This document shows positions 1 through 64,000 of a stretch of 64,000 bases of DNA, piece by piece. The stretch comes from Streptomyces sp. NBC_00102. Its GTDB lineage: Bacteria; Actinomycetota; Actinomycetes; Streptomycetales; Streptomycetaceae. Position 1 is the first letter of the stretch; each line of letters opens with the position of its first letter. The stretch is from contig NZ_JAPEMC010000001.1 of assembly GCF_026343115.1 (NCBI RefSeq), forward strand, positions 2,046,001-2,110,000, read 5' to 3'. Below the pieces are notes generated by a model, which was given only the letters and a program-made list of their open reading frames with translations, was not told the DNA's origin and did not search any database. The position numbers and the translations under genes are program-made.

Positions 1-377
1 GAGGAACGGGCTGCAGTGTTGCCGTTTCCGGGGTGGCCCAGTTCGCTGCCCTGGACACCACCCGGGCGTCCCAGCGCTGGAAGTTCGTTGCCAACGGCGA
101 CGGTACCGTGCGGATCTACGACAGCTGCGCGATCCCGCTCTACCTGACCGCGCCGACCACCGCCGGCGGTCAGATAGCCCTCCAGGCCGTCAGTCTCGGC
201 GCAGCCAACCAGCGCTGGACGGTGACGCAGAACGCGGTCGGTACCTACACCCTGACCAACCCGGCCACCGGCTACGTCCTGGACGGCAACGCCACTGCAG
301 GGCAGGCGGTCACGGCCAACACCGCATCTGCCGGCTTGGCCAGCCAGAACTGGGCGTCGGTTTTCTCCATCTCCTGA
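1..377 (+). CDS. Ricin-type beta-trefoil lectin domain protein, C-terminal part (5' truncated by window edge)
   Basis: The frame is open from base 3 with no stop before the window edge, so the gene starts upstream; the GTG at 33 is internal. About 125 residues are visible. They contain three Q-x-W elements (SQRWKF, NQRWTV, SQNWAS) spaced about 40 residues apart, the hallmark of the ricin B / carbohydrate-binding beta-trefoil fold. In Streptomyces this module is usually the C-terminal sugar-binding tail of a secreted glycosidase or other exported enzyme; the catalytic part, if any, is not in view. The protein ends in VFSIS with a TGA stop at 375-377. Confidence 0.85.
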   Translation, partial: GTGCSVAVSGVAQFAALDTTRASQRWKFVANGDGTVRIYDSCAIPLYLTAPTTAGGQIALQAVSLGAANQRWTVTQNAVGTYTLTNPATGYVLDGNATAGQAVTANTASAGLASQNWASVFSIS

Positions 378-482
378 CCCCGGCCACACCCCGGCCTGCC
401 CCCGGCCCACAGGCGCAGGCTTCACATCCCCGACGGTCACTTGTGCCCGAGAGGGCTTTGCCCGGCCAGGGTGATCGTGCGA

Positions 483-518
483 CCGGCCGTGATCGTCCTG
501 TCGGGCGATCACGGCCGG
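483..518 (+). terminator. Hairpin terminator after the lectin gene
   Basis: A 16-bp stem (483-498 with 503-518, one G-T wobble) closes a four-base TGTC loop about 105 bp after the lectin stop codon. This is the usual GC-rich Streptomyces terminator form without a long U run. Confidence 0.6.
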
Positions 519-1181
519 GCGGGCAGAGCAACGGGGTGGCCGCGCAACCTTTGCGCGTCGAGTTCCTGTGGCGACCGGTAGCAGGCGGGCGGATCTCCGA
601 GCGGACGCACCCGTCGCCGAGGACCGTCCGCCCGTCGGGGTGACCACTGGATCGCGCATCGGGCCTCGTGCAGGGGCTGGGCTGTGCGGCGGCGTCCGCC
701 CCGCGCATTGATCGGTTGGCGCCTCCGGTGTACCCGAAGGCGACGGGATTCCGGGGCCCGGGGAGACGGCAGTGCTTTCCGGCGTCCGGCCCGTACCGCA
801 GGACGCGTACGGGACCTCCTTCTGCCGGGCCACCAACCAGTCACTTACGGACAGCTTTCGTCTGTATGCAGACAGTTGCCGTTCTGTGGTGTCGGCGCCG
901 GCCAGGCAGTCCGGATGATGCTCCTGCCCTCCCCGGGCCGCCGGTACCCGGCGAGTCCAGGACGGGGCAAGGCTGTTGCGGCCCGATTCGTGCCGCGGTG
1001 GTGCGCAGCGTGAGGCCGTTCTCCCCGGGAGCGTCCCGGGGGTGCGGTGCCTGATGTTCGAAGCCCGGCCCGGACGTTGCAGCAGACCGCTGCGGGCGGG
1101 CTTGCGTGGCCGCACTGCTGCCGGTCTTCCAGGCCCTACCGGGGCCGCCGACGGGTGCGGGTTCTTCGAAGGGAAAGCCCC
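519..1181. other. Gene-free stretch upstream of the YVTN/RTX gene
   Basis: I see no convincing gene here. All six frames hold short Arg/Gly/Pro-rich open frames without a recognisable domain or a good ribosome binding site. The right end must contain the promoter and leader of the next gene. Confidence 0.5.
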
Positions 1182-3056
1182 GTGACAGCTGCACCTGCCC
1201 GACCCCGTCGTCCGCTGGCGTCGTGGAGACGTAAGCTGACCGCTGCCCTCGCCGGGAGCGCTCTGGCGGTGAGCGGACTGGTCGCCCTGGCGGCCCCGCC
1301 CGCGCAGGCGCTCGCGCCGGCCCCACTCGCGTACGTCACCGACCTGATGGCGAACCAGGTGTCGGTGCTGGACACCGCCACCAACACGGTCGCGGCCACG
1401 ATCCCGGTCGGCGGCAGCCCGATCGGGGCGGTGGTCTCGCCGGACGCGGCGAGCGTGTACGTCACCAACAACAGCTCCGACTCGGTGTCGGTGATCGACA
1501 CCGCGACCAACACCGTCTCCGCGACCGTCGCGGTCGGCGCGGGCCCGATCGGGGTAGCCGTCTCCCCCTCCGGGGACAGCCTCTACACCGCCGGCAGCGG
1601 CGCCAACACGCTCTCGGTGGTGGACACCGCCACGAACACCGTCACCGCGACCATCCCGGTCGGCAGCCAGCCGTTCGGTGTGGCGCTGACCCCCGACGGT
1701 GCGCGCGCCTACGTGTCCAACAACGGCGGCAACACCGTGTCGGTGGTCGACACCGTCACCGCGACATCCGTGGCGACCATCGGCGTCGGACAGAAGCCCA
1801 ACTTCATCGCGGTAACCCCGGACGGCTCCCGCGCCTACGTCGGCAACCAGAACTCGCACAACGTGTCCGTCATCGACACCACCACCAACACCGTCACCAC
1901 CACGATCCCGGTCGGCATCGGCCCCTTCGGCCTCACCCTCTCTCCGGACGGCAGCCGCGCCTACGCCAGCAACAACTCCTCCTCCTCGGTGTCGGTGATC
2001 GACACCACCACCAACACCGTCACCGCGACCGTGGGCGTCGGCAACGGCCCGTTCCAGAGCGCCGTCACCCCCGACGGCACCCTCGCCTACGTCCCCAACG
2101 GCTACGCCGGCACCATGTCGGTCATCGACACCGCCACCAACGCGGTCACCGCGTCCTTCCCCCTCGGGTCCTTCCCGTACTCGGTCACCTTCGCCCCCGC
2201 CGTCACCGCGGCACCCACTGCGGACCTGACCGTGGCCGTCGCCGACTCCGCCGACCCCGCCGCCCTCGGCGGCACCTACACCTACACCGCCACCGTGACG
2301 AACAACGGGCCCGACGACGCCACCGGCGCCACCGCGACGACGACGCTCTCCGGCGCGGCCCGCACCATCACCTCCGCAACCAGCTCGCAGGGCTCCTGCA
2401 CGATCACCACCCCCACCGTCACGTGCACCCTGGGGTCACTGGCCGACGGAGCGTCGGCGACGGTCACGATCGCCGTCGAACCGGCCGCGACCGGCAGCAT
2501 CACCGCCACGACCACCACCAGCGCCGACCAGGACGACCCGACACCCGCGAACAACACGGACGCCGAATCCACCACCGTCAACAACGCCAACGGGTGCACC
2601 ATCACCGGCACCCCCGGCAACGACACCCTCAACGGCACGAACGCCGACGACGTGATCTGCGGACTGGGCGGCAACGACACGATCGACGGAAGGAACGGCG
2701 ACGACACCCTCTACGGAGGCTCCGGCGACGACATCATGGGCGGCGGAAACGGCGCAGACACCCTCTACGCCGGGGCCGGGAACGACACCAACTACGGCGA
2801 GACGCTCCTCGGCTCGCTGCTCTACCTGTTCGACAACGGCAGCGACCACATCTACGGCGGCCCGGGCAACGACGACCTCGACGGACAGAACGGCAACGAC
2901 GTCCTCGTCGACACCTCCGGCACCGACACCATGAGCGGCGCCCTCGGCAACGACAACATCAACGTAGCTGACGGAGCCGGCGGCGACACCGCCAACGGCG
3001 GCCTCGGCACCGACACCTGCACCGCCGACACCGGCGACACCCTGACCAGCTGCTGA
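1182..3056 (+). CDS. Secreted YVTN beta-propeller / DUF11 / RTX-repeat protein
   Basis: 624 residues from GTG 1182, preceded by AAGGGAA; an ATG at 1047 in the same frame would add an Arg-rich tail ahead of the signal and is less likely. After a basic N-terminus and a hydrophobic signal ending in AQA, about seven 42-residue blades follow, each with the pattern VSVIDTATNTVxATIPVG, i.e. a YVTN-type beta-propeller. Next comes a DUF11-like beta-sandwich (TVTNNGPDDATG). The last 160 residues are calcium-binding RTX nonapeptides (GGNDTIDGRNGDD, GGSGDDIMGG). It is probably an exported surface or matrix protein whose C-terminus folds on calcium outside the cell. No enzymatic domain is visible. It stands alone and is closed by a strong terminator. 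Confidence 0.88.
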   Translation: MTAAPARPRRPLASWRRKLTAALAGSALAVSGLVALAAPPAQALAPAPLAYVTDLMANQVSVLDTATNTVAATIPVGGSPIGAVVSPDAASVYVTNNSSDSVSVIDTATNTVSATVAVGAGPIGVAVSPSGDSLYTAGSGANTLSVVDTATNTVTATIPVGSQPFGVALTPDGARAYVSNNGGNTVSVVDTVTATSVATIGVGQKPNFIAVTPDGSRAYVGNQNSHNVSVIDTTTNTVTTTIPVGIGPFGLTLSPDGSRAYASNNSSSSVSVIDTTTNTVTATVGVGNGPFQSAVTPDGTLAYVPNGYAGTMSVIDTATNAVTASFPLGSFPYSVTFAPAVTAAPTADLTVAVADSADPAALGGTYTYTATVTNNGPDDATGATATTTLSGAARTITSATSSQGSCTITTPTVTCTLGSLADGASATVTIAVEPAATGSITATTTTSADQDDPTPANNTDAESTTVNNANGCTITGTPGNDTLNGTNADDVICGLGGNDTIDGRNGDDTLYGGSGDDIMGGGNGADTLYAGAGNDTNYGETLLGSLLYLFDNGSDHIYGGPGNDDLDGQNGNDVLVDTSGTDTMSGALGNDNINVADGAGGDTANGGLGTDTCTADTGDTLTSC

Positions 3057-3071
3057 CCCCTGCCCCCACCA

Positions 3072-3110
3072 GGCTGGAGGGCGCCCTCCACGCGCGGGCG
3101 CCCTCCAGCC
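3072..3110 (+). terminator. Perfect 15-bp hairpin terminator after the YVTN/RTX gene
   Basis: Bases 3072-3086 pair perfectly with 3096-3110 around a nine-base loop, 15 bp after the stop codon. Confidence 0.85.
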
Positions 3111-3462
3111 GCTCCAGGGCCAGGACTACGCCAACACGAGCTTCCGAGCATCCGATCACATTCGGTGATCACTGCATGCCAACTAAGCTGCCTCATTCGT
3201 GCCAACTACGAGGCGTTACGACAAAGTGAGCTGCTGCGAACCGTGAGAGCCCTTGCCACCTATCCTGCGTCGTCACACCGACCACGCCCCTGGCGCAATG
3301 CCCGGGTGCGCTACGGCTCGGGCCGCCCGGCGGCTCTTCTCCCGCCTCTTCCCTCACCGAGAACCGAACGTACGTATGGGGCGTCACTATGCTGCGGAAC
3401 GAAACCACGCTGTCGCCGACTCCCCCACGGCCCGGCGCAACTCCTTGCCGTAAGGACCCGCC
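3111..3462. other. Gene-free spacer upstream of the lipoprotein gene
   Basis: No gene is supported in these 350 bp. The nonamer TGCCAACTA occurs twice (3177-3185 and 3200-3208), and the stretch is less GC-rich than the flanking genes, as expected for a promoter region. Confidence 0.45.
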
Positions 3463-3801
3463 ATGCTCGTACGCCGTATTGCCGCCCTGGCCGCCGCGCC
3501 CGTCGCCGTACTGCTCCTGACCGCCTGTGGCGGGGACCCGGTGCACGGGACGATCACGGAGAAGGAGTACAAGCGCGGCAGCACCACGTACACCGATGAG
3601 GCGGTCACCCGGAGCGAGTGCTCCACGACCACGAAGAACGGCAAGACCAAGAAGTCGTGCCACCAGGTGAAGACCGGGGCCACCAAGCGCGTCGAGCACC
3701 ACAAGAAGGAGTGCTACCAGATCGAGCTGGACAACGACGCGCACGAGCTGTGCATCTCGAAGAGCAAGTGGGACAAGGTGCGCGTCGGCGACAAGTGGTG
3801 A
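3463..3801 (+). CDS. Small secreted lipoprotein, function unknown
   Basis: 112 residues. The start ATG 3463 follows a purine-rich AAGGAC element. The N-terminus MLVRRIAALAAAPVAVLLLT ends in the lipobox LTAC, so Cys22 should be lipidated and the protein anchored on the outer face of the membrane. The mature part is hydrophilic and Lys/Thr-rich with several cysteines (SECS, KSCHQ, KECYQ, ELCIS), which could form two disulfides. I do not recognise the family beyond 'Streptomyces lipoprotein'. It lies tail-to-tail with the next minus-strand pair. Confidence 0.75.
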   Translation: MLVRRIAALAAAPVAVLLLTACGGDPVHGTITEKEYKRGSTTYTDEAVTRSECSTTTKNGKTKKSCHQVKTGATKRVEHHKKECYQIELDNDAHELCISKSKWDKVRVGDKW

Positions 3802-3817
3802 TGCGAGGGGCGGTGGT

Positions 3818-4213
3818 TCACACCGGATCGCGCGTGGCGTCCTCGGCGTCGGCATGGGCATGGGCCTCGGCGGCCTCGATCACCTCGCCGTCCAGAGTGT
3901 CCTCCGCGTCTTCGACACCCGTGGCGTCCAGCCTCGCGCCCCGGCTCTCCGCGACGCGTTTGACGTCCCTGAGTGACTCGCTCAGCCGGTTGGCGAGGAA
4001 CCGGAACTCCGCACCGGTGACCCGCTGGTCCGCCAGCAACGCGGTCGCGTGGCGGAGCAGTTCGTCCGCCATGTCGAGCTGGACGCTCTCGATGTCGTCG
4101 GCCATCCGCGAGACGAAACCGGTACCGTCCCCCAGGACGTAGGCCGGCTTGCCCCCCGGTCCGGTCCAGGGCAGCAGCCGGAACGTACCGCCCGCACGAT
4201 GTACGTCGGTCAT
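3818..4213 (-). CDS. Conserved hypothetical protein (131 aa), second gene of a two-gene unit
   Basis: ATG at 4213 overlaps the upstream gene's TGA (ATGA), which fixes the start and implies translational coupling. The frame extends further upstream, but that part is Arg/Pro-rich shadow. The protein starts MTDVHRAGGTFRLLPW and contains a short beta-rich part (PAYVLGDGTGFVSRMAD) followed by a long amphipathic helix with many Leu, Arg and Glu (ELLRHATALLADQRV, FRFLANRLSESLRDV), then an acidic Ala/Glu tail. I do not recognise it. It is soluble, with no signal or membrane segment. It sits divergent from an XRE/DUF397 locus, a common setting for small Streptomyces developmental accessory genes. Confidence 0.65.
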   Translation of the reverse strand: MTDVHRAGGTFRLLPWTGPGGKPAYVLGDGTGFVSRMADDIESVQLDMADELLRHATALLADQRVTGAEFRFLANRLSESLRDVKRVAESRGARLDATGVEDAEDTLDGEVIEAAEAHAHADAEDATRDPV

Positions 4214-4449
4214 GCCGCGACTCCCGTCGTGTGGGCGGGACGGGCGGCAGCCGCGATCCGGTCGGCGCGCAGCTCGTGGGCCACGAGGTACGGGCGGACG
4301 AGCGCGGTGTCCTCGCCGCGCAACGGACGTCCGCCGATACTGCGGACGGTGGGGCCGGACGGGTGCGGACGGGGGTACCGAACGGCAGCCGGTGGGGGGC
4401 TCACCGGCCGCTTCAGCGAACCGGCGACCCGGCGGACGAGGTCCTTCAT
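4210..4449 (-). CDS. Small hypothetical protein (79 aa), first gene of the unit
   Basis: The start is placed at ATG 4449 (MKDLVRRVAG), which has AGAAGGAG about 11 bases upstream. A longer frame from 4479 would put that Shine-Dalgarno inside the gene. The protein is basic, rich in Arg, Pro and Ala, with a middle segment LRGEDTALVRPYLVAHELRADR that could be helical. There is no recognisable domain. Its stop overlaps the start of the 131-residue partner by four bases, so the two are made from one message, transcribed divergently from the XRE regulator at 4596. Confidence 0.6.
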   Translation of the reverse strand: MKDLVRRVAGSLKRPVSPPPAAVRYPRPHPSGPTVRSIGGRPLRGEDTALVRPYLVAHELRADRIAAAARPAHTTGVAA

Positions 4450-4595
4450 CTCTGCGCGTTCTCCTTCTGGTGACGACATCCACGAACGAGTGCGTTACGT
4501 GGTGAATCCATCACAGAGTGGGGCCGTCGCTCACTACGCTGCCAGGGGTTCGGGCTTGACAGCCCGTCCGTCAGGAACAGGGGAGCTGGTGGCGC

Positions 4596-5435
4596 GTGGC
4601 TGTGGAGCAAAAGCCTCGGACGTTGAGGGAGAGATACGGGGCGGAACTGCGACTACGGCGGTTGGCCGCCGGCCTGACTCAGGAGGAGTTGGGCGCTCAG
4701 CTGCTCTGCTCATCGACTCTGGTCAGCCACTGGGAGGCGGGACGGCGGCTACCGAACCCGGATGATGCACAGCGGATCGACCTTGTCTTAAAGACGGACG
4801 GCTTCTTCTTCCGTTGGCTGGAGGATCTGGACCCCAGATTCGCGCAGTACTTCAAAGCGGTAATTGAATTGGAGCGCGAGGCCAGCGAAATCCGCCAGTA
4901 CGGCGCCCTTCTCATTCCTGGCTTGCTTCAGACCGAGGCTTACGCACTTGCTGTGTACCAGGCGTACCGCCCCAACTACAGCGCCGAGCAACTTGACGAG
5001 TACGTTGTCAAACGCATGGAGCGCGGCCAGTTGCTCACCAATTCCTCGTCCCCGGTAGCGTGGACGCTGCTGGACGAAGCGGCCCTCCGGCGTACCACCG
5101 GCGGGCCGGGGGTCATGGCAGAGCAGCTGCACAAGGTGGCAGACATGGCCGAGGCCGGCCGCCTGCGTCTGCACGTACTGACTTTCGCCTCAGGTGCCCA
5201 TGCCCTGCTGCAAAGCATGGTCTATCTGCTGGACTTCGCGGGTGCGAGCCCGGTCGCCTACGTAGAAGGAATCCTCACCGGACATCTGATGGACCAACCG
5301 ACCGAGGTCGAGGCGTGCCAGAGGGCCTACGTACTTGCGCTGAGCAACGCTGCGTCCTGCCAGGAGTCAGTAGCCCTCGTCAGGAACATCGCAAGGGAGT
5401 ACGAGCATGCGCACCACGCAGGTCGAGATCGCTGA
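4596..5435 (+). CDS. XRE-family regulator with C-terminal DUF5753 domain
   Basis: 279 residues from GTG 4596, with AGGGGAGCTG just upstream. Residues 10-65 form an XRE helix-turn-helix (LRRLAAGLTQEELGAQL, then TLVSHWEAGRRLPNPDD). Residues about 95-270 match the DUF5753 sensor-like domain of actinomycetes (GLLIPGLLQTEAYA pattern, VxRMERQ-like stretch, the YVEG and ACQRAYVLAL region). This class is the Streptomyces BldB/WhiJ-type partner family: a DNA-binding protein coupled with a small DUF397 protein. The next gene, DUF397, begins 29 bp before this one ends, so the two are co-translated. It probably regulates itself and the divergent pair at 3818-4449. Confidence 0.9.
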   Translation: MAVEQKPRTLRERYGAELRLRRLAAGLTQEELGAQLLCSSTLVSHWEAGRRLPNPDDAQRIDLVLKTDGFFFRWLEDLDPRFAQYFKAVIELEREASEIRQYGALLIPGLLQTEAYALAVYQAYRPNYSAEQLDEYVVKRMERGQLLTNSSSPVAWTLLDEAALRRTTGGPGVMAEQLHKVADMAEAGRLRLHVLTFASGAHALLQSMVYLLDFAGASPVAYVEGILTGHLMDQPTEVEACQRAYVLALSNAASCQESVALVRNIAREYEHAHHAGRDR

Positions 5436-5634
5436 TGACGAAGCGTTCACAGGGTGGCTCAAGTCCGCCTACAGCGGCGGAGGCGAGACCAGCGACTGCC
5501 TCGAAGTGGCCAGCGGCTACGCCTCCGTCCCCGTCCGCGACAGCAAGAACGCCACCGGCCCGGTGGTCGTCTTCTCCGCCACGGGCTGGTCGACGTTCCT
5601 CGGCGCGGTGAAGAGCGGCAGCCTCGACGCCTGA
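5407..5634 (+). CDS. DUF397 small protein, partner of the XRE regulator
   Basis: 75 residues from ATG 5407, with AAGGGAG ahead of it inside the upstream gene. The typical DUF397 pattern is visible: WLKSAYSGGGETSDCLEVA, VPVRDSKNATGP and a closing W-x-x-F block (GWSTFLGAV). Members of this family pair one-to-one with XRE/DUF5753 regulators (WhiJ-type systems) and are thought to modulate their DNA binding. The 29-bp overlap with the regulator gene supports a functional pair. Confidence 0.92.
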   Translation: MRTTQVEIADDEAFTGWLKSAYSGGGETSDCLEVASGYASVPVRDSKNATGPVVVFSATGWSTFLGAVKSGSLDA

Positions 5635-5862
5635 CTCGCCCGCTCCCCCGCACCGCGCCGGGAAACGAGGTGGCTACCCGCACGCAGGCGGGCTGACCCC
5701 CGCCGGACAGACGCGGGCGGCCCGCTCGGCAGCGGTGATCACGCGGTCCGACGTCACCTCTGCGTGCGTCACGCAGTACGCCGCACAGCCGCACCCGCCC
5801 GTGGGCGCCACACGGTGCGCCATACAGGCATATACACCCAAATTGCTCTAAATTGCCGCCCT

Positions 5863-7467
5863 ATGGAACACGGAAGCGGAATCGGCCGGCGCTCGGTACT
5901 CAAGGCAATCCCCTTCGCCGGCTTCGCGGCGGTGCCCGGCAGAGAACCGACCGGACGGCGCACGACGCCGCCCTCGCCGTTTCCGCAACCGACCGTGGCG
6001 GCCTCCCGGCTCGTGTGGACCTCGGGATCGCGCGTGCTCGACCACACCCTCGACGTCCGTCTCACGGACATCACGATCCCCGGCCACGGTTCCGTCACCA
6101 CCCGGACCTACAACGGCGCGGTCCCCGGGCCGACCCTGCGCGTGCGCGCGGGCGACACCCTGCGACTGACGCAGGTCAACGGCCTGCCGCCCAACCCGCC
6201 CCACGAGGGCGGCCACAACACGCCGCACAACCCCAACAGTTTCAACCTGCACACCCACGGGATGCACGTCTCCCCGTCCGGGGAGGCCGACAACGTGATG
6301 CGGGAGTTCGCCCCGCGTACCGCCGACGAGGCCGCGGCGGATGTCGCGGAACCGCAGTACACGACGACCGTCGAGGTCCCGGCCGACCACCCCGCCGGAA
6401 CCTACTGGTACCACCCGCACGTGCACGGATCCACCGCCGAGCAGATCGTCGGCGGCATGGCCGGGGTGATCGTCGTCGAAGGGGACGTGGACGAGGTCCC
6501 GGAGATCGCGGCGGCCGCCGACGTCGTCGTCTGCATCAACGAGCTCAAGTTCAAGGACGGCAAGGTCCCGGCGTTCACCTCCGGCACCTGGGTGACGGGC
6601 ATCCGCTCCACCTTCACCGTCAACGGAGCGGTCAACCCCACCCTCACCCTGCGCCCAGGGGAAGTCCAGCGGTGGCGGCTGGTGGCCGCGACCGCGTTCA
6701 CCGGCCTGCGGCTCACGGTCGCCGGGAGCGACGGCACCATGACGGTGCACCAGATCGCGCAGGACGGTGTCACCTTCGGCGTGCCGGTCGCGCGGGAGAT
6801 GGTGGAGCTGGACATGGGTAATCGCGCCGACGTCCTGATCCGGGGCGCGCAGCCCGGCACGTACGAACTCCGGGCGGAGAACGTACCCGGGCCGCTGATG
6901 ACGATCGAGGTGTCGGGCCCGTCCGTCGAACCCGCGATGGAGCTGCCCGCCTTCCTGCCGCCGGGCAGGCCGCCCCTCGACGTGAGCGACATCATCAACC
7001 CCGACGCGGACCGGGAGGTCCTCTTCCACTCGGACGCCAGGGTCTTCACCGGGGCGTTCCCCAACGCCTTCCGCATGCTGGGCACCAACGCGACCCCGGC
7101 GGCGGACCCGGACGGGAACCTCTCCCGCGATCCGGTCTACGGGCTGTTCGACTCCGAGTACATCAACCACACCCTGCGCCTGGACACCGTCGAACGGTGG
7201 ACCGTCCGCACCGACGAGACCGTCCATGCGTTCAACCACCCGTTCCACCTCCACACCAACCAGGTCCTGCTCACCCACCGGAACGGCGAACGGCTGGACC
7301 CGCCCGTCTGGCACGACACCATCGGCATCCCCGGCGGCACGCCCGGCCAGTCCATCACCTTCCTCGTCAAGTACCAGGACTTCACGGGCCGCTCCATGGC
7401 CCACTGCCACCATCTCCAGCACGAGGACCTGGGGATGATGCAGACCGTCGACTACGTCGAGAGCTGA
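5863..7467 (+). CDS. Multicopper oxidase (laccase/bilirubin-oxidase type), probably Tat-exported
   Basis: 534 residues from ATG 5863 (MEHGSGIGRRSVLK). The GRRSVLK motif followed by a short hydrophobic run looks like a twin-arginine signal; the frame is open further upstream but no better start exists. All four copper motifs of a three-domain multicopper oxidase are present: HTHGMH (130-135), YHPHVHGS (183-190), HPFHLH (459-464) and HCHHLQHEDLGMM (514-526), the last giving the type 1 Cys-His-Met ligands and the Cys-His bridge to the trinuclear centre. The enzyme should oxidise phenols, metals or bilirubin-like substrates while reducing O2 to water outside the membrane. It is monocistronic and converges with the DUF4240 gene, overlapping it by 16 bp. 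Confidence 0.93.
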   Translation: MEHGSGIGRRSVLKAIPFAGFAAVPGREPTGRRTTPPSPFPQPTVAASRLVWTSGSRVLDHTLDVRLTDITIPGHGSVTTRTYNGAVPGPTLRVRAGDTLRLTQVNGLPPNPPHEGGHNTPHNPNSFNLHTHGMHVSPSGEADNVMREFAPRTADEAAADVAEPQYTTTVEVPADHPAGTYWYHPHVHGSTAEQIVGGMAGVIVVEGDVDEVPEIAAAADVVVCINELKFKDGKVPAFTSGTWVTGIRSTFTVNGAVNPTLTLRPGEVQRWRLVAATAFTGLRLTVAGSDGTMTVHQIAQDGVTFGVPVAREMVELDMGNRADVLIRGAQPGTYELRAENVPGPLMTIEVSGPSVEPAMELPAFLPPGRPPLDVSDIINPDADREVLFHSDARVFTGAFPNAFRMLGTNATPAADPDGNLSRDPVYGLFDSEYINHTLRLDTVERWTVRTDETVHAFNHPFHLHTNQVLLTHRNGERLDPPVWHDTIGIPGGTPGQSITFLVKYQDFTGRSMAHCHHLQHEDLGMMQTVDYVES

Positions 7468-7925
7468 GACCCCGCCCACCCGTCGGTGTTGGAGTAGGAC
7501 TCGAAGGAATAGCGCGTGCGGCGGTCCCATTCCTCCCCCGTGAGGCGCCGGTAGGCCCGGTCCGGTGTGTAAAGGAGACTTTCGGCCCAGATCAGGTCGA
7601 CGGCGTACGGGGTGAAGGCCGCAGGAACTTCCAGCACACGGTCGAATGCGGTGCGGCCCGCGGCGACAACCGCCGCGCGGGTGTAGAGAAAGGCATCTCC
7701 GCTCAGCTCGCGTCCGTACTCCTCACGGTCCAGTCGGTAGAGCGCCCAGGACAGTTGTTCGGCGAAGCCGACGACGAGCGGCAACGCGGACCGGGCGAGC
7801 CGCTCGGTGAGGTGGTCCGAGAGGAGCTCGGCGTCCGGGTCGGGTTCCACCGACGAGCAGGCCTCGATCAGTTGCCAGAAGGCGTCTTCGTCCATGCCGC
7901 CGAGTCTGCCGCGGGGGTCTGACAT
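7452..7925 (-). CDS. DUF4240 domain protein
   Basis: 157 residues from ATG 7925, whose first base is shared with the preceding gene's stop (TGATG), so it is translationally coupled to the ankyrin/HEAT gene; ATG 7895 (MDEDAFWQLIE) is a possible alternative start. The region from MDEDAFW through ELSGDAFLYTRAAVVAAG to YAVDLIWAESLLY matches my recollection of the DUF4240 family: an N-terminal DxxFWxLI and a distal Tyr-rich segment. The function is unknown; members are often seen near polymorphic-toxin and immunity genes. No signal or membrane segment is seen. The last 16 bases overlap the multicopper oxidase gene tail-to-tail. Confidence 0.75.
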   Translation of the reverse strand: MSDPRGRLGGMDEDAFWQLIEACSSVEPDPDAELLSDHLTERLARSALPLVVGFAEQLSWALYRLDREEYGRELSGDAFLYTRAAVVAAGRTAFDRVLEVPAAFTPYAVDLIWAESLLYTPDRAYRRLTGEEWDRRTRYSFESYSNTDGWAGSQLST

Positions 7926-8977
7926 CACTCCCCCGGCTGGAAGCGGCCCCCGCCGCCGGCGATCGCCCGGCAGGCGGCCTCCCGTACCTCGGCGTCCGGA
8001 TCGGCCGTCAGCTCCAGCAGGGCCGCGCGGACACCGTCCGCAAAGGCCCGCGACCGGTCGAACCCGGAGGCCACCGCGCGCCGGACCCCGGCGCAGGAGT
8101 GACGGGCCTGGGCCAGGAGTGCCGCGTCGACGCGCGGCTCGTCGTGCTCGGCGACGCCCGCCAGTACCTCCTGGAGCACCGCGTGGTCCTGCTCCCGGGT
8201 GGACCAGTCGAGGAAGATCTCCAAAGCGGGGGCGGCGAACGGGTCCTCGTCGGTGGGGTCGAAGAGATGGGTCAGCCGCAGGACTTCGGCACCGAACAAC
8301 CGCAGGAGCGGGTCGGGGTGGGTGCGCAGCGCCTCGGCGGCCCTCCAGGTCTCCTGGTCGCGGCGTTCGGCGAGGGCGATCGTGACGCTCGCCCACACGG
8401 CGTGCTCCTGGTCGGGGAAGGCCGCCGCGCGCTCCCTCATCTCCTCGAAGGGGACGCGGAGCCGGGTGCGGGGCCGGAGGGCCTTCTCCAGGTGGATGAG
8501 GATTCCGGCGTGCCCTTCCCGTACGGTCGCTCCGCCGAGAGCGAGCTCGTCCACCCAGGAGAACTCGTCCTCGTCGACCCGGGTCCGGGCGACGGTGCCC
8601 TCGGCTCCGGTGCGGCGCCGCAGTTCGCTCTCGGCCCCGGACTCGTACCAGTGCAGGGCGAGGTCCCGCATCTCCAGCAGTTCGGGGGTCGGGAAGTGCG
8701 GCCAGGTGTCGTGCTCCAGCAGGGCATGGACCAGGGCGGGTGAGCCGGAGTCGACGGCCCGCCGCAGCGGCCGCACACCGTCCGGAGCGCACTGCCGGAG
8801 GTCGGCACCGTGCTTCTTGAGCAGGGTGACGACCGCCGGGGACCAGGTGTCGATCGCGAGGCGGAGGGCGGGTGTTCCGTGGGCGTCGCGGACGTCGGGG
8901 TCCCCCTCCTCGGCGAGGAGGTTGCGCACCGCGTCGACGTCCCCGGCCCGGATCGCGGTGATCAGCGGAGCCTCCAC
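7925..8977 (-). CDS. Ankyrin-repeat plus HEAT-like repeat protein, candidate immunity protein
   Basis: 350 residues from GTG 8977 with GGAGAGG five bases upstream. Residues 1-95 hold three ankyrin repeats (LITAIRAGDVDAVRNLLAEEG, TPALRLAIDTWSPAVVTLLKKHGAD, RPLRRAVDSGSPALVHALLEH). After an acidic middle, residues about 190-350 are HEAT-like helical hairpins (WASVTIALAERRD, LLLRLFGAEVLRL, VREAACRAIAG). It is an all-helical scaffold for protein-protein contacts with no catalytic motif. It is downstream and on the same strand as the DUF4157 toxin-like gene and coupled to the DUF4240 gene. Ankyrin and HEAT proteins are known immunity or adaptor partners of polymorphic toxins, so I infer an immunity role, untested. 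Confidence 0.82.
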   Translation of the reverse strand: MEAPLITAIRAGDVDAVRNLLAEEGDPDVRDAHGTPALRLAIDTWSPAVVTLLKKHGADLRQCAPDGVRPLRRAVDSGSPALVHALLEHDTWPHFPTPELLEMRDLALHWYESGAESELRRRTGAEGTVARTRVDEDEFSWVDELALGGATVREGHAGILIHLEKALRPRTRLRVPFEEMRERAAAFPDQEHAVWASVTIALAERRDQETWRAAEALRTHPDPLLRLFGAEVLRLTHLFDPTDEDPFAAPALEIFLDWSTREQDHAVLQEVLAGVAEHDEPRVDAALLAQARHSCAGVRRAVASGFDRSRAFADGVRAALLELTADPDAEVREAACRAIAGGGGRFQPGE

Positions 8978-9100
8978 AGCATCCTCTCCTGCTGTTCCGA
9001 GGGACCGGAGGAGGGCGGCACGGTTGGGGACGCGCCTCGCCGATCGTGGACGGCGACGCCGTGCTCGACGCGGTGGCGCGGCTGCCCGTCAACACCCTTG

Positions 9101-9132
9101 ACCGCCCCCGCCCCCGCCCCGGCGGGGGCGGT
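9101..9132 (-). terminator. 12-bp hairpin between the DUF4157 gene and the ankyrin gene
   Basis: Bases 9101-9112 pair perfectly with 9121-9132 around an eight-base C-rich loop, 9 bp past the DUF4157 stop codon. It may terminate or attenuate transcription entering the ankyrin gene. Confidence 0.65.
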
Positions 9133-9140
9133 CGGCTGGT

Positions 9141-10298
9141 TCAGGACGCGTTCGCGACGCGTCGGCCGGACGTCTGCTGGCGTGTGCGGTCCACGATGTC
9201 CACCACGGTGAGTGGCGCCTTGGGGTTCGCGATCCAGCCCTCCTCGCTGGAGCTGCCCTTGGAGAGGTACTTCGCGGCGATGTAGACGACGACCAGTGCG
9301 TTGCGGAAGCTGAAGCCCTCGGCCACCCCCGTGTTCGTGGTGAACTCCGGCAGCTGGCCGCCGTGTCCCACCTGGGATCGGCTGCTCGCGCTGCTCGGTG
9401 CGCCGACACTCGGGTCGGCCGTCCTGCCCCCCGCGCTTCCCTTGCTCGCCATGCTGTTGGCGGTGGCCAGGCCGGTGCCGCGCCAGAGGTAGACCCCGTG
9501 CTCGGATCCCTCCGCGACCATGCTCGCCACGGTCGCGTAGTCCGTGGGAGGAGTCACCTGCTGGATCAACGAGTCGAGGTTGTCGTCGTCGGAGTCGTAG
9601 TTGTCGCTGTCCGGGTCGCGCTCCGTCTTCGAGGTCGTGTAGCGGGCCCGTTGCACGGATGTCTCCGCGCCGGACGACCTGCCCGTCTCCTCCGACTTCG
9701 CCCGCTGCACAGCCGGGACGGCCTGCTCCATGACCCGTGAGGCGTTGGCCTCGGCTGCTTTCTCGAAGCGGTCGCTCGGATCGCTGACCTTGAGGCCGTC
9801 ACCTCCGGCAGTTCCGTCGACCGGGCCCGAGCGCTGCTGGATCACGTGGGTGAGTTCATGGGCCAGTGTGTGATCGTCACCGCCGCCCTTGCCTATGACG
9901 ACATGGTTGCCGGAGGTCCAGGCCCGGGCGCCGAGTTCGGTGGTCGAACGCTGGGCCACGGCGTCGGTGTGCACCTTGACGTCGGAGAAGTCGGCCCCCA
10001 GCCGGGCTTCCATCTCCATACGCTTGGCGGATTCGAGCGGGCGGCCGGCCGAACGCAGGACCTCTTCGGCGGCGGAACGCTGTACCGGCCGATGTCCGCA
10101 GCCCTCGCCGTGCTGGTGCTCCTCCTCGGCTCGCTGAGCGGCCAGCAACTGCACCACGGCGGCGTTGCCGATACTGCGCTGCAGAGCCATCAGATTCGCG
10201 GACGGACCGGTCGCCGCTGTGGTCCGGGACGGCACCGGCTTCAGTGGCGTCCGCGCCGGAGACTGGGGGGACGTGCGGGCCTTGTCGTCGTGGCGCAT
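9141..10298 (-). CDS. DUF4157 protein with a toxin-like (possible ADP-ribosyltransferase) C-terminus
   Basis: 385 residues from ATG 10298, with AAGGAGAGG nine bases upstream. Residues 30-55 carry the LQRSIGNAAV motif usual at the start of these proteins. Residues 75-160 are DUF4157, with the metallopeptidase-like HELTH (147-151) after NHVVIGKG. A low-complexity Asp/Ser linker (225-242) leads to a C-terminal domain of about 140 residues with VYLWRGTG (Arg273), LPEFTTNTGVAEGFS (319-330) and SSSEEGWI (350-355). That spacing of Arg, a Thr/Ser strand and Glu-Glu resembles ADP-ribosyltransferase toxins. DUF4157 proteins are known cargo or effectors of extracellular contractile injection systems and other polymorphic-toxin settings. 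The toxin reading is inference; no secretion genes are in the window. Confidence 0.8.
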   Translation of the reverse strand: MRHDDKARTSPQSPARTPLKPVPSRTTAATGPSANLMALQRSIGNAAVVQLLAAQRAEEEHQHGEGCGHRPVQRSAAEEVLRSAGRPLESAKRMEMEARLGADFSDVKVHTDAVAQRSTTELGARAWTSGNHVVIGKGGGDDHTLAHELTHVIQQRSGPVDGTAGGDGLKVSDPSDRFEKAAEANASRVMEQAVPAVQRAKSEETGRSSGAETSVQRARYTTSKTERDPDSDNYDSDDDNLDSLIQQVTPPTDYATVASMVAEGSEHGVYLWRGTGLATANSMASKGSAGGRTADPSVGAPSSASSRSQVGHGGQLPEFTTNTGVAEGFSFRNALVVVYIAAKYLSKGSSSEEGWIANPKAPLTVVDIVDRTRQQTSGRRVANAS

Positions 10299-10495
10299 CG
10301 GTGAGGACCTCTCCTTGGCTTGCCGCGAACTCCACCATGCCCGACCGTAGCGTGAAACCGTCCCGCGCGAATGCTGCTTCCCAGCGCAACGACCTTGCCC
10401 TCACGGGCAGCCGCCGTTGCCCGTGGATTCACTCAACTCGCCACCTGGCGTGCTCAGTCACGGTGATCGGGGTGGCAAGCGCGGCTCGCGCACCC

Positions 10496-11254
10496 TCACG
10501 CCCGCGCCAGGAAGTTCGCCCGTAGCTCCGGGTCCCGCAGCAGCGCCAAGGTCTCCTCCTCGCCGTCGAAGAGCAGGTCGGCGGCGGGGTGTGCGGACTG
10601 GTGGAACATCGCGGCCAGTACGTCGGCGAGCGGGCGGTCCCAGGCGACGCGGGCGACCTCGTCGGCCTTGGTGTGCTGGCCCCGGTCGGTGGCTATGCGC
10701 CAGAGTTCGACGGACTGCTTGGCGGTGGCGTAGGCCGTACGGCGCCCGGCGACGAGGACCCCGCGCCGGTTGAGGCCGAACACGTCTATGCAGGCGTCGC
10801 CCTGAGCGCTGAGCCCCCGGTACGTACAGAGCGGCAGCACGAGGCGCAGGTGGTTGAGGGGGTCGTCGAGGGTGGGGTCCAGGAGGAGTGCGCGGCCGGT
10901 GGCCGCGTCGCGCGGGAAGAGGTTGCGCTTCTGGTTGCTGTTGCAGTAGGAGCAGGCCAGCAGGTAGTTGGTCCAATCGAAGGTGCGCAGCGGCGCCTGG
11001 CTCTTCGGCTCGAAGTGGTCGATGTCGGTGCCCTGGCTGTCGCCGCAGTACATGCAGCGCTGGTGGCCGGGGGCCATGTCGGTGAGGGCGGCGAGGACGC
11101 CGGGGCGTATCCGTCTGCGGACGGCGAAGCGGCCCCAGAGGCCGATGGCGGTCACTCTGCGGTCGGAGGCCGCGGTGTCCGCTATCTGCCGGGTGTACGT
11201 GGCTAAGTGTTCCTGGGTTTCCAGGGGCAGTTCGGGGCGGGTCAGCCGGATCAC
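10496..11254 (-). CDS. HNH endonuclease, Septu PtuB-like
   Basis: 252 residues. GTG 11254 overlaps the ATPase stop by four bases (GTGA), which sets the start; the frame runs on upstream but only as shadow of the ATPase gene. The nuclease core is CMYCGDSQGTDIDHFEPKS (67-85) followed by FDWTNYLLACSYCNSNQK (92-109): two Cys pairs binding structural zinc, Asp79-His80 and Asn/His-type catalytic residues, and the closing CxxCN-x-x-K of PtuB-type HNH proteins. It is coupled to an AAA ATPase in the arrangement of the Septu anti-phage system (ATPase PtuA, then nuclease PtuB), in which the ATPase holds and controls the nuclease. The remaining sequence is helical and unremarkable. Confidence 0.8.
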   Translation of the reverse strand: MIRLTRPELPLETQEHLATYTRQIADTAASDRRVTAIGLWGRFAVRRRIRPGVLAALTDMAPGHQRCMYCGDSQGTDIDHFEPKSQAPLRTFDWTNYLLACSYCNSNQKRNLFPRDAATGRALLLDPTLDDPLNHLRLVLPLCTYRGLSAQGDACIDVFGLNRRGVLVAGRRTAYATAKQSVELWRIATDRGQHTKADEVARVAWDRPLADVLAAMFHQSAHPAADLLFDGEEETLALLRDPELRANFLARA

Positions 11255-12681
11255 TTCGCCTCGCCGGCCTCTCCGGCCTCGCCACCCGTGTACGCGTCGG
11301 GGGCGTCCTGGACCTGGTCGGCGATCCGGTGGAGCCGGGCGGAGACCTCGTGGGCGCGGGCGGTCGGGGAGCTGGAGAGCAGGCTCTTGAGCTCCTTGTA
11401 CCGGGCGACGGTCTCGGGCGAGGTGTCGCCCTCGTACACCTTGGACTCCAGGGCGACGAACTCCGCGCGGGCGTACTCGGCGCGTTCCGAGTACGGGGTG
11501 TCCAGGCCGAAGAGGTCGGAGAGGACCGCGTCGTCGCCGCTGCCGTAGACGACGCGTTCGTACAGGTCCTCGGGGACGACCTCGGGGGCGGCGCCCTCGT
11601 CCACGCCGGGCAGGCGGATCAGGCCCCCGGGGTCGGCGGCCTGGCAGATGTAGGGGCTGTGGGTGGTGACGATGAACTGGATGTTGGGGAAGTGCGTGGT
11701 CAGCCAGGGGCCGATGCGGCGCTGCCAGGAGACGTGGAGGTGGGCGTCGATCTCGTCGATGATCACGACCCCGGGGACCTGGAGCGGGCTCGGGCCCTCG
11801 CCTTCGCCGCCCCGGCCCAGCGCGTGGTCCCCGAAGGCGTCGTGGATCTGCTTCAGCAGGTCGACGACGAGCGCGGCCACCGTACGGAACCCGTCGCTCA
11901 TCTCCCGCAGCGGGAAGCGGTGGCCGCCCCGGGTGACCCAGAGTCCCTCGGAGTCGACGTCCTTGATGCGGTAGCCGTCCGGCAGGAGTCCGTCGCCGAG
12001 TACGGAGAGGGCGGCCTCCTTGAGGGCGAGCGCGCCCTCCCGGCCTTCGAGGGCGCGCAGATGCTGTTCGATCAGCCAGGCGACGCCCTCCGCCAGCGAG
12101 GCGTCCTCGTGGAAGAGGCTCGCCTGCCGGGCGACAGGACCCGAGGCCAGCATCAGGCGCTGTACGTCGCCGGAGCCGCCTGCCATCCGCCGGAACGGCC
12201 CGTACGCGGCGCAGAACCAGCCCACCGGGTTGTCGGCCCACGGCCCGCGCTGGGCGGCGCTGGCGCTCTGGGTACGGGAGTTGCTCCGGATCTCGCCGAG
12301 TGCGGGCTGTGCGCTCTTGCGGCCGGCCGCCGACTCGCCCGGGGGCGTCCAGCGCAGGCCCGTACCGAACTTGTTCTGGGTGCGGCCGGAGGCGGTGAAC
12401 TTGTCGAAGTCCTTGTCGCGGATGATCTCCGCCGAGGCGCTGCCCGATTCGGCGCCGCGGGTGACCCAGTTCTCGAAGCCCTGGACCAGTCCGCGGGCGG
12501 CCACCGGACCGCTCAGCGCGAGCGCCAGGGCGCGCAGGAGGGTGGTCTTCCCGGCGCCGTTGCGGCCGGCGAGGACCGTCCAGCCCGCGTGGGAGCCGTC
12601 CGGGCGGGTCAGGGTCAGGTCGACTTTGCGCGGTCCGTCGAACGACTTGATGTTCTCGATGGTGACGCGGGAGACGTACAT
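11251..12681 (-). CDS. AAA/ABC-type ATPase, Septu PtuA-like
   Basis: 476 residues from ATG 12681 (MYVSRVTIENIKSFDG). It has the overcoming-lysogenization/SMC-like layout: Walker A GRNGAGKT (39-46), a long helical middle (about 60-250), signature-like SDGFRT (262-267), Walker B VVIIDEIDAHLH (305-316) and the H-loop TTHSP (339-343), ending with a charged C-terminal helix region. PtuA-type ATPases bind ATP to restrain the partner HNH nuclease until infection. The gene directly precedes the HNH gene with a 4-bp overlap. The 550-bp spacer upstream is unusually repetitive. Alternatives are a retron- or Gabija-like OLD ATPase, but there is no Toprim domain and no reverse transcriptase here. Confidence 0.8.
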   Translation of the reverse strand: MYVSRVTIENIKSFDGPRKVDLTLTRPDGSHAGWTVLAGRNGAGKTTLLRALALALSGPVAARGLVQGFENWVTRGAESGSASAEIIRDKDFDKFTASGRTQNKFGTGLRWTPPGESAAGRKSAQPALGEIRSNSRTQSASAAQRGPWADNPVGWFCAAYGPFRRMAGGSGDVQRLMLASGPVARQASLFHEDASLAEGVAWLIEQHLRALEGREGALALKEAALSVLGDGLLPDGYRIKDVDSEGLWVTRGGHRFPLREMSDGFRTVAALVVDLLKQIHDAFGDHALGRGGEGEGPSPLQVPGVVIIDEIDAHLHVSWQRRIGPWLTTHFPNIQFIVTTHSPYICQAADPGGLIRLPGVDEGAAPEVVPEDLYERVVYGSGDDAVLSDLFGLDTPYSERAEYARAEFVALESKVYEGDTSPETVARYKELKSLLSSSPTARAHEVSARLHRIADQVQDAPDAYTGGEAGEAGEAK

Positions 12682-12950
12682 GGCTGCTGACGGTTCCTTC
12701 CGGGGCGGGAGAGGCCGGGTGTCGGGAAGTCCGTGTCGGGAAGTCCGTGTCAGGCGAGGAGGGGCCGGCGCGGGTGGAGTCGGAGGGGCGGGCCCTGGTG
12801 GACCGGGGCGGCCTCGTCGCGGTCGCGGTGCGGACGGAAGGGGTGCGGGCGGGCGCGCACGGACGCGGTGGGGCCGATGTCTGAGTTTACGAGGCACGGA
12901 GTGCGGCGGCGTAGCCATCGGCGGATCCGAATATCGCCGAACGCGGCCGG

Positions 12951-13032
12951 CCTCGCGCCGGAACCGGAAGCGGAACCGCCCCGCCCCGCCCCCGGAAAAG
13001 CAGAACCGCCCCGCCCCCCGGAAAAGCGAAAC
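12951..13032. repeat. GC-rich imperfect repeats with CCGGAAAAGC / AACCGCCCCGCCCC units
   Basis: The block holds about three imperfect copies of a 25-base unit combining CCGGAARMGC with RAACCGCCCCGCC. The surrounding spacer (12682-13239) contains no supportable gene. Confidence 0.55.
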
Positions 13033-13056
13033 GGGCCCGGCCTCGCGGCCGGACCC
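13033..13056 (-). terminator. Hairpin terminator for the minus-strand sugar operon
   Basis: GGGCCCGGCC (13033-13042) pairs with 13047-13056 with one wobble around TCGC. Read on the minus strand the hairpin is followed by GTTTCGCTTTT, i.e. a short T-rich run, and it lies downstream of the operon that ends at 13240. Confidence 0.6.
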
Positions 13057-13185
13057 CTCTCGCTTTCCCCCCGTCGGGCCTTCCCGTTCCCCCCGGACCC
13101 CTCCCCCGGAAGTCCCGACGCAGAGTGTGACCGGGCAAGGGTGCCAAGGGTTGTACGCCTTGACCATTCCTTTACCTTGGTTCCC

Positions 13186-13194
13186 GAAAGCGCT
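13186..13194. promoter_or_regulatory. LacI-type operator-like GAAAGCGCT, third copy
   Basis: The same nonamer occurs in the two operator-like sites flanking the LacI gene (16391-16407 and 17595-17610). Here it lies 46 bp beyond the end of the sugar operon, with no obvious gene to control, so it may be fortuitous or a distal site. Confidence 0.3.
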
Positions 13195-13239
13195 CCCATC
13201 AGGCGGTTTCCCGTCGCCTCCGGACCCCTTGGGCGCCTC

Positions 13240-14082
13240 TCAGCAGGCGTGCTCCAGGAAGCGGGCCGCCACCTCGGCGAGGACCTCGCCGCCGTCGCGG
13301 GCCCAGAGACCCTCGTTGAAGATCTCCACCTCGATCGGGCCGTCGAAGCCCGTCGCCTCCACCAGGGTGCGCAGGGCGCGGAAGTCCACACTCCCGTCAC
13401 CGAGCTGACCCCGGCCCAGCAGGACGCCCTCGGGGAGCGGGGTGATCCAGTCGGCCAACTGGAAGGAGTGGATACGGCCTCCGGCACCGGCGCGGGCGAT
13501 CTGCGCGGCCACCTGGTCGTCCCACCAGACGTGGTACGCGTCGACCACCACGCCGACCTGCTCGGCCGGGAAGCGTTCGGCGAGGTCCAGCGCCTGGGAC
13601 AGGGTCGAGACCACGCACCGGTCGGACGCGAACATCGGGTGCAGCGGCTCGATGGCGAGGCGGATGCCACGCTCGGCCGCGTAGGGGGCCAGCTCCGCGA
13701 GGGCGTCGGCGATGCGTTCGCGGGCGCCGAACAGGTCCTTGCTGCCCTCGGGCAGCCCGCCGGAGACGAGGACCAGGGTGTCGGTGGAGACGCCCGCCGC
13801 CTCGTCGATCGCGGCGCGGTTGTCGTCCAGGGCGCGGGCCCGCTCGGCGGGGTCGACCGCCGTGAGGAAGCCGCCCCGGCAGAGGCTGGTGACGGTGAGG
13901 CCCGCGTCGGCGAAGAGCCGCCCGGCGCGCTCGACGCCGTACTTCTGGACCGGTTCGCGCCAGAGGCCGACCTGGCCGACGCCCGCCTTCGTACAGCCCT
14001 CGGCGAGCTCTTCCAGGGACCACTGCCTGATGGTCTCCTGGTTGATGGAGAACCGGGACAGGTCCTTGCCGGCGGGGGTCAT
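13240..14082 (-). CDS. TIM-barrel sugar-phosphate isomerase/epimerase
   Basis: 280 residues from ATG 14082, which overlaps the upstream TGA by four bases. The fold family (AP endonuclease 2 / xylose-isomerase-like TIM barrel) is visible from FSINQETIRQWSLEE at the N-terminus, RLAIEPLHPMFASDR with a metal-binding Glu, VGVVVDAYHVWWDD with Asp/His ligands, and the closing GPIEVEIFNEGLW. It is expected to isomerise or epimerise a keto-sugar or inositol derivative using a divalent metal. It is the last of three coupled genes (dehydrogenase, DUF993, isomerase) that probably act in series on one substrate. The substrate cannot be named from sequence. Confidence 0.88.
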   Translation of the reverse strand: MTPAGKDLSRFSINQETIRQWSLEELAEGCTKAGVGQVGLWREPVQKYGVERAGRLFADAGLTVTSLCRGGFLTAVDPAERARALDDNRAAIDEAAGVSTDTLVLVSGGLPEGSKDLFGARERIADALAELAPYAAERGIRLAIEPLHPMFASDRCVVSTLSQALDLAERFPAEQVGVVVDAYHVWWDDQVAAQIARAGAGGRIHSFQLADWITPLPEGVLLGRGQLGDGSVDFRALRTLVEATGFDGPIEVEIFNEGLWARDGGEVLAEVAARFLEHAC

Positions 14083-15221
14083 CGGGTTCCTCCCTGGACG
14101 GTCAGCAGTGCCCGCATCCGGCTCTCGGCCAGCTCAGGGTCCGGGAACAGGCCGAGCCGGTCGGCGAGTTCGTACGCCTTCGCCAGGTGCGGCAGCGAAC
14201 GGGCCGACTGGAGGCCGCCGACCATCGTGAAGTGGTCCTGGTGCCCGGCCAGCCAGGCGAGGAAGACCACGCCCGTCTTGTAGAAGCGGGTGGGCGCCTG
14301 GAAGAGGTGGCGGGAGAGCTCGACCGTCGGGTCCAGCAGGTCCCGGAAGCCTTGGGTGTCACCGGTGTCCAGGACCCGTACGGCGTGCGCGGCGAGCGGG
14401 CCGAGCGGGTCGAAGATGCCGAGCAGCGCGTGGCTGAAGCCGCGTTCGTCGCCCGCGATGAGCTCGGGGTAGTTGAAGTCGTCGCCGGTGTAGCAGCGGA
14501 CACCGCTGGGCAGCCTGCGGCGCACGTCGATCTCGCGGGCCGCGTCGAGCAGCGAGATCTTGATGCCGTCGACCTTGTCCGGATGCTCGGCGATGATCTT
14601 GAGGAAGGTGTCGGTGGCCGCGTCCAGGTCGGACGAGCCCCAGTACCCCTCAAGAGCCGGGTCGAACATCGGGCCCAGCCAGTGCAGGACGACCGGTTCG
14701 GTGGCCTGGCGCAGCAGGTGGGCGTACGTCTCCGCGTACTCCTCGGGGCCCTCGGCCACGGCGGCGAGCGCGCGGGAGGCCATCAGGATGGCCTGGGCGC
14801 CGCTCTCCTCGACGAGGGCGAGCTGCTCCTCGTAGGCGGCGCGCACCTCGGCGAGGGTGGCCGGGCCGGTGAGCTGGTCGGTGCCGACCCCGCAGGCGAT
14901 CCGGCCGCCGACGGCCTTGGCCTCGGCGGCGGAGCGGCGGATCAGTTCGGCGCCGCCGGCCCAGTCCAGGCCCATGCCGCGCTGGGCGGTGTCCATCGCC
15001 TCGGCGACCCCGAGCCCGTGCGACCAGAGGTGGCGGCGGAAGGCGAGGGTGGCGTCCCAGTCGATCGCGGCGGGCCCGTCCGGGCTGACGTCGACATACG
15101 GGTCGGCGACGACGTGGGCGGCGGAGAAGACCGTGCGCGAGGCGAGCGGGGAGCCGCCGGGGGCCAGGTCCAGGGGGGTGGTGCGGGGCTCGTACGCCCC
15201 GTGCGGGAGGTGGATCGTCAC
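14079..15221 (-). CDS. DUF993 protein (dihydrodipicolinate-synthase-like TIM barrel)
   Basis: 380 residues from GTG 15221, overlapping the dehydrogenase stop by four bases. The sequence from VTIHLPHGAYEPR through FRRHLWSHGLGVAEAMDTAQRG, GVGTDQLTG, VVLHWLGPMFDP, DGIKISLLD and YTGDDFNYPELI is DUF993, an actinobacterial family related to the class I aldolase / DapA barrel. The strand DGIKISLLD carries the lysine expected to form the Schiff base. It would cleave or condense a keto-acid intermediate produced by the neighbouring dehydrogenase and isomerase. Both flanking junctions are 4-bp overlaps, so the three proteins should be made in step. Confidence 0.85.
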   Translation of the reverse strand: MTIHLPHGAYEPRTTPLDLAPGGSPLASRTVFSAAHVVADPYVDVSPDGPAAIDWDATLAFRRHLWSHGLGVAEAMDTAQRGMGLDWAGGAELIRRSAAEAKAVGGRIACGVGTDQLTGPATLAEVRAAYEEQLALVEESGAQAILMASRALAAVAEGPEEYAETYAHLLRQATEPVVLHWLGPMFDPALEGYWGSSDLDAATDTFLKIIAEHPDKVDGIKISLLDAAREIDVRRRLPSGVRCYTGDDFNYPELIAGDERGFSHALLGIFDPLGPLAAHAVRVLDTGDTQGFRDLLDPTVELSRHLFQAPTRFYKTGVVFLAWLAGHQDHFTMVGGLQSARSLPHLAKAYELADRLGLFPDPELAESRMRALLTVQGGTR

Positions 15222-16369
15222 AGCGTCAGCTCCGGCACGTCGAAGCGGCGGCCCTCGGCGGCCGACTTCAGGCCCAGCTCGGCGAGCTGCACGCCCCGGG
15301 CACCGGCCATCAGGTCCCAGGAGTACGCCTCGTCGAGGACGACGTGGCGCAGGAAGAGCTCCCACTGCGCCTTGAAGCCGTTGTCGAAGGTGTCGTTGTC
15401 GGGGACCTCCTGCCACTGGTCCCGGAAGGACTCGGTGACGGGGAGGTCGGGGTTCCAGACCGGCTTCGGGGTGGCCGAACGGTGCTGGACGCGGCAGTTG
15501 CGCAGGCCCGCGACGGCGGAGCCGTGGGTGCCGTCGACCTGGAACTCGACCAGCTCGTCGCGGTTGACGCGCACGGTCCAGGAGGAGTTGATCTGGGCGA
15601 CGGCGCCGCCCTCCAGCTGGAAGATGCCGTACGCGGCGTCGTCGGCGGTCGCGGCGTAGGGCTTGCCCTGCTCGTCCCAGCGCTGCGGGATGTGCGTCTG
15701 GACGTGCGCCTGCACGGTGGTGACCTTGCCGAAGAGCTCGTGGAGGACGTACTCCCAGTGCGGGAACATGTCCACGACGATGCCGCCGCCGTCCTCGGAG
15801 CGGTAGTTCCAGGAGGGGCGCTGCGCCTCCTGCCAGTCACCCTCGAAGACCCAGTAACCGAACTCGCCGCGCACGGAGAGGATCTCGCCGAAGAAGCCGC
15901 CGTCGATGAGGCGCTTCAGCTTGAGCAGGCCCGGCAGGAAGATCTTGTCCTGGACCACGCCGTGCTTGATGCCGGCGTCGCGGGCGAGGCGGGCGAGGTC
16001 GAGGGCGCCTTCCACGTCGGTGGCGGTGGGCTTCTCGGTGTAGATGTGCTTGCCGGCGGCGACGGCCTTCTTGATCGCCTCGACGCGCGCCTGGGTGACC
16101 TGGGCGTCGAAGTAGATGTCGATGGTCTCGTCGGCGAGGACGGCGTCCAGGTCGGTCGACCACTCGGTGAGGCCGTGCCGGGCGGCCAGCTCCTCCAGCG
16201 CGTGGGCGCGGCGGCCGACGAGGACGGGTTCGGGCCACAGCACGTCGCCGTCGCCGAGGTCGAGGCCGCCCTGCTCGCGGATCGCGAGGATCGAGCGCAC
16301 CAGGTGCTGCCGGTATCCCATACGACCCGTCACGCCGTTCATGGCGATGCGCACAGTCCTGCGAGTCAC
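15218..16369 (-). CDS. Gfo/Idh/MocA-family oxidoreductase
   Basis: 383 residues. GTG 16369 is chosen because GGAGGG lies seven bases upstream; the open frame continues to 16396, but that would overlap the operator. The N-terminal Rossmann part is MNGVTGRMGYRQHLV; the family signature is AAGKHIYTEKPTA with the conserved EKP. The C-terminal beta-sheet domain includes EDGGGIVVDMFPHWEYVL, giving the Asp/His active-site region. It should oxidise a sugar or inositol hydroxyl with NAD(P). It is the first gene of the minus-strand operon, divergent from the LacI regulator across a 116-bp spacer holding the operator. Confidence 0.9.
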   Translation of the reverse strand: MTRRTVRIAMNGVTGRMGYRQHLVRSILAIREQGGLDLGDGDVLWPEPVLVGRRAHALEELAARHGLTEWSTDLDAVLADETIDIYFDAQVTQARVEAIKKAVAAGKHIYTEKPTATDVEGALDLARLARDAGIKHGVVQDKIFLPGLLKLKRLIDGGFFGEILSVRGEFGYWVFEGDWQEAQRPSWNYRSEDGGGIVVDMFPHWEYVLHELFGKVTTVQAHVQTHIPQRWDEQGKPYAATADDAAYGIFQLEGGAVAQINSSWTVRVNRDELVEFQVDGTHGSAVAGLRNCRVQHRSATPKPVWNPDLPVTESFRDQWQEVPDNDTFDNGFKAQWELFLRHVVLDEAYSWDLMAGARGVQLAELGLKSAAEGRRFDVPELTL

Positions 16370-16390
16370 GAAAGTTCCCTCCATCGGCCG

Positions 16391-16407
16391 TAGCAAGCGC
16401 TTTCTAT
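16391..16407. promoter_or_regulatory. LacI-family operator between the dehydrogenase operon and lacI
   Basis: TAGCAAGCGCTTTCTAT is centred on the palindrome AAGCGCTT typical of LacI/CcpA-type boxes. Its reverse complement shares ATAGAAAGCGCT with the site at 17595. It sits just upstream of GTG 16369, where binding would block the minus-strand operon and possibly autoregulate the repressor. Confidence 0.65.
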
Positions 16408-16485
16408 CGTGTATGAAGCTAGCCTGCCGACAGCGACCCGGACAAGAGGGGCGCCGCGACCAACCTCCGAGGAGAACGAGAAACG

Positions 16486-17577
16486 ATGACAGTCACCCTG
16501 GCGGACGTCGCGGCACGCGCCCGGGTGTCCCCGGCCACCGTCTCCCGCGTGCTCAACGGCAATTACCCGGTCGCCGCCACCACCCGCGAACGCGTGCTGC
16601 GCGCCGTGGACGACCTGGACTACGTACTCAACGGCCCGGCCAGCTCGCTCGCCGCCGCCACCTCCGACCTCGTCGGCATCCTCGTCAACGACATCGCGGA
16701 CCCGTTCTTCGGCATCATGGCGAGCGCCGCGCAGTCGGAGATCGGCGTTCCCGGAGACGGCACCTCCCGTGCGGGCGGCGAGAAGCTCGCCGTCGTCTGC
16801 AACACCGGCGGCTCCCCCGAACGCGAACTCACCTACCTCACCCTCCTCCAGCGCCAGCGCGCGGCGGCCGTCGTGCTCACCGGCGGCGCACTGGAGGACC
16901 CGGCCCACCAGGCGGCGATGGCCGCCAAGCTGGGGCGGCTCGCCGACGCGGGCACCCGGATCGTCTTCTGCGGCAGACCCCCGCTCCCCGAGAACGACGC
17001 GGTCACCGCCGCCCTCACCTTCGACAACCGGGGCGGCGGCCGACACCTGACCGAGCACCTGATCTCACTGGGCCACCGCCGGATCGGTTACGTCGCCGGC
17101 CCCCAGGAACGCACCACCACCCGTCACCGGCTGGAGGGCCACCGCGCGGCGATGCGGGCGGCGGGGCTGCTGGGCGAAGCCGGCTCCCCCGACGAGGACC
17201 GGCTCACCGTGTACGGCCCGTACGACCGCCGCTCCGGCTACGAGGCCACCCTCGAACTCCTGCGCCGCGAACCGGGGGTGACCGCCGTCGTCGGCGCCAA
17301 CGACTCGGTGGCCCTGGGCGCGAGCGCCGCCGTACGCGAACAGGGGCTGCGCATCCCCGAGGACGTCTCGGTGGCCGGCTTCGACGACCTGCCGTTCTCG
17401 GTGGACGCCGTCCCGGCCCTGACGACGGTCCGGCTGCCGCTCCACGAGGCGGGGGCGCGGGCGGGCCGGCTGGCCATGGGCACGGAGACCCCGCCGCCCG
17501 GCGGCATCGCGCTGATCGGCGCGGAGCTGATGGTGCGCGGGTCCACCGCCCCGCCGCGCGACGACCGCACCCTCTGA
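16486..17577 (+). CDS. LacI-family transcriptional repressor
   Basis: 363 residues from ATG 16486, with GGAGAACGAG upstream. The N-terminal helix-turn-helix and hinge are textbook: VTLADVAARARVSPATVSRVLNGN, then LDYVLNGPASSLA. The periplasmic-binding-like sensor follows (VGILVNDIADPFFG, TRIVFCGRPPLPEND, LISLGHRRIGYVAGP, AVVGANDSVALGA, VSVAGFDDLPFS). About 12 extra residues (PGDGTSRAGGEKL) sit in the second strand region. It probably represses the divergent sugar operon and the downstream isomerase through the two matching GAAAGCGCT sites, being released by a sugar metabolite. Confidence 0.94.
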   Translation: MTVTLADVAARARVSPATVSRVLNGNYPVAATTRERVLRAVDDLDYVLNGPASSLAAATSDLVGILVNDIADPFFGIMASAAQSEIGVPGDGTSRAGGEKLAVVCNTGGSPERELTYLTLLQRQRAAAVVLTGGALEDPAHQAAMAAKLGRLADAGTRIVFCGRPPLPENDAVTAALTFDNRGGGRHLTEHLISLGHRRIGYVAGPQERTTTRHRLEGHRAAMRAAGLLGEAGSPDEDRLTVYGPYDRRSGYEATLELLRREPGVTAVVGANDSVALGASAAVREQGLRIPEDVSVAGFDDLPFSVDAVPALTTVRLPLHEAGARAGRLAMGTETPPPGGIALIGAELMVRGSTAPPRDDRTL

Positions 17578-17594
17578 ACACGCCCGCCACCGGC

Positions 17595-17610
17595 ATAGAA
17601 AGCGCTGTCT
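17595..17610. promoter_or_regulatory. LacI-family operator upstream of the second isomerase
   Basis: ATAGAAAGCGCTGTCT shares its first twelve bases exactly with the inverted site at 16396-16407. It lies about 115 bp ahead of GTG 17724, suggesting the isomerase gene has its own LacI-controlled promoter. Confidence 0.6.
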
Positions 17611-17723
17611 GTACGCTGGCCCGGGCATCGGGTTCCGGGCTGCGGGCAGGGGTACGCGTACCGTCCGGGAGCCCGCGCGGAACCGATGGCGCGGGGTGAC
17701 GGACCGACGGAAGGAACACGCAC

Positions 17724-18512
17724 GTGAAGCTCGCTTTCTCGACCCTCGGAGTGCCGGGGACGCCCATCGACGAGGTCGTCCGGCTGGCCGTCGAGCACGG
17801 CTATCAGGGGGTGGAGCTGCGCGCCCACCCCGAGGAGCCGGTGAACCCGGGGCTGTCGCCCGACGAACGCGCCCGGGTGGTGGCCGAGTTCGAGAAGGCC
17901 GGCGTGGAGATCCTCACCGTGGCCGGGTACGTCCGGGTCGCGGCCGAGGGTGACGACGAGGCGGTCGTGGCCCAGGTCGCCGAACTGGTCGCGCTCGCCC
18001 AGGACCTCGGGGCGCCGTACGTCCGGGTGTTCCCCGGCGGCGGCGACCAGGACCCGGAGGCCGCCGACGCGACGGCGGCCCGACGGCTCGGGGCCGCCGC
18101 CCCGGACGCCGCCGACCGGGGCGTCACCATCCTGCTGGAGACCCACGACTCGCACCGGGCCGGGGCCGAAGCGGCCCGGGTCACCGGGACGGTGGGGCAC
18201 CCGAACGTCGGCGTGATCTGGGACGTGATGCACACCTGGCTGTCCGGCGAGAATCCGGTCGACAGCCACCTCGTGCTGGCCCCGTACCTCGGCTACGTAC
18301 AGGTCAAGGACATCGCCTCGGCCGAGGACACCACCCCGCTGGCGCTCGGCGAGGGCGTGCTGCCGCTGACGGAGTGCCTGGACACGCTCGCGCCGGACAC
18401 CTGGGTGTGCTGGGAGTACGAGAAGCGCTGGTACCCGGGGATCCCGGAGCTGCCCGGACTGCTGTCCGCAGGGCGCGAGTTCCTGCTGCGGGTGGGCGCG
18501 CCGAAGCAGTAG
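17724..18512 (+). CDS. TIM-barrel sugar-phosphate isomerase/epimerase (second copy type)
   Basis: 262 residues from GTG 17724, with GGAAGGAACA upstream. The xylose-isomerase-like barrel is seen in MKLAFSTLGVPG, GYQGVELRAHPEE, APYVRVFPGG, VTILLETHDSH (metal Glu/His), VGVIWDVMHTW (Asp/His) and YVQVKDIAS (Lys/Asp). It is shorter than, and only distantly similar to, the isomerase at 13240, so this is not a recent duplication. Shared operator-like sites place it in the same regulon as the dehydrogenase, DUF993 and isomerase operon. The precise substrate is unknown. Confidence 0.88.
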   Translation: MKLAFSTLGVPGTPIDEVVRLAVEHGYQGVELRAHPEEPVNPGLSPDERARVVAEFEKAGVEILTVAGYVRVAAEGDDEAVVAQVAELVALAQDLGAPYVRVFPGGGDQDPEAADATAARRLGAAAPDAADRGVTILLETHDSHRAGAEAARVTGTVGHPNVGVIWDVMHTWLSGENPVDSHLVLAPYLGYVQVKDIASAEDTTPLALGEGVLPLTECLDTLAPDTWVCWEYEKRWYPGIPELPGLLSAGREFLLRVGAPKQ

Positions 18513-18519
18513 GGCGCAC

Positions 18520-18550
18520 GGGGCGCGGGTCGCTCTCAGGCCCGCGCCCC
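18520..18550. terminator. Hairpin between convergent isomerase and EamA genes
   Basis: Ten perfect pairs, 18520-18529 with 18541-18550, lie across an 11-base loop. The right arm overlaps the last codons of the EamA gene. It could serve both directions. Confidence 0.5.
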
Positions 18551-19447
18551 CTGCGCGGCGGCGGGCACCGGGGCCGCCGCCACCGGCTTCTGCCACCGCC
18601 CTCCGAGGGAGGTCACGGCCACCCCGCCGACCAGCAGGGCCGCCGCGCACCAGCGCAGCGGGCTCACCGACTCGCCCAGGAAGAGCGCCGCCGAGGACAT
18701 CCCGAAGACCGGGACGAGAAGGGTGAACGGCGCGACCGTGGACGCCGGGTGGTGGCGGAGCAGGTATCCCCAGGCGCCGAAGCCGAAGACGGTGGAGATC
18801 CAGGCGACGTAGACGACCGTCCCCGCTCCGGTCCAGTCCATCGCGGCGAGCGCGTCGGCGTCCCGGTCCCACCCCTCGAAGAGCAGCGAGAGGCCGAGCA
18901 GGGGCAGGACGGGCACGGTCGAGACCCACACCATGAAGTTGAGGGAGTCCGGCGGGGCGGCCTTGCGGGTGAAGACGTTGGAGACGCCCCAGAAGGCGGC
19001 CGCGGCGACGACCAGCACGAACGCGAGCACCGGTCCGCTCGCGCCCTCGTCGACGGCGGCGACGGCGATCCCGGCGAGCGCCACCGCCATCCCGGCCAGG
19101 CGGACCCTGCCCGGGCGTTCCCCGAGGGCGACCGCGGCGAAGAGGGCGGTGAAGACCGCCTGGACCTGGAGGACGAGCGAGGAGAGCCCGGCGCCCATGC
19201 CCTGGTCCATGCCGACGAAGAGCAGGCCGAACTTGGCGACCCCGAGCGCGAGGCCGACGCCCACGATCCACTTCCACGCGACCTTGGGCGGTCCGACGAA
19301 GAAGACGGCGGGCAGCGCGGCGATCAGGAAGCGCAGCGCGGAGAAGAGCAGGGGCGGGAAGTGGTCGAGACCGAGCTCGATGACGACGAAGTTCACGCCC
19401 CAGAGGGCGGTCACGAGGACGGCGAGGGCGATGTGGGAGGGACGCAT
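18536..19447 (-). CDS. EamA/DMT-family transporter
   Basis: 303 residues from ATG 19447. About ten transmembrane segments arranged as two EamA repeats are visible, beginning MRPSHIALAVLVTALWGVNFV (the conserved WG-x-N-F/V of the first helix) and repeating at FVLVVAAAAFWGVSNVFTRK. The loop after helix 4 has ALGERP, and the second repeat has FLGESVSPLRW, the usual Glu positions. Such proteins export amino acids, purines or other metabolites at the inner membrane. The LysR regulator at 19548 is divergent with a 100-bp spacer, so it is the likely controller. Confidence 0.92.
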   Translation of the reverse strand: MRPSHIALAVLVTALWGVNFVVIELGLDHFPPLLFSALRFLIAALPAVFFVGPPKVAWKWIVGVGLALGVAKFGLLFVGMDQGMGAGLSSLVLQVQAVFTALFAAVALGERPGRVRLAGMAVALAGIAVAAVDEGASGPVLAFVLVVAAAAFWGVSNVFTRKAAPPDSLNFMVWVSTVPVLPLLGLSLLFEGWDRDADALAAMDWTGAGTVVYVAWISTVFGFGAWGYLLRHHPASTVAPFTLLVPVFGMSSAALFLGESVSPLRWCAAALLVGGVAVTSLGGRWQKPVAAAPVPAAAQGARA

Positions 19448-19547
19448 GGCCCGAGCATCACCTGTCCGGACTGTTAAGCACCAGCGCGGCTTTCTTCATG
19501 GTGAACTTGAGCATCGCTGAACAGTCATTCCTCTTCCGGAGGTCAGG

Positions 19548-20462
19548 ATGCTCGATCTCGCCCGTCTGCGCGCGCTGCACGCCGTCTCGGTGCACGGTTC
19601 GGTCGCGGGTGCCGCCTCGGCGCTCGGGTACACCCCGTCGGCGATCTCCCAGCAGATCACCAAGCTGGAGCGGGAGACCCGCACGACCCTGCTGGAGCGG
19701 CGCGGGCGGGGTATCGCACTCACCGAGGACGCACGTCATCTCGCTTTCGCCGCACAGGAGTTGCTGGCCATCATGGAGCGGACGCAGACGACTCTGGAGG
19801 AGCGCAGGGGGCTGCCGACGGGCCAGTTGTCGATCGGCGCCTTCGCCTCCGCGGCGCGCGGTCTGCTGCCGGGCGTACTGGCCGGCCTGGACCGCGAACA
19901 CCCGTCGCTGGAGGTCCGGCTGACGGAGGTGGACCCGCACCTCTCGGTGGACCTGGTGGCCAAGGGCGTGATCGACCTGGCGGTCGCGCACGACTGGGAC
20001 ATCGCGCCGCTGCCGGCGCCCGAAGGGCTGGACCAGGCGGTGATCGGCGACGACCGGTGCGATCTGCTGGTACCGGAGGGACACGTGCTGGCCGGGCGGG
20101 AAGCGGTGCTCCGCGAGGAGCTCGCGCGGGAGCGGTGGATCTGCCAGCCGCCCGGCACGGTCTGCCACGACTGGCTCGTCCGGACGCTGCGGACGGCGGG
20201 GTACGAGCCCGACATCCGGCACCTGGCGGAGGAGAACCACACCCAGCTCGCCCTGGTCGCCGCCGGGCTGGGGGTGGCGATGATCCCGCGCCTGGGGCGG
20301 GGGCCGCTGCCGGAGGGCGTGGTGGCGGTGCGGCTCGATCCCGTACCGGTGCGCAGGCTGTACGCGCTCTGGCGGACGGGGGCGGCCCGCCGCCCGGCGA
20401 TCACCGCGGCGGTCTCGGCGCTGCTGGCGCACGGGCGGACGATCGGGCTGACCCGAGCCTGA
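19548..20462 (+). CDS. LysR-family transcriptional regulator
   Basis: 304 residues from ATG 19548, with CGGAGGTCAGG directly upstream. Residues 1-60 form the winged helix-turn-helix (LDLARLRALHAVSVHGSVAGAA, TPSAISQQITKLERE, LLERRGRGI). Residues about 90-300 are the periplasmic-binding-like effector domain (GQLSIGAFASAARGLLP, LAVAHDWD, LVAAGLGVAMIPRL). It probably activates or represses the divergent EamA exporter in response to a small ligand, the usual LysR-exporter pairing. Confidence 0.94.
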   Translation: MLDLARLRALHAVSVHGSVAGAASALGYTPSAISQQITKLERETRTTLLERRGRGIALTEDARHLAFAAQELLAIMERTQTTLEERRGLPTGQLSIGAFASAARGLLPGVLAGLDREHPSLEVRLTEVDPHLSVDLVAKGVIDLAVAHDWDIAPLPAPEGLDQAVIGDDRCDLLVPEGHVLAGREAVLREELARERWICQPPGTVCHDWLVRTLRTAGYEPDIRHLAEENHTQLALVAAGLGVAMIPRLGRGPLPEGVVAVRLDPVPVRRLYALWRTGAARRPAITAAVSALLAHGRTIGLTRA

Positions 20463-20588
20463 GCTCCGGCCCGGCCGGGACGCCGCGCCCGGCCCGACGC
20501 CGAGCGGTCACCGCGTGGCGGACTCCTGTGTTCGTTTGCCCCCAATCGTCCGGTGCGGTGACAGCGCGGCCGGGCCAGGCCCTTGACC

Positions 20589-20633
20589 GGAAGTTACTTT
20601 CCATATATCCGTACCTTCTTGGAAGTTTCTTTC
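20589..20633 (+). promoter_or_regulatory. Direct repeats GGAAGTTWCTTTC upstream of the GH3 gene
   Basis: Copies at 20589-20601 and 20621-20633 differ at one base in 13 and are spaced 32 bp apart, about three helical turns. Each contains a GGAA/TTCC-type inverted symmetry. They end about 20 bp before GTG 20654 and look like operator or activator boxes for the glycosidase gene. Confidence 0.5.
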
Positions 20634-20653
20634 AGTAACCGGAAGGGGCTCAC

Positions 20654-22489
20654 GTGCACCACCGCACCTCCAGACGCACCCTCCTCGCCGCGGCGGCGGC
20701 CGGCGCGGCGGCCGCGGCCACCGGCGTCGTCGCGATCCCGGCCGCGGCGGCGGACCGGGCGGACTCCCGCCACGTCCCCGCGGACCGGCTCCGGCGGATC
20801 GTCGCCGGGATGTCCCTCGAGGAGAAGGTCGGCCAGCTCTTCGTGATGCGGGTGTACGGCCACTCCGCGACGGAGCCGGACCAGGCGGACATCGACGCCA
20901 ACCTCGCCGAGATCGGGGTCCGTACGGCCGCCGAGATGATCGCCAAGTACCACGTCGGCGGGATCATCTACTTCACCTGGGCGCACAACACCCGTGACCC
21001 GCACCAGATCGCGGCGCTCTCCAACGGCATCCAGCAGGCCGCGCTCGCCGGGCCGTCGAAGGTGCCGCTGCTGGTCTCCACCGACCAGGAGCACGGCATC
21101 GTCTGCCGGGTCGGAGAACCCGCCACCCTGCTGCCGGGCGCGATGGCGCTGGGCGCGGGCGGTTCGCGGGCCGACGCCCGCCGCGCCGCCCAGATCGCGG
21201 GCACCGAGCTGGCCGCCCTCGGCATCAACCAGAACTACGCGCCCGACTCGGACGTCAACGTCAACCCGGCCAACCCGGTCATCGGCGTACGCTCCTTCGG
21301 CGCCGACCCGGACTCCGTGGCGGGGATGGTCGCCGCGCAGGTGAAGGGGTACCAGGGCGCCGGGATCGCCTCGACGGCCAAGCACTTCCCCGGTCACGGC
21401 GACACCAGCACCGACAGTCACACCGGGCTGCCGGTCATCACCCACACCCGCGAGCAGTGGGCCGAGCTGGACGCCCCGCCGTTCCGGGCGGCCGTCGCGG
21501 CGGGCATCGACTCGATCATGACCGCGCACATCGTGGTCCCCGCCCTCGACCCGTCCGAGGACCCGGCGACCCTGTCGCGGCCGATCCTGACGGGCGTCCT
21601 GCGCGAGGAACTCGGGTACGACGGGGTGGTGGTGACGGACGCGCTCGGCATGGAGGGCGTGCGCACCAAGTACGGCGACGAGCGGGTGCCGGTCCTGGCG
21701 CTGAAGGCGGGCGTCGACCAGCTGCTCAACCCGCCGACCCTGGACGTCGCGTGGAACGCGGTGGTGAACGCCGTACACAACGGCGAACTCACCGAGGCCC
21801 GCATTGAGGAATCGGTTCTGCGGATCCTGCGGCTGAAGGCGAAACTCGGGCTCTTCCACGACCCGTTCGTCAAGGACTCGCAGGTGGACCGGATCGTCGG
21901 CACCCGGGCGCACCTGGCCGCCGCCGACCGGATCGCCGAGCACACCACCACGCTGCTCGCCAACCCCACCGGTCTGCTGCCGCTCTCCCGGCGCAGCCAC
22001 AAGAACATCCTGGTGGTGGGCGCGGATCCGGCCTCCCCGTCCGGTACGACCGGTCCGCCGACCAGCACGCTGGCCGCGGAGTTCACCGCGCTCGGCCACA
22101 CGGCGACGGCCCTGTCCACCGGCACCGCGCCGGCCGCGGCGAAGATCGCCGAGGCGGTGGCGGCCGCGGCGGGCAAGGACGCGGTGGTGGTCGGCACGTA
22201 CAACGTGACGGCGACCAGCTCGCAACGCACCCTGGTGAGCGCGCTCGCCGCGACCGGGGTCCCGGTGGTCACGGTGGCGATCCGCAACCCGTACGACATC
22301 GCGCAGCTGGCGGGTACGGGGTACGCGGCGAGCCTCGCGTCGTACTCCTGGACCGACGTCGAACTGCGTGCCTCGGCACGGGTGATCGCGGGCCACGCCG
22401 AGCCGGGCGGGCGGCTGCCCGTCCCGGTACCGCGCGCGGACGACCCGTCGCAGGTGCTCCACCCGGTGGGGTACGGCCTGGAGTACTGA
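20654..22489 (+). CDS. Tat-exported glycoside hydrolase family 3, beta-N-acetylhexosaminidase type
   Basis: 611 residues from GTG 20654 after GGAAGGGG. The N-terminus HHRTSRRTLLAAAAAGAAAAA is a twin-arginine signal. The GH3 barrel carries the NagZ-type signature KHFPGHGDTSTDSH (243-256), in which the His of the DTSTDSH loop acts as acid/base, and the nucleophile Asp329 in VVVTDALGMEGV. A second alpha/beta domain follows (NILVVGADPASPS, DAVVVGTYNVTATS), ending at GYGLEY. The predicted role is removal of terminal GlcNAc from chitin or peptidoglycan fragments outside the cell. It is monocistronic, followed by a strong bidirectional terminator. Confidence 0.93.
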   Translation: MHHRTSRRTLLAAAAAGAAAAATGVVAIPAAAADRADSRHVPADRLRRIVAGMSLEEKVGQLFVMRVYGHSATEPDQADIDANLAEIGVRTAAEMIAKYHVGGIIYFTWAHNTRDPHQIAALSNGIQQAALAGPSKVPLLVSTDQEHGIVCRVGEPATLLPGAMALGAGGSRADARRAAQIAGTELAALGINQNYAPDSDVNVNPANPVIGVRSFGADPDSVAGMVAAQVKGYQGAGIASTAKHFPGHGDTSTDSHTGLPVITHTREQWAELDAPPFRAAVAAGIDSIMTAHIVVPALDPSEDPATLSRPILTGVLREELGYDGVVVTDALGMEGVRTKYGDERVPVLALKAGVDQLLNPPTLDVAWNAVVNAVHNGELTEARIEESVLRILRLKAKLGLFHDPFVKDSQVDRIVGTRAHLAAADRIAEHTTTLLANPTGLLPLSRRSHKNILVVGADPASPSGTTGPPTSTLAAEFTALGHTATALSTGTAPAAAKIAEAVAAAAGKDAVVVGTYNVTATSSQRTLVSALAATGVPVVTVAIRNPYDIAQLAGTGYAASLASYSWTDVELRASARVIAGHAEPGGRLPVPVPRADDPSQVLHPVGYGLEY

Positions 22490-22509
22490 CCCTCTCGCCT
22501 CCGAACGCG

Positions 22510-22548
22510 CCCGGCGCGCGCCCGCTGTGGAAGCGGGCGCGCGCCGGG
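22510..22548. terminator. Perfect 17-bp bidirectional hairpin terminator
   Basis: Bases 22510-22526 pair with 22532-22548 with no mismatch around GTGGA. It lies between the convergent GH3 and S37 peptidase genes. Confidence 0.85.
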
Positions 22549-22566
22549 TGCTGTGCGTGGTGCCGG

Positions 22567-24051
22567 TCAGGGGCGCCGGGTGTGACGTCGGGTCAGCTGC
22601 TCGTCCTGCTTGTCGAGGCGGGTGTCGTACTTGGCCAGCGGGGCCGCCTTCGCCGGGTCGGCCGCCACGGCCGCCGGGGTGACCCCCGCCCAGCGCAGGA
22701 TGGTCGCGGTGGCCGCCGCGCTCTCGTCGGCCACCAGGCCCGCCACGTTCGAGCCGTGGTTGCCGCCGGGCTGGGTGTAGACGTAGCTGTCCCGGGAGCC
22801 CTTGCCGGGGGCGAACCGCTCGGCGCCCCAGGGGTCGTTCTGCCCGTAGACGTACATCATCCGGGTGGCGTGGTGGGTGACCCAGGAGTCCACGTCCCGC
22901 ATGACGCCCTTCTGGAAGGTCATGGGGATGGAGCGCGGCACGAAGTTGCGCGGCGGCTGGTAGCCGTACCGGCTCAGCTTGCCGAGCCAGGGCTGCGTGA
23001 TGTCGGGCGACCCGAGCTGGGTACCGGCCTGGTAGTAGTACGGCGTGTACGTCTCCAGGCCCTGGTCGGCGTAGGCGGAGAAGCCCGAGATGGCGTCGAC
23101 GGAGTCCCAGATCTCCTGATCGGTGGCGGTCTTGGCGTCGGCGGGGAGGGAGACGCAGTCGGCGACCTTGCTGTACTGCCAGAAAGCCCAGACGTAGTCC
23201 ATGACCACGGCCTCGTACGCCTTGTCGAGCGTGCCCACGGTGGAGAAGGTGTAGCCGTTCTCGGCCGCGTACGCCGCGTACTTCTCCTCCAGAGGCGCGC
23301 GCCTGACCAGGGCCTCGCGCTGGACGGCGCTCAGCTTGTCGCGGCACTCCTTCGTGCCGACCGATCCGAAGAAGCGGTCGTACGCGGAGTCCTCGTCGTT
23401 CACCACGTCGTTCGGTGCGACGTAGGCGACGACGCCGTTCATGTCCTTCGGGTAGTAGCGCTCGTAGTAGGTCGCGGTCATGCCGCCCTTGGAGCCGCCG
23501 GTGGCCAGCCAGTTCTGGCTGTAGATCTTCTTCAGCGCCGCGTACACCCGGTGCTGGTCACTGGCCGCCTGCCAGATGTCGAGCTTGGACCAGTCGGCGG
23601 GCTGGGGGCGCGAGGGCGTGAAGAACCGGTACTCCAGGGAGACCTGGTTGCCGTCCACGATGCGGGTCGGCTCGCTGCGGCTCGCCGAGGTGGAGACGTT
23701 GTAGCCGCTGGTGAAGAAGACCGTGGGCCGCGAGGTGTCCTTGTGCAGCAGGGTGATCCGCTGCTGGAACGTGCCCTTGGACGGGTGCCGGTGGTCGATC
23801 GGCTGCGTGTAGTCGAGGACGAAGTAGCGGTAGCCGGTGACCGCCTTCTCCTCGATCAGGCTCATGCCCGGTATGGCAAGGATGCGGTCCTTGATGTCCG
23901 TGGTGTCCGCATTCGCTGTGGCGGTCGCGGCCGTCCCCGTCTGCTCCACCGCCGGCTGCGCGGCGTTGGCCGCTCCGGCCGAGGCCCCTGTCGCACCGAC
24001 CGTGCCGATCAGCAACGCGAGCGACAGAGCACCTCTGAGCGTCTTACGCAT
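22567..24051 (-). CDS. Secreted S37-family (PS-10) tripeptidyl aminopeptidase
   Basis: 494 residues. ATG 24051 is preferred over GTG 24057 because GGGAG lies five bases before the ATG. An Ala/Gly-rich signal peptide (1-32) precedes a propeptide-like stretch. The serine peptidase core has ATGGSKGGMTATYYERYYP (nucleophile Ser187 in GGSKGG), YGQNDPWGAERFAPG (Asp) and PGGNHGSNV (His), giving a serine-aspartate-histidine triad in the order expected of an alpha/beta hydrolase. Family S37 enzymes, described from Streptomyces, release tripeptides from protein N-termini in the medium during growth or differentiation. No partner gene is present. Confidence 0.9.
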   Translation of the reverse strand: MRKTLRGALSLALLIGTVGATGASAGAANAAQPAVEQTGTAATATANADTTDIKDRILAIPGMSLIEEKAVTGYRYFVLDYTQPIDHRHPSKGTFQQRITLLHKDTSRPTVFFTSGYNVSTSASRSEPTRIVDGNQVSLEYRFFTPSRPQPADWSKLDIWQAASDQHRVYAALKKIYSQNWLATGGSKGGMTATYYERYYPKDMNGVVAYVAPNDVVNDEDSAYDRFFGSVGTKECRDKLSAVQREALVRRAPLEEKYAAYAAENGYTFSTVGTLDKAYEAVVMDYVWAFWQYSKVADCVSLPADAKTATDQEIWDSVDAISGFSAYADQGLETYTPYYYQAGTQLGSPDITQPWLGKLSRYGYQPPRNFVPRSIPMTFQKGVMRDVDSWVTHHATRMMYVYGQNDPWGAERFAPGKGSRDSYVYTQPGGNHGSNVAGLVADESAAATATILRWAGVTPAAVAADPAKAAPLAKYDTRLDKQDEQLTRRHTRRP

Positions 24052-24173
24052 ACGCACTCCCCTGGGTTCACGACGTTGGCCGTGAACCTAGCGGGAGCAA
24101 CACGCACCACGCCAGACCCAGTTGCCCCGGCGCGGCGCGCGGACGGCCGCCGCCGCGCCGGGGCTCCGCCCGC

Positions 24174-27100
24174 TCACACGGCGGCGGGTTCGTCCTCCCC
24201 TATGAAGGTGCGCCACAACCGGGCGTACCGGCCCTGGAGCGCGAGGAGTTCGTCGTGGTGACCGTCCTCCACCACCCGGCCGTGCTCCATCACGACGACC
24301 CGGTCCGCGCGCGCCGCCGTGGTCAGCCGGTGCGCGACGACCAGCGTGGTGCGGCGGCCGGTCAGCCGGTCGGTGGCCTGGTTGACGAGCGCCTCGCTGG
24401 CCAGGTCCAGGGAGGCGGTGGCCTCGTCGAGGAGCAGCACGTCGGGGTCGACCAGTTCGGCGCGGGCCAGCGCGATGAGCTGGCGCTGCCCGGCGGAGAG
24501 GTTGCGGCCCCGCTCCGCGACCTCGTGGAGGTAGCCGCGGTCCAGCGTCGCGATCATGTCGTGCGCGCCGACCGCCCGGGCCGCCGCCTCCACCCGGGCG
24601 TCGGAGGCGTCCGGGATGCCGTAGGCGATGGCGTCGCGGACCGTACCGGGGAAGAGGTACGACTCCTGCGGGACGACCCCGAGGTGGTGCCGGTACGCCG
24701 TCATGTCGAGCATCCGCAGATCGGTGCCGTCCGCGGTGACCCGGCCCGACGTCGGGTCGTAGAACCGGGCGACCAGCTTGACCAGCGTGGACTTGCCCGC
24801 GCCCGTCTCGCCGACGAACGCCACGGTCTGCCCGGCCGGAATGCGCAGGTCGATGCCGGTGAGGGCCTCCTCCTCGTCCCCGTACGCGAAGGAGACGTCC
24901 TCGAACGCGATGTCGCCGCGCAGCTCGGTCAGCTCCACCGGCGCCTCGGGATCCGCGGTGGAGGTGGGCTCCCGCAGCAGCTCCTGGATGCGGCCGAGGG
25001 AGACGGTGGCCTGCTGGTAGCCGTCGAAGACCTGGGAGAGCTGCTGCACGGGGGCGAAGAACAGGTCGATGTAGAGGAGATAGGCGACGAGCGCGCCGAC
25101 CATCAGCGTCCCGTCGTCGACCCGGCCCGCTCCGACGATCAGCACGGCGGCCGAGGCGACGGAGGAGAGCAGCTGGACGAACGGGAAGTACACCGAGATC
25201 AGCCACTGGCCGCGCACCCGCGCCTGCCGGTAGTGGGTGGAGCGCTCCGCGAACCGCGCCGCGCCGTCCCGCTCCCGGTTGAACGCCTGCACGATCCGCA
25301 GCCCGGAGACGGACTCCTGGAGGTCGGCGTTGACGGCACCGATCCGCTCACGGGCGAGCTGGTACGCCGCCACGCTCTTGCGCCGGAACACGACGGTCCC
25401 GACGATCAGGAACGGCAGCACGGCGAAGACGACGAGGGCCAGCTGCACGTCCAGGACGAGCAGCACCGCCATGATCCCGAAGAAGGTGACGGCGGAGACG
25501 AACGCGGTGACCAGACCGGTCTGCAGGAACGACGACAACGCGTCGACGTCGGTCGTCATGCGAGTCATGATCCGGCCGGTCAGCTCGCGCTCGTAGTAGT
25601 CGAGGCCGAGCCGCTGGAGCTGCGAGAAGATCTTGAGCCGCAGCGAGTACAGCACCCGCTCGCCGGTCCGGCCGGTCTTGCGGGTCTCCCCGATCTGCGC
25701 CGCCCACTGCACGACGACGGCGGCCAGCGCGAGGAGCGAGGCCGTCCAGATCGCGCCGGTCGACATCTGCGTGACACCCGAGTCGATGCCGTGCCGGATC
25801 AGTACCGGCAGCAGCAGGCCCATCCCGGCGTCCACGGCCACCAGAGCCAGGCTGACCAGCAGCACCGGCCCGAACCCGTGCAGCAGCCTGCGCAGCCCGT
25901 ACGAACCCTCCGGGCGGACGGCCCGGTCCTCGTCGACGTCCGGGACGTCCGTCGCGGGCGGCAGCGCCTCCACCTGGGCGAGCAGCTCCGGTGTGGCGGG
26001 CATTCCGGCGGTGGCCCGGTCGCGCTCCTGCTCCTTGCGGATCCAGAGCGCCGGGGTGATACCGCGCTCGGTGTCGAACTCCGCCTCCATCTCCTCCTGG
26101 AGCGTCCGGTCGTCCTCCAGGGGCGGAATCCGCACCGGCCGGTGGCCGGGCGAGGTGCCGCCCAGCTCGTCCGGGTCGGTGAGCAGCCGCCGGTAGAGCG
26201 CGGAGCGCCGCTCCAGCTCCTCGTGGGTGCCGACGTCGGAGAGACGCCCGTCGTCCAGGACGGCGATGCGGTCGGCGAGGCCGAGGGTGGAGCGGCGGTG
26301 GGCGATGAGGAGCGTGGTGCGGCCCGCCATCACCTGGCGCAGGGTCTCGTGGATCTCGTGCTCCACGCGGGCGTCGACGGCCGAGGTGGCGTCGTCCAGG
26401 ACGAGCAGCCGGGGGTCGGCGAGGATCGCGCGGGCCAGGGCGACGCGCTGGCGCTGCCCGCCGGAGAGGGTGAGGCCGTGCTCGCCGACCTTGGTGTCGT
26501 ACCCCTTCGGCAGCTCGGCGATGAACCGGTCCGCCTGCGCGGCACGGGCGGCGGCCTCGATCTGCTCCTGGGTGGCGTCGGGGCGCCCGTAGGCGATGTT
26601 GGCGCCGACACTCTCGGAGAAGAGGAAGCTGTCCTCGGGGACGAGCCCGATGGCGGCGCGCAGCGAGCCGAGGGTCAGCTCGCGGACGTCGTGGCCGCCG
26701 ACGAGGACGGCGCCGTGCGTCACGTCGTAGAAGCGCGGCAGCAGCAGGGAGACGGTGGACTTGCCGCTGCCGGACGCGCCGACCAGGGCGACGGTCTCAC
26801 CGGGGGCGATGGAGAGGGAGAAGCCCTTGAGGACGGGGCGGTAGTGGGTCTCCTCGCCGTCCTCCGCGTGGTCGGTGTGCGAGGTGTCCGCGCCGAGGCC
26901 GGGGTCCGCCGCGGGGGCTCCCGGGGGCGTGCCGTAGCCGAAGCCCACGTTGTCGAACTCGACTCCGGCCGGGGCGTCGGCCGGCAGCTCCTTGGTGCCG
27001 TCGGCGAACGTGGGCTCGGTGTCGATCAGCTCCAGCACCCGGTCCACACCCGCGCGGGCCTGCTGGCCCACGGTGAGAACCACGGCGAGCATCCGGACCG

Positions 27101-28148
27101 GCCCGACGAGCTGCGCGAGGTACGAGGAGAACGCGACGAACGTGCCGAGGGTGATCTGGCCCCGGGTCGCCAGCCACCCGCCGAGCGCCAGCATCGCGAC
27201 CTGCCCGAGCGCGGGCACCGCCTGGAGCGCGGGGGTGTAGCGGGCGTTCAGCCGGATGGTGCGCATCCGGCCGGCGAACAGCCGGCGGCCGACCTCGCGG
27301 AGCTTCCCGGTCTCCTGCTCCTCCTGCCCGAACCCCTTGACGACCCGGACCCCGGAGACGGCCCCGTCGACCACCCCGGCGACGGCGGCGGCCTGGCTCT
27401 GGGCGTACCAGGTGGCGGGGAAGAGACGGGCCCGCGAGCGGCGGGCGATGAACCAGATGGCCGGCGCGACGGCGACGGCCACCAGGGTCAGCAGCGGCGA
27501 GAGCCACGCCATGATCACCAGGGAGACGAGGAAGAGCAGGATGTTCCCGATGGTCATCGGGAGCATGAAGAGCAGGCTCTGGATGAGCTGGAGGTCGCTG
27601 GTGGCGCGGCCGACGACCTGACCGGTGGAGAGTTCGTCCTGACGTCTGCCGTCGAGCTTGGTGATCGTCGCGTACATCTCGGTACGGAGGTTGTGCTGCA
27701 CGTCGAGCGCGAGCCGTCCGCCGTAGAAACGGCGGACGAAGGCGGTGGCGTAGATGACGACCGCCGCTCCTATCAGCAGGCCGGTCCAGACGGCGAGCGA
27801 ACGGGTGTGGGTGGTGACGACGTCGTCGATGATCACCTTGGTGATCAGCGGGACGAGGGCCATCACCGCCATCCCGGCGAGGGAGGCGCCGAGCGCCAGG
27901 ATCACGTCGCGGCGGTAGCGCCAGGCGTAGCCGGCGAGGCGACGGGCCCAGCCCTGGGGGGCGGGGGGCTGTTCGCCGGGGGGCTGCTGTCCGCGGGCCG
28001 GTCGACCGGTGGTCCGCTGTCCGGAGGCCGGCCGGCTGGTGGCCCCCGACCGGCTGGTGGTCCCCGGCCGTCCGGTGACTTCCGGTTGACCGGTGGCCTG
28101 TTCTCCGGAGTCCCGTTTCCTCTTGCCCCGTTGTTCCGCGCCCGCCAC
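24174..28148 (-). CDS. Fused double ABC exporter (TMD-NBD-TMD-NBD)
   Basis: 1324 residues from GTG 28148, which has GGGAGG five bases upstream; the frame opens to 28277 without a better start. A hydrophilic, Thr/Gly/Pro-rich N-terminal tail of about 50 residues precedes two complete half-transporters. Half one: six helices (VILALGASLAGMAVMALVPLI onward), Walker A GASGSGKST, signature LSGGQRQR, Walker B LLVLDDATSAVD, H-loop AHR. Half two: helices, Walker A GETGAGKST, signature LSAGQRQL, Walker B VLLLDEATASLD, H-loop AHR. It resembles multidrug/lipid exporters of the MsbA/LmrA type that usually occur as two adjacent genes; here they are fused through an acidic linker. Both ATP sites look intact. 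Confidence 0.93.
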   Translation of the reverse strand: MAGAEQRGKRKRDSGEQATGQPEVTGRPGTTSRSGATSRPASGQRTTGRPARGQQPPGEQPPAPQGWARRLAGYAWRYRRDVILALGASLAGMAVMALVPLITKVIIDDVVTTHTRSLAVWTGLLIGAAVVIYATAFVRRFYGGRLALDVQHNLRTEMYATITKLDGRRQDELSTGQVVGRATSDLQLIQSLLFMLPMTIGNILLFLVSLVIMAWLSPLLTLVAVAVAPAIWFIARRSRARLFPATWYAQSQAAAVAGVVDGAVSGVRVVKGFGQEEQETGKLREVGRRLFAGRMRTIRLNARYTPALQAVPALGQVAMLALGGWLATRGQITLGTFVAFSSYLAQLVGPVRMLAVVLTVGQQARAGVDRVLELIDTEPTFADGTKELPADAPAGVEFDNVGFGYGTPPGAPAADPGLGADTSHTDHAEDGEETHYRPVLKGFSLSIAPGETVALVGASGSGKSTVSLLLPRFYDVTHGAVLVGGHDVRELTLGSLRAAIGLVPEDSFLFSESVGANIAYGRPDATQEQIEAAARAAQADRFIAELPKGYDTKVGEHGLTLSGGQRQRVALARAILADPRLLVLDDATSAVDARVEHEIHETLRQVMAGRTTLLIAHRRSTLGLADRIAVLDDGRLSDVGTHEELERRSALYRRLLTDPDELGGTSPGHRPVRIPPLEDDRTLQEEMEAEFDTERGITPALWIRKEQERDRATAGMPATPELLAQVEALPPATDVPDVDEDRAVRPEGSYGLRRLLHGFGPVLLVSLALVAVDAGMGLLLPVLIRHGIDSGVTQMSTGAIWTASLLALAAVVVQWAAQIGETRKTGRTGERVLYSLRLKIFSQLQRLGLDYYERELTGRIMTRMTTDVDALSSFLQTGLVTAFVSAVTFFGIMAVLLVLDVQLALVVFAVLPFLIVGTVVFRRKSVAAYQLARERIGAVNADLQESVSGLRIVQAFNRERDGAARFAERSTHYRQARVRGQWLISVYFPFVQLLSSVASAAVLIVGAGRVDDGTLMVGALVAYLLYIDLFFAPVQQLSQVFDGYQQATVSLGRIQELLREPTSTADPEAPVELTELRGDIAFEDVSFAYGDEEEALTGIDLRIPAGQTVAFVGETGAGKSTLVKLVARFYDPTSGRVTADGTDLRMLDMTAYRHHLGVVPQESYLFPGTVRDAIAYGIPDASDARVEAAARAVGAHDMIATLDRGYLHEVAERGRNLSAGQRQLIALARAELVDPDVLLLDEATASLDLASEALVNQATDRLTGRRTTLVVAHRLTTAARADRVVVMEHGRVVEDGHHDELLALQGRYARLWRTFIGEDEPAAV

Positions 28149-28459
28149 CGATGCCTCCCGATCGCCCTGCTGCCGCCTGCGAACGTGCTGTCGCGTGACG
28201 CCACTCCCTCTGAACTTCCGCAACGCACCAACGCTCTGGGCTGCGGATTTCATCCCGCTGCAACAAATGCCGGTCAATGGTCCCGAGGCAAATCACCCGA
28301 TCGGCTGAAGTCGCCCGCCGAACCCCCTACGCACGTTCGACGCCAACTACGGTGGGTAACCAAGACGACGAAGGGCTCCGCCGGAGGGTGGAGCCGGGAA
28401 GTCAGGGATTCCGGAGTTCCGCGGGACGGAGCTCCGACCGGAGGGACGGGGGACGTTCC

Positions 28460-28825
28460 ATGACGGACGACGGGACCAGGACGGACGCGTACCGCAGCGG
28501 CCGGGTGTACGCGGTGCTCGAAGTGCTGCAACGACTGAGCCCGGGCGGAGGAGCGCGGCTGGGCGAGGACGGCCACCGTGCCAGGACCGCCGAGAAGCCA
28601 CTGGGCCATCTCCGGGACGCGCTGGCCTCCGCGGGCAAGTTCTACATGGAGGCACGGCGCAAGCACCCGGTGGAGTCGGTCGACACCGTGTTCGGGATGC
28701 TGCCGGACGCGATGCCGGTCGCGAGGGAGTTCCCCGGCAGCCTCGACGCCAAGGGGCAGGCGGAGTTCCTGCGGGGGCGCGAGGAGCAGATGGCCCTCAT
28801 CGAGAAGACGGCCGGTGTGCGCTGA
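28460..28825 (+). CDS. Orphan protein resembling the C-terminal (Cas11c-like) part of Cas8c/Csd1
   Basis: 121 residues from ATG 28460. AYRSGRVYAVLEVLQ (10-24) closely follows the AYxLGRLFAVLEKxQ block near the C-terminus of type I-C Cas8c/Csd1. The following ARTAEKPLGHLRDALASAG fits the region where Cas8c has its SxTPxxxFPxLLxLA block, and EFPGSLDAKGQAEFLRG (90-106) fits FPxxLxxEEQGxFxLGYY. In type I-C systems this C-terminus is also made separately as the small subunit Cas11c. Here it stands alone: no cas3, cas5, cas7, cas1 or CRISPR array is in the window. The function may be unrelated to CRISPR now. The similarity is judged by eye. Confidence 0.7.
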   Translation: MTDDGTRTDAYRSGRVYAVLEVLQRLSPGGGARLGEDGHRARTAEKPLGHLRDALASAGKFYMEARRKHPVESVDTVFGMLPDAMPVAREFPGSLDAKGQAEFLRGREEQMALIEKTAGVR

Positions 28826-28843
28826 GCTCGGCGCACACCGGCC
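28810..28843. terminator. Hairpin overlapping the stop codon of the Cas8c-like gene
   Basis: Thirteen perfect pairs (28810-28822 with 28831-28843) enclose an eight-base loop that contains the TGA stop. It lies between convergent genes and may act in both directions. Confidence 0.65.
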
Positions 28844-28885
28844 TCTCCCCCGGCGTTGTTCGTTCCGCCCGTCGGCGGGGTGGAC

Positions 28886-30568
28886 CTACAGATGCGTCGG
28901 GGCGAACATCCTGAGCAGCGCCGGGAGCACGACCACGGACGGGCCGGGTTCGGCGAGCGCCTTCGCCAGGTCGGTGGCCAGGGCGTCCGGTGAGGTGCGG
29001 ACGGCCGGGACGCCGAAGGACTCGGCGAGGGCGACGAAGTCCGGGCGGGCCAGTTCGGTGGCGGTGGCCTCGCCGAAGGCACCCGTCATGTACTCGCGCA
29101 GGATGCCGTAGCCGCCGTCGTCGACGATCAGCCAGGTGACCGGGAGGTCGTACTGGCGGGCGGTGGCGAGCTCGGCGACGGAGTACATCGAGCCGCCGTC
29201 GCCCGAGACCGCGAGCACCGGCCGGGTCGGGTCGGCGGCGGCCGCTCCGAGGGCGGCCGGGAAGGCGTAGCCGAGACCTCCGGCGCCCTGGGCGGAGTGC
29301 ATGGTGTTGGGGTGGCGGGCGTCGAAGGCGGACCAGGCCCAGTAGGCCAGGATCGTCATGTCCCAGAAGCTGGGCGCGGTGTCCGGGAGCGCCTCGCGGA
29401 CGGAGGCGAGGACGCGCTGCTCCAGGGTGAGGTCCTGGGCGTCGATGCGGTCCCGGACCTGCCGCAGCAGGGTCCGTACCCGCTCCGCGGCGGTGGGGTC
29501 CTCGCGGGTGTCGACCGCTTCCAGAAGGTCGGCGAGGGCCTCGCGGGCGTCCGAGTGGATGCCGAGTGCGGGGTGGTTGGACTCCAGCTTCCCGGCGTCG
29601 GCCTCGATCTGGATGACCCGGCCCCGGGGGCTGAAGGTGTGGTAGTTCGAGGAGAGTTCACCGAGCCCGGAGCCGATGACGAGGAGGACGTCGGCCGACT
29701 CCAGGAAGTCGGTGGTGTGCCGGTCTTCCAGCCAGGACTGGAGGGAGAGGGGGTGTTCCCAGGGGAAGGCGCCCTTACCGCCGAAGGTGGTGACGACCGG
29801 GGCGTTCAGCTTCTCGGCGAGGGCGAGCAGTTTGCCGCTCGCGTCGGAGCGGACGACGCCGCCTCCCGCGATGATCGCGGGGCGTTCGGCGCGGGAGAGC
29901 AACTGGGCCGCGGCGAGGGTCAGCTCGGGGCGCGGGTAGAGCTCGCGCGGGGTGGCGTCCATCGCGGAGACCGGCGGCAGCGTGGTCTCGGCGAGCAGCA
30001 CGTCCTGCGGGATCTCGATCCAGACCGGCCCGTGCGGGGCGGTGAGGGCGGACTCCCAGGCGGCGGCGATGGCGGAGGGGATCTGTGAGGCGGTCCGCAC
30101 GGTGTGGACGGACTTCACCACGTCCCGGAAGGAAGCCTTCTGGTCGCGCAGTTCGTGGAGGTAGCCGTGCCGGCCGCCGCCGAGGCCGGCGGTCGGGATC
30201 TGGCTGGAGATCGCGAGCACCGGTGCGGAGGCGGCCGCCGCCTCCTGGAGGGCGGCGAGCGAGGTCAGCGCGCCGGGGCCGGTGGAGAGGAGCAGCGGGG
30301 CGACCTCTCCGGTGATGCGGCCGTAGGCGTCGGCGGCGAAGCCCGCGTTGTTCTCGACGCGGAGTCCGACGTACGAGAGGGAGGAGCGGCGCAGGGCGTC
30401 GAACATGCCGAGGGCGTGCTGGCCGGGCAGGCCGAAGACGGTGGTCGCGCCGAGGCCCTGGAGGGACTCGACGACGAGGTCACCGCCGTTGCGGCCGGGC
30501 GGCGGGTTGAGCGCGGCTTCGGCCTGGGCCTCGGTGAGGCGGGGCCGGTCGTCGTGGTCGTGGCTCAC
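28886..30568 (-). CDS. Thiamine-diphosphate-dependent enzyme (acetolactate synthase-like)
   Basis: 560 residues from GTG 30568, overlapping the upstream ureohydrolase stop by four bases. Three domains of the pyruvate oxidase/AHAS fold are clear: the N-terminal PYR domain with the catalytic Glu in [17 protein letters not shown], the central domain ([15 protein letters not shown]), and the C-terminal PP domain with the ThDP motif [15 protein letters not shown] ending near DDGGYG. There is no regulatory subunit gene, so it is probably a catabolic 2-keto acid decarboxylase or carboligase rather than the biosynthetic AHAS. Coupling with the agmatinase-like gene suggests it works on a product of guanidino compound breakdown. 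Confidence 0.88.
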
Positions 30569-31533
30569 TTCGTGCGCGCCCCGGCGATCTGGCGGGACAT
30601 GATCGTCGTCAGCTCGTAGGCGGTGTGCGAGGCGGCGACGGCGGTGATCTCCGCGTGGTCGTACGCGGGGGCGACCTCGACCAGGTCGGCGGAGACGAGA
30701 TGGCAGGAGGAGAGGCCGCGCACGATCTCGAGGAGTTCGCGGGAGGTGAGGCCGCCGGCCTCGGGGGTGCCGGTGCCGGGCGCGTGGGCCGGGTCGAGCA
30801 CGTCGATGTCGATGGAGATGTAGAGCGGCCGGTCGCCGATGCGCTGGCGGAGCTGGTCGGTGATCTCGTCGACGCCGCGGCGCATGACGTCGGCGGAGGT
30901 GACGATGCCGAAGCCCAGCTTGGCGTCGTCGGTGAGGTCCTGCTTGCCGTAGAGCGGGCCGCGGGTGCCGACGTGGGAGAGGGCGGAGGTGTCGAGGATG
31001 CCCTCTTCGACGGCCCGGCGGAACGGCGTGCCGTGGGTGTACTCGGCGCCGAAGTAGGTGTCCCAGGTGTCCAGGTGGGCGTCGAAGTGGAGGAGGGCGA
31101 CGGGTCCGTGCTTCTTGGCGACGGAGCGCAGCAGCGGCAGGGCGATGGTGTGGTCGCCGCCGAGGGTCATCAGGCGGGCGCCGGTGGAGAGCAGATCGTC
31201 GGCCGCGGCCTCGATCGTCTCGACGGCCTCGTTGATGTTGAACGGGTTGGCCGCGATGTCACCGGCGTCGGCGACCTGGGCGAGCGCGAACGGCGATGCG
31301 TCCTGGGCCGGGTTGTAGGGGCGCAGGAGGCGCGAGGCCTCACGGATCGCGTTGCCGCCGAAGCGGGCGCCGGGACGGTAGGAGACGCCGGTGTCGAAGG
31401 GCACGCCGACGACGGCGACGTCGGTGGTGCCGACCTCGTCGAGCCGGGGCAGCCGGGCGAACGTCGCGGGACCGGCGTACCGGGGCACACGGGAGGAATC
31501 GACGGGGCCGCGAGGCGTTTCGCTGCTGCTCAT
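30565..31533 (-). CDS. speB: Ureohydrolase, agmatinase / guanidinobutyrase type
   Basis: 322 residues from ATG 31533. The binuclear manganese motifs of the arginase superfamily are intact: GGDHTI (125-130), HFDAHLD (149-155) and [16 protein letters not shown] (240-255), the last with the [11 protein letters not shown] pattern of agmatinases. It hydrolyses a guanidino substrate to urea plus an amine: agmatine if SpeB in the strict sense, or 4-guanidinobutyrate, which Streptomyces makes from arginine by an oxidative route. The sodium symporter, ThDP enzyme and PucR regulator alongside argue for catabolism of an imported guanidino compound. The symbol speB is given by family, not by proven substrate. 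Confidence 0.9.
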
Positions 31534-31644
31534 GGAGGGCCTTCTTTCGGGTCGTTCGGGGTGTTTCGGGGTGGGGGGACGTGTGGGGGGCTGGGCTGCG
31601 GAGGCTCCGGATGCCTCCGCGTGGGCGGTGGTGCGGTGGTGCGG

Positions 31645-31680
31645 TGGCCGCCACCGGTGGTACCGGACCGGTGGCGGCCA
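31645..31680 (-). terminator. Perfect 14-bp hairpin between symporter and ureohydrolase genes
   Basis: Bases 31645-31658 pair with 31667-31680 around an eight-base loop containing GGTACC. It separates the symporter transcript from the ureohydrolase/ThDP pair within a 306-bp spacer (31534-31839) that otherwise shows no gene. Confidence 0.75.
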
Positions 31681-31839
31681 TGGGTCGGCCGGTCGTACCC
31701 GGGCCTCCGTCCGCGCGGACCGAGGGGGTGGTCGGCGGGCGGCGGCTCGGGGCGGGGGACCGGCGCGGGTGGTCCAACGGCTGTACCGGGTTCCGGGCGG
31801 GCTCGTGACTCGATGCCCGGCCCGGAACTCGATGCGGCC

Positions 31840-33423
31840 TTACGCGGTGACCGGCTCCTGCGGGGAGGCGCCGGTGGCGGGGGCGTCCCCGTCGCCTCCG
31901 TCGCTCCCGTCGCGTCCGGCCAGGCGTTCCCTCCAGGCGCTGAGCACGGCGGGGTCGGTGGGCTTGGTGGCCAGCGAGACGACGACGTACACGGCGAGCG
32001 AGAGGAGCAGTCCGTAGTAGACGGGTTCATTGGCAAGGATGCCGTACGTCCCCATCAGCACGACGACCGCGATCCCTCCGACGCCGACCGCGGCCAGCGC
32101 ACCGGCCGCCGTGCCCCGGCGCCAGAGCAGTCCGCCGAGGATCGGCACGAGGAGTCCGGCGACGAGGAGGTTGTACGCGACGGTGAGCGCCTGGACGACG
32201 TCGTTGAGGGCGATGGCGATGAGGATGACGGCGACACCCATGATGAGGATGAACGCGCGGTTGCCCCGCACCTCGTCGTGCCCGCCGTCCGCACCGCCGT
32301 CACCCGTCCCGTCGGCGTTCGCCCGGCCGGCACCATCCGCTCCGTCGGCACCCGGTGCGACCGCGCCGTCCGGGGCTCCCGTCCCCTTGCCGATCGCGCC
32401 GCGCAGGCGGGACCAGATGTCGTTGTTGGCGACGGTGGCGCAGGCGATCAGTGCGCCGGAGGAGGTGGACATCACGGCGGCGAGGGCGGCGGCCAGCACC
32501 AGCCCGCGCACACCGACCGGCAGTTCGTCCTTGACGATGGTGGCGAACGCGGAGTCGGCGCTCGGCAGCTTCGGGTACATCACCTTGGCGGCGGTGCCGA
32601 TGACGGCTCCGGCGAGGGCGTAGACGAGGCAGTAGGTGCCGGCGACGGTACCGCCCCAGCGGGCCGTGCGGTCGCTGCGGGCGGTGAACACGCGCTGCCA
32701 GATGTCCTGACCGATCAGCATGCCGAAGGTGTAGATCAGCACATAGGTGAAGATCGTTTCCCCGCCGATGCCGAGCGGGTCGAAGTACTCGGTGGGCAGC
32801 GTGGCCTTCATCTCGCTGAACCCGCCGGCCTTGACGACCGCGATGGGCAGCAGCAGGAGGAGCACGCCGATCGTCTTGACGACGAACTGGACCATGTCCG
32901 TGATCGTGATCGACCACATGCCGCCGAGGGTCGAGTAGGCGACGACGATCGCCCCGCCGAGCACGATGGCGACGGTCCGGTCGAGGTCGAAGATGACGTC
33001 GAAGATCGTGGCGTAGGCGATGGTCGAGGTGACCGCGAGCATGAGGGTGTAGGCCCACATGACCACGCCGGAGATGATCCCGGCCCGGCCGCCGTAACGG
33101 AGGTCGAGCATCTCGGAGACGGTGTAGACCTTCAGCCGCGCGATGCGCGCGGAGAAGAAGACGGAGAGGGCCAGCAGGCCGAGGCCGATGGTGACGACCA
33201 TCCAGGCACCGGAGAGGCCGTACTGGTAGCCCAGGCCGACGCCACCGATGGTGGAGGCGCCGCCGAGGACGATGGCGGCCATGGTGCCGGAGTACATCCA
33301 GGGTCCGAGCCTGCGCCCGGCCACCAGGAACTCAGCCTTGGACTTGGCGCGGCGCATGCCCCACCAGCCCATGGCGAGCATGCCGGCCAGATAGACCACG
33401 ATCACCGCGTAGTCGACGGCCAT
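31840..33423 (-). CDS. Sodium:solute symporter (SSS family)
   Basis: 527 residues from ATG 33423, with GGAGGG six bases upstream. Roughly 12-13 transmembrane helices begin with MAVDYAVIVVYLAGMLAMGWWG. The SSS family patterns are visible: GRRLGPWMYSGTMAAIVLGGAST, LALVVFF-like helices, GGMWSITITDMVQFVVK (sodium-site region) and ALAAVMSTSSGALIA. A hydrophilic Asp/Gly-rich insert (about 355-390) lies in a loop after helix 9, and the tail is cytoplasmic. It probably imports, with Na+, the guanidino or related nitrogen compound processed by the downstream ureohydrolase. It is divergent from the PucR regulator. Confidence 0.92.
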   Translation of the reverse strand: MAVDYAVIVVYLAGMLAMGWWGMRRAKSKAEFLVAGRRLGPWMYSGTMAAIVLGGASTIGGVGLGYQYGLSGAWMVVTIGLGLLALSVFFSARIARLKVYTVSEMLDLRYGGRAGIISGVVMWAYTLMLAVTSTIAYATIFDVIFDLDRTVAIVLGGAIVVAYSTLGGMWSITITDMVQFVVKTIGVLLLLLPIAVVKAGGFSEMKATLPTEYFDPLGIGGETIFTYVLIYTFGMLIGQDIWQRVFTARSDRTARWGGTVAGTYCLVYALAGAVIGTAAKVMYPKLPSADSAFATIVKDELPVGVRGLVLAAALAAVMSTSSGALIACATVANNDIWSRLRGAIGKGTGAPDGAVAPGADGADGAGRANADGTGDGGADGGHDEVRGNRAFILIMGVAVILIAIALNDVVQALTVAYNLLVAGLLVPILGGLLWRRGTAAGALAAVGVGGIAVVVLMGTYGILANEPVYYGLLLSLAVYVVVSLATKPTDPAVLSAWRERLAGRDGSDGGDGDAPATGASPQEPVTA

Positions 33424-33530
33424 GGGCGTCCCTCCATCTCAGTCGGTCGGGTGCGCACCGGGTCCGTCCCGCGACGTGCCCGCGGCCGGGCGGCCTGCGG
33501 CCGGAGCGGGGCCGAGCGCCCTTCCGGAAG

Positions 33531-33634
33531 CCCGGTCTCCCCGGTCTCCGGGTCTCCCGGCCACCCGGTCTCCGGGCCTCCCCGGTCTCCCGGTCTCCCC
33601 GGTCTCCCGGTCTCCCGGTCTCCCCGGTCTCCGG
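33531..33634. repeat. GGTCTCC minisatellite in the symporter/PucR divergent spacer
   Basis: About a dozen head-to-tail copies of CCCGGTCTCC-like 7-9-mers with small length changes fill 104 bp. The array lies between the divergently transcribed symporter and regulator, where both promoters should be. No coding role is evident. Confidence 0.75.
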
Positions 33635-33773
33635 GACGACAGGTGTCTGTCTGCTCCCCGGGGACTCGGGCGTCGCGAACGTCTCGTGCGCCCTGATGAC
33701 GGTAGGTGGCCGCCCGACGGCGCTGAAGTGTACGTTTCCTCCATCCTTGACGCCCACAGTGGAGAAACCATCC

Positions 33774-35294
33774 ATGCCGGACTCCTCCGCGGCCCCCCTC
33801 CCCGCCCCTGAGCCACCCGGCTCCGGACCCGCCGGACCCTCCGCTGCGGCGGGCCCCTCCGGGCCGCCCACCCCGCCCGTCCCCCTGGGCGCGCTGCTGG
33901 CCCGCGAGGAGCTGGGGCTGCGCAGGATCGCCGGCCCGGAGCGGGCGGAGCTGCTCTGGGTGCACACCTCGGAGATGGCCGACCCGTACCCGTACCTCCT
34001 CGGCGGTGAGCTGCTGCTCAGCGCGGGCGTGCTGCTGACCGACCCGGAACGGTACGTCTCGCGGCTGGTGGAGGCGGGGGCCGCCGCGCTGGGCTTCGGG
34101 GTGCGACCGGTGCACGAGTCGGTGCCGCCCGGGCTGGCTGAGGCGTGCGAGCGGCACGGGCTGCCGCTCCTCGAGGTGCCGCCGGAGACCGCCTTCACCT
34201 CGGTCGCGCGGGCGGTGTGGCAGCTGATGGCGGACGCCCGCCATCAGGAGCTGCGCCGCACGGCCCGGGCCCAGCAGGCCCTCGCGTCGGCGGCGGCCCG
34301 CCCCGACCCGGTGCCCGCGGTGCTCCATCAGCTGGCGACCCAGCTGGGCGGGCGGGCGGTGCTGCTGAGTCCGGAGGGCGGCGAGATCCACACGGCCGGC
34401 GCCCGTACCGCCCCGGCCGTGCGCACCGCGCTCTCCCGGCTGGCCCGGGTGGTCGCCCCGCAGGAACGCAGAGCCGCCCCCGCGTCCGCGACCGAGACGG
34501 TGGACGGCACCCATCTGTCGGCGTACGCGCTGGGCGGCCGGCACGGCCTGGTGCTCGCCCTGGCCACCGGCCCCCGCGAGCCCGGCGACCACACGGTGGC
34601 GGGCATGGCCGTCGTCCTGCTCTCCCTGCTGGCCGCACCGCACCAGGGCGCGGGCTCGGCGGACCGTTCGGCGGCGCTGGTACGCATGCTGCTGGGTGCG
34701 GCCCCCGGGGAGGTGGGGGCGCTGCTCGGCTCGGACGGCCCGTGGACCGTGGTGCACGCCCGCCGTACGAGCGGCGGGAGCACCGCCCCGCTCACCGCGG
34801 GCACCCTCGGCGCCTCCCTCGGCTCGGCCCTGGTCGACACGGGCCGCCGCCCGGAGGAGGCGGTGCGCGTGCTGCTCACCGACACCGCCCGGCTCACCCC
34901 GCAGCCCGGCTGGGTGCTCGGCGCCTCCGACCCCGTCCCGCTGGACGGGCTCGCGGCCGCGGACACCCGGGCGTCCCGGGCGCTGGCCCGCGCGGAGGCG
35001 ACGCGCACCCCGCTGCTGCTGCACCGCTCGGACCGGGGCCTCACCGACCTGCTGGCCGGCGACGCGGCGGAGGCCCACGCCCGCACGCTGCTCGCCCCGC
35101 TCTCGGAGACCCTGCGGGAGACCCTGCGCTGCTGGCTGTCGCTGCACGGCAGCTGGGACCGAACGGCGGTGGCCCTCAGAATCCACCGCAACACGGTCCG
35201 CCAGCGCGTCGGCCGCTGCGCGGAGCTGCTGGACACGGACCTGGACGACATGGACGTCCGCACGGAACTGTGGTTCGCCCTACGACTGACATGA
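33774..35294 (+). CDS. PucR-family transcriptional regulator
   Basis: 506 residues from ATG 33774, with GTGGAG ten bases upstream; the frame opens to 33696. A Pro/Ala-rich leader is followed by the PucR N-terminal domain (LGALLAREELGLRRIAGPE, WVHTSEMADPYPYLLGGELLL), a GAF-like middle, and the C-terminal helix-turn-helix (LRCWLSLHGSWDRTAVALRIHRNTVRQRVGR in two adjacent segments) typical of purine/nitrogen catabolism activators. It is divergent from the symporter and close to the ureohydrolase operon, so it most likely controls them in response to the nitrogen substrate. Confidence 0.9.
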   Translation: MPDSSAAPLPAPEPPGSGPAGPSAAAGPSGPPTPPVPLGALLAREELGLRRIAGPERAELLWVHTSEMADPYPYLLGGELLLSAGVLLTDPERYVSRLVEAGAAALGFGVRPVHESVPPGLAEACERHGLPLLEVPPETAFTSVARAVWQLMADARHQELRRTARAQQALASAAARPDPVPAVLHQLATQLGGRAVLLSPEGGEIHTAGARTAPAVRTALSRLARVVAPQERRAAPASATETVDGTHLSAYALGGRHGLVLALATGPREPGDHTVAGMAVVLLSLLAAPHQGAGSADRSAALVRMLLGAAPGEVGALLGSDGPWTVVHARRTSGGSTAPLTAGTLGASLGSALVDTGRRPEEAVRVLLTDTARLTPQPGWVLGASDPVPLDGLAAADTRASRALARAEATRTPLLLHRSDRGLTDLLAGDAAEAHARTLLAPLSETLRETLRCWLSLHGSWDRTAVALRIHRNTVRQRVGRCAELLDTDLDDMDVRTELWFALRLT

Positions 35295-35322
35295 GAGCCC
35301 CCGGCCGACGCGAGGGCCCCCG

Positions 35323-35394
35323 GCCGATGTGAGACCCATGGCCGATGTGAGACCCATGGCCGATGTGAGACCCATGGCCGATGTGAGACCCATG
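35323..35394. repeat. Four perfect copies of an 18-bp tandem repeat
   Basis: GCCGATGTGAGACCCATG is repeated exactly at 35323, 35341, 35359 and 35377, 29 bp after the PucR stop. Degenerate flanking copies are visible on both sides. It has no ribosome binding site or start that would make it a gene. Confidence 0.95.
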
Positions 35395-35411
35395 GCAGCC
35401 GCGAGGGCCCT

Positions 35412-35441
35412 TGACGCGTCGCGGGCGCCCGCGACGCGTCA
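35412..35441. repeat. Perfect 30-bp palindrome with two ACGCGT cores
   Basis: Bases 35412-35426 are exactly the reverse complement of 35427-35441, with no spacer. It may be a terminator hairpin after PucR or a dimeric binding site. Confidence 0.8.
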
Positions 35442-35521
35442 CTCGTGAAGGGGTACGTCGGACCGTGGCGAGCCGGTTCACGAGCAAGCCCGCCCGACGC
35501 CATGACGCGTGTCGGTATTCA

Positions 35522-35563
35522 CCTCTCAGCCCCCGCCGGGAAGGCCCGGCGGGGGCTGAGAGG
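35522..35563. terminator. Perfect 19-bp hairpin with AAGG tetraloop
   Basis: Bases 35522-35540 pair without mismatch with 35545-35563. It lies between the convergent PucR and amidase genes and can end both transcripts. Confidence 0.85.
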
Positions 35564-35681
35564 ACAGTACGAGGGGGCCGAGGTGTACCCCGGGGGCCGT
35601 CGAGGCGGCGCACGCCGGCTTCGCCGACCTCCAGGACGTAGACCGCCCCGGCCCTCCCGTCATCCCTGCTTCCGGCTCAGA

Positions 35682-38381
35682 TCACTTGCGGAAGTAGCCG
35701 GTGATGTCCGCGATCAGATCGACACTGCCCGCGTTGTTGTAGAAGCTCACCTTGCCGTTCACCACCGGCACGATCACCAGGTTCGGGACCGTCTGGCCCT
35801 TCACCACGTTCAGGTTCGACGCACTCGTGCGGGTCGTCCCGTCCGGGTAGACCGACACGAAGCTCGTGGCCGACACGTGCGTCGCCGTCACGTTCAGCAC
35901 CACGGCCGTGACACCGGACGCCGGAACACCGTTGACCCCCGCGACCTGCAGGGTCACCACACCGGCCGGACCGACCTGGGCCTGCGGCACACCCAGACCC
36001 GTACGCGTGTCCATCACCCGCCGGGGACCGAGATTGACGTGCGAAGCACCCCCGCCGCCGGAGGTGAAGTAGCCGGTGATGTCCGCGATCAGATCGACAC
36101 TGCCCGCGTTGTTGTAGAAGCTCACCTTGCCGTTCACCACGGGCACGATCACCAGGTTCGGGACCGTCTGCCCCTCCACCACGTTCAGGTTCGACGCACT
36201 CGTGCGGGTCGTCCCGTCCGGGTAGACCGACACGAAACTCGTCGCCGACACGTGCGTCGCCGTCACGTTCAGCACCACGGCCGTGACACCGGTCGCCGGA
36301 ACGCCGTTGACGCCCGCGACCTGAAGGGTCACCACACCGGCCGGACCGACCTGCGCCTTCGGCACACCCAGACCCGTACGCGTGTCCATCACCCGCTGCG
36401 GACCCAGGTTGACGTGCGTGGAGCCCTGATCGCCGGTGCTGAAGTAGCCGGTGATGTCAGCGATCAGATTGACGCTGCCCGCGTTGTTGTAGAAGTCCAC
36501 CTTGCCGTTCACCACCGGCACGACCACCAGGTTCGGGACCGTCTGCCCCTCCACCACGTTCAGGTTCGACGCACTCGTGCGGGTCGTCCCGTCCGGATAG
36601 ACGGAGATGTAGGAGACGGCGGTCGAAGAGGTCGCGGTCACGTTCAGCACCACGGCCCCCACTCCGGTGGCGGGCACTCCGTTGGTTCCGGTCACCTGGA
36701 GGGTGACCACGCCCGTCGCGCCGACCTTGGCCTTCGGTACGCCCAGCCCCGTGCGCGTGTCCATCACCCGCTGCGGGGTGAGGGGCACGAAGGTCTTCGG
36801 TGCGGGGACGTTCACGTTCACCGCGGTCGTCGTGGTGGCCGCGCCCGACTGGTGGTAGGCCCTCACGGCCAGCTTGTGGACGCCGGGCACGGAGAGCGTC
36901 GTGGAGGCGGTGCGCGCGGCTGCCGCGGTGGTCACCACCGGCTGCCCGTCCACCAGCAGTTCGAACTTGCTGATCAACGAGGTGGGCGTGCTGGTCGACC
37001 AGTTCACCGACACCGGGCCCGGTGTCTCGTAACCGGAATCCACGGCGAAGGCACCGCCGCCGACCGAGGAGACCTTGAGGCCCTGGACGGGCCCGGCCGC
37101 CAGCGTCCGGATGGCCGGAAGCTGCGGGTAGAGCATGGCGCCCGGGCACTCGGTGTTGAAGCCGTCCCGGTGGCCGGAGATCTGGTTGAACGTGTACGAC
37201 TGCCCGGCGACGAACTGCTGACCCGCGTAGTTGGTCTGCGTGGCGCCGGCGACCAGCGAGGTGGTGCCCGCCGGGTCGCCGCCGTACTGGCCGAGCTTGT
37301 ACGCGGCCACCCGCGCGGTCGCCTCCAGCGCGGCGTTCGAGGCGGCGAAGTCGGTGTAGTTGCCGAGGATCGCGACGCTGGTCGACTCGTTGTTGAAGCC
37401 GTAGGTGTGCGCGCCCATGACGGGCTGGTCCACGCCGCCCTGACGGCCTTCGAAGATCGTCCCGCACTTGTCGACCAGGAAGTTGTATCCGAGGTCGCGC
37501 CAGCCGTTGGTCTTCACGTGGTAGACGTGGATGGCCCGCACGATGGCCGCCGAGTCCGCGCAGTTGTAGTCGGCATCGGTGGTGTGGTGGACGAAGACCG
37601 CCTTGATGATCCCGTTCTCCAGATAGATGGGCCCCTCGTCGTCCAGCGACTCGTCGGCCCCCCATTCGGCACGGGTGACGATCGGCGGCTGCGGCACCGT
37701 GGACGGCGGTCCCGGGTCGACCGCGGCGGCCTCCCGCGCGACGGCGGAGGTTCCGGCCGAAGCCGTGGAAGTTCTGGCGACGGCCGCCGAAGCCGTGGAA
37801 GTTCCGGCGGCGGCCGCCGAAGCCGCTGAGGTCCCGGAGGCGCTCGTGCCCGCGTCGAGGTCCGGGTCGACCATCTCGAGCCGGAGGCCGGCCGGCAGGA
37901 CGCCGGAGGCCGTCCCGTCGTTCACCCGCACCTCGGCACCGTTCGAACGCCCCACCCAGACCGGCTCCGTGGAACCGCGCTCGGCAGGCCGCTCGCCGTC
38001 GAGCCCGGGCACGTACGGCTCCAGCGTGATCCAGTCGGACCACGCCCCCGTCTCCGCGCTCCGGGTACGGGCCTCGATCGCGCCGTCGATCTTGGCTCCG
38101 GCGTCGGTCCAGGACACGCCCAGCAGCCCGAACGGCTCGGTCGTACGACGCGAGAGGGTGGCCTTCCCGTGCCCGTCGGCCTTCAGGGCGAGCCGGTGCA
38201 CCTCGCTCCTGACCGGCCCGTCCGCCCGGACCCCGGCGCCGTACGCCCCCGTACCGCCGGTTCGGACATGCGTGGTCGGTACTTCCGCGGCTACGGCGCC
38301 GCTCGATATGCCCTGAAGTCCCAGCACCGCCAGAACTCCGAGCGCTGCGGCAGCCTTGCCGCTCACTCGATGAAATCTCAA
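35682..38381 (-). CDS. Secreted PGRP/amidase_2-type N-acetylmuramoyl-L-alanine amidase with three C-terminal repeats
   Basis: 899 residues from TTG 38381, preceded by AGGGGGAAAG; GTG 38366 is an alternative without a good ribosome site. A signal peptide (1-32) and a Ser/Ala/Thr linker lead to the amidase domain (about 235-410): IVTRAEWGADE, KAVFVHHTTDADYNC (zinc His), LGYNFLVDKCGTIFEGR, and ISGHRDGFNTECPG (zinc His and Cys). A bacterial Ig-like segment follows (VSVNWSTSTPTSLI). The last 375 residues are three 125-residue repeats starting RVMDTRTGLGVP and ending ADITGYF, nearly identical at the DNA level. The enzyme should cut the peptidoglycan stem peptide; the repeats probably bind the wall or another surface. 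Confidence 0.9.
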   Translation of the reverse strand: MRFHRVSGKAAAALGVLAVLGLQGISSGAVAAEVPTTHVRTGGTGAYGAGVRADGPVRSEVHRLALKADGHGKATLSRRTTEPFGLLGVSWTDAGAKIDGAIEARTRSAETGAWSDWITLEPYVPGLDGERPAERGSTEPVWVGRSNGAEVRVNDGTASGVLPAGLRLEMVDPDLDAGTSASGTSAASAAAAGTSTASAAVARTSTASAGTSAVAREAAAVDPGPPSTVPQPPIVTRAEWGADESLDDEGPIYLENGIIKAVFVHHTTDADYNCADSAAIVRAIHVYHVKTNGWRDLGYNFLVDKCGTIFEGRQGGVDQPVMGAHTYGFNNESTSVAILGNYTDFAASNAALEATARVAAYKLGQYGGDPAGTTSLVAGATQTNYAGQQFVAGQSYTFNQISGHRDGFNTECPGAMLYPQLPAIRTLAAGPVQGLKVSSVGGGAFAVDSGYETPGPVSVNWSTSTPTSLISKFELLVDGQPVVTTAAAARTASTTLSVPGVHKLAVRAYHQSGAATTTTAVNVNVPAPKTFVPLTPQRVMDTRTGLGVPKAKVGATGVVTLQVTGTNGVPATGVGAVVLNVTATSSTAVSYISVYPDGTTRTSASNLNVVEGQTVPNLVVVPVVNGKVDFYNNAGSVNLIADITGYFSTGDQGSTHVNLGPQRVMDTRTGLGVPKAQVGPAGVVTLQVAGVNGVPATGVTAVVLNVTATHVSATSFVSVYPDGTTRTSASNLNVVEGQTVPNLVIVPVVNGKVSFYNNAGSVDLIADITGYFTSGGGGASHVNLGPRRVMDTRTGLGVPQAQVGPAGVVTLQVAGVNGVPASGVTAVVLNVTATHVSATSFVSVYPDGTTRTSASNLNVVKGQTVPNLVIVPVVNGKVSFYNNAGSVDLIADITGYFRK
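35691..36790 (-). repeat. Three near-identical 375-bp coding repeats
   Basis: Equivalent points fall at 35691, 36066 and 36441, giving an exact 375-bp period. The first two copies in plus coordinates are almost identical; the third differs more. They encode the 125-residue modules of the amidase. Confidence 0.9.
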
Positions 38382-39048
38382 CTTTCCCCCTGGATGAACA
38401 GGCTGTCACCGAACGGCGAAATGCTACGGACACCACGGTGAACAAGGGGGACAGAGAGACGGAATGTCGCAATCCATTCCAGGAACGAGACATTCCATTT
38501 CCCGTACGGCACGACGGCGGCACCAAGAACACGGACTCCCGGGGCTTCCGTCACCCCGCCGTAGGCCCACTGCCGACCAGTCGGCGACCAGCCACCGGCC
38601 CGCCATCACGCCATTCGGGACACAACGCCAATTTCGGGGAATCAGAGATCATTTCACGGCGTTCCGGCACTTCGCACGGAATGCCCGACCACCGGAGAAA
38701 TCCACGGACATCACCGACCCGCCCGTCGAAAGGTCAGCATTCCGACGGCTCACCGAAGGCGAGAAAGCAACCGCGCCAGGAGTTCCCCGGATCTCCGCAA
38801 TGCGGCGACGACTGAATCAGGGGTACCCACCGACCGCCCACAGGTGGAGGATCGCCCTGCGGAGTACACCCCGGAGCGGATTACACGCCGGAGAGCCACG
38901 CCGGGGAGTCGCGCCGGAGTGCGCGGCATCACCCTGGACAGCTCCGTGACTGCCGGGTAACTTCGACAGAAGCCTGAGCAAGCGCTTAGACATGCTCTCT
39001 GAAGCGACCAGCTCACCGAAGCCACGCACCCGACCAAGGAGGCACCCC
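38382..39048. other. Gene-free, AT-richer intergenic region upstream of the acyl-CoA dehydrogenase
   Basis: No gene is supported in 667 bp. An inverted repeat GGAATGTC...GACATTCC lies at 38461-38496. A palindromic AAGCGCTT core with GCAAGCGCTTAG lies at 38975-38990, about 60 bp before the acyl-CoA dehydrogenase start, a plausible repressor box for that gene. Confidence 0.5.
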
Positions 39049-40206
39049 GTGCGCCGTACGGTATTCAACGAGGACCACGAGGCGTTCCGGGACACCATCC
39101 GCGCTTTCATCGAGGCCGAGGTCGTCCCCGTCTACGACGAGTGGTTCACGTCCGGTCTGGTGCCGCGTGACTTCTACTACAAGCTGGCCGAGCTGGGCAT
39201 CTTCGGCATCGAGGTGGACGAGGAGTACGGCGGCGCCGGCATCGAGTCGTTCAAGTTCGAGGCGATCATCTCCGAGGAGACCGCCCGCGCGGCCGTCTCC
39301 TTCGGCGGTTCCGGCGTGCACGTGCTGCTCTGCCTGCCGTACCTCAAGGCGTACGCCACGAAGGAGCAGAAGGAGCGCTGGCTGCCGGACTTCGTGACCG
39401 GCAAAACGATGTACGCCATCGCCATGACCGAGCCGGGCACCGGTTCCGACCTGGCCGGGATGAAGACGACCGCCAAGCTCTCCGAAGACGGCACGCACTA
39501 CGTCCTCAACGGCGCCAAGACCTTCATCACCGGTGGGGTGCACGCGGACCGCGTGATCGTCTGCGCCCGTACGGACGCCCCGAAGGCCGACGACCGCCGC
39601 CACGGCATCTCGCTGCTGGTGGTCGACACCAAGGCCGAGGGCTACTCGGTGGGCCGCAAGCTCGACAAGCTGGGCCTGCGCACCTCGGACACCGCCGAGC
39701 TGTCGTTCGTGGACGTGAAGGTCCCGGTCGAGGACCTGCTCGGCGAGGAGAACAAGGGCTTCTCCTACCTCGGCCAGAACCTCCCGCAGGAGCGCCTGGG
39801 CATCGCGGTCAACGCGTACTCGCAGGCCAAGGCCGCCGTCCGGTTCGCCCAGCAATACGTGTCCGAGCGCACCGTCTTCGGCAAGCCGGTCGCCGCTTTC
39901 CAGAACACGAAGTTCGAACTGGCCGCCTGCCAGGCCGAGGTGGACGCGGCCGAGGCCGTCGTCGACCGGGCGATCGAGGCCCTGGACGCCAAGGAACTGA
40001 CCGCCGCCGAGGCGGCCTCCGCCAAGCTGTTCTGCACCGAGGTCGCCCACCGGGTGATCGACAAGTGCCTCCAGCTGCACGGCGGTTACGGCTACATGAA
40101 CGAGTACCCGATCGCGCGCCTGTACGCGGACAACCGCGTCAACCGCATCTACGGCGGTACCAGCGAGGTCATGAAGTCCATCATCGCCAAGTCCATGGGC
40201 CTGTAG
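39049..40206 (+). CDS. Acyl-CoA dehydrogenase
   Basis: 385 residues from GTG 39049, preceded by a consensus AAGGAGG at 39036-39042. The fold is complete: N-terminal helices (FRDTIRAFIEAEVVPVY), the FAD-binding signature YAIAMTEPGTGSDLAGM, the beta domain (LRTSDTAELSFVDVKVP) and the C-terminal helices (QLHGGYGYMNEYPIARLYAD, IYGGTSEVMKSIIAKSMGL). The position of the usual catalytic Glu in the IYEGT block is Gly here; some family members (isovaleryl- and long-chain types) use a Glu in an earlier helix instead, possibly the one in QERLG. It oxidises an acyl-CoA to the trans-2-enoyl-CoA. The thioesterase gene follows 49 bp later. Confidence 0.93.
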   Translation: MRRTVFNEDHEAFRDTIRAFIEAEVVPVYDEWFTSGLVPRDFYYKLAELGIFGIEVDEEYGGAGIESFKFEAIISEETARAAVSFGGSGVHVLLCLPYLKAYATKEQKERWLPDFVTGKTMYAIAMTEPGTGSDLAGMKTTAKLSEDGTHYVLNGAKTFITGGVHADRVIVCARTDAPKADDRRHGISLLVVDTKAEGYSVGRKLDKLGLRTSDTAELSFVDVKVPVEDLLGEENKGFSYLGQNLPQERLGIAVNAYSQAKAAVRFAQQYVSERTVFGKPVAAFQNTKFELAACQAEVDAAEAVVDRAIEALDAKELTAAEAASAKLFCTEVAHRVIDKCLQLHGGYGYMNEYPIARLYADNRVNRIYGGTSEVMKSIIAKSMGL

Positions 40207-40255
40207 GGCTCGCGGACCGAAGGCCGGAAACGATCCAGGACGGCCACGTTCATCC

Positions 40256-41131
40256 ATGAGCGAAGCACTCGATTCCCTGCTCGATCTGCTCGACCTGGAG
40301 CGGATCGAGCGGGACATCTTCCGGGGCACCAGCCGCTCGGCGGTGGTGCCCCGGGTGTTCGGCGGCCAGGTCGCGGCCCAGGCCCTGGTCGCGGCCGGCC
40401 GGACCGTGCCCGACGACAGCCAGGCGCACTCCCTCCACTCGTACTTCCTGCGGATGGGGGACCCCGGCGCGCCGATCGTCTACAACGTCGACCGCATCCG
40501 CGACGGCCGGTCCTTCACCACCCGCCGGGTCGTCGCCGTCCAGCACGGGCAGCCGATCTTCCACCTCACCGCGTCCTTCCAGACGTACGAGGAGGGGCTG
40601 GACCACCAGGCGCCCATGCCGGACGCCCCGGACCCGGAGACCCTGCCGACGGCCGCGGAGATGATGCCCCGCTACGCCGACCGCTTCACCGACCCCGGGA
40701 TGATCGACCGGCTGCTGGAGGCACGGGCCGCGGTGGACCTGCGGTACGTGGAGGCCCCGCCGTTCGCCACGGCCGGCCGGCCCCGTGAGCCCCGCTCGCA
40801 GGTGTGGTTCCGCACCCGGGGCAAGCTCGCCGACGATTCCCTGCTCCACGTCTGCCTGGCCACGTACGTCTCCGACATGACCCTGCTCGACTCCGTGCTG
40901 CTGGCCCACGGACGCGGCGGATGGGCGGTGGGCGACGTGGTCGGCGCGAGTCTCGACCACGCGATGTGGTTCCACCGGCCGTTCCGGGCGGACGAGTGGC
41001 TGCTGTACGACCAGGAGTCCCCGACCTCGTCCGGCGGGCGCGGTCTCGGCCAGGCCCGGATCTGGACGCAGGACGGGCGCCTCGCGATCACCGTGATCCA
41101 GGAGGGGCTGGTACGCGTCCCGCGGAGCTGA
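40256..41131 (+). CDS. tesB: Acyl-CoA thioesterase II
   Basis: 291 residues from ATG 40256. The double hot-dog fold of TesB is evident: LLDLERIERDIFRGTS, RVFGGQVAAQALVAAGRTV (the GGQ-containing active loop), LHSYFLRMGDP, RDGRSFTTRRVVAVQHG, and in the second half the SLDHAMWFHRPFRADEWLLYDQESP block with the catalytic Asp. It hydrolyses medium- and long-chain acyl-CoA to free acid and CoA in the cytoplasm. It sits 49 bp after an acyl-CoA dehydrogenase on the same strand, so they may share a transcript and work together in fatty acyl turnover. Confidence 0.95.
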   Translation: MSEALDSLLDLLDLERIERDIFRGTSRSAVVPRVFGGQVAAQALVAAGRTVPDDSQAHSLHSYFLRMGDPGAPIVYNVDRIRDGRSFTTRRVVAVQHGQPIFHLTASFQTYEEGLDHQAPMPDAPDPETLPTAAEMMPRYADRFTDPGMIDRLLEARAAVDLRYVEAPPFATAGRPREPRSQVWFRTRGKLADDSLLHVCLATYVSDMTLLDSVLLAHGRGGWAVGDVVGASLDHAMWFHRPFRADEWLLYDQESPTSSGGRGLGQARIWTQDGRLAITVIQEGLVRVPRS

Positions 41132-41265
41132 ACGCACGGGGCCGAACGTGCCGGGCCGAACGCACGACGCCGAACACTCTGCGCCGGGCACACGGGCACA
41201 CGGGCACGGGAACGTCCGCACGCCGCTGCGGAGTGTCCCGCCGCATCGCGGACATACTCGCCACC

Positions 41266-42282
41266 ATGAGCGACGACCCCGCGAAGAGCCCCGAGACCCC
41301 CGAGAATCCGCAGGGCGCCGCCCGACCGGAGAAGGCCGAGGAGTCCACGGCCACCGTGGTCGTCGCCGCGGCCGCCAACCTCGGCATCGCGGTGGCGAAG
41401 GCGGTCGCCGGGCTGATCAGCGGGTCGAGCGCGATGCTCTCGGAGGCAGCGCACTCGGTCGCCGACACGGTCACCGAGGTCATGCTCCTCACCGCCCTCA
41501 AGCGGAGCGAGAAGCCCGCCGACGAGGAACATCCGCTGGGCTACGGCCCCGAGCGCTACATCTGGGCGATGCTCGCCTCCATCGCCACCTTCGTCGGCGG
41601 CGCCGTGTTCTCCGTCTACGACGGCGTGCACACCCTCGTGGAGGGCGAGCAGCTGGGCGACCCCCTCGTCTCGTACCTCGTGCTGGCCGTCGCCTTCCTG
41701 CTGGAGGGCTTCTCGCTGCGGACGGGCGTCAGGCAGGTGCGCCGCGAGGCCGCGCGCCTGCACGCCCCGGCCACGCACTACCTCCGGCACACCCCCGACA
41801 CGGCGGTGAAGGCCGTGGTCATGGAGGACTCGGCGGCGCTCGTCGGGCTGGTCCTCGCGGCGGGCGGCCTGCTCGGCGGACAGCTGACCGGCTCCGGGGT
41901 GTGGGACGGGACCGCGTCCGTACTGATCGGTGTCCTGCTGGTGTACGTGGCCTGGGTGCTCGGCCGGTCCAACGCCCAACTGCTCATCGGCCGACCGCTC
42001 CCCGAGGCGATGCGCGCCGGAGTCCGGGCCGAACTGCTCACCGTGCCGAACATCGTGGAGGTGCTGGAGCTGACCACCCTGATCCAGGGCCCGACGGAGA
42101 TCCTGATCGCCGCGAAGATCGACTTCCGCGACCTGGCGAGCGCCGCCGACGTCGAGTGGGCCTGCGAACGGGCCGAGCGCCAACTGCGCGACCGCTACCC
42201 GTCCGTGCGACGGGTGTACCTGGACCCGACGCCGGGCCCGGAGCAGCGGCGCGAGCGGGAGCGGGACGCGTCAGCTGGGTGA
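41266..42282 (+). CDS. Cation diffusion facilitator (CDF) transporter
   Basis: 338 residues from ATG 41266 (MSDDPAKSPE). A charged N-terminal tail precedes six helices. The CDF zinc site in helix 2 is SEAAHSVADTVTEV (HSVAD). The matching helix 5 shows MEDSAALVGL rather than a second HxxxD, as in the subgroup related to SLC30A9. Between these is a short His/Arg loop (RREAARLHAPATHYLRH), and the C-terminal cytoplasmic domain has VEVLELTTLIQGPTEILIAAKIDF. It is expected to export Zn2+ or another divalent metal in exchange for protons. No metal regulator adjoins it. Confidence 0.9.
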   Translation: MSDDPAKSPETPENPQGAARPEKAEESTATVVVAAAANLGIAVAKAVAGLISGSSAMLSEAAHSVADTVTEVMLLTALKRSEKPADEEHPLGYGPERYIWAMLASIATFVGGAVFSVYDGVHTLVEGEQLGDPLVSYLVLAVAFLLEGFSLRTGVRQVRREAARLHAPATHYLRHTPDTAVKAVVMEDSAALVGLVLAAGGLLGGQLTGSGVWDGTASVLIGVLLVYVAWVLGRSNAQLLIGRPLPEAMRAGVRAELLTVPNIVEVLELTTLIQGPTEILIAAKIDFRDLASAADVEWACERAERQLRDRYPSVRRVYLDPTPGPEQRRERERDASAG

Positions 42283-42369
42283 CCGTTTCCTCCGATCCTC
42301 TCCTCCCGCACCGGCCCAGGTCGAAAATCCCGGGCGGCGGGCGGCGCCGTTCCCTACGATGCCGGAGGT

Positions 42370-42687
42370 ATGACGACACTCCCCGCCTCCACATCGGCCC
42401 TCACCTTCGTCCGCCATCTCGACGATCTCCGCTACGAGTTCGAGCGTCATGGCGAGCGCCACGGACGTCCCGCCTACCGCCGGACGGACGGACAGGTGTG
42501 GTGTTGCTGGTCCCCGGCCGAGGGCTGGCACTGCGAGTCGGCCGAGGGAGTCGTCAACTCCCGTCCCCACGGGAAGTGCGACGCCGACGCACCCGAACCC
42601 CCGGCCACGGTCTGGCGCAGCTTCAAAAACGACCGTTCCTACCTCTACGACTTGCGGTTCGCCGCCCCCGACGAGATCACCGTGTGA
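42370..42687 (+). CDS. Small hypothetical protein (105 aa)
   Basis: ATG 42370 is preceded immediately by GGAGGT, an unusually tight spacing. The protein is acidic-to-neutral with many aromatic residues: FVRHLDDLRYEFERHGERHG, YRRTDGQVWCCWSPAEGWHCES and FKNDRSYLYDLRFAAPDE. There is no signal or membrane segment, and I do not recognise a family. Its last 43 bases overlap the MerR gene tail-to-tail. Codon composition fits a real Streptomyces gene. Confidence 0.6.
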   Translation: MTTLPASTSALTFVRHLDDLRYEFERHGERHGRPAYRRTDGQVWCCWSPAEGWHCESAEGVVNSRPHGKCDADAPEPPATVWRSFKNDRSYLYDLRFAAPDEITV

Positions 42688-43079
42688 CCGACCGGCCTCT
42701 CGGAAAGAGTGTCCGCCCCCTCCCCCGACACCTTCCGGGCCAGCGCCTCGCGCACTCCGGTGAGGCGGGCGATCTCCGCGTCCAGGGCGGCGAGCCGTTG
42801 GCCGACGACTCCGGGCGATCCTGGCTCGGTGGAGGTGCAGCGCACCGGACGGCCCGAGGTCAGCAGGTGGAGGCGGTCGGCGCAGGCGTGTACGTCCGCC
42901 ACGGTGAATCCGGCGGCGAGCAGCTCCCGGATGACGCGGACCCGTGCGATGTCCTCGGAGCCGTACTCCCGTTGGCCGGAGGAGGTCCGGGCGGGCGGGG
43001 CGAGCAGGCCGCGCTGCTCGTAGAAGCGCAGGGCCCGTGGGGTCGTTCCCGCCGCCGCTGCCGCGTCTCCGATCCGCAT
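42645..43079 (-). CDS. MerR-family transcriptional regulator
   Basis: 144 residues from ATG 43079, with GGAGG nine bases upstream. The winged helix-turn-helix is clear: MRIGDAAAAAGTTPRALRFYEQRGLL and REYGSEDIARVRVIRELLAAGFTV. A dimerising helix follows (VGQRLAALDAEIARLTGVREALAR). Only one Cys is present (VRCTST), so the metal-binding pattern of CueR or ZntR is absent; a redox or organic ligand is more likely. It lies directly downstream of the medium-chain reductase on the same strand, a usual setting for MerR regulators of quinone reductases. Confidence 0.92.
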   Translation of the reverse strand: MRIGDAAAAAGTTPRALRFYEQRGLLAPPARTSSGQREYGSEDIARVRVIRELLAAGFTVADVHACADRLHLLTSGRPVRCTSTEPGSPGVVGQRLAALDAEIARLTGVREALARKVSGEGADTLSERPVGHTVISSGAANRKS

Positions 43080-43132
43080 TCCGCACCGCCTCCGCGTTGG
43101 GGCTCCGGGGGACCACGCCCCGTGCGCCGCAC

Positions 43133-44164
43133 TCACGAGAACACTTCCACCACGGCCCCGCCGAAATGCCCTCCCTCGACGAGTTGTTGGAAGGCGAGTG
43201 GGGCGTTCTCCAGCCCCGCGACGGCGGTGTACGGGAAGCGGATCGCGCCCGAGCGCAGCCAGGCGCCGAACCGCCGGGTCCACTCCGCGTCGACGTCCGG
43301 GTGGTCGCCGCCGGCGTATCCGCGTACCGAGACACCCTTCACGATCAGCCGGTACGTGTCGATCTCGGCGGGTGCGCTGCCTCCGCCGCGCCGGGCGTCC
43401 AACTGCCCCGAGAGCGCGCCGACGAGGGCGAACCGGGCGCCGGGCCGGGCCGCGTCCACCGCCGCCGTGAGCTGTTCGCCGCCGACGAGGTCCAGCAGCA
43501 CGTCGATGCCCTCGGGCGCCGCCTTGGCCAACTGTCCGGCGAAGTCCCCGGCGCCGCGCACCACGACGGCGTCGTAACCGAGTTCGGCCACCAGCCGTTC
43601 GGCCTTCGCGGGCGAGCCGGTGGTACCGACGACGCGGCCCGCGCCCAGCAGCCGGGCGATCTGCCCGGCGAGGGTGCCGACCGCCCCGGCCGCCCCGGTG
43701 ACGAGGACGGTGTCGCCGGAGCGGACCTCGGCGAGCCGGGTCAGCGCGCCGTACGCCGATGAGCCCTGGGCGAGGTACGCGACCGGGTCGGGCAGCTCCT
43801 CGCCCAGCGGCAGCACCTGATCGCCGGGGAGTACGGCGTACTCCCGCCAGCCGAGCAGATGCGTCACCAGGTCGCCCGGCCGCAACGGGCCGCCGTCCGG
43901 CGCGGAGACGACCTCGCCCACCGCCGGCCCGATGACGGTGTCGCCGCCACGCAGCGGAGGCAGCGGGACCCCGTCGTTCTCGGTGCCCATCAGGGTGCGC
44001 AGCCCGGCGAACAGGGCGAAGTGGCTGTTGCGAACCAGCACTTCGCCGGGACCGGGCTGCGGGATCGGAGTCTCGGCGAGGGTGAAGTGCTGGGCCTCGG
44101 GCAGCCCGTCGGGCGTCACGGCGAGGCGGATCTCGCGGGAGGTACGGGGCAGTTCGGCGGACAT
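43133..44164 (-). CDS. NADP-dependent medium-chain oxidoreductase (quinone / enone reductase type)
   Basis: 343 residues from ATG 44164. The GroES-like N-terminal half (ETPIPQPGPGEVLVRNSHFALF, GTENDGVPLPPLRGGD) lacks the zinc ligands of alcohol dehydrogenases. The Rossmann half has VLVTGAAGAVGTLAGQIA (nucleotide-binding AAGAVG), VVGTTGSPAKAERLV and VLLDLVGGEQLTAAV. It resembles the leukotriene B4 12-hydroxydehydrogenase / prostaglandin reductase branch, reducing alpha,beta-unsaturated carbonyls with NADPH. The MerR gene 53 bp downstream is the likely regulator. Confidence 0.9.
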   Translation of the reverse strand: MSAELPRTSREIRLAVTPDGLPEAQHFTLAETPIPQPGPGEVLVRNSHFALFAGLRTLMGTENDGVPLPPLRGGDTVIGPAVGEVVSAPDGGPLRPGDLVTHLLGWREYAVLPGDQVLPLGEELPDPVAYLAQGSSAYGALTRLAEVRSGDTVLVTGAAGAVGTLAGQIARLLGAGRVVGTTGSPAKAERLVAELGYDAVVVRGAGDFAGQLAKAAPEGIDVLLDLVGGEQLTAAVDAARPGARFALVGALSGQLDARRGGGSAPAEIDTYRLIVKGVSVRGYAGGDHPDVDAEWTRRFGAWLRSGAIRFPYTAVAGLENAPLAFQQLVEGGHFGGAVVEVFS

Positions 44165-44350
44165 CGCGGGCTCCTGGCGTTCGCGGGTCGGCGGGCGGCG
44201 GGGCGTACCCGTCGCCCAACGGGTGTGCGGACGCTAGCCCTTGACCCGCACGTCAGGGTCAAGCCCGGCGGTGGGGCCGAGCCTGGCTCCCCGGTCCGGT
44301 GCAGGTCGGGCATGCTGAGCCGGTCCGCCCACGCCCGCCACCCCTCAGAC

Positions 44351-44436
44351 CCGCCCGGCCCTTCAGCCGACCGGCCGGAACGCTCGGACCCACCCGGCCC
44401 GCCCGGCCCCTCAGCCGGCCGGCCCGGCCCCTCAGG
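44351..44436. repeat. GC-rich spacer repeats CCCGGCCCYTCAGSC
   Basis: Three imperfect copies of a roughly 20-base unit lie immediately upstream of the phosphatase-like stop codon in plus coordinates; the GGCCGG segments can form hairpins and may terminate that transcript. Confidence 0.5.
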
Positions 44437-45211
44437 CCAGCCCCGCCGCGTCCAGCAGGTACTCCGTGAGCGGGTCGTAGTGGCGCGGGTCGGGCACGTT
44501 GTCGTCCAGTGGGACGGTGACCAGGAGGGAGCCCTCGGCCTCGCCGAGGAAGAGGGCGGGGTCGTTGCAGTCGGCGTAGCCGATGGCGTCGAGTCCGCGT
44601 CCGCCCGCGCAGCCGGCCCAGCCGTGGTCGGCGAGGACCAGGTCGGGTTGGGGGCGGCCCTCGCGTTCCAGGCCGTCCAGGATGGCGGCCATCGGGGCCG
44701 GGGAGTGGGTGTGCCAGAGGGACGCGCCGTGTTCCAGCACTGCGACTCCGGCGAACTGGACGACGTTGCCCTCGTCGGCGCGCAGCCCCGCCGGGACGGT
44801 GATGATCTCGCAGCCCGCCGTGCGGAGCGCGTCCGCCGTCCTGCGGTGCACGTCGAGGAGGCCGCCGGGGTGGCCGGTGGCGACGAGGACGCTCTCGGTG
44901 TCGGCCACCGCCTTGCGCAGGCGTTCCGCCATCCGGTCGAGTGCGTCGACGGTCAGTTCGGGGTCGATGGTGTCCTGGCCGAAGCGGTGGGCCGGGTCGT
45001 CGATGACCCCGCAGCGCTCCGCCATGACGGCGAGGACGTCCTGTTCGTCGGTCCAGCGGTCGCCGAGTTCCAGCCCGAGCCAGTAGTGGCGGTCTCCGTT
45101 GGCGAGCGCCCGGTAGTGCGCGAGGTTGTTGTCGCGGGGCGTGGCCACGTCGCCGGCGATGCGGGTACGGACGAGGTGGTCGGTGAGTTCGGCGCGGCTG
45201 GGTATCGGCAT
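44432..45211 (-). CDS. Conserved protein annotated in Streptomyces as a phosphatase-like protein
   Basis: 259 residues from ATG 45211 (MPIPSRAELTDHLV); ATG 45220 is possible and the ribosome site is weak for both. Visible conserved segments are RDNNLAHYRALANGD, SVLVATGHPGGLLDVHRR, NVVQFAGVAVLEHGASLWHTHSP, DLVLADHGWAGCAGGRG and VTVPLDDNVPDPRHYDPL. The His and Asp residues in GHPGG, HTHSP and ADHGWAG could bind a metal. It is a single soluble domain with no signal. I recognise the family by its place beside acyl-CoA carboxylase genes in Streptomyces genomes but cannot name its reaction. Confidence 0.7.
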   Translation of the reverse strand: MPIPSRAELTDHLVRTRIAGDVATPRDNNLAHYRALANGDRHYWLGLELGDRWTDEQDVLAVMAERCGVIDDPAHRFGQDTIDPELTVDALDRMAERLRKAVADTESVLVATGHPGGLLDVHRRTADALRTAGCEIITVPAGLRADEGNVVQFAGVAVLEHGASLWHTHSPAPMAAILDGLEREGRPQPDLVLADHGWAGCAGGRGLDAIGYADCNDPALFLGEAEGSLLVTVPLDDNVPDPRHYDPLTEYLLDAAGLA

Positions 45212-45292
45212 GGCGCCCATTCTGCCGTCACCGGTGCGCGCCACGCCCGGCATCTCGTACCCCGGAACCGGTGCGGGGGCACGCTGCGGCGC

Positions 45293-45913
45293 TCAGCGCC
45301 CGTCGGCCGCCGCCGCGAAGGCGCCCCTGGCCAGCCGGTGCAGCAGCTTCGCGGTCGCCGCGCGGTCCGGGAGGGCTTCGGGGCGGACGAGGCGCGGGGT
45401 GGAGTTCAGCAGGCCGAAGACGGCGTGCACGGTGACGCGGGCCTCGGCCTCGGTGAGGGCGGGGTAGCGGGAGCGGGCGACGGAGACCCAGATCTCGACG
45501 TATTCGCGCTGGAGGCGGCGTACCCGCTTGCGGTCGGCGTCACGCAGGCGGTCCAGCTCGCGGTCGTGCAGGGTGATCAGGGGGCGGTCGTCGAGGGCGA
45601 AGTCGATGTGGCCCTCGATGAGCGCGTCGAGCAGGGCGTCCGGGGAGCTGTCCGGTGCGGCTGCATCCTCTTCGACCCGCAGTCGGCCGCCGGTCAGCAG
45701 GCGTTCGCTGATGCCCACCAGCAGTTCGGAGAGCATCGCGTCCTTGCCGGGGAAGTGCCGGTAGAGGCCGGGGCCGCTGATGCCCACGGCGGCGCCTATC
45801 TCGTCGACGCCGACGCCGTGGAAGCCGCGCTCGGCGAAGAGGAGTGCGGCCTCCCGGAGGATCTGCTCGCGGCGGGCGGCTCCCGCGACGCGGGCGGTGG
45901 CATGGGTGCTCAT
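45293..45913 (-). CDS. TetR-family repressor of the adjacent acyl-CoA operon
   Basis: 206 residues from ATG 45913. The DNA-binding domain is standard: ARREQILREAALLFAERGFHGVGVDEIGAAVGISGPGLYRHFPGKDAML. The C-terminal ligand domain is helical (LRDADRKRVRRLQREYVEIWV, ARVTVHAVFGLLNST). It is divergent from the carboxyltransferase gene across 122 bp containing two matching operator-like copies. The predicted effector is an acyl-CoA intermediate of the pathway the operon encodes. Confidence 0.92.
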   Translation of the reverse strand: MSTHATARVAGAARREQILREAALLFAERGFHGVGVDEIGAAVGISGPGLYRHFPGKDAMLSELLVGISERLLTGGRLRVEEDAAAPDSSPDALLDALIEGHIDFALDDRPLITLHDRELDRLRDADRKRVRRLQREYVEIWVSVARSRYPALTEAEARVTVHAVFGLLNSTPRLVRPEALPDRAATAKLLHRLARGAFAAAADGR

Positions 45914-45936
45914 GAGGATTGATTCTAGACAGGGTC

Positions 45937-45982
45937 GTTAGCGCTCGTTAACCTGAGGCCGTTCGCGTTAACGCTCATTAAC
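45937..45982. promoter_or_regulatory. Two TetR operators, GTTARCGCTCRTTAAC
   Basis: Copies at 45937-45952 and 45967-45982 match at 14 of 16 bases, spaced 30 bp apart. Each has TTA/TAA half-sites around GCGCTC, as usual for TetR repressors of fatty and branched acyl-CoA genes. They lie between the repressor and the operon start at 46036. Confidence 0.75.
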
Positions 45983-46035
45983 CGCTCGGCGGGGGTCACG
46001 AGCCCCACCGGTCACGGGGATGGAGGCTCGACACG

Positions 46036-47673
46036 ATGCAGCCGGCACCGGCACCACAGGCACCGGTCCTTCTCAGCGCGGCCGATCCCGCCTCCGAAGC
46101 CTGGCGGGCCAACGAGGCGGCGCACCGCGCGCTCGCCGACGAGCTGCGCGCCCGGCTCGCCTCGGCCCGGCTCGGCGGGGGCGAGAAGGCACGCGCCCGC
46201 CATGTGGCGCGCGGCAAGCTGCTGCCCCGGGACCGGGTGGACACGCTGCTCGATCCCGGTTCGCCCTTCCTGGAGCTGGCGCCGCTGGCCGCCGAGGGGC
46301 TGTACGGCGGCGCCGCGCCTGCCGCCGGGGTGGTGGCGGGTATCGGCCGGGTGAGCGGCCGGGAGTGCGTGATCGTCGCCAACGACGCGACCGTCAAGGG
46401 CGGCACGTACTACCCGATGACCGTGAAGAAGCATCTGCGGGCGCAGGAGGTGGCGCTGGAGAACCGTCTCCCCTGCCTCTACCTCGTGGACTCGGGCGGC
46501 GCCTTCCTGCCGATGCAGGACGAGGTGTTCCCGGACCGCGACCACTTCGGGCGGATCTTCTTCAACCAGGCGCGGATGTCGGCCGCCGGCGTCCCGCAGA
46601 TCGCGGCGGTGCTGGGTTCCTGCACGGCGGGCGGTGCGTACGTCCCCGCGATGAGCGACGAGGCGGTCATCGTGCGCGGCCAGGGCACGATCTTCCTCGG
46701 CGGCCCGCCGCTGGTGAAGGCGGCGACGGGCGAGGTCGTCACGGCGGAGGAGCTGGGCGGCGGCGAGGTCCACTCGCGCACGTCCGGGGTCACCGACCAC
46801 CTCGCCGAGGACGACGCGCACGCACTGCGGATCGTACGGAACATCGTGGCGACGCTCCCGGCGCGCGGGGCGCTGCCGTGGACGGTGCGCCCGGCCGAGG
46901 AGCCGAAGGCGGACCCGGCGGGGCTGTACGGCGCGGTGCCGGTCGACTCCCGTACCCCGTACGACGTGCGCGAGGTGATCGCCCGGGTGGTGGACGGGTC
47001 GCGGTTCGCGGAGTTCAAGGCGGAGTACGGCCAGACGCTGGTCACCGGGTTCGCGCACGTCCACGGGCATCCGGTGGGGATCGTCGCCAACAACGGCATC
47101 CTGTTCTCCGAATCGGCCCAGAAGGGCGCGCACTTCATCGAGCTGTGCGACCAGCGGGGCATCCCGCTGGTCTTCCTGCAGAACATCTCCGGCTTCATGG
47201 TCGGCAAGGCGTACGAGGCCGGGGGCATCGCGAAGCACGGCGCGAAGATGGTCACCGCCGTGGCGACCACCCGGGTGCCGAAGCTGACGGTCGTCGTCGG
47301 CGGTTCGTACGGCGCGGGCAACTACTCCATGTGCGGCCGGGCCTACTCGCCCCGCTTCCTGTGGATGTGGCCCAACGCCAAGATCTCGGTGATGGGCGGC
47401 GAACAGGCCGCCTCCGTGCTCGCCACGGTCAAGCGCGACCAGCTCGGCGACGACTGGAGCGCGGAGGACGAGGAGGCGTTCAAGGCGCCGGTCCGCGCCC
47501 AGTACGAGGAGCAGGGCAACGCCTACTACGCGACCGCCCGGCTCTGGGACGACGGGGTGATCGACCCGGCGGACACCCGGCAGGTGCTCGGCCTGGCGCT
47601 GACCGCGTGTGCCAACGCCCCGCTCCCCGAGCGGAATCCGGCGGACCCGGGCTTCGGCATCTTCCGGATGTGA
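46036..47673 (+). CDS. accD1: Acyl-CoA carboxylase, carboxyltransferase (beta) subunit
   Basis: 545 residues from ATG 46036, with GGAGG nine bases upstream. The biotin-dependent carboxyltransferase halves are clear: [23 protein letters not shown] and [15 protein letters not shown] in the N half, and [47 protein letters not shown] and [12 protein letters not shown] in the C half. The GAGNYxMCGRAY pattern is that of methylcrotonoyl-CoA carboxylases. With the HMG-CoA lyase and acyl-CoA dehydrogenase downstream, the natural reading is 3-methylcrotonyl-CoA carboxylation in leucine/isovalerate degradation. First gene of a four-gene operon under TetR control. Confidence 0.92.
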
Positions 47674-47714
47674 ACGAGCGAAATCGTACGGGCGAGAGGA
47701 AGAGAGGGACGTCC

Positions 47715-49691
47715 ATGTTCAGCACGGTGCTGGTCGCCAACCGGGGTGAGATCGCCGTCCGGGTCATCCGGACGCTGCGCGCCCTCGGCGTCCGGTCGGT
47801 CGCCGTCTTCAGCGACGCGGACGCAGGGGCGCGGCACGTACGGGAGGCGGACACGGCGGTACGGATCGGCCCGGCGCCCGCCGCCCGGAGCTACCTCAGC
47901 GTGCCCGCGCTGCTGGAGGCGGCCCGCCGCACGGGGGCCGAGGCGGTCCATCCGGGGTACGGCTTCCTCGCGGAGAACGCCGCCTTCGCCCGCGCGTGCG
48001 CGGAGGCCGGGCTCGTCTTCATCGGGCCGCCCGCCGAGGCGATCTCCCTGATGGGAGACAAGATCCGGGCCAAGGAGACGGTCGCGGCGGCCGGGGTGCC
48101 GGTGGTCCCCGGTTCCTCCGGCAGCGGCCTCACCGACATCCAACTCGCCGACGCGGCGCGGGAGATCGGACTGCCGGTGCTGCTGAAGCCCTCGGCGGGC
48201 GGCGGCGGCAAGGGCATGCGGCTGGTGCACGACCAGGCGCTGCTCGCCGAGGAGATCGCGGGGGCCCGCCGCGAGGCGACGGCCTCCTTCGGCGACGACA
48301 CGCTGCTGGTGGAGCGGTGGATCCAGCGCCCCCGGCACATCGAGATCCAGGTGCTGGCGGACGCCCACGGCAACGTGGTCCACCTCGGCGAGCGCGAGTG
48401 CTCGCTCCAGCGCCGCCACCAGAAGGTGATCGAGGAGGCGCCGTCGGTGCTGCTCGACGCGGAGACCCGGGCGGCGATGGGCGAGGCGGCGGTGCGCGCG
48501 GCCCGCTCCTGCGGCTATGTCGGCGCGGGCACGGTCGAGTTCATCGTGCCGGGCGGCGACCCGTCCGCGTACTGCTTCATGGAGATGAACACCCGGCTCC
48601 AGGTCGAGCACCCCGTCACCGAGCTGATCACCGGGCTCGACCTGGTGGAATGGCAGCTGCGCGTCGCGTCCGGCGAGCACCTCCCGTACGCACAGACCGA
48701 CATCACCTTCACCGGGCACGCCGTGGAGGCCCGGATCTGCGCCGAGGACCCGGCGCGCGGCTTCCTGCCCTCCGGCGGCACCGTGCTCGCCCTGGACGAA
48801 CCGCAGGGCGGGGGCGTGCGCACCGACTCCGGGCTGAGCGAGGGCACGGAGGTCGGTTCGCTGTACGACCCGATGCTGTCGAAGGTCATCGCGTACGGCC
48901 CCGACCGGGCGACCGCCCTGCGCCGGCTGCGGGCGGCCCTCGCGGACACGGCGATCCTGGGCGTACCGACCAACGCCGGTTTCCTGCGCCGCCTGTTGGC
49001 CCATCCGGCGGTGGTGGCGGGCGAGCTCGACACGGGGCTGGTGGAGCGGGAGGCGGCGGGGCTGGTCCCGGACGGCGTACCGGACGAGGTGTACGCGGCG
49101 GCAGCGGCCGTACGGGGTGCGGCGCTGGCCCCGGTCCCGGACGCGAGCGGGTGGACCGACCCGTTCTCCGTACCGAACGGCTGGCGCACCGGCGGCTCCC
49201 CCGCCCCGCTCGGCTTTCCGCTGCGGGTGGCCGGCCAGGACCCGGTGGTGCGCGAGGCGCCCCCGGGTGCGGCGGTCGGCCCGGACCGGGTGACCGTCGA
49301 ACTCGACGGCCTGGTCCACCACTTCAGGCGCGCCGGGCAGTGGCTCGGCCGCGACGGCGACACCTGGCAGGTACGGGACCACGACCCGGTGGAGGCGTCC
49401 CTGAGCGGGGCGGCCCGCGCGGGCGCGGACACCCTCGCGGCGCCGATGCCGGGCACGGTCACGGTGGTCAAGGTGGCGGTCGGGGACGCGGTGTCGGCGG
49501 GGCAGGCGCTGCTGGTGGTCGAGGCGATGAAGATGGAGCACGTCATCTCCGCGCCGCACGCCGGGACCGTCACCGGACTGGACGTCTCGCCCGGGGCCAC
49601 CGTCGCCATGGACCAGGTGCTGGCCGTGGTCGCACCGGACACCGCAGCGGAGCCGCCGGCGGCCCCCGCCGACGCGGAGAGGCAGTCATGA
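47715..49691 (+). CDS. accA1: Acyl-CoA carboxylase alpha subunit (biotin carboxylase + biotin carrier)
   Basis: 658 residues from ATG 47715, with GAGGGA upstream. The biotin carboxylase opens with [19 protein letters not shown], has the glycine-rich ATP loop [16 protein letters not shown], and the catalytic stretch [16 protein letters not shown]. The C-terminal biotinyl domain carries the modified lysine in [12 protein letters not shown]-dependent carboxylation of biotin here feeds the carboxyltransferase encoded just upstream (41-bp gap). The next gene's ATG overlaps this stop by four bases. Assignment as the methylcrotonyl-CoA enzyme rests on the operon. Confidence 0.94.
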
Positions 49692-50716
49692 CCACCCCCG
49701 AACGGAACACCCCCGAACGACCCGCCCTGCCGATGACCGTCGCCGCGCAGGACCTGCCCGCCCGGGTCCGCATCCACGAAGTGGGCGCGCGCGACGGGCT
49801 GCAGAACGAGAAGGCGGTCGTACCGACCGCCGTGAAGGCCGAGTTCATCCACCGGCTCGCCGCCGCCGGGCTCACCACCATCGAGGCGACCAGCTTCGTC
49901 CACCCCAAGTGGGTCCCCCAACTCGCCGACGCGGAAGAGCTGTTCCCTATGCTCGGCGATCTTCCGGGGCCGGGCGGGGCCGGCGGGGTCGCGCTCCCCG
50001 TTCTCGTACCGAACGAACGCGGGCTCGACCGGGCGCTGGCGCTCGGGGCGCGGCGGATCGCGGTCTTCGGCTCGGCGACGGAGAGCTTCGCCGCCCGCAA
50101 CCTCAACCGGTCCGTCGCCGAGTCGCTGGCGATGTTCGAGCCGGTCGTGGCCCGGGCGAAGGAGGACCGGGTGCACGTGCGCGGCTACCTCTCGATGTGC
50201 TTCGGCGACCCGTGGGAGGGGCCGGTGCCGGTGCACCAGGTCGTCCGGGTGGCGAAGGCGCTGATGGATCTCGGCTGCGACGAGCTCTCCCTCGGCGACA
50301 CGATCGGTGTCGCCACCCCCGGCCACGTGCAGGCCCTGCTCGCCGAGCTGAACGAGGAGGGGGTGCGCACCGACACCATCGGCGTGCACTTCCACGACAC
50401 CTACGGCCAGGCCCTCTCCAACACGCTCGCCGCCCTCCAGCACGGGGTGACCACCGTCGACGCGTCGGCGGGTGGCCTCGGCGGCTGCCCGTACGCGAAG
50501 AGCGCCACCGGCAATCTCGCCACCGAGGACCTGGTGTGGATGCTCCGGGGCCTCGGCATCGACACCGGCGTCGACCTCGACGCCCTCACCGCCACCAGCG
50601 TGTGGCTGGCAGGGCGGTTGGGCCGCCCGAGCCCGTCCCGTACCGTCCGCGCGCTCTCGCCGACTCCGGCGCCGTCCCCCGCGTCCCCCGCGTCCCCCGC
50701 GTCCCCCGAGGAGTGA
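49688..50716 (+). CDS. Hydroxymethylglutaryl-CoA lyase
   Basis: 342 residues from ATG 49688, which overlaps the upstream stop (ATGA). The HMG-CoA lyase TIM barrel is shown by [19 protein letters not shown] (Arg-Asp catalytic pair), [49 protein letters not shown] (metal His) and the lyase signature with catalytic Cys in GGLGGCPYA. It splits HMG-CoA to acetoacetate and acetyl-CoA, the last step of leucine breakdown. The C-terminal 25 residues are a Pro/Ala/Ser-rich tail of ASP repeats with no known role. Confidence 0.94.
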
Positions 50717-50724
50717 CCCGCACC

Positions 50725-51894
50725 ATGCCGCTGGACCACCGGCTCGCCGCCGAGCACGAGGAACTGCGCCGTACCGTCGAGGAGTTCGCCCACGAGGTGG
50801 TCGCCCCGAAGATCGGCGCCTTCTACGAACGCCATGAGTTCCCGTACGAGATCGTGCGGGAGATGGGGCGGATGGGCCTGTTCGGGCTGCCGTTCCCGGA
50901 GGAGTACGGCGGGATGGGCGGCGACTACCTCGCCCTCGGAATCGCCCTGGAGGAGCTGGCCCGGGTCGACTCCTCGGTGGCGATCACCCTGGAGGCGGGC
51001 GTCTCGCTGGGCGCCATGCCGGTGTACCGCTTCGGCACCGAGGAGCAGAAGCGACGGTGGCTGCCGAAACTCTGCTCGGGCGAGGCGCTGGGCGCGTTCG
51101 GGCTGACCGAACCCGACGGCGGCTCGGACGCGGGCGGCACCCGCACCACGGCGGTGCTGGACGAGGCGGCCGGCGAGTGGGTGATCAACGGCTCCAAGTG
51201 CTTCATCACCAACTCCGGTACGGACATCACCGAGCTGGTGACCGTGACGGCCGTGACCGGCCGCAAGGACGACGGCTCCCCGCGGATCTCCGCCATCGTC
51301 GTGCCGTCCGGCACTCCCGGCTTCACGGTCGCCGCCCCGTACTCCAAGGTCGGCTGGAACGCCTCCGACACCCGTGAGCTCTCCTTCGCCGACGTCCGCG
51401 TCCCGGCCGCCAACCTGCTCGGCGAGGAGGGCCGTGGGTACGCCCAGTTCCTCCGCATCCTCGACGAGGGCCGGATCGCGATCTCCGCCCTGGCGACCGG
51501 ACTGGCCCAGGGCTGCGTGGACGAGTCGGTGAAGTACGCCGCCGAGCGCCACGCCTTCGGCCGCCCGATCGGCGCCAACCAGGCCATCCAGTTCAAGATC
51601 GCCGACATGGAGACCCGCGCCCACATGGCCCGCGTCGGCTGGCGCGACGCGGCCTCCCGGCTGGTGGCCGGCGAGCCCTTCAAGAAGGAGGCGGCCATCG
51701 CGAAGCTCTACTCCTCGACCGTCGCCGTGGACAACGCCCGCGACGCCACCCAGATCCACGGCGGCTACGGCTTCATGAACGAGTACCCGGTCGCCCGCAT
51801 GTGGCGGGACTCCAAGATCCTGGAGATCGGCGAGGGCACGAGCGAGGTCCAGCGGATGCTGATCGCCCGGGAGTTGGGGCTGCCTGCGGCGTGA
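50725..51894 (+). CDS. Acyl-CoA dehydrogenase, isovaleryl-CoA dehydrogenase-like
   Basis: 389 residues from ATG 50725; GTG 50713 overlaps the preceding stop but sits directly on the Shine-Dalgarno, so the ATG 11 bases beyond GAGGAG is preferred. FAD motifs LGAFGLTEPDGGSDAGGT and VINGSKCFITNSG are present. The C-terminal helices have QIHGGYGFMNEYPVARMWRDSKI and IGEGTSEVQRMLIARELG, keeping the Glu of the EGT block. Its place after carboxylase and lyase genes suggests oxidation of isovaleryl-CoA, the first committed step of the same pathway. Last gene of the TetR-regulated operon. Confidence 0.92.
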   Translation: MPLDHRLAAEHEELRRTVEEFAHEVVAPKIGAFYERHEFPYEIVREMGRMGLFGLPFPEEYGGMGGDYLALGIALEELARVDSSVAITLEAGVSLGAMPVYRFGTEEQKRRWLPKLCSGEALGAFGLTEPDGGSDAGGTRTTAVLDEAAGEWVINGSKCFITNSGTDITELVTVTAVTGRKDDGSPRISAIVVPSGTPGFTVAAPYSKVGWNASDTRELSFADVRVPAANLLGEEGRGYAQFLRILDEGRIAISALATGLAQGCVDESVKYAAERHAFGRPIGANQAIQFKIADMETRAHMARVGWRDAASRLVAGEPFKKEAAIAKLYSSTVAVDNARDATQIHGGYGFMNEYPVARMWRDSKILEIGEGTSEVQRMLIARELGLPAA

Positions 51895-51949
51895 GGGCGG
51901 CGACGGTCCACCGCGCCCGGCGGCGGCCCGTCCCGGCCCGCGCCCGCCC

Positions 51950-52498
51950 TCAGCTCCCCGGCTCCGCGACGCGGCGGCGCACGTCGGCCGTCAGCTTCTC
52001 CAGCAGGCCGCTCAGGAGCGCGCGTTCGGTGTCGGTCAGGGAGGCGACGAGGGTGGCCTCCCTGCCGAGCACCGAGTCGACCGACCGCTCGATGACGGCC
52101 TGCCCCTCGTCCGTCAGAGAGACCATGACCGTGCGTCGGCCCGACTCCCCCGGCGACCGGCGTACGAGACCCTCGCGTTCGGCGCGGGCGACGCGCTGGG
52201 AGATCGCCCCGGCGGTCACCAGGGTGCGGTGGGCGAGTTCGCGGGTGCTGAGCGTGTAGGGCGGGCCGGAGCGGCGGATCACGGAGAGCAGGTCCAGGGT
52301 CGCGGCGTCGATCCCGGCGGCCCGCAGGACCCGGCCCCGGTCGTCCGCGAACAGCTTCGCGAGGCGCCAGAGGGGTGTCACGATCTCGATCGACTCGGTG
52401 GGGGTGCCGGGCCGTTCACGCCGCCAGGCGGCGGCGATCTGCGCGGCGGTGTGGAGCGGAAAGCCGTCACGGGCCATGTTCGGGAATTCGTCGGTCAT
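51950..52498 (-). CDS. MarR-family transcriptional regulator
   Basis: 182 residues from ATG 52498. The winged helix domain is visible in LDLLSVIRRSGPPYTLSTRELAHRTLVTAGAISQRVARAEREGLVRR with the beta-hairpin ESGRRTVMVSLTDEGQAVIER. Flanking helices (AAQIAAAWRRERPG, LLSGLLEKLTADVRRRV) form the dimer interface. It is divergent from a short-chain dehydrogenase, and a perfect 20-bp palindrome lies between the two starts, so it almost certainly represses itself and that enzyme. Confidence 0.94.
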   Translation of the reverse strand: MTDEFPNMARDGFPLHTAAQIAAAWRRERPGTPTESIEIVTPLWRLAKLFADDRGRVLRAAGIDAATLDLLSVIRRSGPPYTLSTRELAHRTLVTAGAISQRVARAEREGLVRRSPGESGRRTVMVSLTDEGQAVIERSVDSVLGREATLVASLTDTERALLSGLLEKLTADVRRRVAEPGS

Positions 52499-52523
52499 CC
52501 TGCGGTCCCCCTGACGGGTCGAC

Positions 52524-52543
52524 TACGTTTAGATCTAAACGTA
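52524..52543. promoter_or_regulatory. Perfect 20-bp palindromic MarR operator
   Basis: TACGTTTAGATCTAAACGTA is an exact palindrome centred between the divergent MarR and SDR genes, 19 bp upstream of the SDR ATG. Confidence 0.85.
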
Positions 52544-52562
52544 TCGCCGTTTGGAGGACATC

Positions 52563-53288
52563 ATGCCCCGTCGCGTACTCGTCACCGGAGGAACGAGCGG
52601 CATCGGACGCGCCATCGCCGCACGCTTCACCGCCGAGGAGAGCGAGGCCGACGTCATCGTCACCGGTCGCCACGCCGACACCGTCGAGCGCACCGCCAAG
52701 GAACTGGGCGTACGGGGCCTCGTCTGCGACGCCACCCGACCCGACCAGGTCGCCGCGCTGGCCGACGGGTTGGGCGGGCCGCTGGACGTCCTGGTCAACG
52801 CGGCCGGCGGGCTGCCCGAGGACGCGCCGACCGACACCCCGCCCCTGGAGGCACTGCTCCACACCTGGCGGTCTGCGCTGGAGCAGAACCTGCTCGGCGC
52901 GGTCCTCACCACGGCGTCCGTCCAGGAGCATCTGGCCCCGGGCGGGGCGGTGATCAGCATCGGTTCCATCGGGGCCGAGCGCCGTGGCGGGGCGTACGGA
53001 ACGGCCAAGGCCGCCCTCGCGGCGTGGAACGCCGGCCTCTCCGCCGACCTCGGCCCACGCGGCATCACCGCGAACGTCATCGCGGCGGGCTATGTCGCCG
53101 GCACCGGCTTCTTCCGCGGCGCCATGACGGACGAGCGGCACGACAACCTCGTACGCGAGACCCACACGAAGCGGGCAGGCACGCCCGAGGACATCGCGGC
53201 GACGGTGTACTTCCTCGCCTCGCCGGGCGCGGGACAGCTCACCGGGCAGACCGTCCACGTCAACGGAGGCGCTTTCACGACCCGTTGA
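52563..53288 (+). CDS. Short-chain dehydrogenase/reductase (SDR)
   Basis: 241 residues from ATG 52563 with GGAGG five bases upstream; TTG 52551 lies in the ribosome site and is rejected. It has the classical SDR layout: cofactor loop VTGGTSGIGRAIA, structural VNAAGG, catalytic Ser in SIGSIGAERRG, and the YGTAK motif (YxxxK). The C-terminus keeps VNGGAFT. It is expected to be a cytoplasmic NAD(P)-dependent reductase; the substrate is unknown. Expression is probably induced by a ligand of the divergent MarR. Confidence 0.93.
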   Translation: MPRRVLVTGGTSGIGRAIAARFTAEESEADVIVTGRHADTVERTAKELGVRGLVCDATRPDQVAALADGLGGPLDVLVNAAGGLPEDAPTDTPPLEALLHTWRSALEQNLLGAVLTTASVQEHLAPGGAVISIGSIGAERRGGAYGTAKAALAAWNAGLSADLGPRGITANVIAAGYVAGTGFFRGAMTDERHDNLVRETHTKRAGTPEDIAATVYFLASPGAGQLTGQTVHVNGGAFTTR

Positions 53289-53353
53289 GGCACCTCCGGA
53301 GCGGCCTCCATAACCGGTCGACACCGTTCCGGGCGCTGCGGCAGAGTTCGCCC

Positions 53354-54001
53354 ATGACGACCCCGTACGAGCACTGGCCCCTGCACGGACTCCGTATCCG
53401 TACCCCGCGACTCGAACTCCGGCTCCCGGACACCACTCTGGCCGACCGGCTCGCGGCGGTGGCCGCGGCGGGTGTGCACGCGCCGGACCGGATGCCGTTC
53501 ACGGTGCCGTGGACCGACGGTGAGCCCGGGGCGGTGGCGCGGGCGGTGTTCCAGCACGTGCTGTCCACGATCGCGAACTGGTCCCCGGAGAACTGGGCCC
53601 TGAGCCTCGCCGTGCTGCACGATGGGGAGGTCGTCGGGCGGCAGGACCTGATGGCCAAGGCCTTCGGGGTGACCCGCCAGGTGTCCACCGGCTCCTGGAT
53701 CGGCCTCACCCACCAGCGGCAGGGGTTCGGGACGGAGATGCGGGCCGCCGCGCTGCACCTGGCGTTCGCGGGGCTGGGCGCCGAGAGCGCCGTGTCGGCG
53801 GCGATGACCGACAACCCGGCCTCCCTCGGTGTCTCGCGGCGCCTGGGCTACCTCCCCGACGGCACGGCGGTCGCCGCCGTGCGCGGGGTCCCGGTGACCC
53901 TCCAGCGGCTCCGGCTGGACCGGGCCGGATGGGAGGAGCACCGCAGGGTGGAGGTGTCGGTCGAGGGGCTCGACGCCTGCCGGAGCCACTTCGGGGCGTG
54001 A
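53354..54001 (+). CDS. GNAT-family N-acetyltransferase
   Basis: 215 residues from ATG 53354. RimJ/RimL-type features are visible: LRIRTPRLELRLPDTTLADRL at the N-terminus, VVGRQDLMAKAFG, STGSWIGLTHQRQGFGTEMRAAALHLAF with the acetyl-CoA binding QRQGFGTE loop, and MTDNPASLGVSRRLGY, the usual last strand/helix. It should transfer acetyl from acetyl-CoA to an amine or N-terminus. Its TGA stop lies inside the first unit of a 33-bp tandem repeat. Confidence 0.92.
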   Translation: MTTPYEHWPLHGLRIRTPRLELRLPDTTLADRLAAVAAAGVHAPDRMPFTVPWTDGEPGAVARAVFQHVLSTIANWSPENWALSLAVLHDGEVVGRQDLMAKAFGVTRQVSTGSWIGLTHQRQGFGTEMRAAALHLAFAGLGAESAVSAAMTDNPASLGVSRRLGYLPDGTAVAAVRGVPVTLQRLRLDRAGWEEHRRVEVSVEGLDACRSHFGA

Positions 54002-54120
54002 CCCCCGGCAAAAGCCCCCGGACTCCGGGCGTGACCCCGACGGAAGCCCCCCGGACTTCGGGCACGACCCCCGACGGAAGCCCCTCGGACTTCAGGCGTG
54101 ACCCCGGCGGGAGCCCTCCG
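53994..54120. repeat. 33-bp tandem repeat starting at the GNAT stop codon
   Basis: Four units begin at 53994, 54027, 54060 and 54094 (lengths 33, 33, 34 and about 27) with consensus GGCGTGACCCCSRCGG followed by AAGCCCCYCGGACTTC. The first unit contains the last codons and TGA of the acetyltransferase. Confidence 0.85.
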
Positions 54121-54430
54121 CGCGTGGCTGCCCGGCCCGAACCCGCCCCCGGTGCGCCCCATCCGGCCACCGTGGCCTGATGGCCGCCGCCCCCGGCCCT
54201 GGAACCGACCGGGCGGACTGGGTCCGACAACCCGCGTTCCGGGGGCCTGGTCGCGGAGCGTCTCCGTGCACGGTGGCCCGCATCGGCCGGTACGGTCCGG
54301 CCCGAGCGCGGGTTACCGGGCGTAACCACCGGCTGGGGCGAACCGCTTCCGGCCATCTCCGGGGAACGCCCCCTGTGAACACCGCACCGAAGGCGCTTAT
54401 GCCGCTGCGCCACATGTTTCCCACAGCTCC
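54121..54430. other. Gene-free stretch upstream of the 91-residue protein
   Basis: No gene is supported. Long frames here are Arg/Pro-rich shadows. The right end runs into two overlapping hairpins (54431-54472). Confidence 0.4.
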
Positions 54431-54472
54431 TGCCCGATTTCGGGCAGATTTCTTGCATAAGACTGTCTGCCC
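54431..54472 (+). promoter_or_regulatory. Two mutually exclusive hairpins upstream of the 91-residue gene
   Basis: TGCCCGA (54431-54437) pairs with TCGGGCA (54440-54446); GGGCAGA (54442-54448), which shares GGGCA, can instead pair with TCTGCCC (54466-54472). Alternative pairing of this kind can form a switch or be a simple inverted repeat in a promoter. Confidence 0.35.
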
Positions 54473-54487
54473 ACGCAGTATCAACGG

Positions 54488-54763
54488 GTGCTCGAACGCC
54501 GCTCGTCCCACGACGACCTCATCGACCACCTCGTACGCTCCACCTCGCTCCAGCGCGGTGAAGCGGCCCGGGTGGTACTCGACGTGCTGGCGTTCTTCGA
54601 CGAGACGACCGAGGCCTTCGTCCGGCGCCGCCACCGCGAACTGCAGTCCGGCGGCCTGGTCAACACGGAGATCTTCGAGCGGATCGCGGCCGAGCTGCCG
54701 CACCGCGCGGTGGCACCGCCGGAGCTCTCGCTCCGGCAGCTGCGCCGCATCGTCTACGGCTGA
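54488..54763 (+). CDS. Conserved small helical protein upstream of glmS (91 aa)
   Basis: GTG 54488 is the only reasonable start, with no clear Shine-Dalgarno, so it might be leaderless or poorly translated. The protein is helical and charged: SSHDDLIDHLVRSTSLQRGEAARVVLDVLAFFDETTEAFVRRRHREL, then GGLVNTEIFERIAAELPH and LSLRQLRRIVYG. The DDLIDHLV...GEAARVVLDVL pattern is slightly like the small DNA-binding/HU-fold helices, but I do not recognise it. It precedes glmS on the same strand by 132 bp, and its stop lies in the first unit of a 12-bp repeat. Confidence 0.6.
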   Translation: MLERRSSHDDLIDHLVRSTSLQRGEAARVVLDVLAFFDETTEAFVRRRHRELQSGGLVNTEIFERIAAELPHRAVAPPELSLRQLRRIVYG

Positions 54764-54842
54764 GGCAACGGCCGAGGCAAAGGCTGAGGCAAAGGCTGAG
54801 GCAACGGCCGGAGCAACGGCTGAAGCACCGGCCGGGGCCACC
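54759..54842. repeat. 12-bp minisatellite between the small gene and glmS
   Basis: Seven units of GCTGAGGCAAMG type begin at 54759 and recur every 12 bp with one or two changes. The first holds the TGA of the upstream gene. In another frame it would read as an AEAT/AEAK repeat. Confidence 0.85.
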
Positions 54843-54895
54843 GCCGGGGGCCGGGCACCGCAGGGCATCTGTACGTCGTAGGAGGGGTAGAAAAC

Positions 54896-56725
54896 ATGTG
54901 CGGGATCGTCGGATACATCGGCAGGCGTGACGTCGCTCCGCTGCTGCTGGAAGGTCTGCAGCGGCTGGAGTACCGCGGGTACGACTCGGCGGGCATCGTC
55001 GTGACGGGCAAGGCCGCGGCGGGCAAGCCGGGCACGCTGAAGATGGTCAAGGCGAAGGGCCGCGTCCGCGAGCTGGAGGCCCGTATCCCCAAGCGCTTCG
55101 CGGGCACGACCGGCATCGCGCACACCCGCTGGGCCACCCACGGCGCCCCGAGCGACGAGAACGCCCACCCGCACATGGACGCCGAGAACAAGGTCGCCGT
55201 CGTCCACAACGGGATCATCGACAACGCCTCCGAGCTCCGCGCGAAGCTCGTCGCCGACGGCGTCGTCTTCCTCTCCGAGACCGACACCGAGGTGCTGGTC
55301 CACCTGGTCGCCCGCGCCCAGGCCGAGACCCTGGAGGAGAAGGTCCGCGAGGCGCTGCGCTCCGTCGAGGGCACCTACGGCATCGCGGTGATGCACGCGG
55401 ACTTCAACGACCGCATCGTGGTCGCCCGCAACGGCTCCCCGGTCGTCCTCGGCATCGGCGAGAAGGAGATGTTCGTCGCCTCCGACGTCGCCGCGCTGGT
55501 CGCCCACACCCGCCAGGTCGTGACCCTCGACGACGGCGAGATGGCCACCCTCAAGGCCGACGACTTCCGTACGTACACCACGGAGGGCTCGACCACGACG
55601 GCCACGCCGACCACCGTGGAGTGGGAGGCCGAGTCGTACGACATGGGCGGCCACGACACGTACATGCACAAGGAGATCTCGGAGCAGGCCGAGGCGGTCG
55701 ACCGCGTGCTGCGGGGCCGTATCGACGACCGTTTCTCCACCGTGCACCTGGGCGGCCTCAACCTGGACGCCCGCGAGGCGCGCGGGGTGCGCCGGATCAA
55801 GATCCTCGGCTGCGGCACCTCGTACCACGCCGGTCAGATCGGCGCCCAGCTGATCGAGGAGCTGGCCCGCATCCCCGCGGACGCCGAGCCGGCGTCCGAG
55901 TTCCGCTACCGCAACCCGGTGGTGGACCCCGACACCCTCTACGTCGCCGTCTCCCAGTCCGGCGAGACCTACGACGTACTGGCCGCCGTGCAGGAGCTGA
56001 AGCGCAAGGGCGCCCGGGTCCTCGGCATCGTCAACGTCGTCGGCTCCGCCATCGCCCGGGAGGCCGACGGCGGTACGTACGTCCACGCGGGCCCCGAGGT
56101 CTGCGTGGTCTCCACCAAGTGCTTCACCAACACGGTGGTCTCCTTCGCGCTCCTCGCCCTCCACCTGGGCCGCATCCGGGACCTGTCGGTCGCGGACGGC
56201 AAGCGGATCATCGCCGGTCTGCGCCGGCTGCCGGAGCAGATCAGCGAGATCCTGGCGAACGAGGACGAGATCAAGCGGCTGGCCGCCGAGTACGCGGACG
56301 CCAAGTCGATGATGTTCATCGGCCGGGTGCGGGGCTACCCGGTGGCCCGCGAGGCCTCGCTGAAGCTCAAGGAGGTCTCGTACATCCACGCCGAGGCGTA
56401 CCCGGCCTCCGAGCTGAAGCACGGGCCGCTGGCCCTGATCGAGCCCGCGATGCCGACCGTCGCGATCGTGCCGGACGACGAGCTGCTGGAGAAGAACCGG
56501 GCCGCGATGGAGGAGATCAAGGCGCGCAGCGGCCGGATCCTCGCCGTCGCGCACCAGGTCCAGGAGAAGGCGGACCACACCATCGTCGTACCGAAGAACG
56601 AGAACGAGCTCGACCCGATCCTCATGGGCATCCCGCTCCAGCTCTTCGCGTACCACACGGCACTGGCCATGGGCCGGGACATCGACAAGCCGCGCAACTT
56701 GGCGAAGTCCGTCACCGTCGAATAG
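54896..56725 (+). CDS. glmS: Glutamine--fructose-6-phosphate aminotransferase (isomerizing)
   Basis: 609 residues from ATG 54896, with GGAGGGG eight bases upstream. The N-terminal glutaminase begins MCGIVGYIGRRDVAPLLLEGL, with Cys2 as nucleophile, and has RLEYRGYDSAGI and HTRWATHG. Two SIS sugar isomerase domains follow (ILGCGTSYHAGQIGAQLIEE, VSQSGETYDVLAA; FIGRVRGYPVAREASLKLKE, HGPLALIEP) and the protein ends in LAKSVTVE, the conserved GlmS C-terminus. It makes glucosamine-6-phosphate, the first step of UDP-GlcNAc for peptidoglycan. A strong terminator closes it. Confidence 0.97.
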   Translation: MCGIVGYIGRRDVAPLLLEGLQRLEYRGYDSAGIVVTGKAAAGKPGTLKMVKAKGRVRELEARIPKRFAGTTGIAHTRWATHGAPSDENAHPHMDAENKVAVVHNGIIDNASELRAKLVADGVVFLSETDTEVLVHLVARAQAETLEEKVREALRSVEGTYGIAVMHADFNDRIVVARNGSPVVLGIGEKEMFVASDVAALVAHTRQVVTLDDGEMATLKADDFRTYTTEGSTTTATPTTVEWEAESYDMGGHDTYMHKEISEQAEAVDRVLRGRIDDRFSTVHLGGLNLDAREARGVRRIKILGCGTSYHAGQIGAQLIEELARIPADAEPASEFRYRNPVVDPDTLYVAVSQSGETYDVLAAVQELKRKGARVLGIVNVVGSAIAREADGGTYVHAGPEVCVVSTKCFTNTVVSFALLALHLGRIRDLSVADGKRIIAGLRRLPEQISEILANEDEIKRLAAEYADAKSMMFIGRVRGYPVAREASLKLKEVSYIHAEAYPASELKHGPLALIEPAMPTVAIVPDDELLEKNRAAMEEIKARSGRILAVAHQVQEKADHTIVVPKNENELDPILMGIPLQLFAYHTALAMGRDIDKPRNLAKSVTVE

Positions 56726-56773
56726 GCGAACGCCTCCTCGGCGTACGGGTGTCGGCCCCGCCGTGGCCGGACG

Positions 56774-56815
56774 GAAGCGGACGCGCACCACTCGATCGTG
56801 GTGCGCGTCCGCTTC
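56774..56815 (+). terminator. 18-bp hairpin terminator after glmS
   Basis: Bases 56774-56791 pair perfectly with 56798-56815 around TCGATC, followed by TTCC. Confidence 0.85.
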
Positions 56816-56898
56816 TTCCGTATCCGGATGACCCGGCGTACTGATGTACAGCCCCGCATCATTGACGGTTCGTCAATCACGCCCGGGCGGTTGCGAGG

Positions 56899-57420
56899 TC
56901 AGGGGATGACGATGACAGGGCGTTGCGCGCGGCGGGCGAGACGGCCGGCCACGGAACCGAAGATCCGGCCCACCAGACCGTGCGTCGACCCGACGACGAT
57001 GGCGTCGGCGGCATACTCGCGGCCGACTTCCTCCAGTTCGTGGCAGATGTCGCCGCCACGCTCGACCAGCACCCACGGCACCTCGGAGAGGTATTCCGCG
57101 CAGGCCAGTTCGAGCCCGAGCACCTCGGTGCGGTGATCGGGTACGTCGACGAAGACAGGCGGTTCACAGCCTGCCCAGACGGTGGTCGGAAGCCGGTTGG
57201 CGACGTGCACGATGATCAGTCCGGAGCCGGATCTGCAGGCCATGCCGATCGCGTAGGCGAGGGCTCGCTCACTGGACGTGGAGCCGTCGAAACCGACCAC
57301 GACACCGTGCCGGAAGGCCGGGTCGCAGGAATGACGTGATTCTTCGACCGTCAGAGGGTCCGACCCGTGGTCGGTTACCTGTTTGCGGTCTGCGGGTTCA
57401 GGGGATTCGTGACCGGCCAT
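56899..57420 (-). CDS. Universal stress protein (UspA family)
   Basis: 173 residues from ATG 57420; the ribosome site is weak. A hydrophilic N-terminal tail of about 37 residues precedes one Usp domain: GVVVGFDGSTSSERALAYAIGMA at the start, SGLIIVHVANRLP, then AADAIVVGSTHGLVGRIFGSVAGRLARRAQRPVIVIP at the end, in which GSTHG-x9-GS is the ATP-binding signature. It should bind ATP as a dimer and act in stress or dormancy. It is transcribed toward glmS and away from the long adpA leader region. Confidence 0.92.
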   Translation of the reverse strand: MAGHESPEPADRKQVTDHGSDPLTVEESRHSCDPAFRHGVVVGFDGSTSSERALAYAIGMACRSGSGLIIVHVANRLPTTVWAGCEPPVFVDVPDHRTEVLGLELACAEYLSEVPWVLVERGGDICHELEEVGREYAADAIVVGSTHGLVGRIFGSVAGRLARRAQRPVIVIP

Positions 57421-58592
57421 CGGTGTCTCGGCGAAGAGAGTCCTCTTGAGGAGGGAACGACTGGGGGGACGTACTCGGCTGCGGGGCGCGTCTGTGCGGG
57501 GCTGTGGACTTGTGTCCGACGACCGTCCAGGACCGTGGCCCGACGACGGATGCCGAGGGCTGCTGTCCCGGGCTGCTGTAGGGCCCTTGTCCGGGAATCA
57601 TCTTTCCAACCCTTTACCCCCAAGGGTACGGCGCCACTCCTCCACTGCCCAGACCGCCGCAAAGCGCGTGACACGCTTTGGGGGAGCATGCACGAGGCGG
57701 GGGCGGTTGGCAATGCCGGTTGCCCTCTACACCGAGCGTCCCGTGGCCATGGGCGACCGCCGCCCTGTTTTTCCGACGGGCCGGTATGGGCCGCGGCCGG
57801 GCTCCGACCCACGGCCGCTGCCCGGTACTGAGCCATGAAACAGCCCCTGTTGGCCATCCGCGGCCGTCTTGCGGCCACCGGCGGCCGCACCCGCGCGCCG
57901 GAGTTCGCGACCGGAGCGTGCGCGGGACGGCCGCCCGCCACCGACGCCGCCGCGCCCTTCCGGGCCTGGCCGGGCACAGGCGCAGGAGGGCGCACGGAGA
58001 GGCGCACCAGGCGCAAGCGAATTCCTTGCGTGCGCCGGTGAATCCGTTGCACCACCGGGCTCGCACGTGTTCTCCGGCGGACCGCCGTCCGCGCCTCCGG
58101 CCGGCGGCCCGCGACAGAGCGCGCGTCCGCGGCCTGGCTTCTTCGCGGGTATGCGAGGGGCGCGATCGAAAGCGTCCCGAGTACGCGGGGAGCGCGCCGG
58201 AGCGTGACCGAATCGCGTGCGCGCGACCGTCGAATTTCAGCCAACTTCACATCTGCGCCGAAACCTTGGCGATGTGCCCCTCATTCGCACTTGTCACCTG
58301 GCAGGAACGGACCGCGCGGTACGCTTTCACCCGACGCGGACGGGCCATGATCGCGACGCGCACTTCACAGTGCCGCTCGCGAGTGGAACGCTTCGTGATC
58401 GAACGCTTCACGCCACGTTGCCTTGTCGACTTTGAGCCGGTGAGGGAACGTGTCATTTCGGCATCGCGGGACGCAGTAGGTTCGATCTTGAAATCGGGCA
58501 CTGGGGACACGTGCGGCACCGAGGGGACACGTGCAGGAGCGACAGGCCTGTAGGGACCAGGGAGACGCGAACACCGAGGGGGGCTTAGCGTC
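57421..58592. other. Long regulatory region upstream of adpA, no gene seen
   Basis: About 1.17 kb lacks a supportable gene. adpA orthologues are known for large upstream regions that collect many regulators. Visible elements: GGCCGGTATGG at 57779-57789, similar to one half of the gamma-butyrolactone receptor (ArpA/ScbR) consensus; a direct repeat of GAACGCTTC near 58386 and 58401; and the CACGTG repeats at 58503-58534. The part from about 58200 on is less GC-rich. Confidence 0.55.
58503..58534 (+). promoter_or_regulatory. Two perfect GGGGACACGTGC repeats ahead of adpA
   Basis: Identical 12-mers at 58503-58514 and 58523-58534 are 20 bp apart, close to two helical turns, and each contains the palindrome CACGTG. 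They end 58 bp upstream of the adpA ATG, in the promoter or leader. Confidence 0.55.
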
Positions 58593-59792
58593 ATGAGCCA
58601 GGACTCCGCATCCGCAACGGAGGCCGCACGGAAGTTGGCCGGGCGGCGACGCCGGGAAGTCGTAGCCGTACTGCTGTTCAGCGGCGGCCCGATCTTCGAG
58701 AGCTCCATCCCGCTCTCCGTGTTCGGCATCGACCGGCAGGACGCGGGCGTACCGCGCTACCGCCTGCTGGTCTGTGGCGGCGAGGAGGGACCGCTGCGCA
58801 CCACCGGCGGTCTCGAACTCACCGCGCCGTACGGCCTGGAGGCGATCAGCAGGGCAGGCACCGTGGTGGTGCCCGCCTGGCGTTCGATCACCTCGCCGCC
58901 TCCGGTCGAGGCGCTCGACGCGCTGCGCCGGGCCCACGAGGAGGGCGCCCGCATCGTCGGGCTCTGCACCGGGGCCTTCGTGCTCGCCGCCGCCGGCCTG
59001 CTGGACGGCCGCCCGGCGACGACGCACTGGATGTACGCGCCGACGCTGGCCAAGCGCTATCCGTCGGTGCACGTCGATCCGCGCGAGTTGTTCGTCGACG
59101 ACGGCGACGTCCTCACCTCGGCGGGTACCGCCGCCGGGATCGACCTCTGCCTGCACATCGTGCGTACGGACCACGGCACGGAGGCCGCCGGGGCGCTGGC
59201 CCGCCGGCTCGTGGTGCCGCCGCGCCGCAGCGGCGGTCAGGAGCGCTACCTCGACAGGTCTTTACCCGAAGAGATCGGCTCGGACCCGCTCGCCGAGGTC
59301 GTGGCCTGGGCCCTGGAGCATCTGCACGAGCAGTTCGACGTGGAGACGCTGGCGGCCCGCGCCTACATGAGCCGCCGTACGTTCGACCGGCGCTTCCGCT
59401 CGCTCACCGGCAGTGCGCCGCTGCAGTGGCTGATCACCCAGCGGGTGCTCCAGGCTCAGCGGCTGCTGGAGACGTCGGACTATTCGGTGGACGAGGTCGC
59501 GGGCCGCTGCGGCTTCCGTTCGCCGGTGGCGCTGCGCGGTCACTTCCGCCGCCAGCTCGGCTCCTCCCCCGCCGCGTACCGGGCCGCCTACCGGGCCCGC
59601 CGTCCGGGATCGGGTGCCGAGGCCGGAGCGGTCGAGGCTCCGGTGCCCGCACAGGTCGCGTCGGCGGTTCGGCGGGTGCCGACGGGTTCCACGGGGCTGG
59701 CCGCGTTCGCGGCCTCACCGGGGGCGCCGGTCCTCCCGGACGGATACACCGGCGGCCGCCCGGCCCTGCCGGGACAGCGGAGCGCCCCGTAG
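58593..59792 (+). CDS. adpA: AdpA, AraC-family master regulator of development
   Basis: 399 residues from ATG 58593, with GAGGGGGG upstream. The N-terminal DJ-1/PfpI-like dimerisation domain ([63 protein letters not shown]) and the two AraC helix-turn-helix motifs ([21 protein letters not shown] and [24 protein letters not shown]) are near-identical to AdpA of S. griseus as I know it. Codon 224 (59262-59264) is TTA, the rare leucine codon read by bldA tRNA. AdpA activates genes for aerial mycelium, secreted proteases and antibiotics. ornA follows 10 bp later, the usual adpA-ornA pair. Confidence 0.97.
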
Positions 59793-59802
59793 GGTGGGGG
59801 CC

Positions 59803-60408
59803 ATGAACGACCGCATGGTATGGATCGACTGCGAGATGACCGGACTCTCGTTGACGGACGACGCACTCATCGAGGTGGCGGCTCTGGTCACCGACTCGGA
59901 GTTGAACGTGCTCGGCGAAGGGGTGGACATCGTGATCCGCCCGCCGGACGCGGCCCTGGAGACCATGCCCGAGGTGGTGCGGCGGATGCACACCACCTCG
60001 GGCCTCCTGGACGAGCTGGCCGGGGGCACCACCCTGGCCGACGCCGAGGCCCAGGTGCTGGCGTACGTGCGCGAGCACGTGAAGGAGCCGGGCAAGGCCC
60101 CGCTCTGCGGAAACTCCGTCGGCACCGACCGGGGTTTCCTCGCCCGCGACATGCAGGCGCTGGAGGGCTACCTCCACTACCGCATCGTCGACGTGTCCTC
60201 GGTCAAGGAGCTGGCCCGGCGCTGGTACCCGAAGGCGTACTTCAACAGCCCGGACAAGAACGGCAACCACCGGGCACTCGCCGACATCCGCGAATCGATC
60301 GCGGAACTGCGCTACTACCGCGAGGCCGTCTTCGTGCCCCAGCCCGGCCCGGACTCGGACCGCGCCAAGGAGATCGCCGCGCGCCACGTGGTGTCCGGCG
60401 ACAAGTAG
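59803..60408 (+). CDS. ornA: Oligoribonuclease
   Basis: 201 residues from ATG 59803, ten bases past the adpA stop, with GGGTGGGGG upstream. It is a DEDDh exonuclease: [16 protein letters not shown] (D-x-E), [17 protein letters not shown] (Asp), and [15 protein letters not shown] with the general-base His and last Asp. It degrades two- to five-residue RNA products, including pGpG from cyclic di-GMP, to mononucleotides. In Streptomyces its loss impairs growth and aerial mycelium. Probably partly co-transcribed with adpA. Confidence 0.97.
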
Positions 60409-60551
60409 CGGCAAGCAGTCGCCGCCCCGCACAACCCCCTGATCACGGGCCCGGAAGGGCCCGTGGACGGGGCCGCGGAAAGGTGGCGCGAGCACCCCCG
60501 AAAACCCTGTACACTTTTTCTCGGCCGGTCGGAAACGCCCGGACGAACATG

Positions 60552-60624
60552 GTGGGTATAGCTCAGATGGTAGAGCACCTGGTTGTGGTCCAGGATGTCG
60601 CGGGTTCGAGTCCCGTTACTCACC
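60552..60624 (+). tRNA. tRNA-His (anticodon GTG)
   Basis: The cloverleaf folds fully: acceptor GTGGGTA with TACTCAC, D arm from GCTCAGATGGTAGAGC, anticodon stem CCTGG/CCAGG with loop TTGTGGT giving anticodon GTG at 60585-60587, and T arm with GGGTTCGAGTCCC. A G at -1 (60551) and a C discriminator fit histidine tRNA. No CCA is encoded. Integrase follows 113 bp downstream, making its 3' end a likely attachment site. Confidence 0.95.
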
Positions 60625-60630
60625 CTTGAA
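60590..60630 (+). other. Candidate att site (attL) in the 3' half of tRNA-His
   Basis: The tRNA 3' half is intact and directly abuts a tyrosine integrase gene, the usual arrangement after integration of an actinomycete element. The other end with the duplicate 3' segment is not in the window, so the core length cannot be read. Confidence 0.45.
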
Positions 60631-60633
60631 GGG

Positions 60634-60671
60634 GAAGCCCCTGATCTGCGGAAACGCGGGTCGGGGGCTTC
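60634..60671 (+). terminator. Hairpin after tRNA-His
   Basis: GAAGCCCCTGA (60634-60644) pairs with TCGGGGGCTTC (60661-60671) with one wobble around a 16-base loop, ten bases past the tRNA. Confidence 0.6.
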
Positions 60672-60736
60672 TTCGTGTTCCGGGCTGGCCAAACCGCGGC
60701 CAAACGCGGCCGGATTTTCGACCTACCGTCTGCGCC

Positions 60737-61996
60737 ATGGCAACGATCAGGGAGCGGGTCCGCAAGGACGGTACGGCGAGTTTCCAGGTCCGCTGGCTCC
60801 AGGGAGGGCGCGGCGGCACCTGGGAGGCCGAGAGGTTCGAGGACCCCGAGCAGGCGGACACGTTCAGGAAGCTCGTCGACGCCCACAAGCAGCAGTGGCC
60901 CTACGGGTGGGTTCCCGGCCAGGGCTTCGTCGAGCCCGAGCAGGACCCCGACGACGTGCCCCTGACCGACTGGGCCCGGCGCTACGTCGACCGGCTCACC
61001 GGTATCGACCCGCGGACCCGGGACGACTACCGGCGCGAGGTGGACCGGCACATCTCCCTCATGGTGCACACCACCCGATCGGGACTGGTGATGCCGGCCA
61101 CGATCGGGAACATCACCGCTGACGACGTCCAGGACTGGGTTCGGCTTCAGGAAGCGGGCCAGCCGGACGCGAAGCCAGGGCAGTGGGTCCGTCGACCGGC
61201 CTCGCCGAAGTCCACAGCCAATCGACACGGCCTGCTGTGGTGCATCGTGCAGGCGGCGATCGATGCCGATCCCCCACTGCGCACCAAGAACTGCTGCGCG
61301 AACACCCGCCTTCCTCGTGTCGACTACGGGACGTCCGAGGAGATGGTCTTCCTGGAGCAGGAGGAGTACCAACTCCTCCGCAAGCACCTCACCGACCCTG
61401 CGGCGCGAGACCTCGCCGACTGGCTGATCGGTACCGGCATGCGGTGGGGCGAGGCTACGGCTCTCCAGGTACAAGATCTTCGGCTGGGCGGCCCCAGGCC
61501 GACAGTCAACGTCCAGAGGGCCTGGAAGAGGTCGCCCAGGGGCGCGCAGACCTCGTTCTTCCTCGGGCCCCCGAAGACGAGGAAAGCGCGCCGTCTGGTC
61601 GCCCTCGCCCCGACGCAGGTGGACCTTGCCCGGAGGCTGAAGCAGGGGATGCCACCGGAGGCGTTCCTCTTCCGCACGCCGACGGGCAAGGCATGGAGGC
61701 ATTCCAACTTCTACAACCGGAAATGGATACCCGCCGTCGCTGCCGCGATGGAGACCGGCCTCCCCCGCCGGCCTCGGATCCACGACCTGCGGCACAGCCA
61801 CGTCGCCTGGCTGGTGGCCGCGAACATCCCTCTGCCGGCGATCCAGGCCCGGCTGGGCCACGAGTCGATCCAGACCACGATCGACCGCTACGGTCACCTG
61901 GCCCGGTCGCTCGACTCGGACATCAGTGCCGCCGTGCAGGCAGCCATGGGAAGCCGCCCGCCGTCTGATCACGGCCTGCGGTTGGTCAGCGCTTGA
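60737..61996 (+). CDS. Tyrosine recombinase (phage-type site-specific integrase)
   Basis: 419 residues from ATG 60737; the frame opens to 60626 but that part would read through the tRNA terminator. The N-terminal arm-binding region (MATIRERVRKDGTASFQVRW) resembles the AP2-like three-strand domain. The SAM-like core-binding part is about 70-180. The catalytic residues are Arg236 (GTGMRWGEATAL), HDLRHSH (349-355, with Arg352), His375 (LGHESIQTT) and the nucleophile Tyr385 (DRYGHLA). It should integrate and excise the element at the adjacent tRNA-His. No excisionase is recognised in the visible part. Confidence 0.93.
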   Translation: MATIRERVRKDGTASFQVRWLQGGRGGTWEAERFEDPEQADTFRKLVDAHKQQWPYGWVPGQGFVEPEQDPDDVPLTDWARRYVDRLTGIDPRTRDDYRREVDRHISLMVHTTRSGLVMPATIGNITADDVQDWVRLQEAGQPDAKPGQWVRRPASPKSTANRHGLLWCIVQAAIDADPPLRTKNCCANTRLPRVDYGTSEEMVFLEQEEYQLLRKHLTDPAARDLADWLIGTGMRWGEATALQVQDLRLGGPRPTVNVQRAWKRSPRGAQTSFFLGPPKTRKARRLVALAPTQVDLARRLKQGMPPEAFLFRTPTGKAWRHSNFYNRKWIPAVAAAMETGLPRRPRIHDLRHSHVAWLVAANIPLPAIQARLGHESIQTTIDRYGHLARSLDSDISAAVQAAMGSRPPSDHGLRLVSA

Positions 61997-62054
61997 GCCA
62001 CATCCCGTAGCCCGACGTGCGGCCTACGCACCGCGAGACCGTGCGTCGGACCGG

Positions 62055-64000
62055 TCAGGATGCGTCGTCGCTGCTCTCCTCTGCTGCCTCGGTTTCGAAG
62101 CTGACACCGCGGTACTCCGGGTGGTTGCGGTCGACCGCGCCTGCGACGTGGAGGGGGACTGGATGGCGAGTACGGGCGTCCCAGGCGAGGGACTGGTGAC
62201 AGAGTGCGGCAGCTAGCGCAGCCAGGTCCTGTGGTTGGTGGCCGTCCGGCCGAGGCACGGTGATCTGGGTCGCCGTAAAGCTGTGCCAGTCCTTACGGAG
62301 CAAAGCCTTTTGAAGCTCTTGGGGGATGGTGAATCGGGTACATGTGCTGCCGTTGGTACTGGTCTGGCCAAAACCGTCGTAGGTGCGTGACTTCTGGGCG
62401 AGATACCAACTGGTGACCTCAGTGCCTGCCGTGGTGCGCTCATACAGCCAGTCGTCGGGTGCGGCGGGGCGCTCTGGATCACGGCGCCGGGCGTTGGAGC
62501 GATCGACTGGGGTGGGAACCTCGCCGTACGACGTGTTGATGCTGACGACGGCGATCGGGCGGCCGTCGTCGTCAAGGCCGTCTCCTGGGAGAGGGCCGTT
62601 GCCGAGCTGGGCGTGTTGCAACCCAGACCAGATGGTCCGGCAGGCTTCGGTATCCACGAAGATGACGAGCGGGGTCTGAGCGGGCAGGATGCGCAGCGCC
62701 GCCTTGACATGCTCGCGGACCAGCCCTGCGCCCTCCTTATGGCGGGCGTGTCCTTCCATACCGATCGGTCCAGCACCGAAGGCGGACTCCCCTTGCGGAA
62801 GAGGCTGCCAGGAGTGTGTATGGCGGTTGTACATCTCCATGCGCCAGGGCTGCTGCGGATCCGGGTGTGTGTGAAGGGCGGTGAGAACTTCGACCATCTG
62901 GGTCTTGTTGGCAGCTCCGAATGCCTTGGTACTGACACGCTGTTGGCGCAGGTGCAGGCCGACAAGGATCATGGGACGGTCCAGGGGGACGCCGTGGGCG
63001 AGGCGTCCATCGACCGCTCCGAGACGCAGGAACAGATCGCGAAGTCCGTTGATAGCCGGGTAGTCCACCCGCGGACGGGTTCGCTTGGGCTTTGCGCCGT
63101 CCGCGTTGTCCTCAATGGCCGTTTCACCGTTGGCGTTTTCGGCCTGCGCCAAGAGTTCGAGTTCGACTTCCAGCGCCTGGGGGTCCAGGGCCTGCGTTGC
63201 CTCGGCCGCATCTTCCAGCTTGGGGGGCTTGGGCCGAGGGAGCTGGGCGATGAACTGGGAGACCATGCCACGCCGGTGAAAGTGCCTGCGAAGGTCGCGT
63301 TTCGGGTCGTAGCGGTCCGGGGTCTGGCCTCGGCGAGGGGTGCGCTTCCTTGGATTCCAGATCGTCTCGACCCAAACGCCGGTGAGGGCGGTGCCGTCCA
63401 GGTCAGAGAGGAAGGCGAGTTCCACGTCCCAGTCGACGGGAGTGGGAGAGACCAGCGCTGGCATACGATGGAGGCGGACGAACAGTCGTTCGGTGAGTTG
63501 GTGATCGTGGTTGTCGTCCCAGTCCGCTGCCTGCGCCGGTTCTTCGAGGTAGGGGGTCAGGGCGGTGATCATACGTTCGCGGGTGTACTCGTCGTCGTAG
63601 AGGGCGAGTACGCGGACCTGATCGTGACCTGTCCCACTCAGTGCCTGGTCGAGGTCCTCCCGTACGACCGGCCCCTCCGTGGTGCGCGTTACCTCGACAT
63701 CGGTGCGCTCATACGCGACCTGTTCAACGCCGAGCTTGGCGGCTGCCTTCTTGATGTGGTTGGCGAGGTAGAGGTTGAAGCGGGTTCCGGTGCCCTTGCC
63801 GAGCGGATGCTCGGTCGGGCCGGGGACCAGAGCGCGCACCGGGCCTTCCATGGTGGCCAGCGTCTCGTTGGTGCCGAGGTCGATGGCCTCAAGCTTGCAT
63901 GCCTCCACAACCTGTGCGGCGAAGTTTCGCGTGTAGGGCTCCCAGCCCTCATCAGTGCGGCGGTGGCCGACGGGCAGGCGCAGCACGGTGTCCTTGCCGC
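62055..64000 (-). CDS. pPIWI_RE-type (PIWI/RNase H-like) protein, N-terminus beyond the window
   Basis: The minus-strand frame is still open at base 64000, so about 648 C-terminal residues are seen and the start lies outside. The distal part has the features I associate with the RNaseH/PIWI domain of the prokaryotic pPIWI_RE family: GLRDLFLRLGAVD, the strand PLVIFVDTEACRTIWSGLQ (near 62655), WLYERTTAGTEVTSWYLAQ, and near the end DARTRHPVPLHVAGAVDRNHPEYR, like the TPxPLHxA block of that family. The middle is acidic and low in complexity (about 63100-63200). Family members are about 900-1000 residues, are found with a helicase and a REase-like gene, and are proposed to target invading nucleic acid. 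Identification is by eye. Confidence 0.65.
   Translation of the reverse strand, partial: GKDTVLRLPVGHRRTDEGWEPYTRNFAAQVVEACKLEAIDLGTNETLATMEGPVRALVPGPTEHPLGKGTGTRFNLYLANHIKKAAAKLGVEQVAYERTDVEVTRTTEGPVVREDLDQALSGTGHDQVRVLALYDDEYTRERMITALTPYLEEPAQAADWDDNHDHQLTERLFVRLHRMPALVSPTPVDWDVELAFLSDLDGTALTGVWVETIWNPRKRTPRRGQTPDRYDPKRDLRRHFHRRGMVSQFIAQLPRPKPPKLEDAAEATQALDPQALEVELELLAQAENANGETAIEDNADGAKPKRTRPRVDYPAINGLRDLFLRLGAVDGRLAHGVPLDRPMILVGLHLRQQRVSTKAFGAANKTQMVEVLTALHTHPDPQQPWRMEMYNRHTHSWQPLPQGESAFGAGPIGMEGHARHKEGAGLVREHVKAALRILPAQTPLVIFVDTEACRTIWSGLQHAQLGNGPLPGDGLDDDGRPIAVVSINTSYGEVPTPVDRSNARRRDPERPAAPDDWLYERTTAGTEVTSWYLAQKSRTYDGFGQTSTNGSTCTRFTIPQELQKALLRKDWHSFTATQITVPRPDGHQPQDLAALAAALCHQSLAWDARTRHPVPLHVAGAVDRNHPEYRGVSFETEAAEESSDDAS

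Follow-up and report, generated by a model that had tools for sequence, protein, structure and literature searches.

The DNA examined here raises the question of whether a long minus-strand reading frame, found directly behind an integrase gene at a tRNA-His, encodes a member of the pPIWI_RE (PIWI-RE) family, and whether it is carried with its partner genes on a mobile element. The window, the whole stretch of 64,000 nucleotides that was analysed, corresponds to positions 2046001-2110000 of contig NZ_JAPEMC010000001.1 from the 8.6-Mb genome of Streptomyces sp. NBC_00102. Parts to the right of the window are described in extended coordinates, obtained as contig position minus 2,046,000. The family, the gene order REase - DinG - pPIWI_RE with overlapping ends, and a role in defence were predicted in 2013 by Burroughs, Iyer and Aravind, as set out in the account in PMC3702460, and it is to this prediction that the view of the cassette as an immune system belongs.

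The initial annotation, made from the nucleotide sequence alone, had identified the frame at 62055..64000 as a pPIWI_RE gene lying immediately behind an integrase at tRNA-His, and both points are borne out (Table 1). The part of the ORF inside the window (62055-63998, minus strand, open at the window end) matched the Pfam family RNaseH_pPIWI_RE (PF13032) with an E-value of 2.3e-55 and 188.9 bits (cut-off 25), and the PADLOC model PprPIWI with an E-value of 3.7e-54; a search of NCBIfam with the same part returned zero family matches. Extension past position 64000 recovered the N-terminus and gave an intact ORF of 897 amino acids. The full protein contains the family domain (PF13032, 187.9 bits, cut-off 25) together with an N-terminal pPIWI_RE_X domain (PF13111, E-value 8.5e-27, 94.7 bits, cut-off 30.5), and the MID model PF18157 scored 23.8 bits, under its cut-off of 26.6. 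The profile matches and the intact 897-residue frame rule out a chance ORF or a frame artefact.

The DinG-like helicase and the REase-fold protein that the initial annotation had expected were both found directly upstream of the pPIWI_RE gene. The three genes run in the order REase, DinG, pPIWI_RE with overlapping ends and constitute a complete three-gene pPIWI_RE set in the order published in 2013. The first gene encodes a Y domain, a Zn ribbon and a REase domain, in which the CxxC...C...H ribbon and residues D304 and D319xK321 are the same in all 12 Streptomyces rows. The second encodes a DinG-type SF2 helicase, whose Walker A motif GxGK (380-383), DExD motif (585-588) and four candidate Fe-S cysteines (476, 498, 521 and 527) are invariant in all 14 Streptomyces rows; these residue numbers follow the 1239-residue ORF, and subtraction of 125 gives the numbering in the 1114-residue protein.

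Table 1. Features of the locus and of the tRNA-His element; "extended" marks coordinates on the extended window.
Feature	Coordinates	Strand	Evidence or remark
tRNA-His (GTG anticodon), attachment gene	60552..60625	+	ARAGORN and Rfam; insertion leaves gene whole
attL	60603..60631	+	29-bp core: final 23 bases of tRNA-His and 6 more; exact attR copy beyond window
Tyrosine integrase	60626..61996	+	PF00589 E 1.1e-15; PHROG phrog_1 E 3.4e-52
pPIWI_RE gene	62055-64748 (extended)	-	Window (62055..64000) has C-terminal 647 of 897 aa
Q828 codon (CAG), place of family-naming glutamate	62265..62267	-	Alignments
S736 codon (AGC), place of family-naming arginine	62541..62543	-	Alignments
D699 codon, inferred place of other catalytic Asp named for PsPIWI-RE	62652..62654	-	Alignment
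H599 codon, inferred place of first RNase H aspartate	62952..62954	-	85-row alignment
DinG-type helicase	64742-68086 (extended)	-	1114 aa from GTG at 68086; PprDinG E 3.9e-109
Y/Zn-ribbon/REase protein	68083-69246 (extended)	-	387 aa; PF18154 E 2.9e-15, PF18156 E 8.5e-7
hsdM	69745-71502 (extended)	+	Profile matches
hsdS	71499-72746 (extended)	+	Profile matches
hsdR	72746-75880 (extended)	+	Profile matches
Transposase pair, HTH and rve core	76719-77971 (extended)	+	Pfam
P-loop ATPase ORF, shortened	77977-78360 (extended)	-	About half the length of relatives in L072, L148
Phage-type replication initiator	78315-79334 (extended)	-	phrog_1408 E 2.1e-27
Excisionase-like HTH protein	96986-97270 (extended)	+	phrog_1840 E 1.5e-14; PF12728
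attR	98821-98849 (extended)		Exact repeat, 38,218 bases right of attL

The cassette and the integrase lie within a bounded 38.2-kb element inserted at tRNA-His that lies largely beyond the window. As in tRNA-integrated elements, the integrase gene stands beside the tRNA gene, and copies of the tRNA 3' end lie in direct orientation on both sides. The integrase ORF spans 456 residues from a TTG codon, an internal ATG near 60737 being the likelier start. The integrase and excisionase-like genes occupy opposite ends of the element, and in a circular form the excisionase-like gene would be followed by the integrase gene across the joined att site. The inverted repeat after attR, read by eye, looks like a terminator.

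The type I restriction-modification (R-M) genes hsdM-hsdS-hsdR are divergent from the pPIWI_RE cassette. The transposase pair, which we take to be IS3-like, is followed by the shortened ATPase ORF and the replication initiator. The element also carries regulators, and its cargo at 81603-92608 (extended), comprising glycosyltransferases, two epimerases, a PhyH-type dioxygenase and a short-chain dehydrogenase, resembles a sugar or surface-modification cluster. A prophage with structural genes was considered and rejected: in agreement with the initial annotation, phage structural genes numbered zero among the element ORFs scanned with Pfam and PHROG, some small ORFs lying outside the scan. An FtsK-like transfer gene is a feature of actinomycete integrative and conjugative elements (AICEs); the Pfam scan of the element, again with some small ORFs outside it, showed none, and the element is perhaps eroded.

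Integration at tRNA-His, which the initial annotation had also proposed, is supported both by the 29-bp att repeat and by comparison with relatives. In all seven genomes read around tRNA-His (L065-L071) the element is absent from the same tRNA gene, the sole trace of an element gene being a 57-residue integrase-like stretch in L065. A lacI-type gene, located at 108322 in our genome, lies less than 0.2 kb past tRNA-His in L069 and L070 and comes after other DNA, about 4.7 to 6.8 kb long, in L065, L066 and L067; it was not found in place in the tRNA-His region read in L068 and L071. In our genome a further 9.5 kb separates attR from this gene. Because the extra DNA between tRNA-His or attR and the lacI-type gene differs between genomes, the tRNA-His interval is variable. 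The segment 98850-108320 (extended) holds trypsin-like, PknG-like kinase, VWA and solute-binding protein genes, which are absent near tRNA-His in the seven relatives.

The PIWI-RE name derives from an arginine and a glutamate described in PMC3702460 as absolutely conserved, and the protein encoded here carries S736 and Q828 in their places. In an alignment of 85 rows, which are non-redundant by their last 300 residues only, so that near-copies remain, and which come mostly from a search started from eight proteins with R and E, and so biased towards such members, the arginine is present in 79 rows and the glutamate in 78. The five intact members of the clade to which our protein belongs have neither: the residues at the R and E places are S and Q in our protein, T and Q in NZ_CP108307, and A and Q in G372, G145 and NZ_CP108116. 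The remaining exceptions are L141, with a change from E to G, and the truncated row of L154. Partial copies agree with the clade, L100 having A and Q and the remnants in G262 and G390 having Q.

Two smaller alignments gave the same picture. In the first, of 14 rows, 11 columns were invariant over the 11 non-clade rows, including one R and one E, and of these 11 columns the three clade rows differ at the R and E columns only. In the second, eight proteins encoded on plasmids of Cyanobacteria, Alpha- and Betaproteobacteria and Bacteroidota were added as a check on the R/E places; the 19 non-clade rows, from four phyla, had R in 19 of 19 at the arginine column and E in 17 and D in two at the glutamate column, and the clade rows differ at both. 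W440, in the MID region, is a third clade-wide change, with W in all five clade members (our protein and the same place in L005, L006, L097 and L098) and R in all 19 non-clade rows, and could mean altered guide handling.

What is new here, as judged from the aligned sequences, is that the arginine and glutamate naming the family are both gone in our protein's clade. Their joint loss fits the predicted salt bridge between them, as one event with no independent repeats. The literature searched on pPIWI_RE and PIWI-RE, which covered sources other than preprints, contained no report of members without R and E.

The R and E places in our protein were assigned by cross-phylum conservation together with order and spacing, and the protein of Pseudomonas stutzeri was compared by spacing only. 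The D-D, D-R and R-E spacings of the P. stutzeri protein (85, 29 and 79) are all shorter than those of the compared set (98-108, 37-49 and 87-102), which counts slightly against an exact residue match; its E-to-end distance of approximately 66 falls inside the 59-91 of the set.

The RNase H catalytic tetrad of our protein is incomplete, with H599 at the inferred place of the first aspartate; at this place, positioned by alignment and predicted strands, D occurs in 0 of 85 rows, one row having a gap. Since the first RNase H aspartate is absent by alignment, the PIWI domain probably binds without cutting; the motifs of the REase and helicase partners are intact. The MID residues K483 and Q498 are conserved in all 24 rows, which span four phyla, and may act in guide binding. 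An AlphaFold model of 647 residues was of middling quality, with a mean pLDDT of 66.4, a pTM of 0.69 and 217 of the 647 residues under 50; the S736 block had a pLDDT of 91 and the Q828 block 66. The model aligns with Argonautes over model residues 24-630, and the PDB matches to the predicted structure include RsAgo chains at about 11-12% identity, so the protein is predicted to have an Argonaute fold. Solved structures searched by sequence gave nothing relevant.

In a quick tree of 84 rows, calculated with both R/E columns masked and L154 left out, the five intact RE-less proteins form one side of a branch with an SH-aLRT of 100, making a single origin the simplest reading; the branches are long where the clade joins L080/L081, and the row of our protein is long. 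The clade lacks R and E yet groups among family proteins, and it is for this reason called derived and atypical of the family. The dN/dS ratio was 0.39 to 0.43 in the four comparisons that involve our protein, where dS is about 1, and 0.13 to 0.25 in the six that pair the other four clade members with one another. The ratio is below 1 in all ten pairs, and the clade proteins are thus being retained. C-terminal remnants of the clade in two other same-genus genomes (L086:12338-12630, about 83-85% identical, and L087:9228-9467, 66%) suggest earlier loss of such cassettes. G372, a 12-Mb assembly with an estimated contamination of approximately 4%, contains two pPIWI_RE loci (L005 and L078) that belong to separate clades, one of them RE-less and the other R/E-bearing.

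Matches to the pPIWI protein at E-values up to 1e-3, with fragments and our own genome counted, were obtained in 49 of 392 same-genus genomes, three of which hold intact members of our clade as judged by identity. Across the phylum 4 of 198 genomes matched, all from the same genus, and among control genomes 0 of 14. Our protein finds 13 of 72,556 plasmid records, all Streptomyces, including the linear plasmids NZ_CP108307 and NZ_CP108116, on which intact clade members lie in three-gene cassettes; other pPIWI_RE queries reach plasmids of further phyla. No relative was found in the phage records or in two scans of viral contigs. A rep/HTH pair like that of the element occurs near the pPIWI_RE loci L072, L148 and L171 (G372, S. 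stelliscabiei and S. caniscabiei), and the pPIWI proteins of S. stelliscabiei and S. caniscabiei belong to a different clade from ours.

The neighbourhoods gave weak evidence for a standing pairing with type I R-M and showed no general association with tRNA genes. hsdM-like ORFs were present in five of 101 stretches, a set that includes stretches without an intact cassette and was searched with insensitive single phmmer queries, and three of the five (L111, L154 and L167) have hsdM, hsdS and hsdR. Given this low count, the co-carriage of type I R-M may be accidental. A tRNA was present in 2 of the 60 genome-contig loci scanned (of 76) and in 3 of 15 other stretches. Integrase-like ORFs were detected by phmmer in 3 of the 101 stretches; with PF00589, the G145 cassette lies approximately 12 kb from an integrase, and the nearest on the G372 contig is approximately 45 kb away.

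Unusual architectures were observed outside the genus. On three alphaproteobacterial plasmids from Bradyrhizobium, Azospirillum and Microvirga (L185:7389-13197, L188:5893-14805 and L189:5251-14130), pPIWI_RE occupies the N-terminal third of proteins annotated at about 3,100 to 3,400 residues, with WYL-domain regulators annotated beside all three cassettes; the giant protein from Azospirillum, the only one of the three scanned, gave a weak AAA domain match well downstream. In Hymenobacter sp. 5414T-23 (L192:4673-7593) the pPIWI_RE protein is annotated as a 534-residue RNaseH-domain protein after two small ORFs, and the gene is perhaps split.

The cassette shares its three genes, their domains, their order and their overlapping ends with the 2013 system as presented in PMC3702460, and differs from it in having S and Q for R and E and in lying next to type I R-M genes within a tRNA-His element bounded by att sites. 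PsPIWI-RE from P. stutzeri, the only characterised member found, is of the same family and operon type, and the first 4 nt of its gene belong to the upstream dinG, according to the account in PMC10991935. PsPIWI-RE cuts, and has catalytic D525 and D610 together with R639 and E718, whereas by order and spacing our protein has H599 at the first Asp place and lacks R and E. The R639A and E718A variants are described there as cutting like wild type, so the R-E pair is dispensable for catalysis in P. stutzeri. Deletion of PsPIWI-RE led to greater ciprofloxacin sensitivity and is tied in PMC10991935 to cell division rather than to phage defence. With long prokaryotic Argonautes, among them RsAgo, which PMC10991935 cites as a protein that binds but does not cut, our protein shares the predicted Argonaute fold and the lack of a complete catalytic tetrad; in contrast to RsAgo, to which it is about 11-12% identical, it has its own N-terminal X domain and dedicated helicase and REase partners.

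The reading that we consider reasonably probable is that a three-gene pPIWI_RE restriction cassette of the RE-less clade, carried as cargo of the tRNA-His element, performs guide- or hybrid-sensing restriction; the guide loading, the target, the division of labour and the protection are what we infer. The pPIWI protein would load a short guide strand through the MID pocket; on an invading genome undergoing active transcription or replication, it would recognise a DNA-RNA hybrid or complementary DNA. Without the first RNase H aspartate it would make no cut itself and would recruit the DinG-type helicase, which would open the hybrid, and the REase protein, which would cut the DNA. The adjoining type I R-M genes would add modification-based restriction, and the element is thus proposed to bring two restriction kinds. 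This cargo may protect the host, the element or both. In its favour are the partner profiles and published gene order, the conserved helicase, REase and MID residues, the predicted Argonaute fold with its missing first aspartate, the att repeat with integrase and excisionase-like genes at either end, the low dN/dS ratios and the occurrence of the clade on two linear plasmids. Counting against this reading are the MID profile score under its cut-off, the clade-wide change of R to W in the MID region, the rarity of type I R-M genes beside other pPIWI_RE loci, the cutting activity of PsPIWI-RE and its tie to cell division.

The last of these points bears on a housekeeping role, in which the cassette, as has been suggested for the PIWI-RE of P. 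stutzeri, would resolve R-loops or help the element or host to replicate or divide. The ciprofloxacin-sensitive knockout and the cell-division link are consistent with such a role, as are the action of DinG helicases on R-loops, as told in PMC3702460, and the replication initiator of the element itself. The patchy occurrence across the genus, the phylum and the controls argues against it, and the presence of such cassettes on plasmids, and of this one on an integrated element next to type I R-M genes, suits conflict better; we regard housekeeping as unlikely. The location of close relatives on large linear Streptomyces plasmids, and the element-like rep/HTH pair near three further pPIWI_RE loci, would suit a cassette that mainly guards its element by excluding rival plasmids and integrative elements rather than phages, but the same facts fit phage defence, and we give this explanation a rather low probability. 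It is most improbable that the cassette is decaying cargo, with the R/E loss and the IS insertion marking its loss of function. The IS-type transposase does lie beside a shortened ATPase gene, and clade remnants occur in G262 and G390; against this, the three overlapping ORFs are intact, the helicase and nuclease motifs are kept, and the R/E loss is common to five intact proteins of a single well-supported clade with dN/dS well below 1 in ten pairs.

A bolder reading of the RE-less clade as a distinct branch of the family is conceivable, although we hold it only tentatively and think it doubtful. The salt bridge, supposed to be obligatory in the family, would have given way to an uncharged pair and, with no PIWI cutting residues, the protein would have become a pure guide- or hybrid-sensing platform for the helicase and REase, spread on Streptomyces linear plasmids and tRNA elements as an inter-element weapon.

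Since 2013 the three-gene pPIWI_RE cassette has stood as a prediction, and the literature searched on pPIWI_RE and PIWI-RE yielded one predicted model and one biochemical study, with no test of the three proteins together found. The present locus provides, in a genus amenable to experiment, a cassette that is intact and naturally bounded. The RE-less clade constitutes a natural experiment in which both defining residues are changed, one that fits the predicted coupling of R and E and probes the purpose of the pair.
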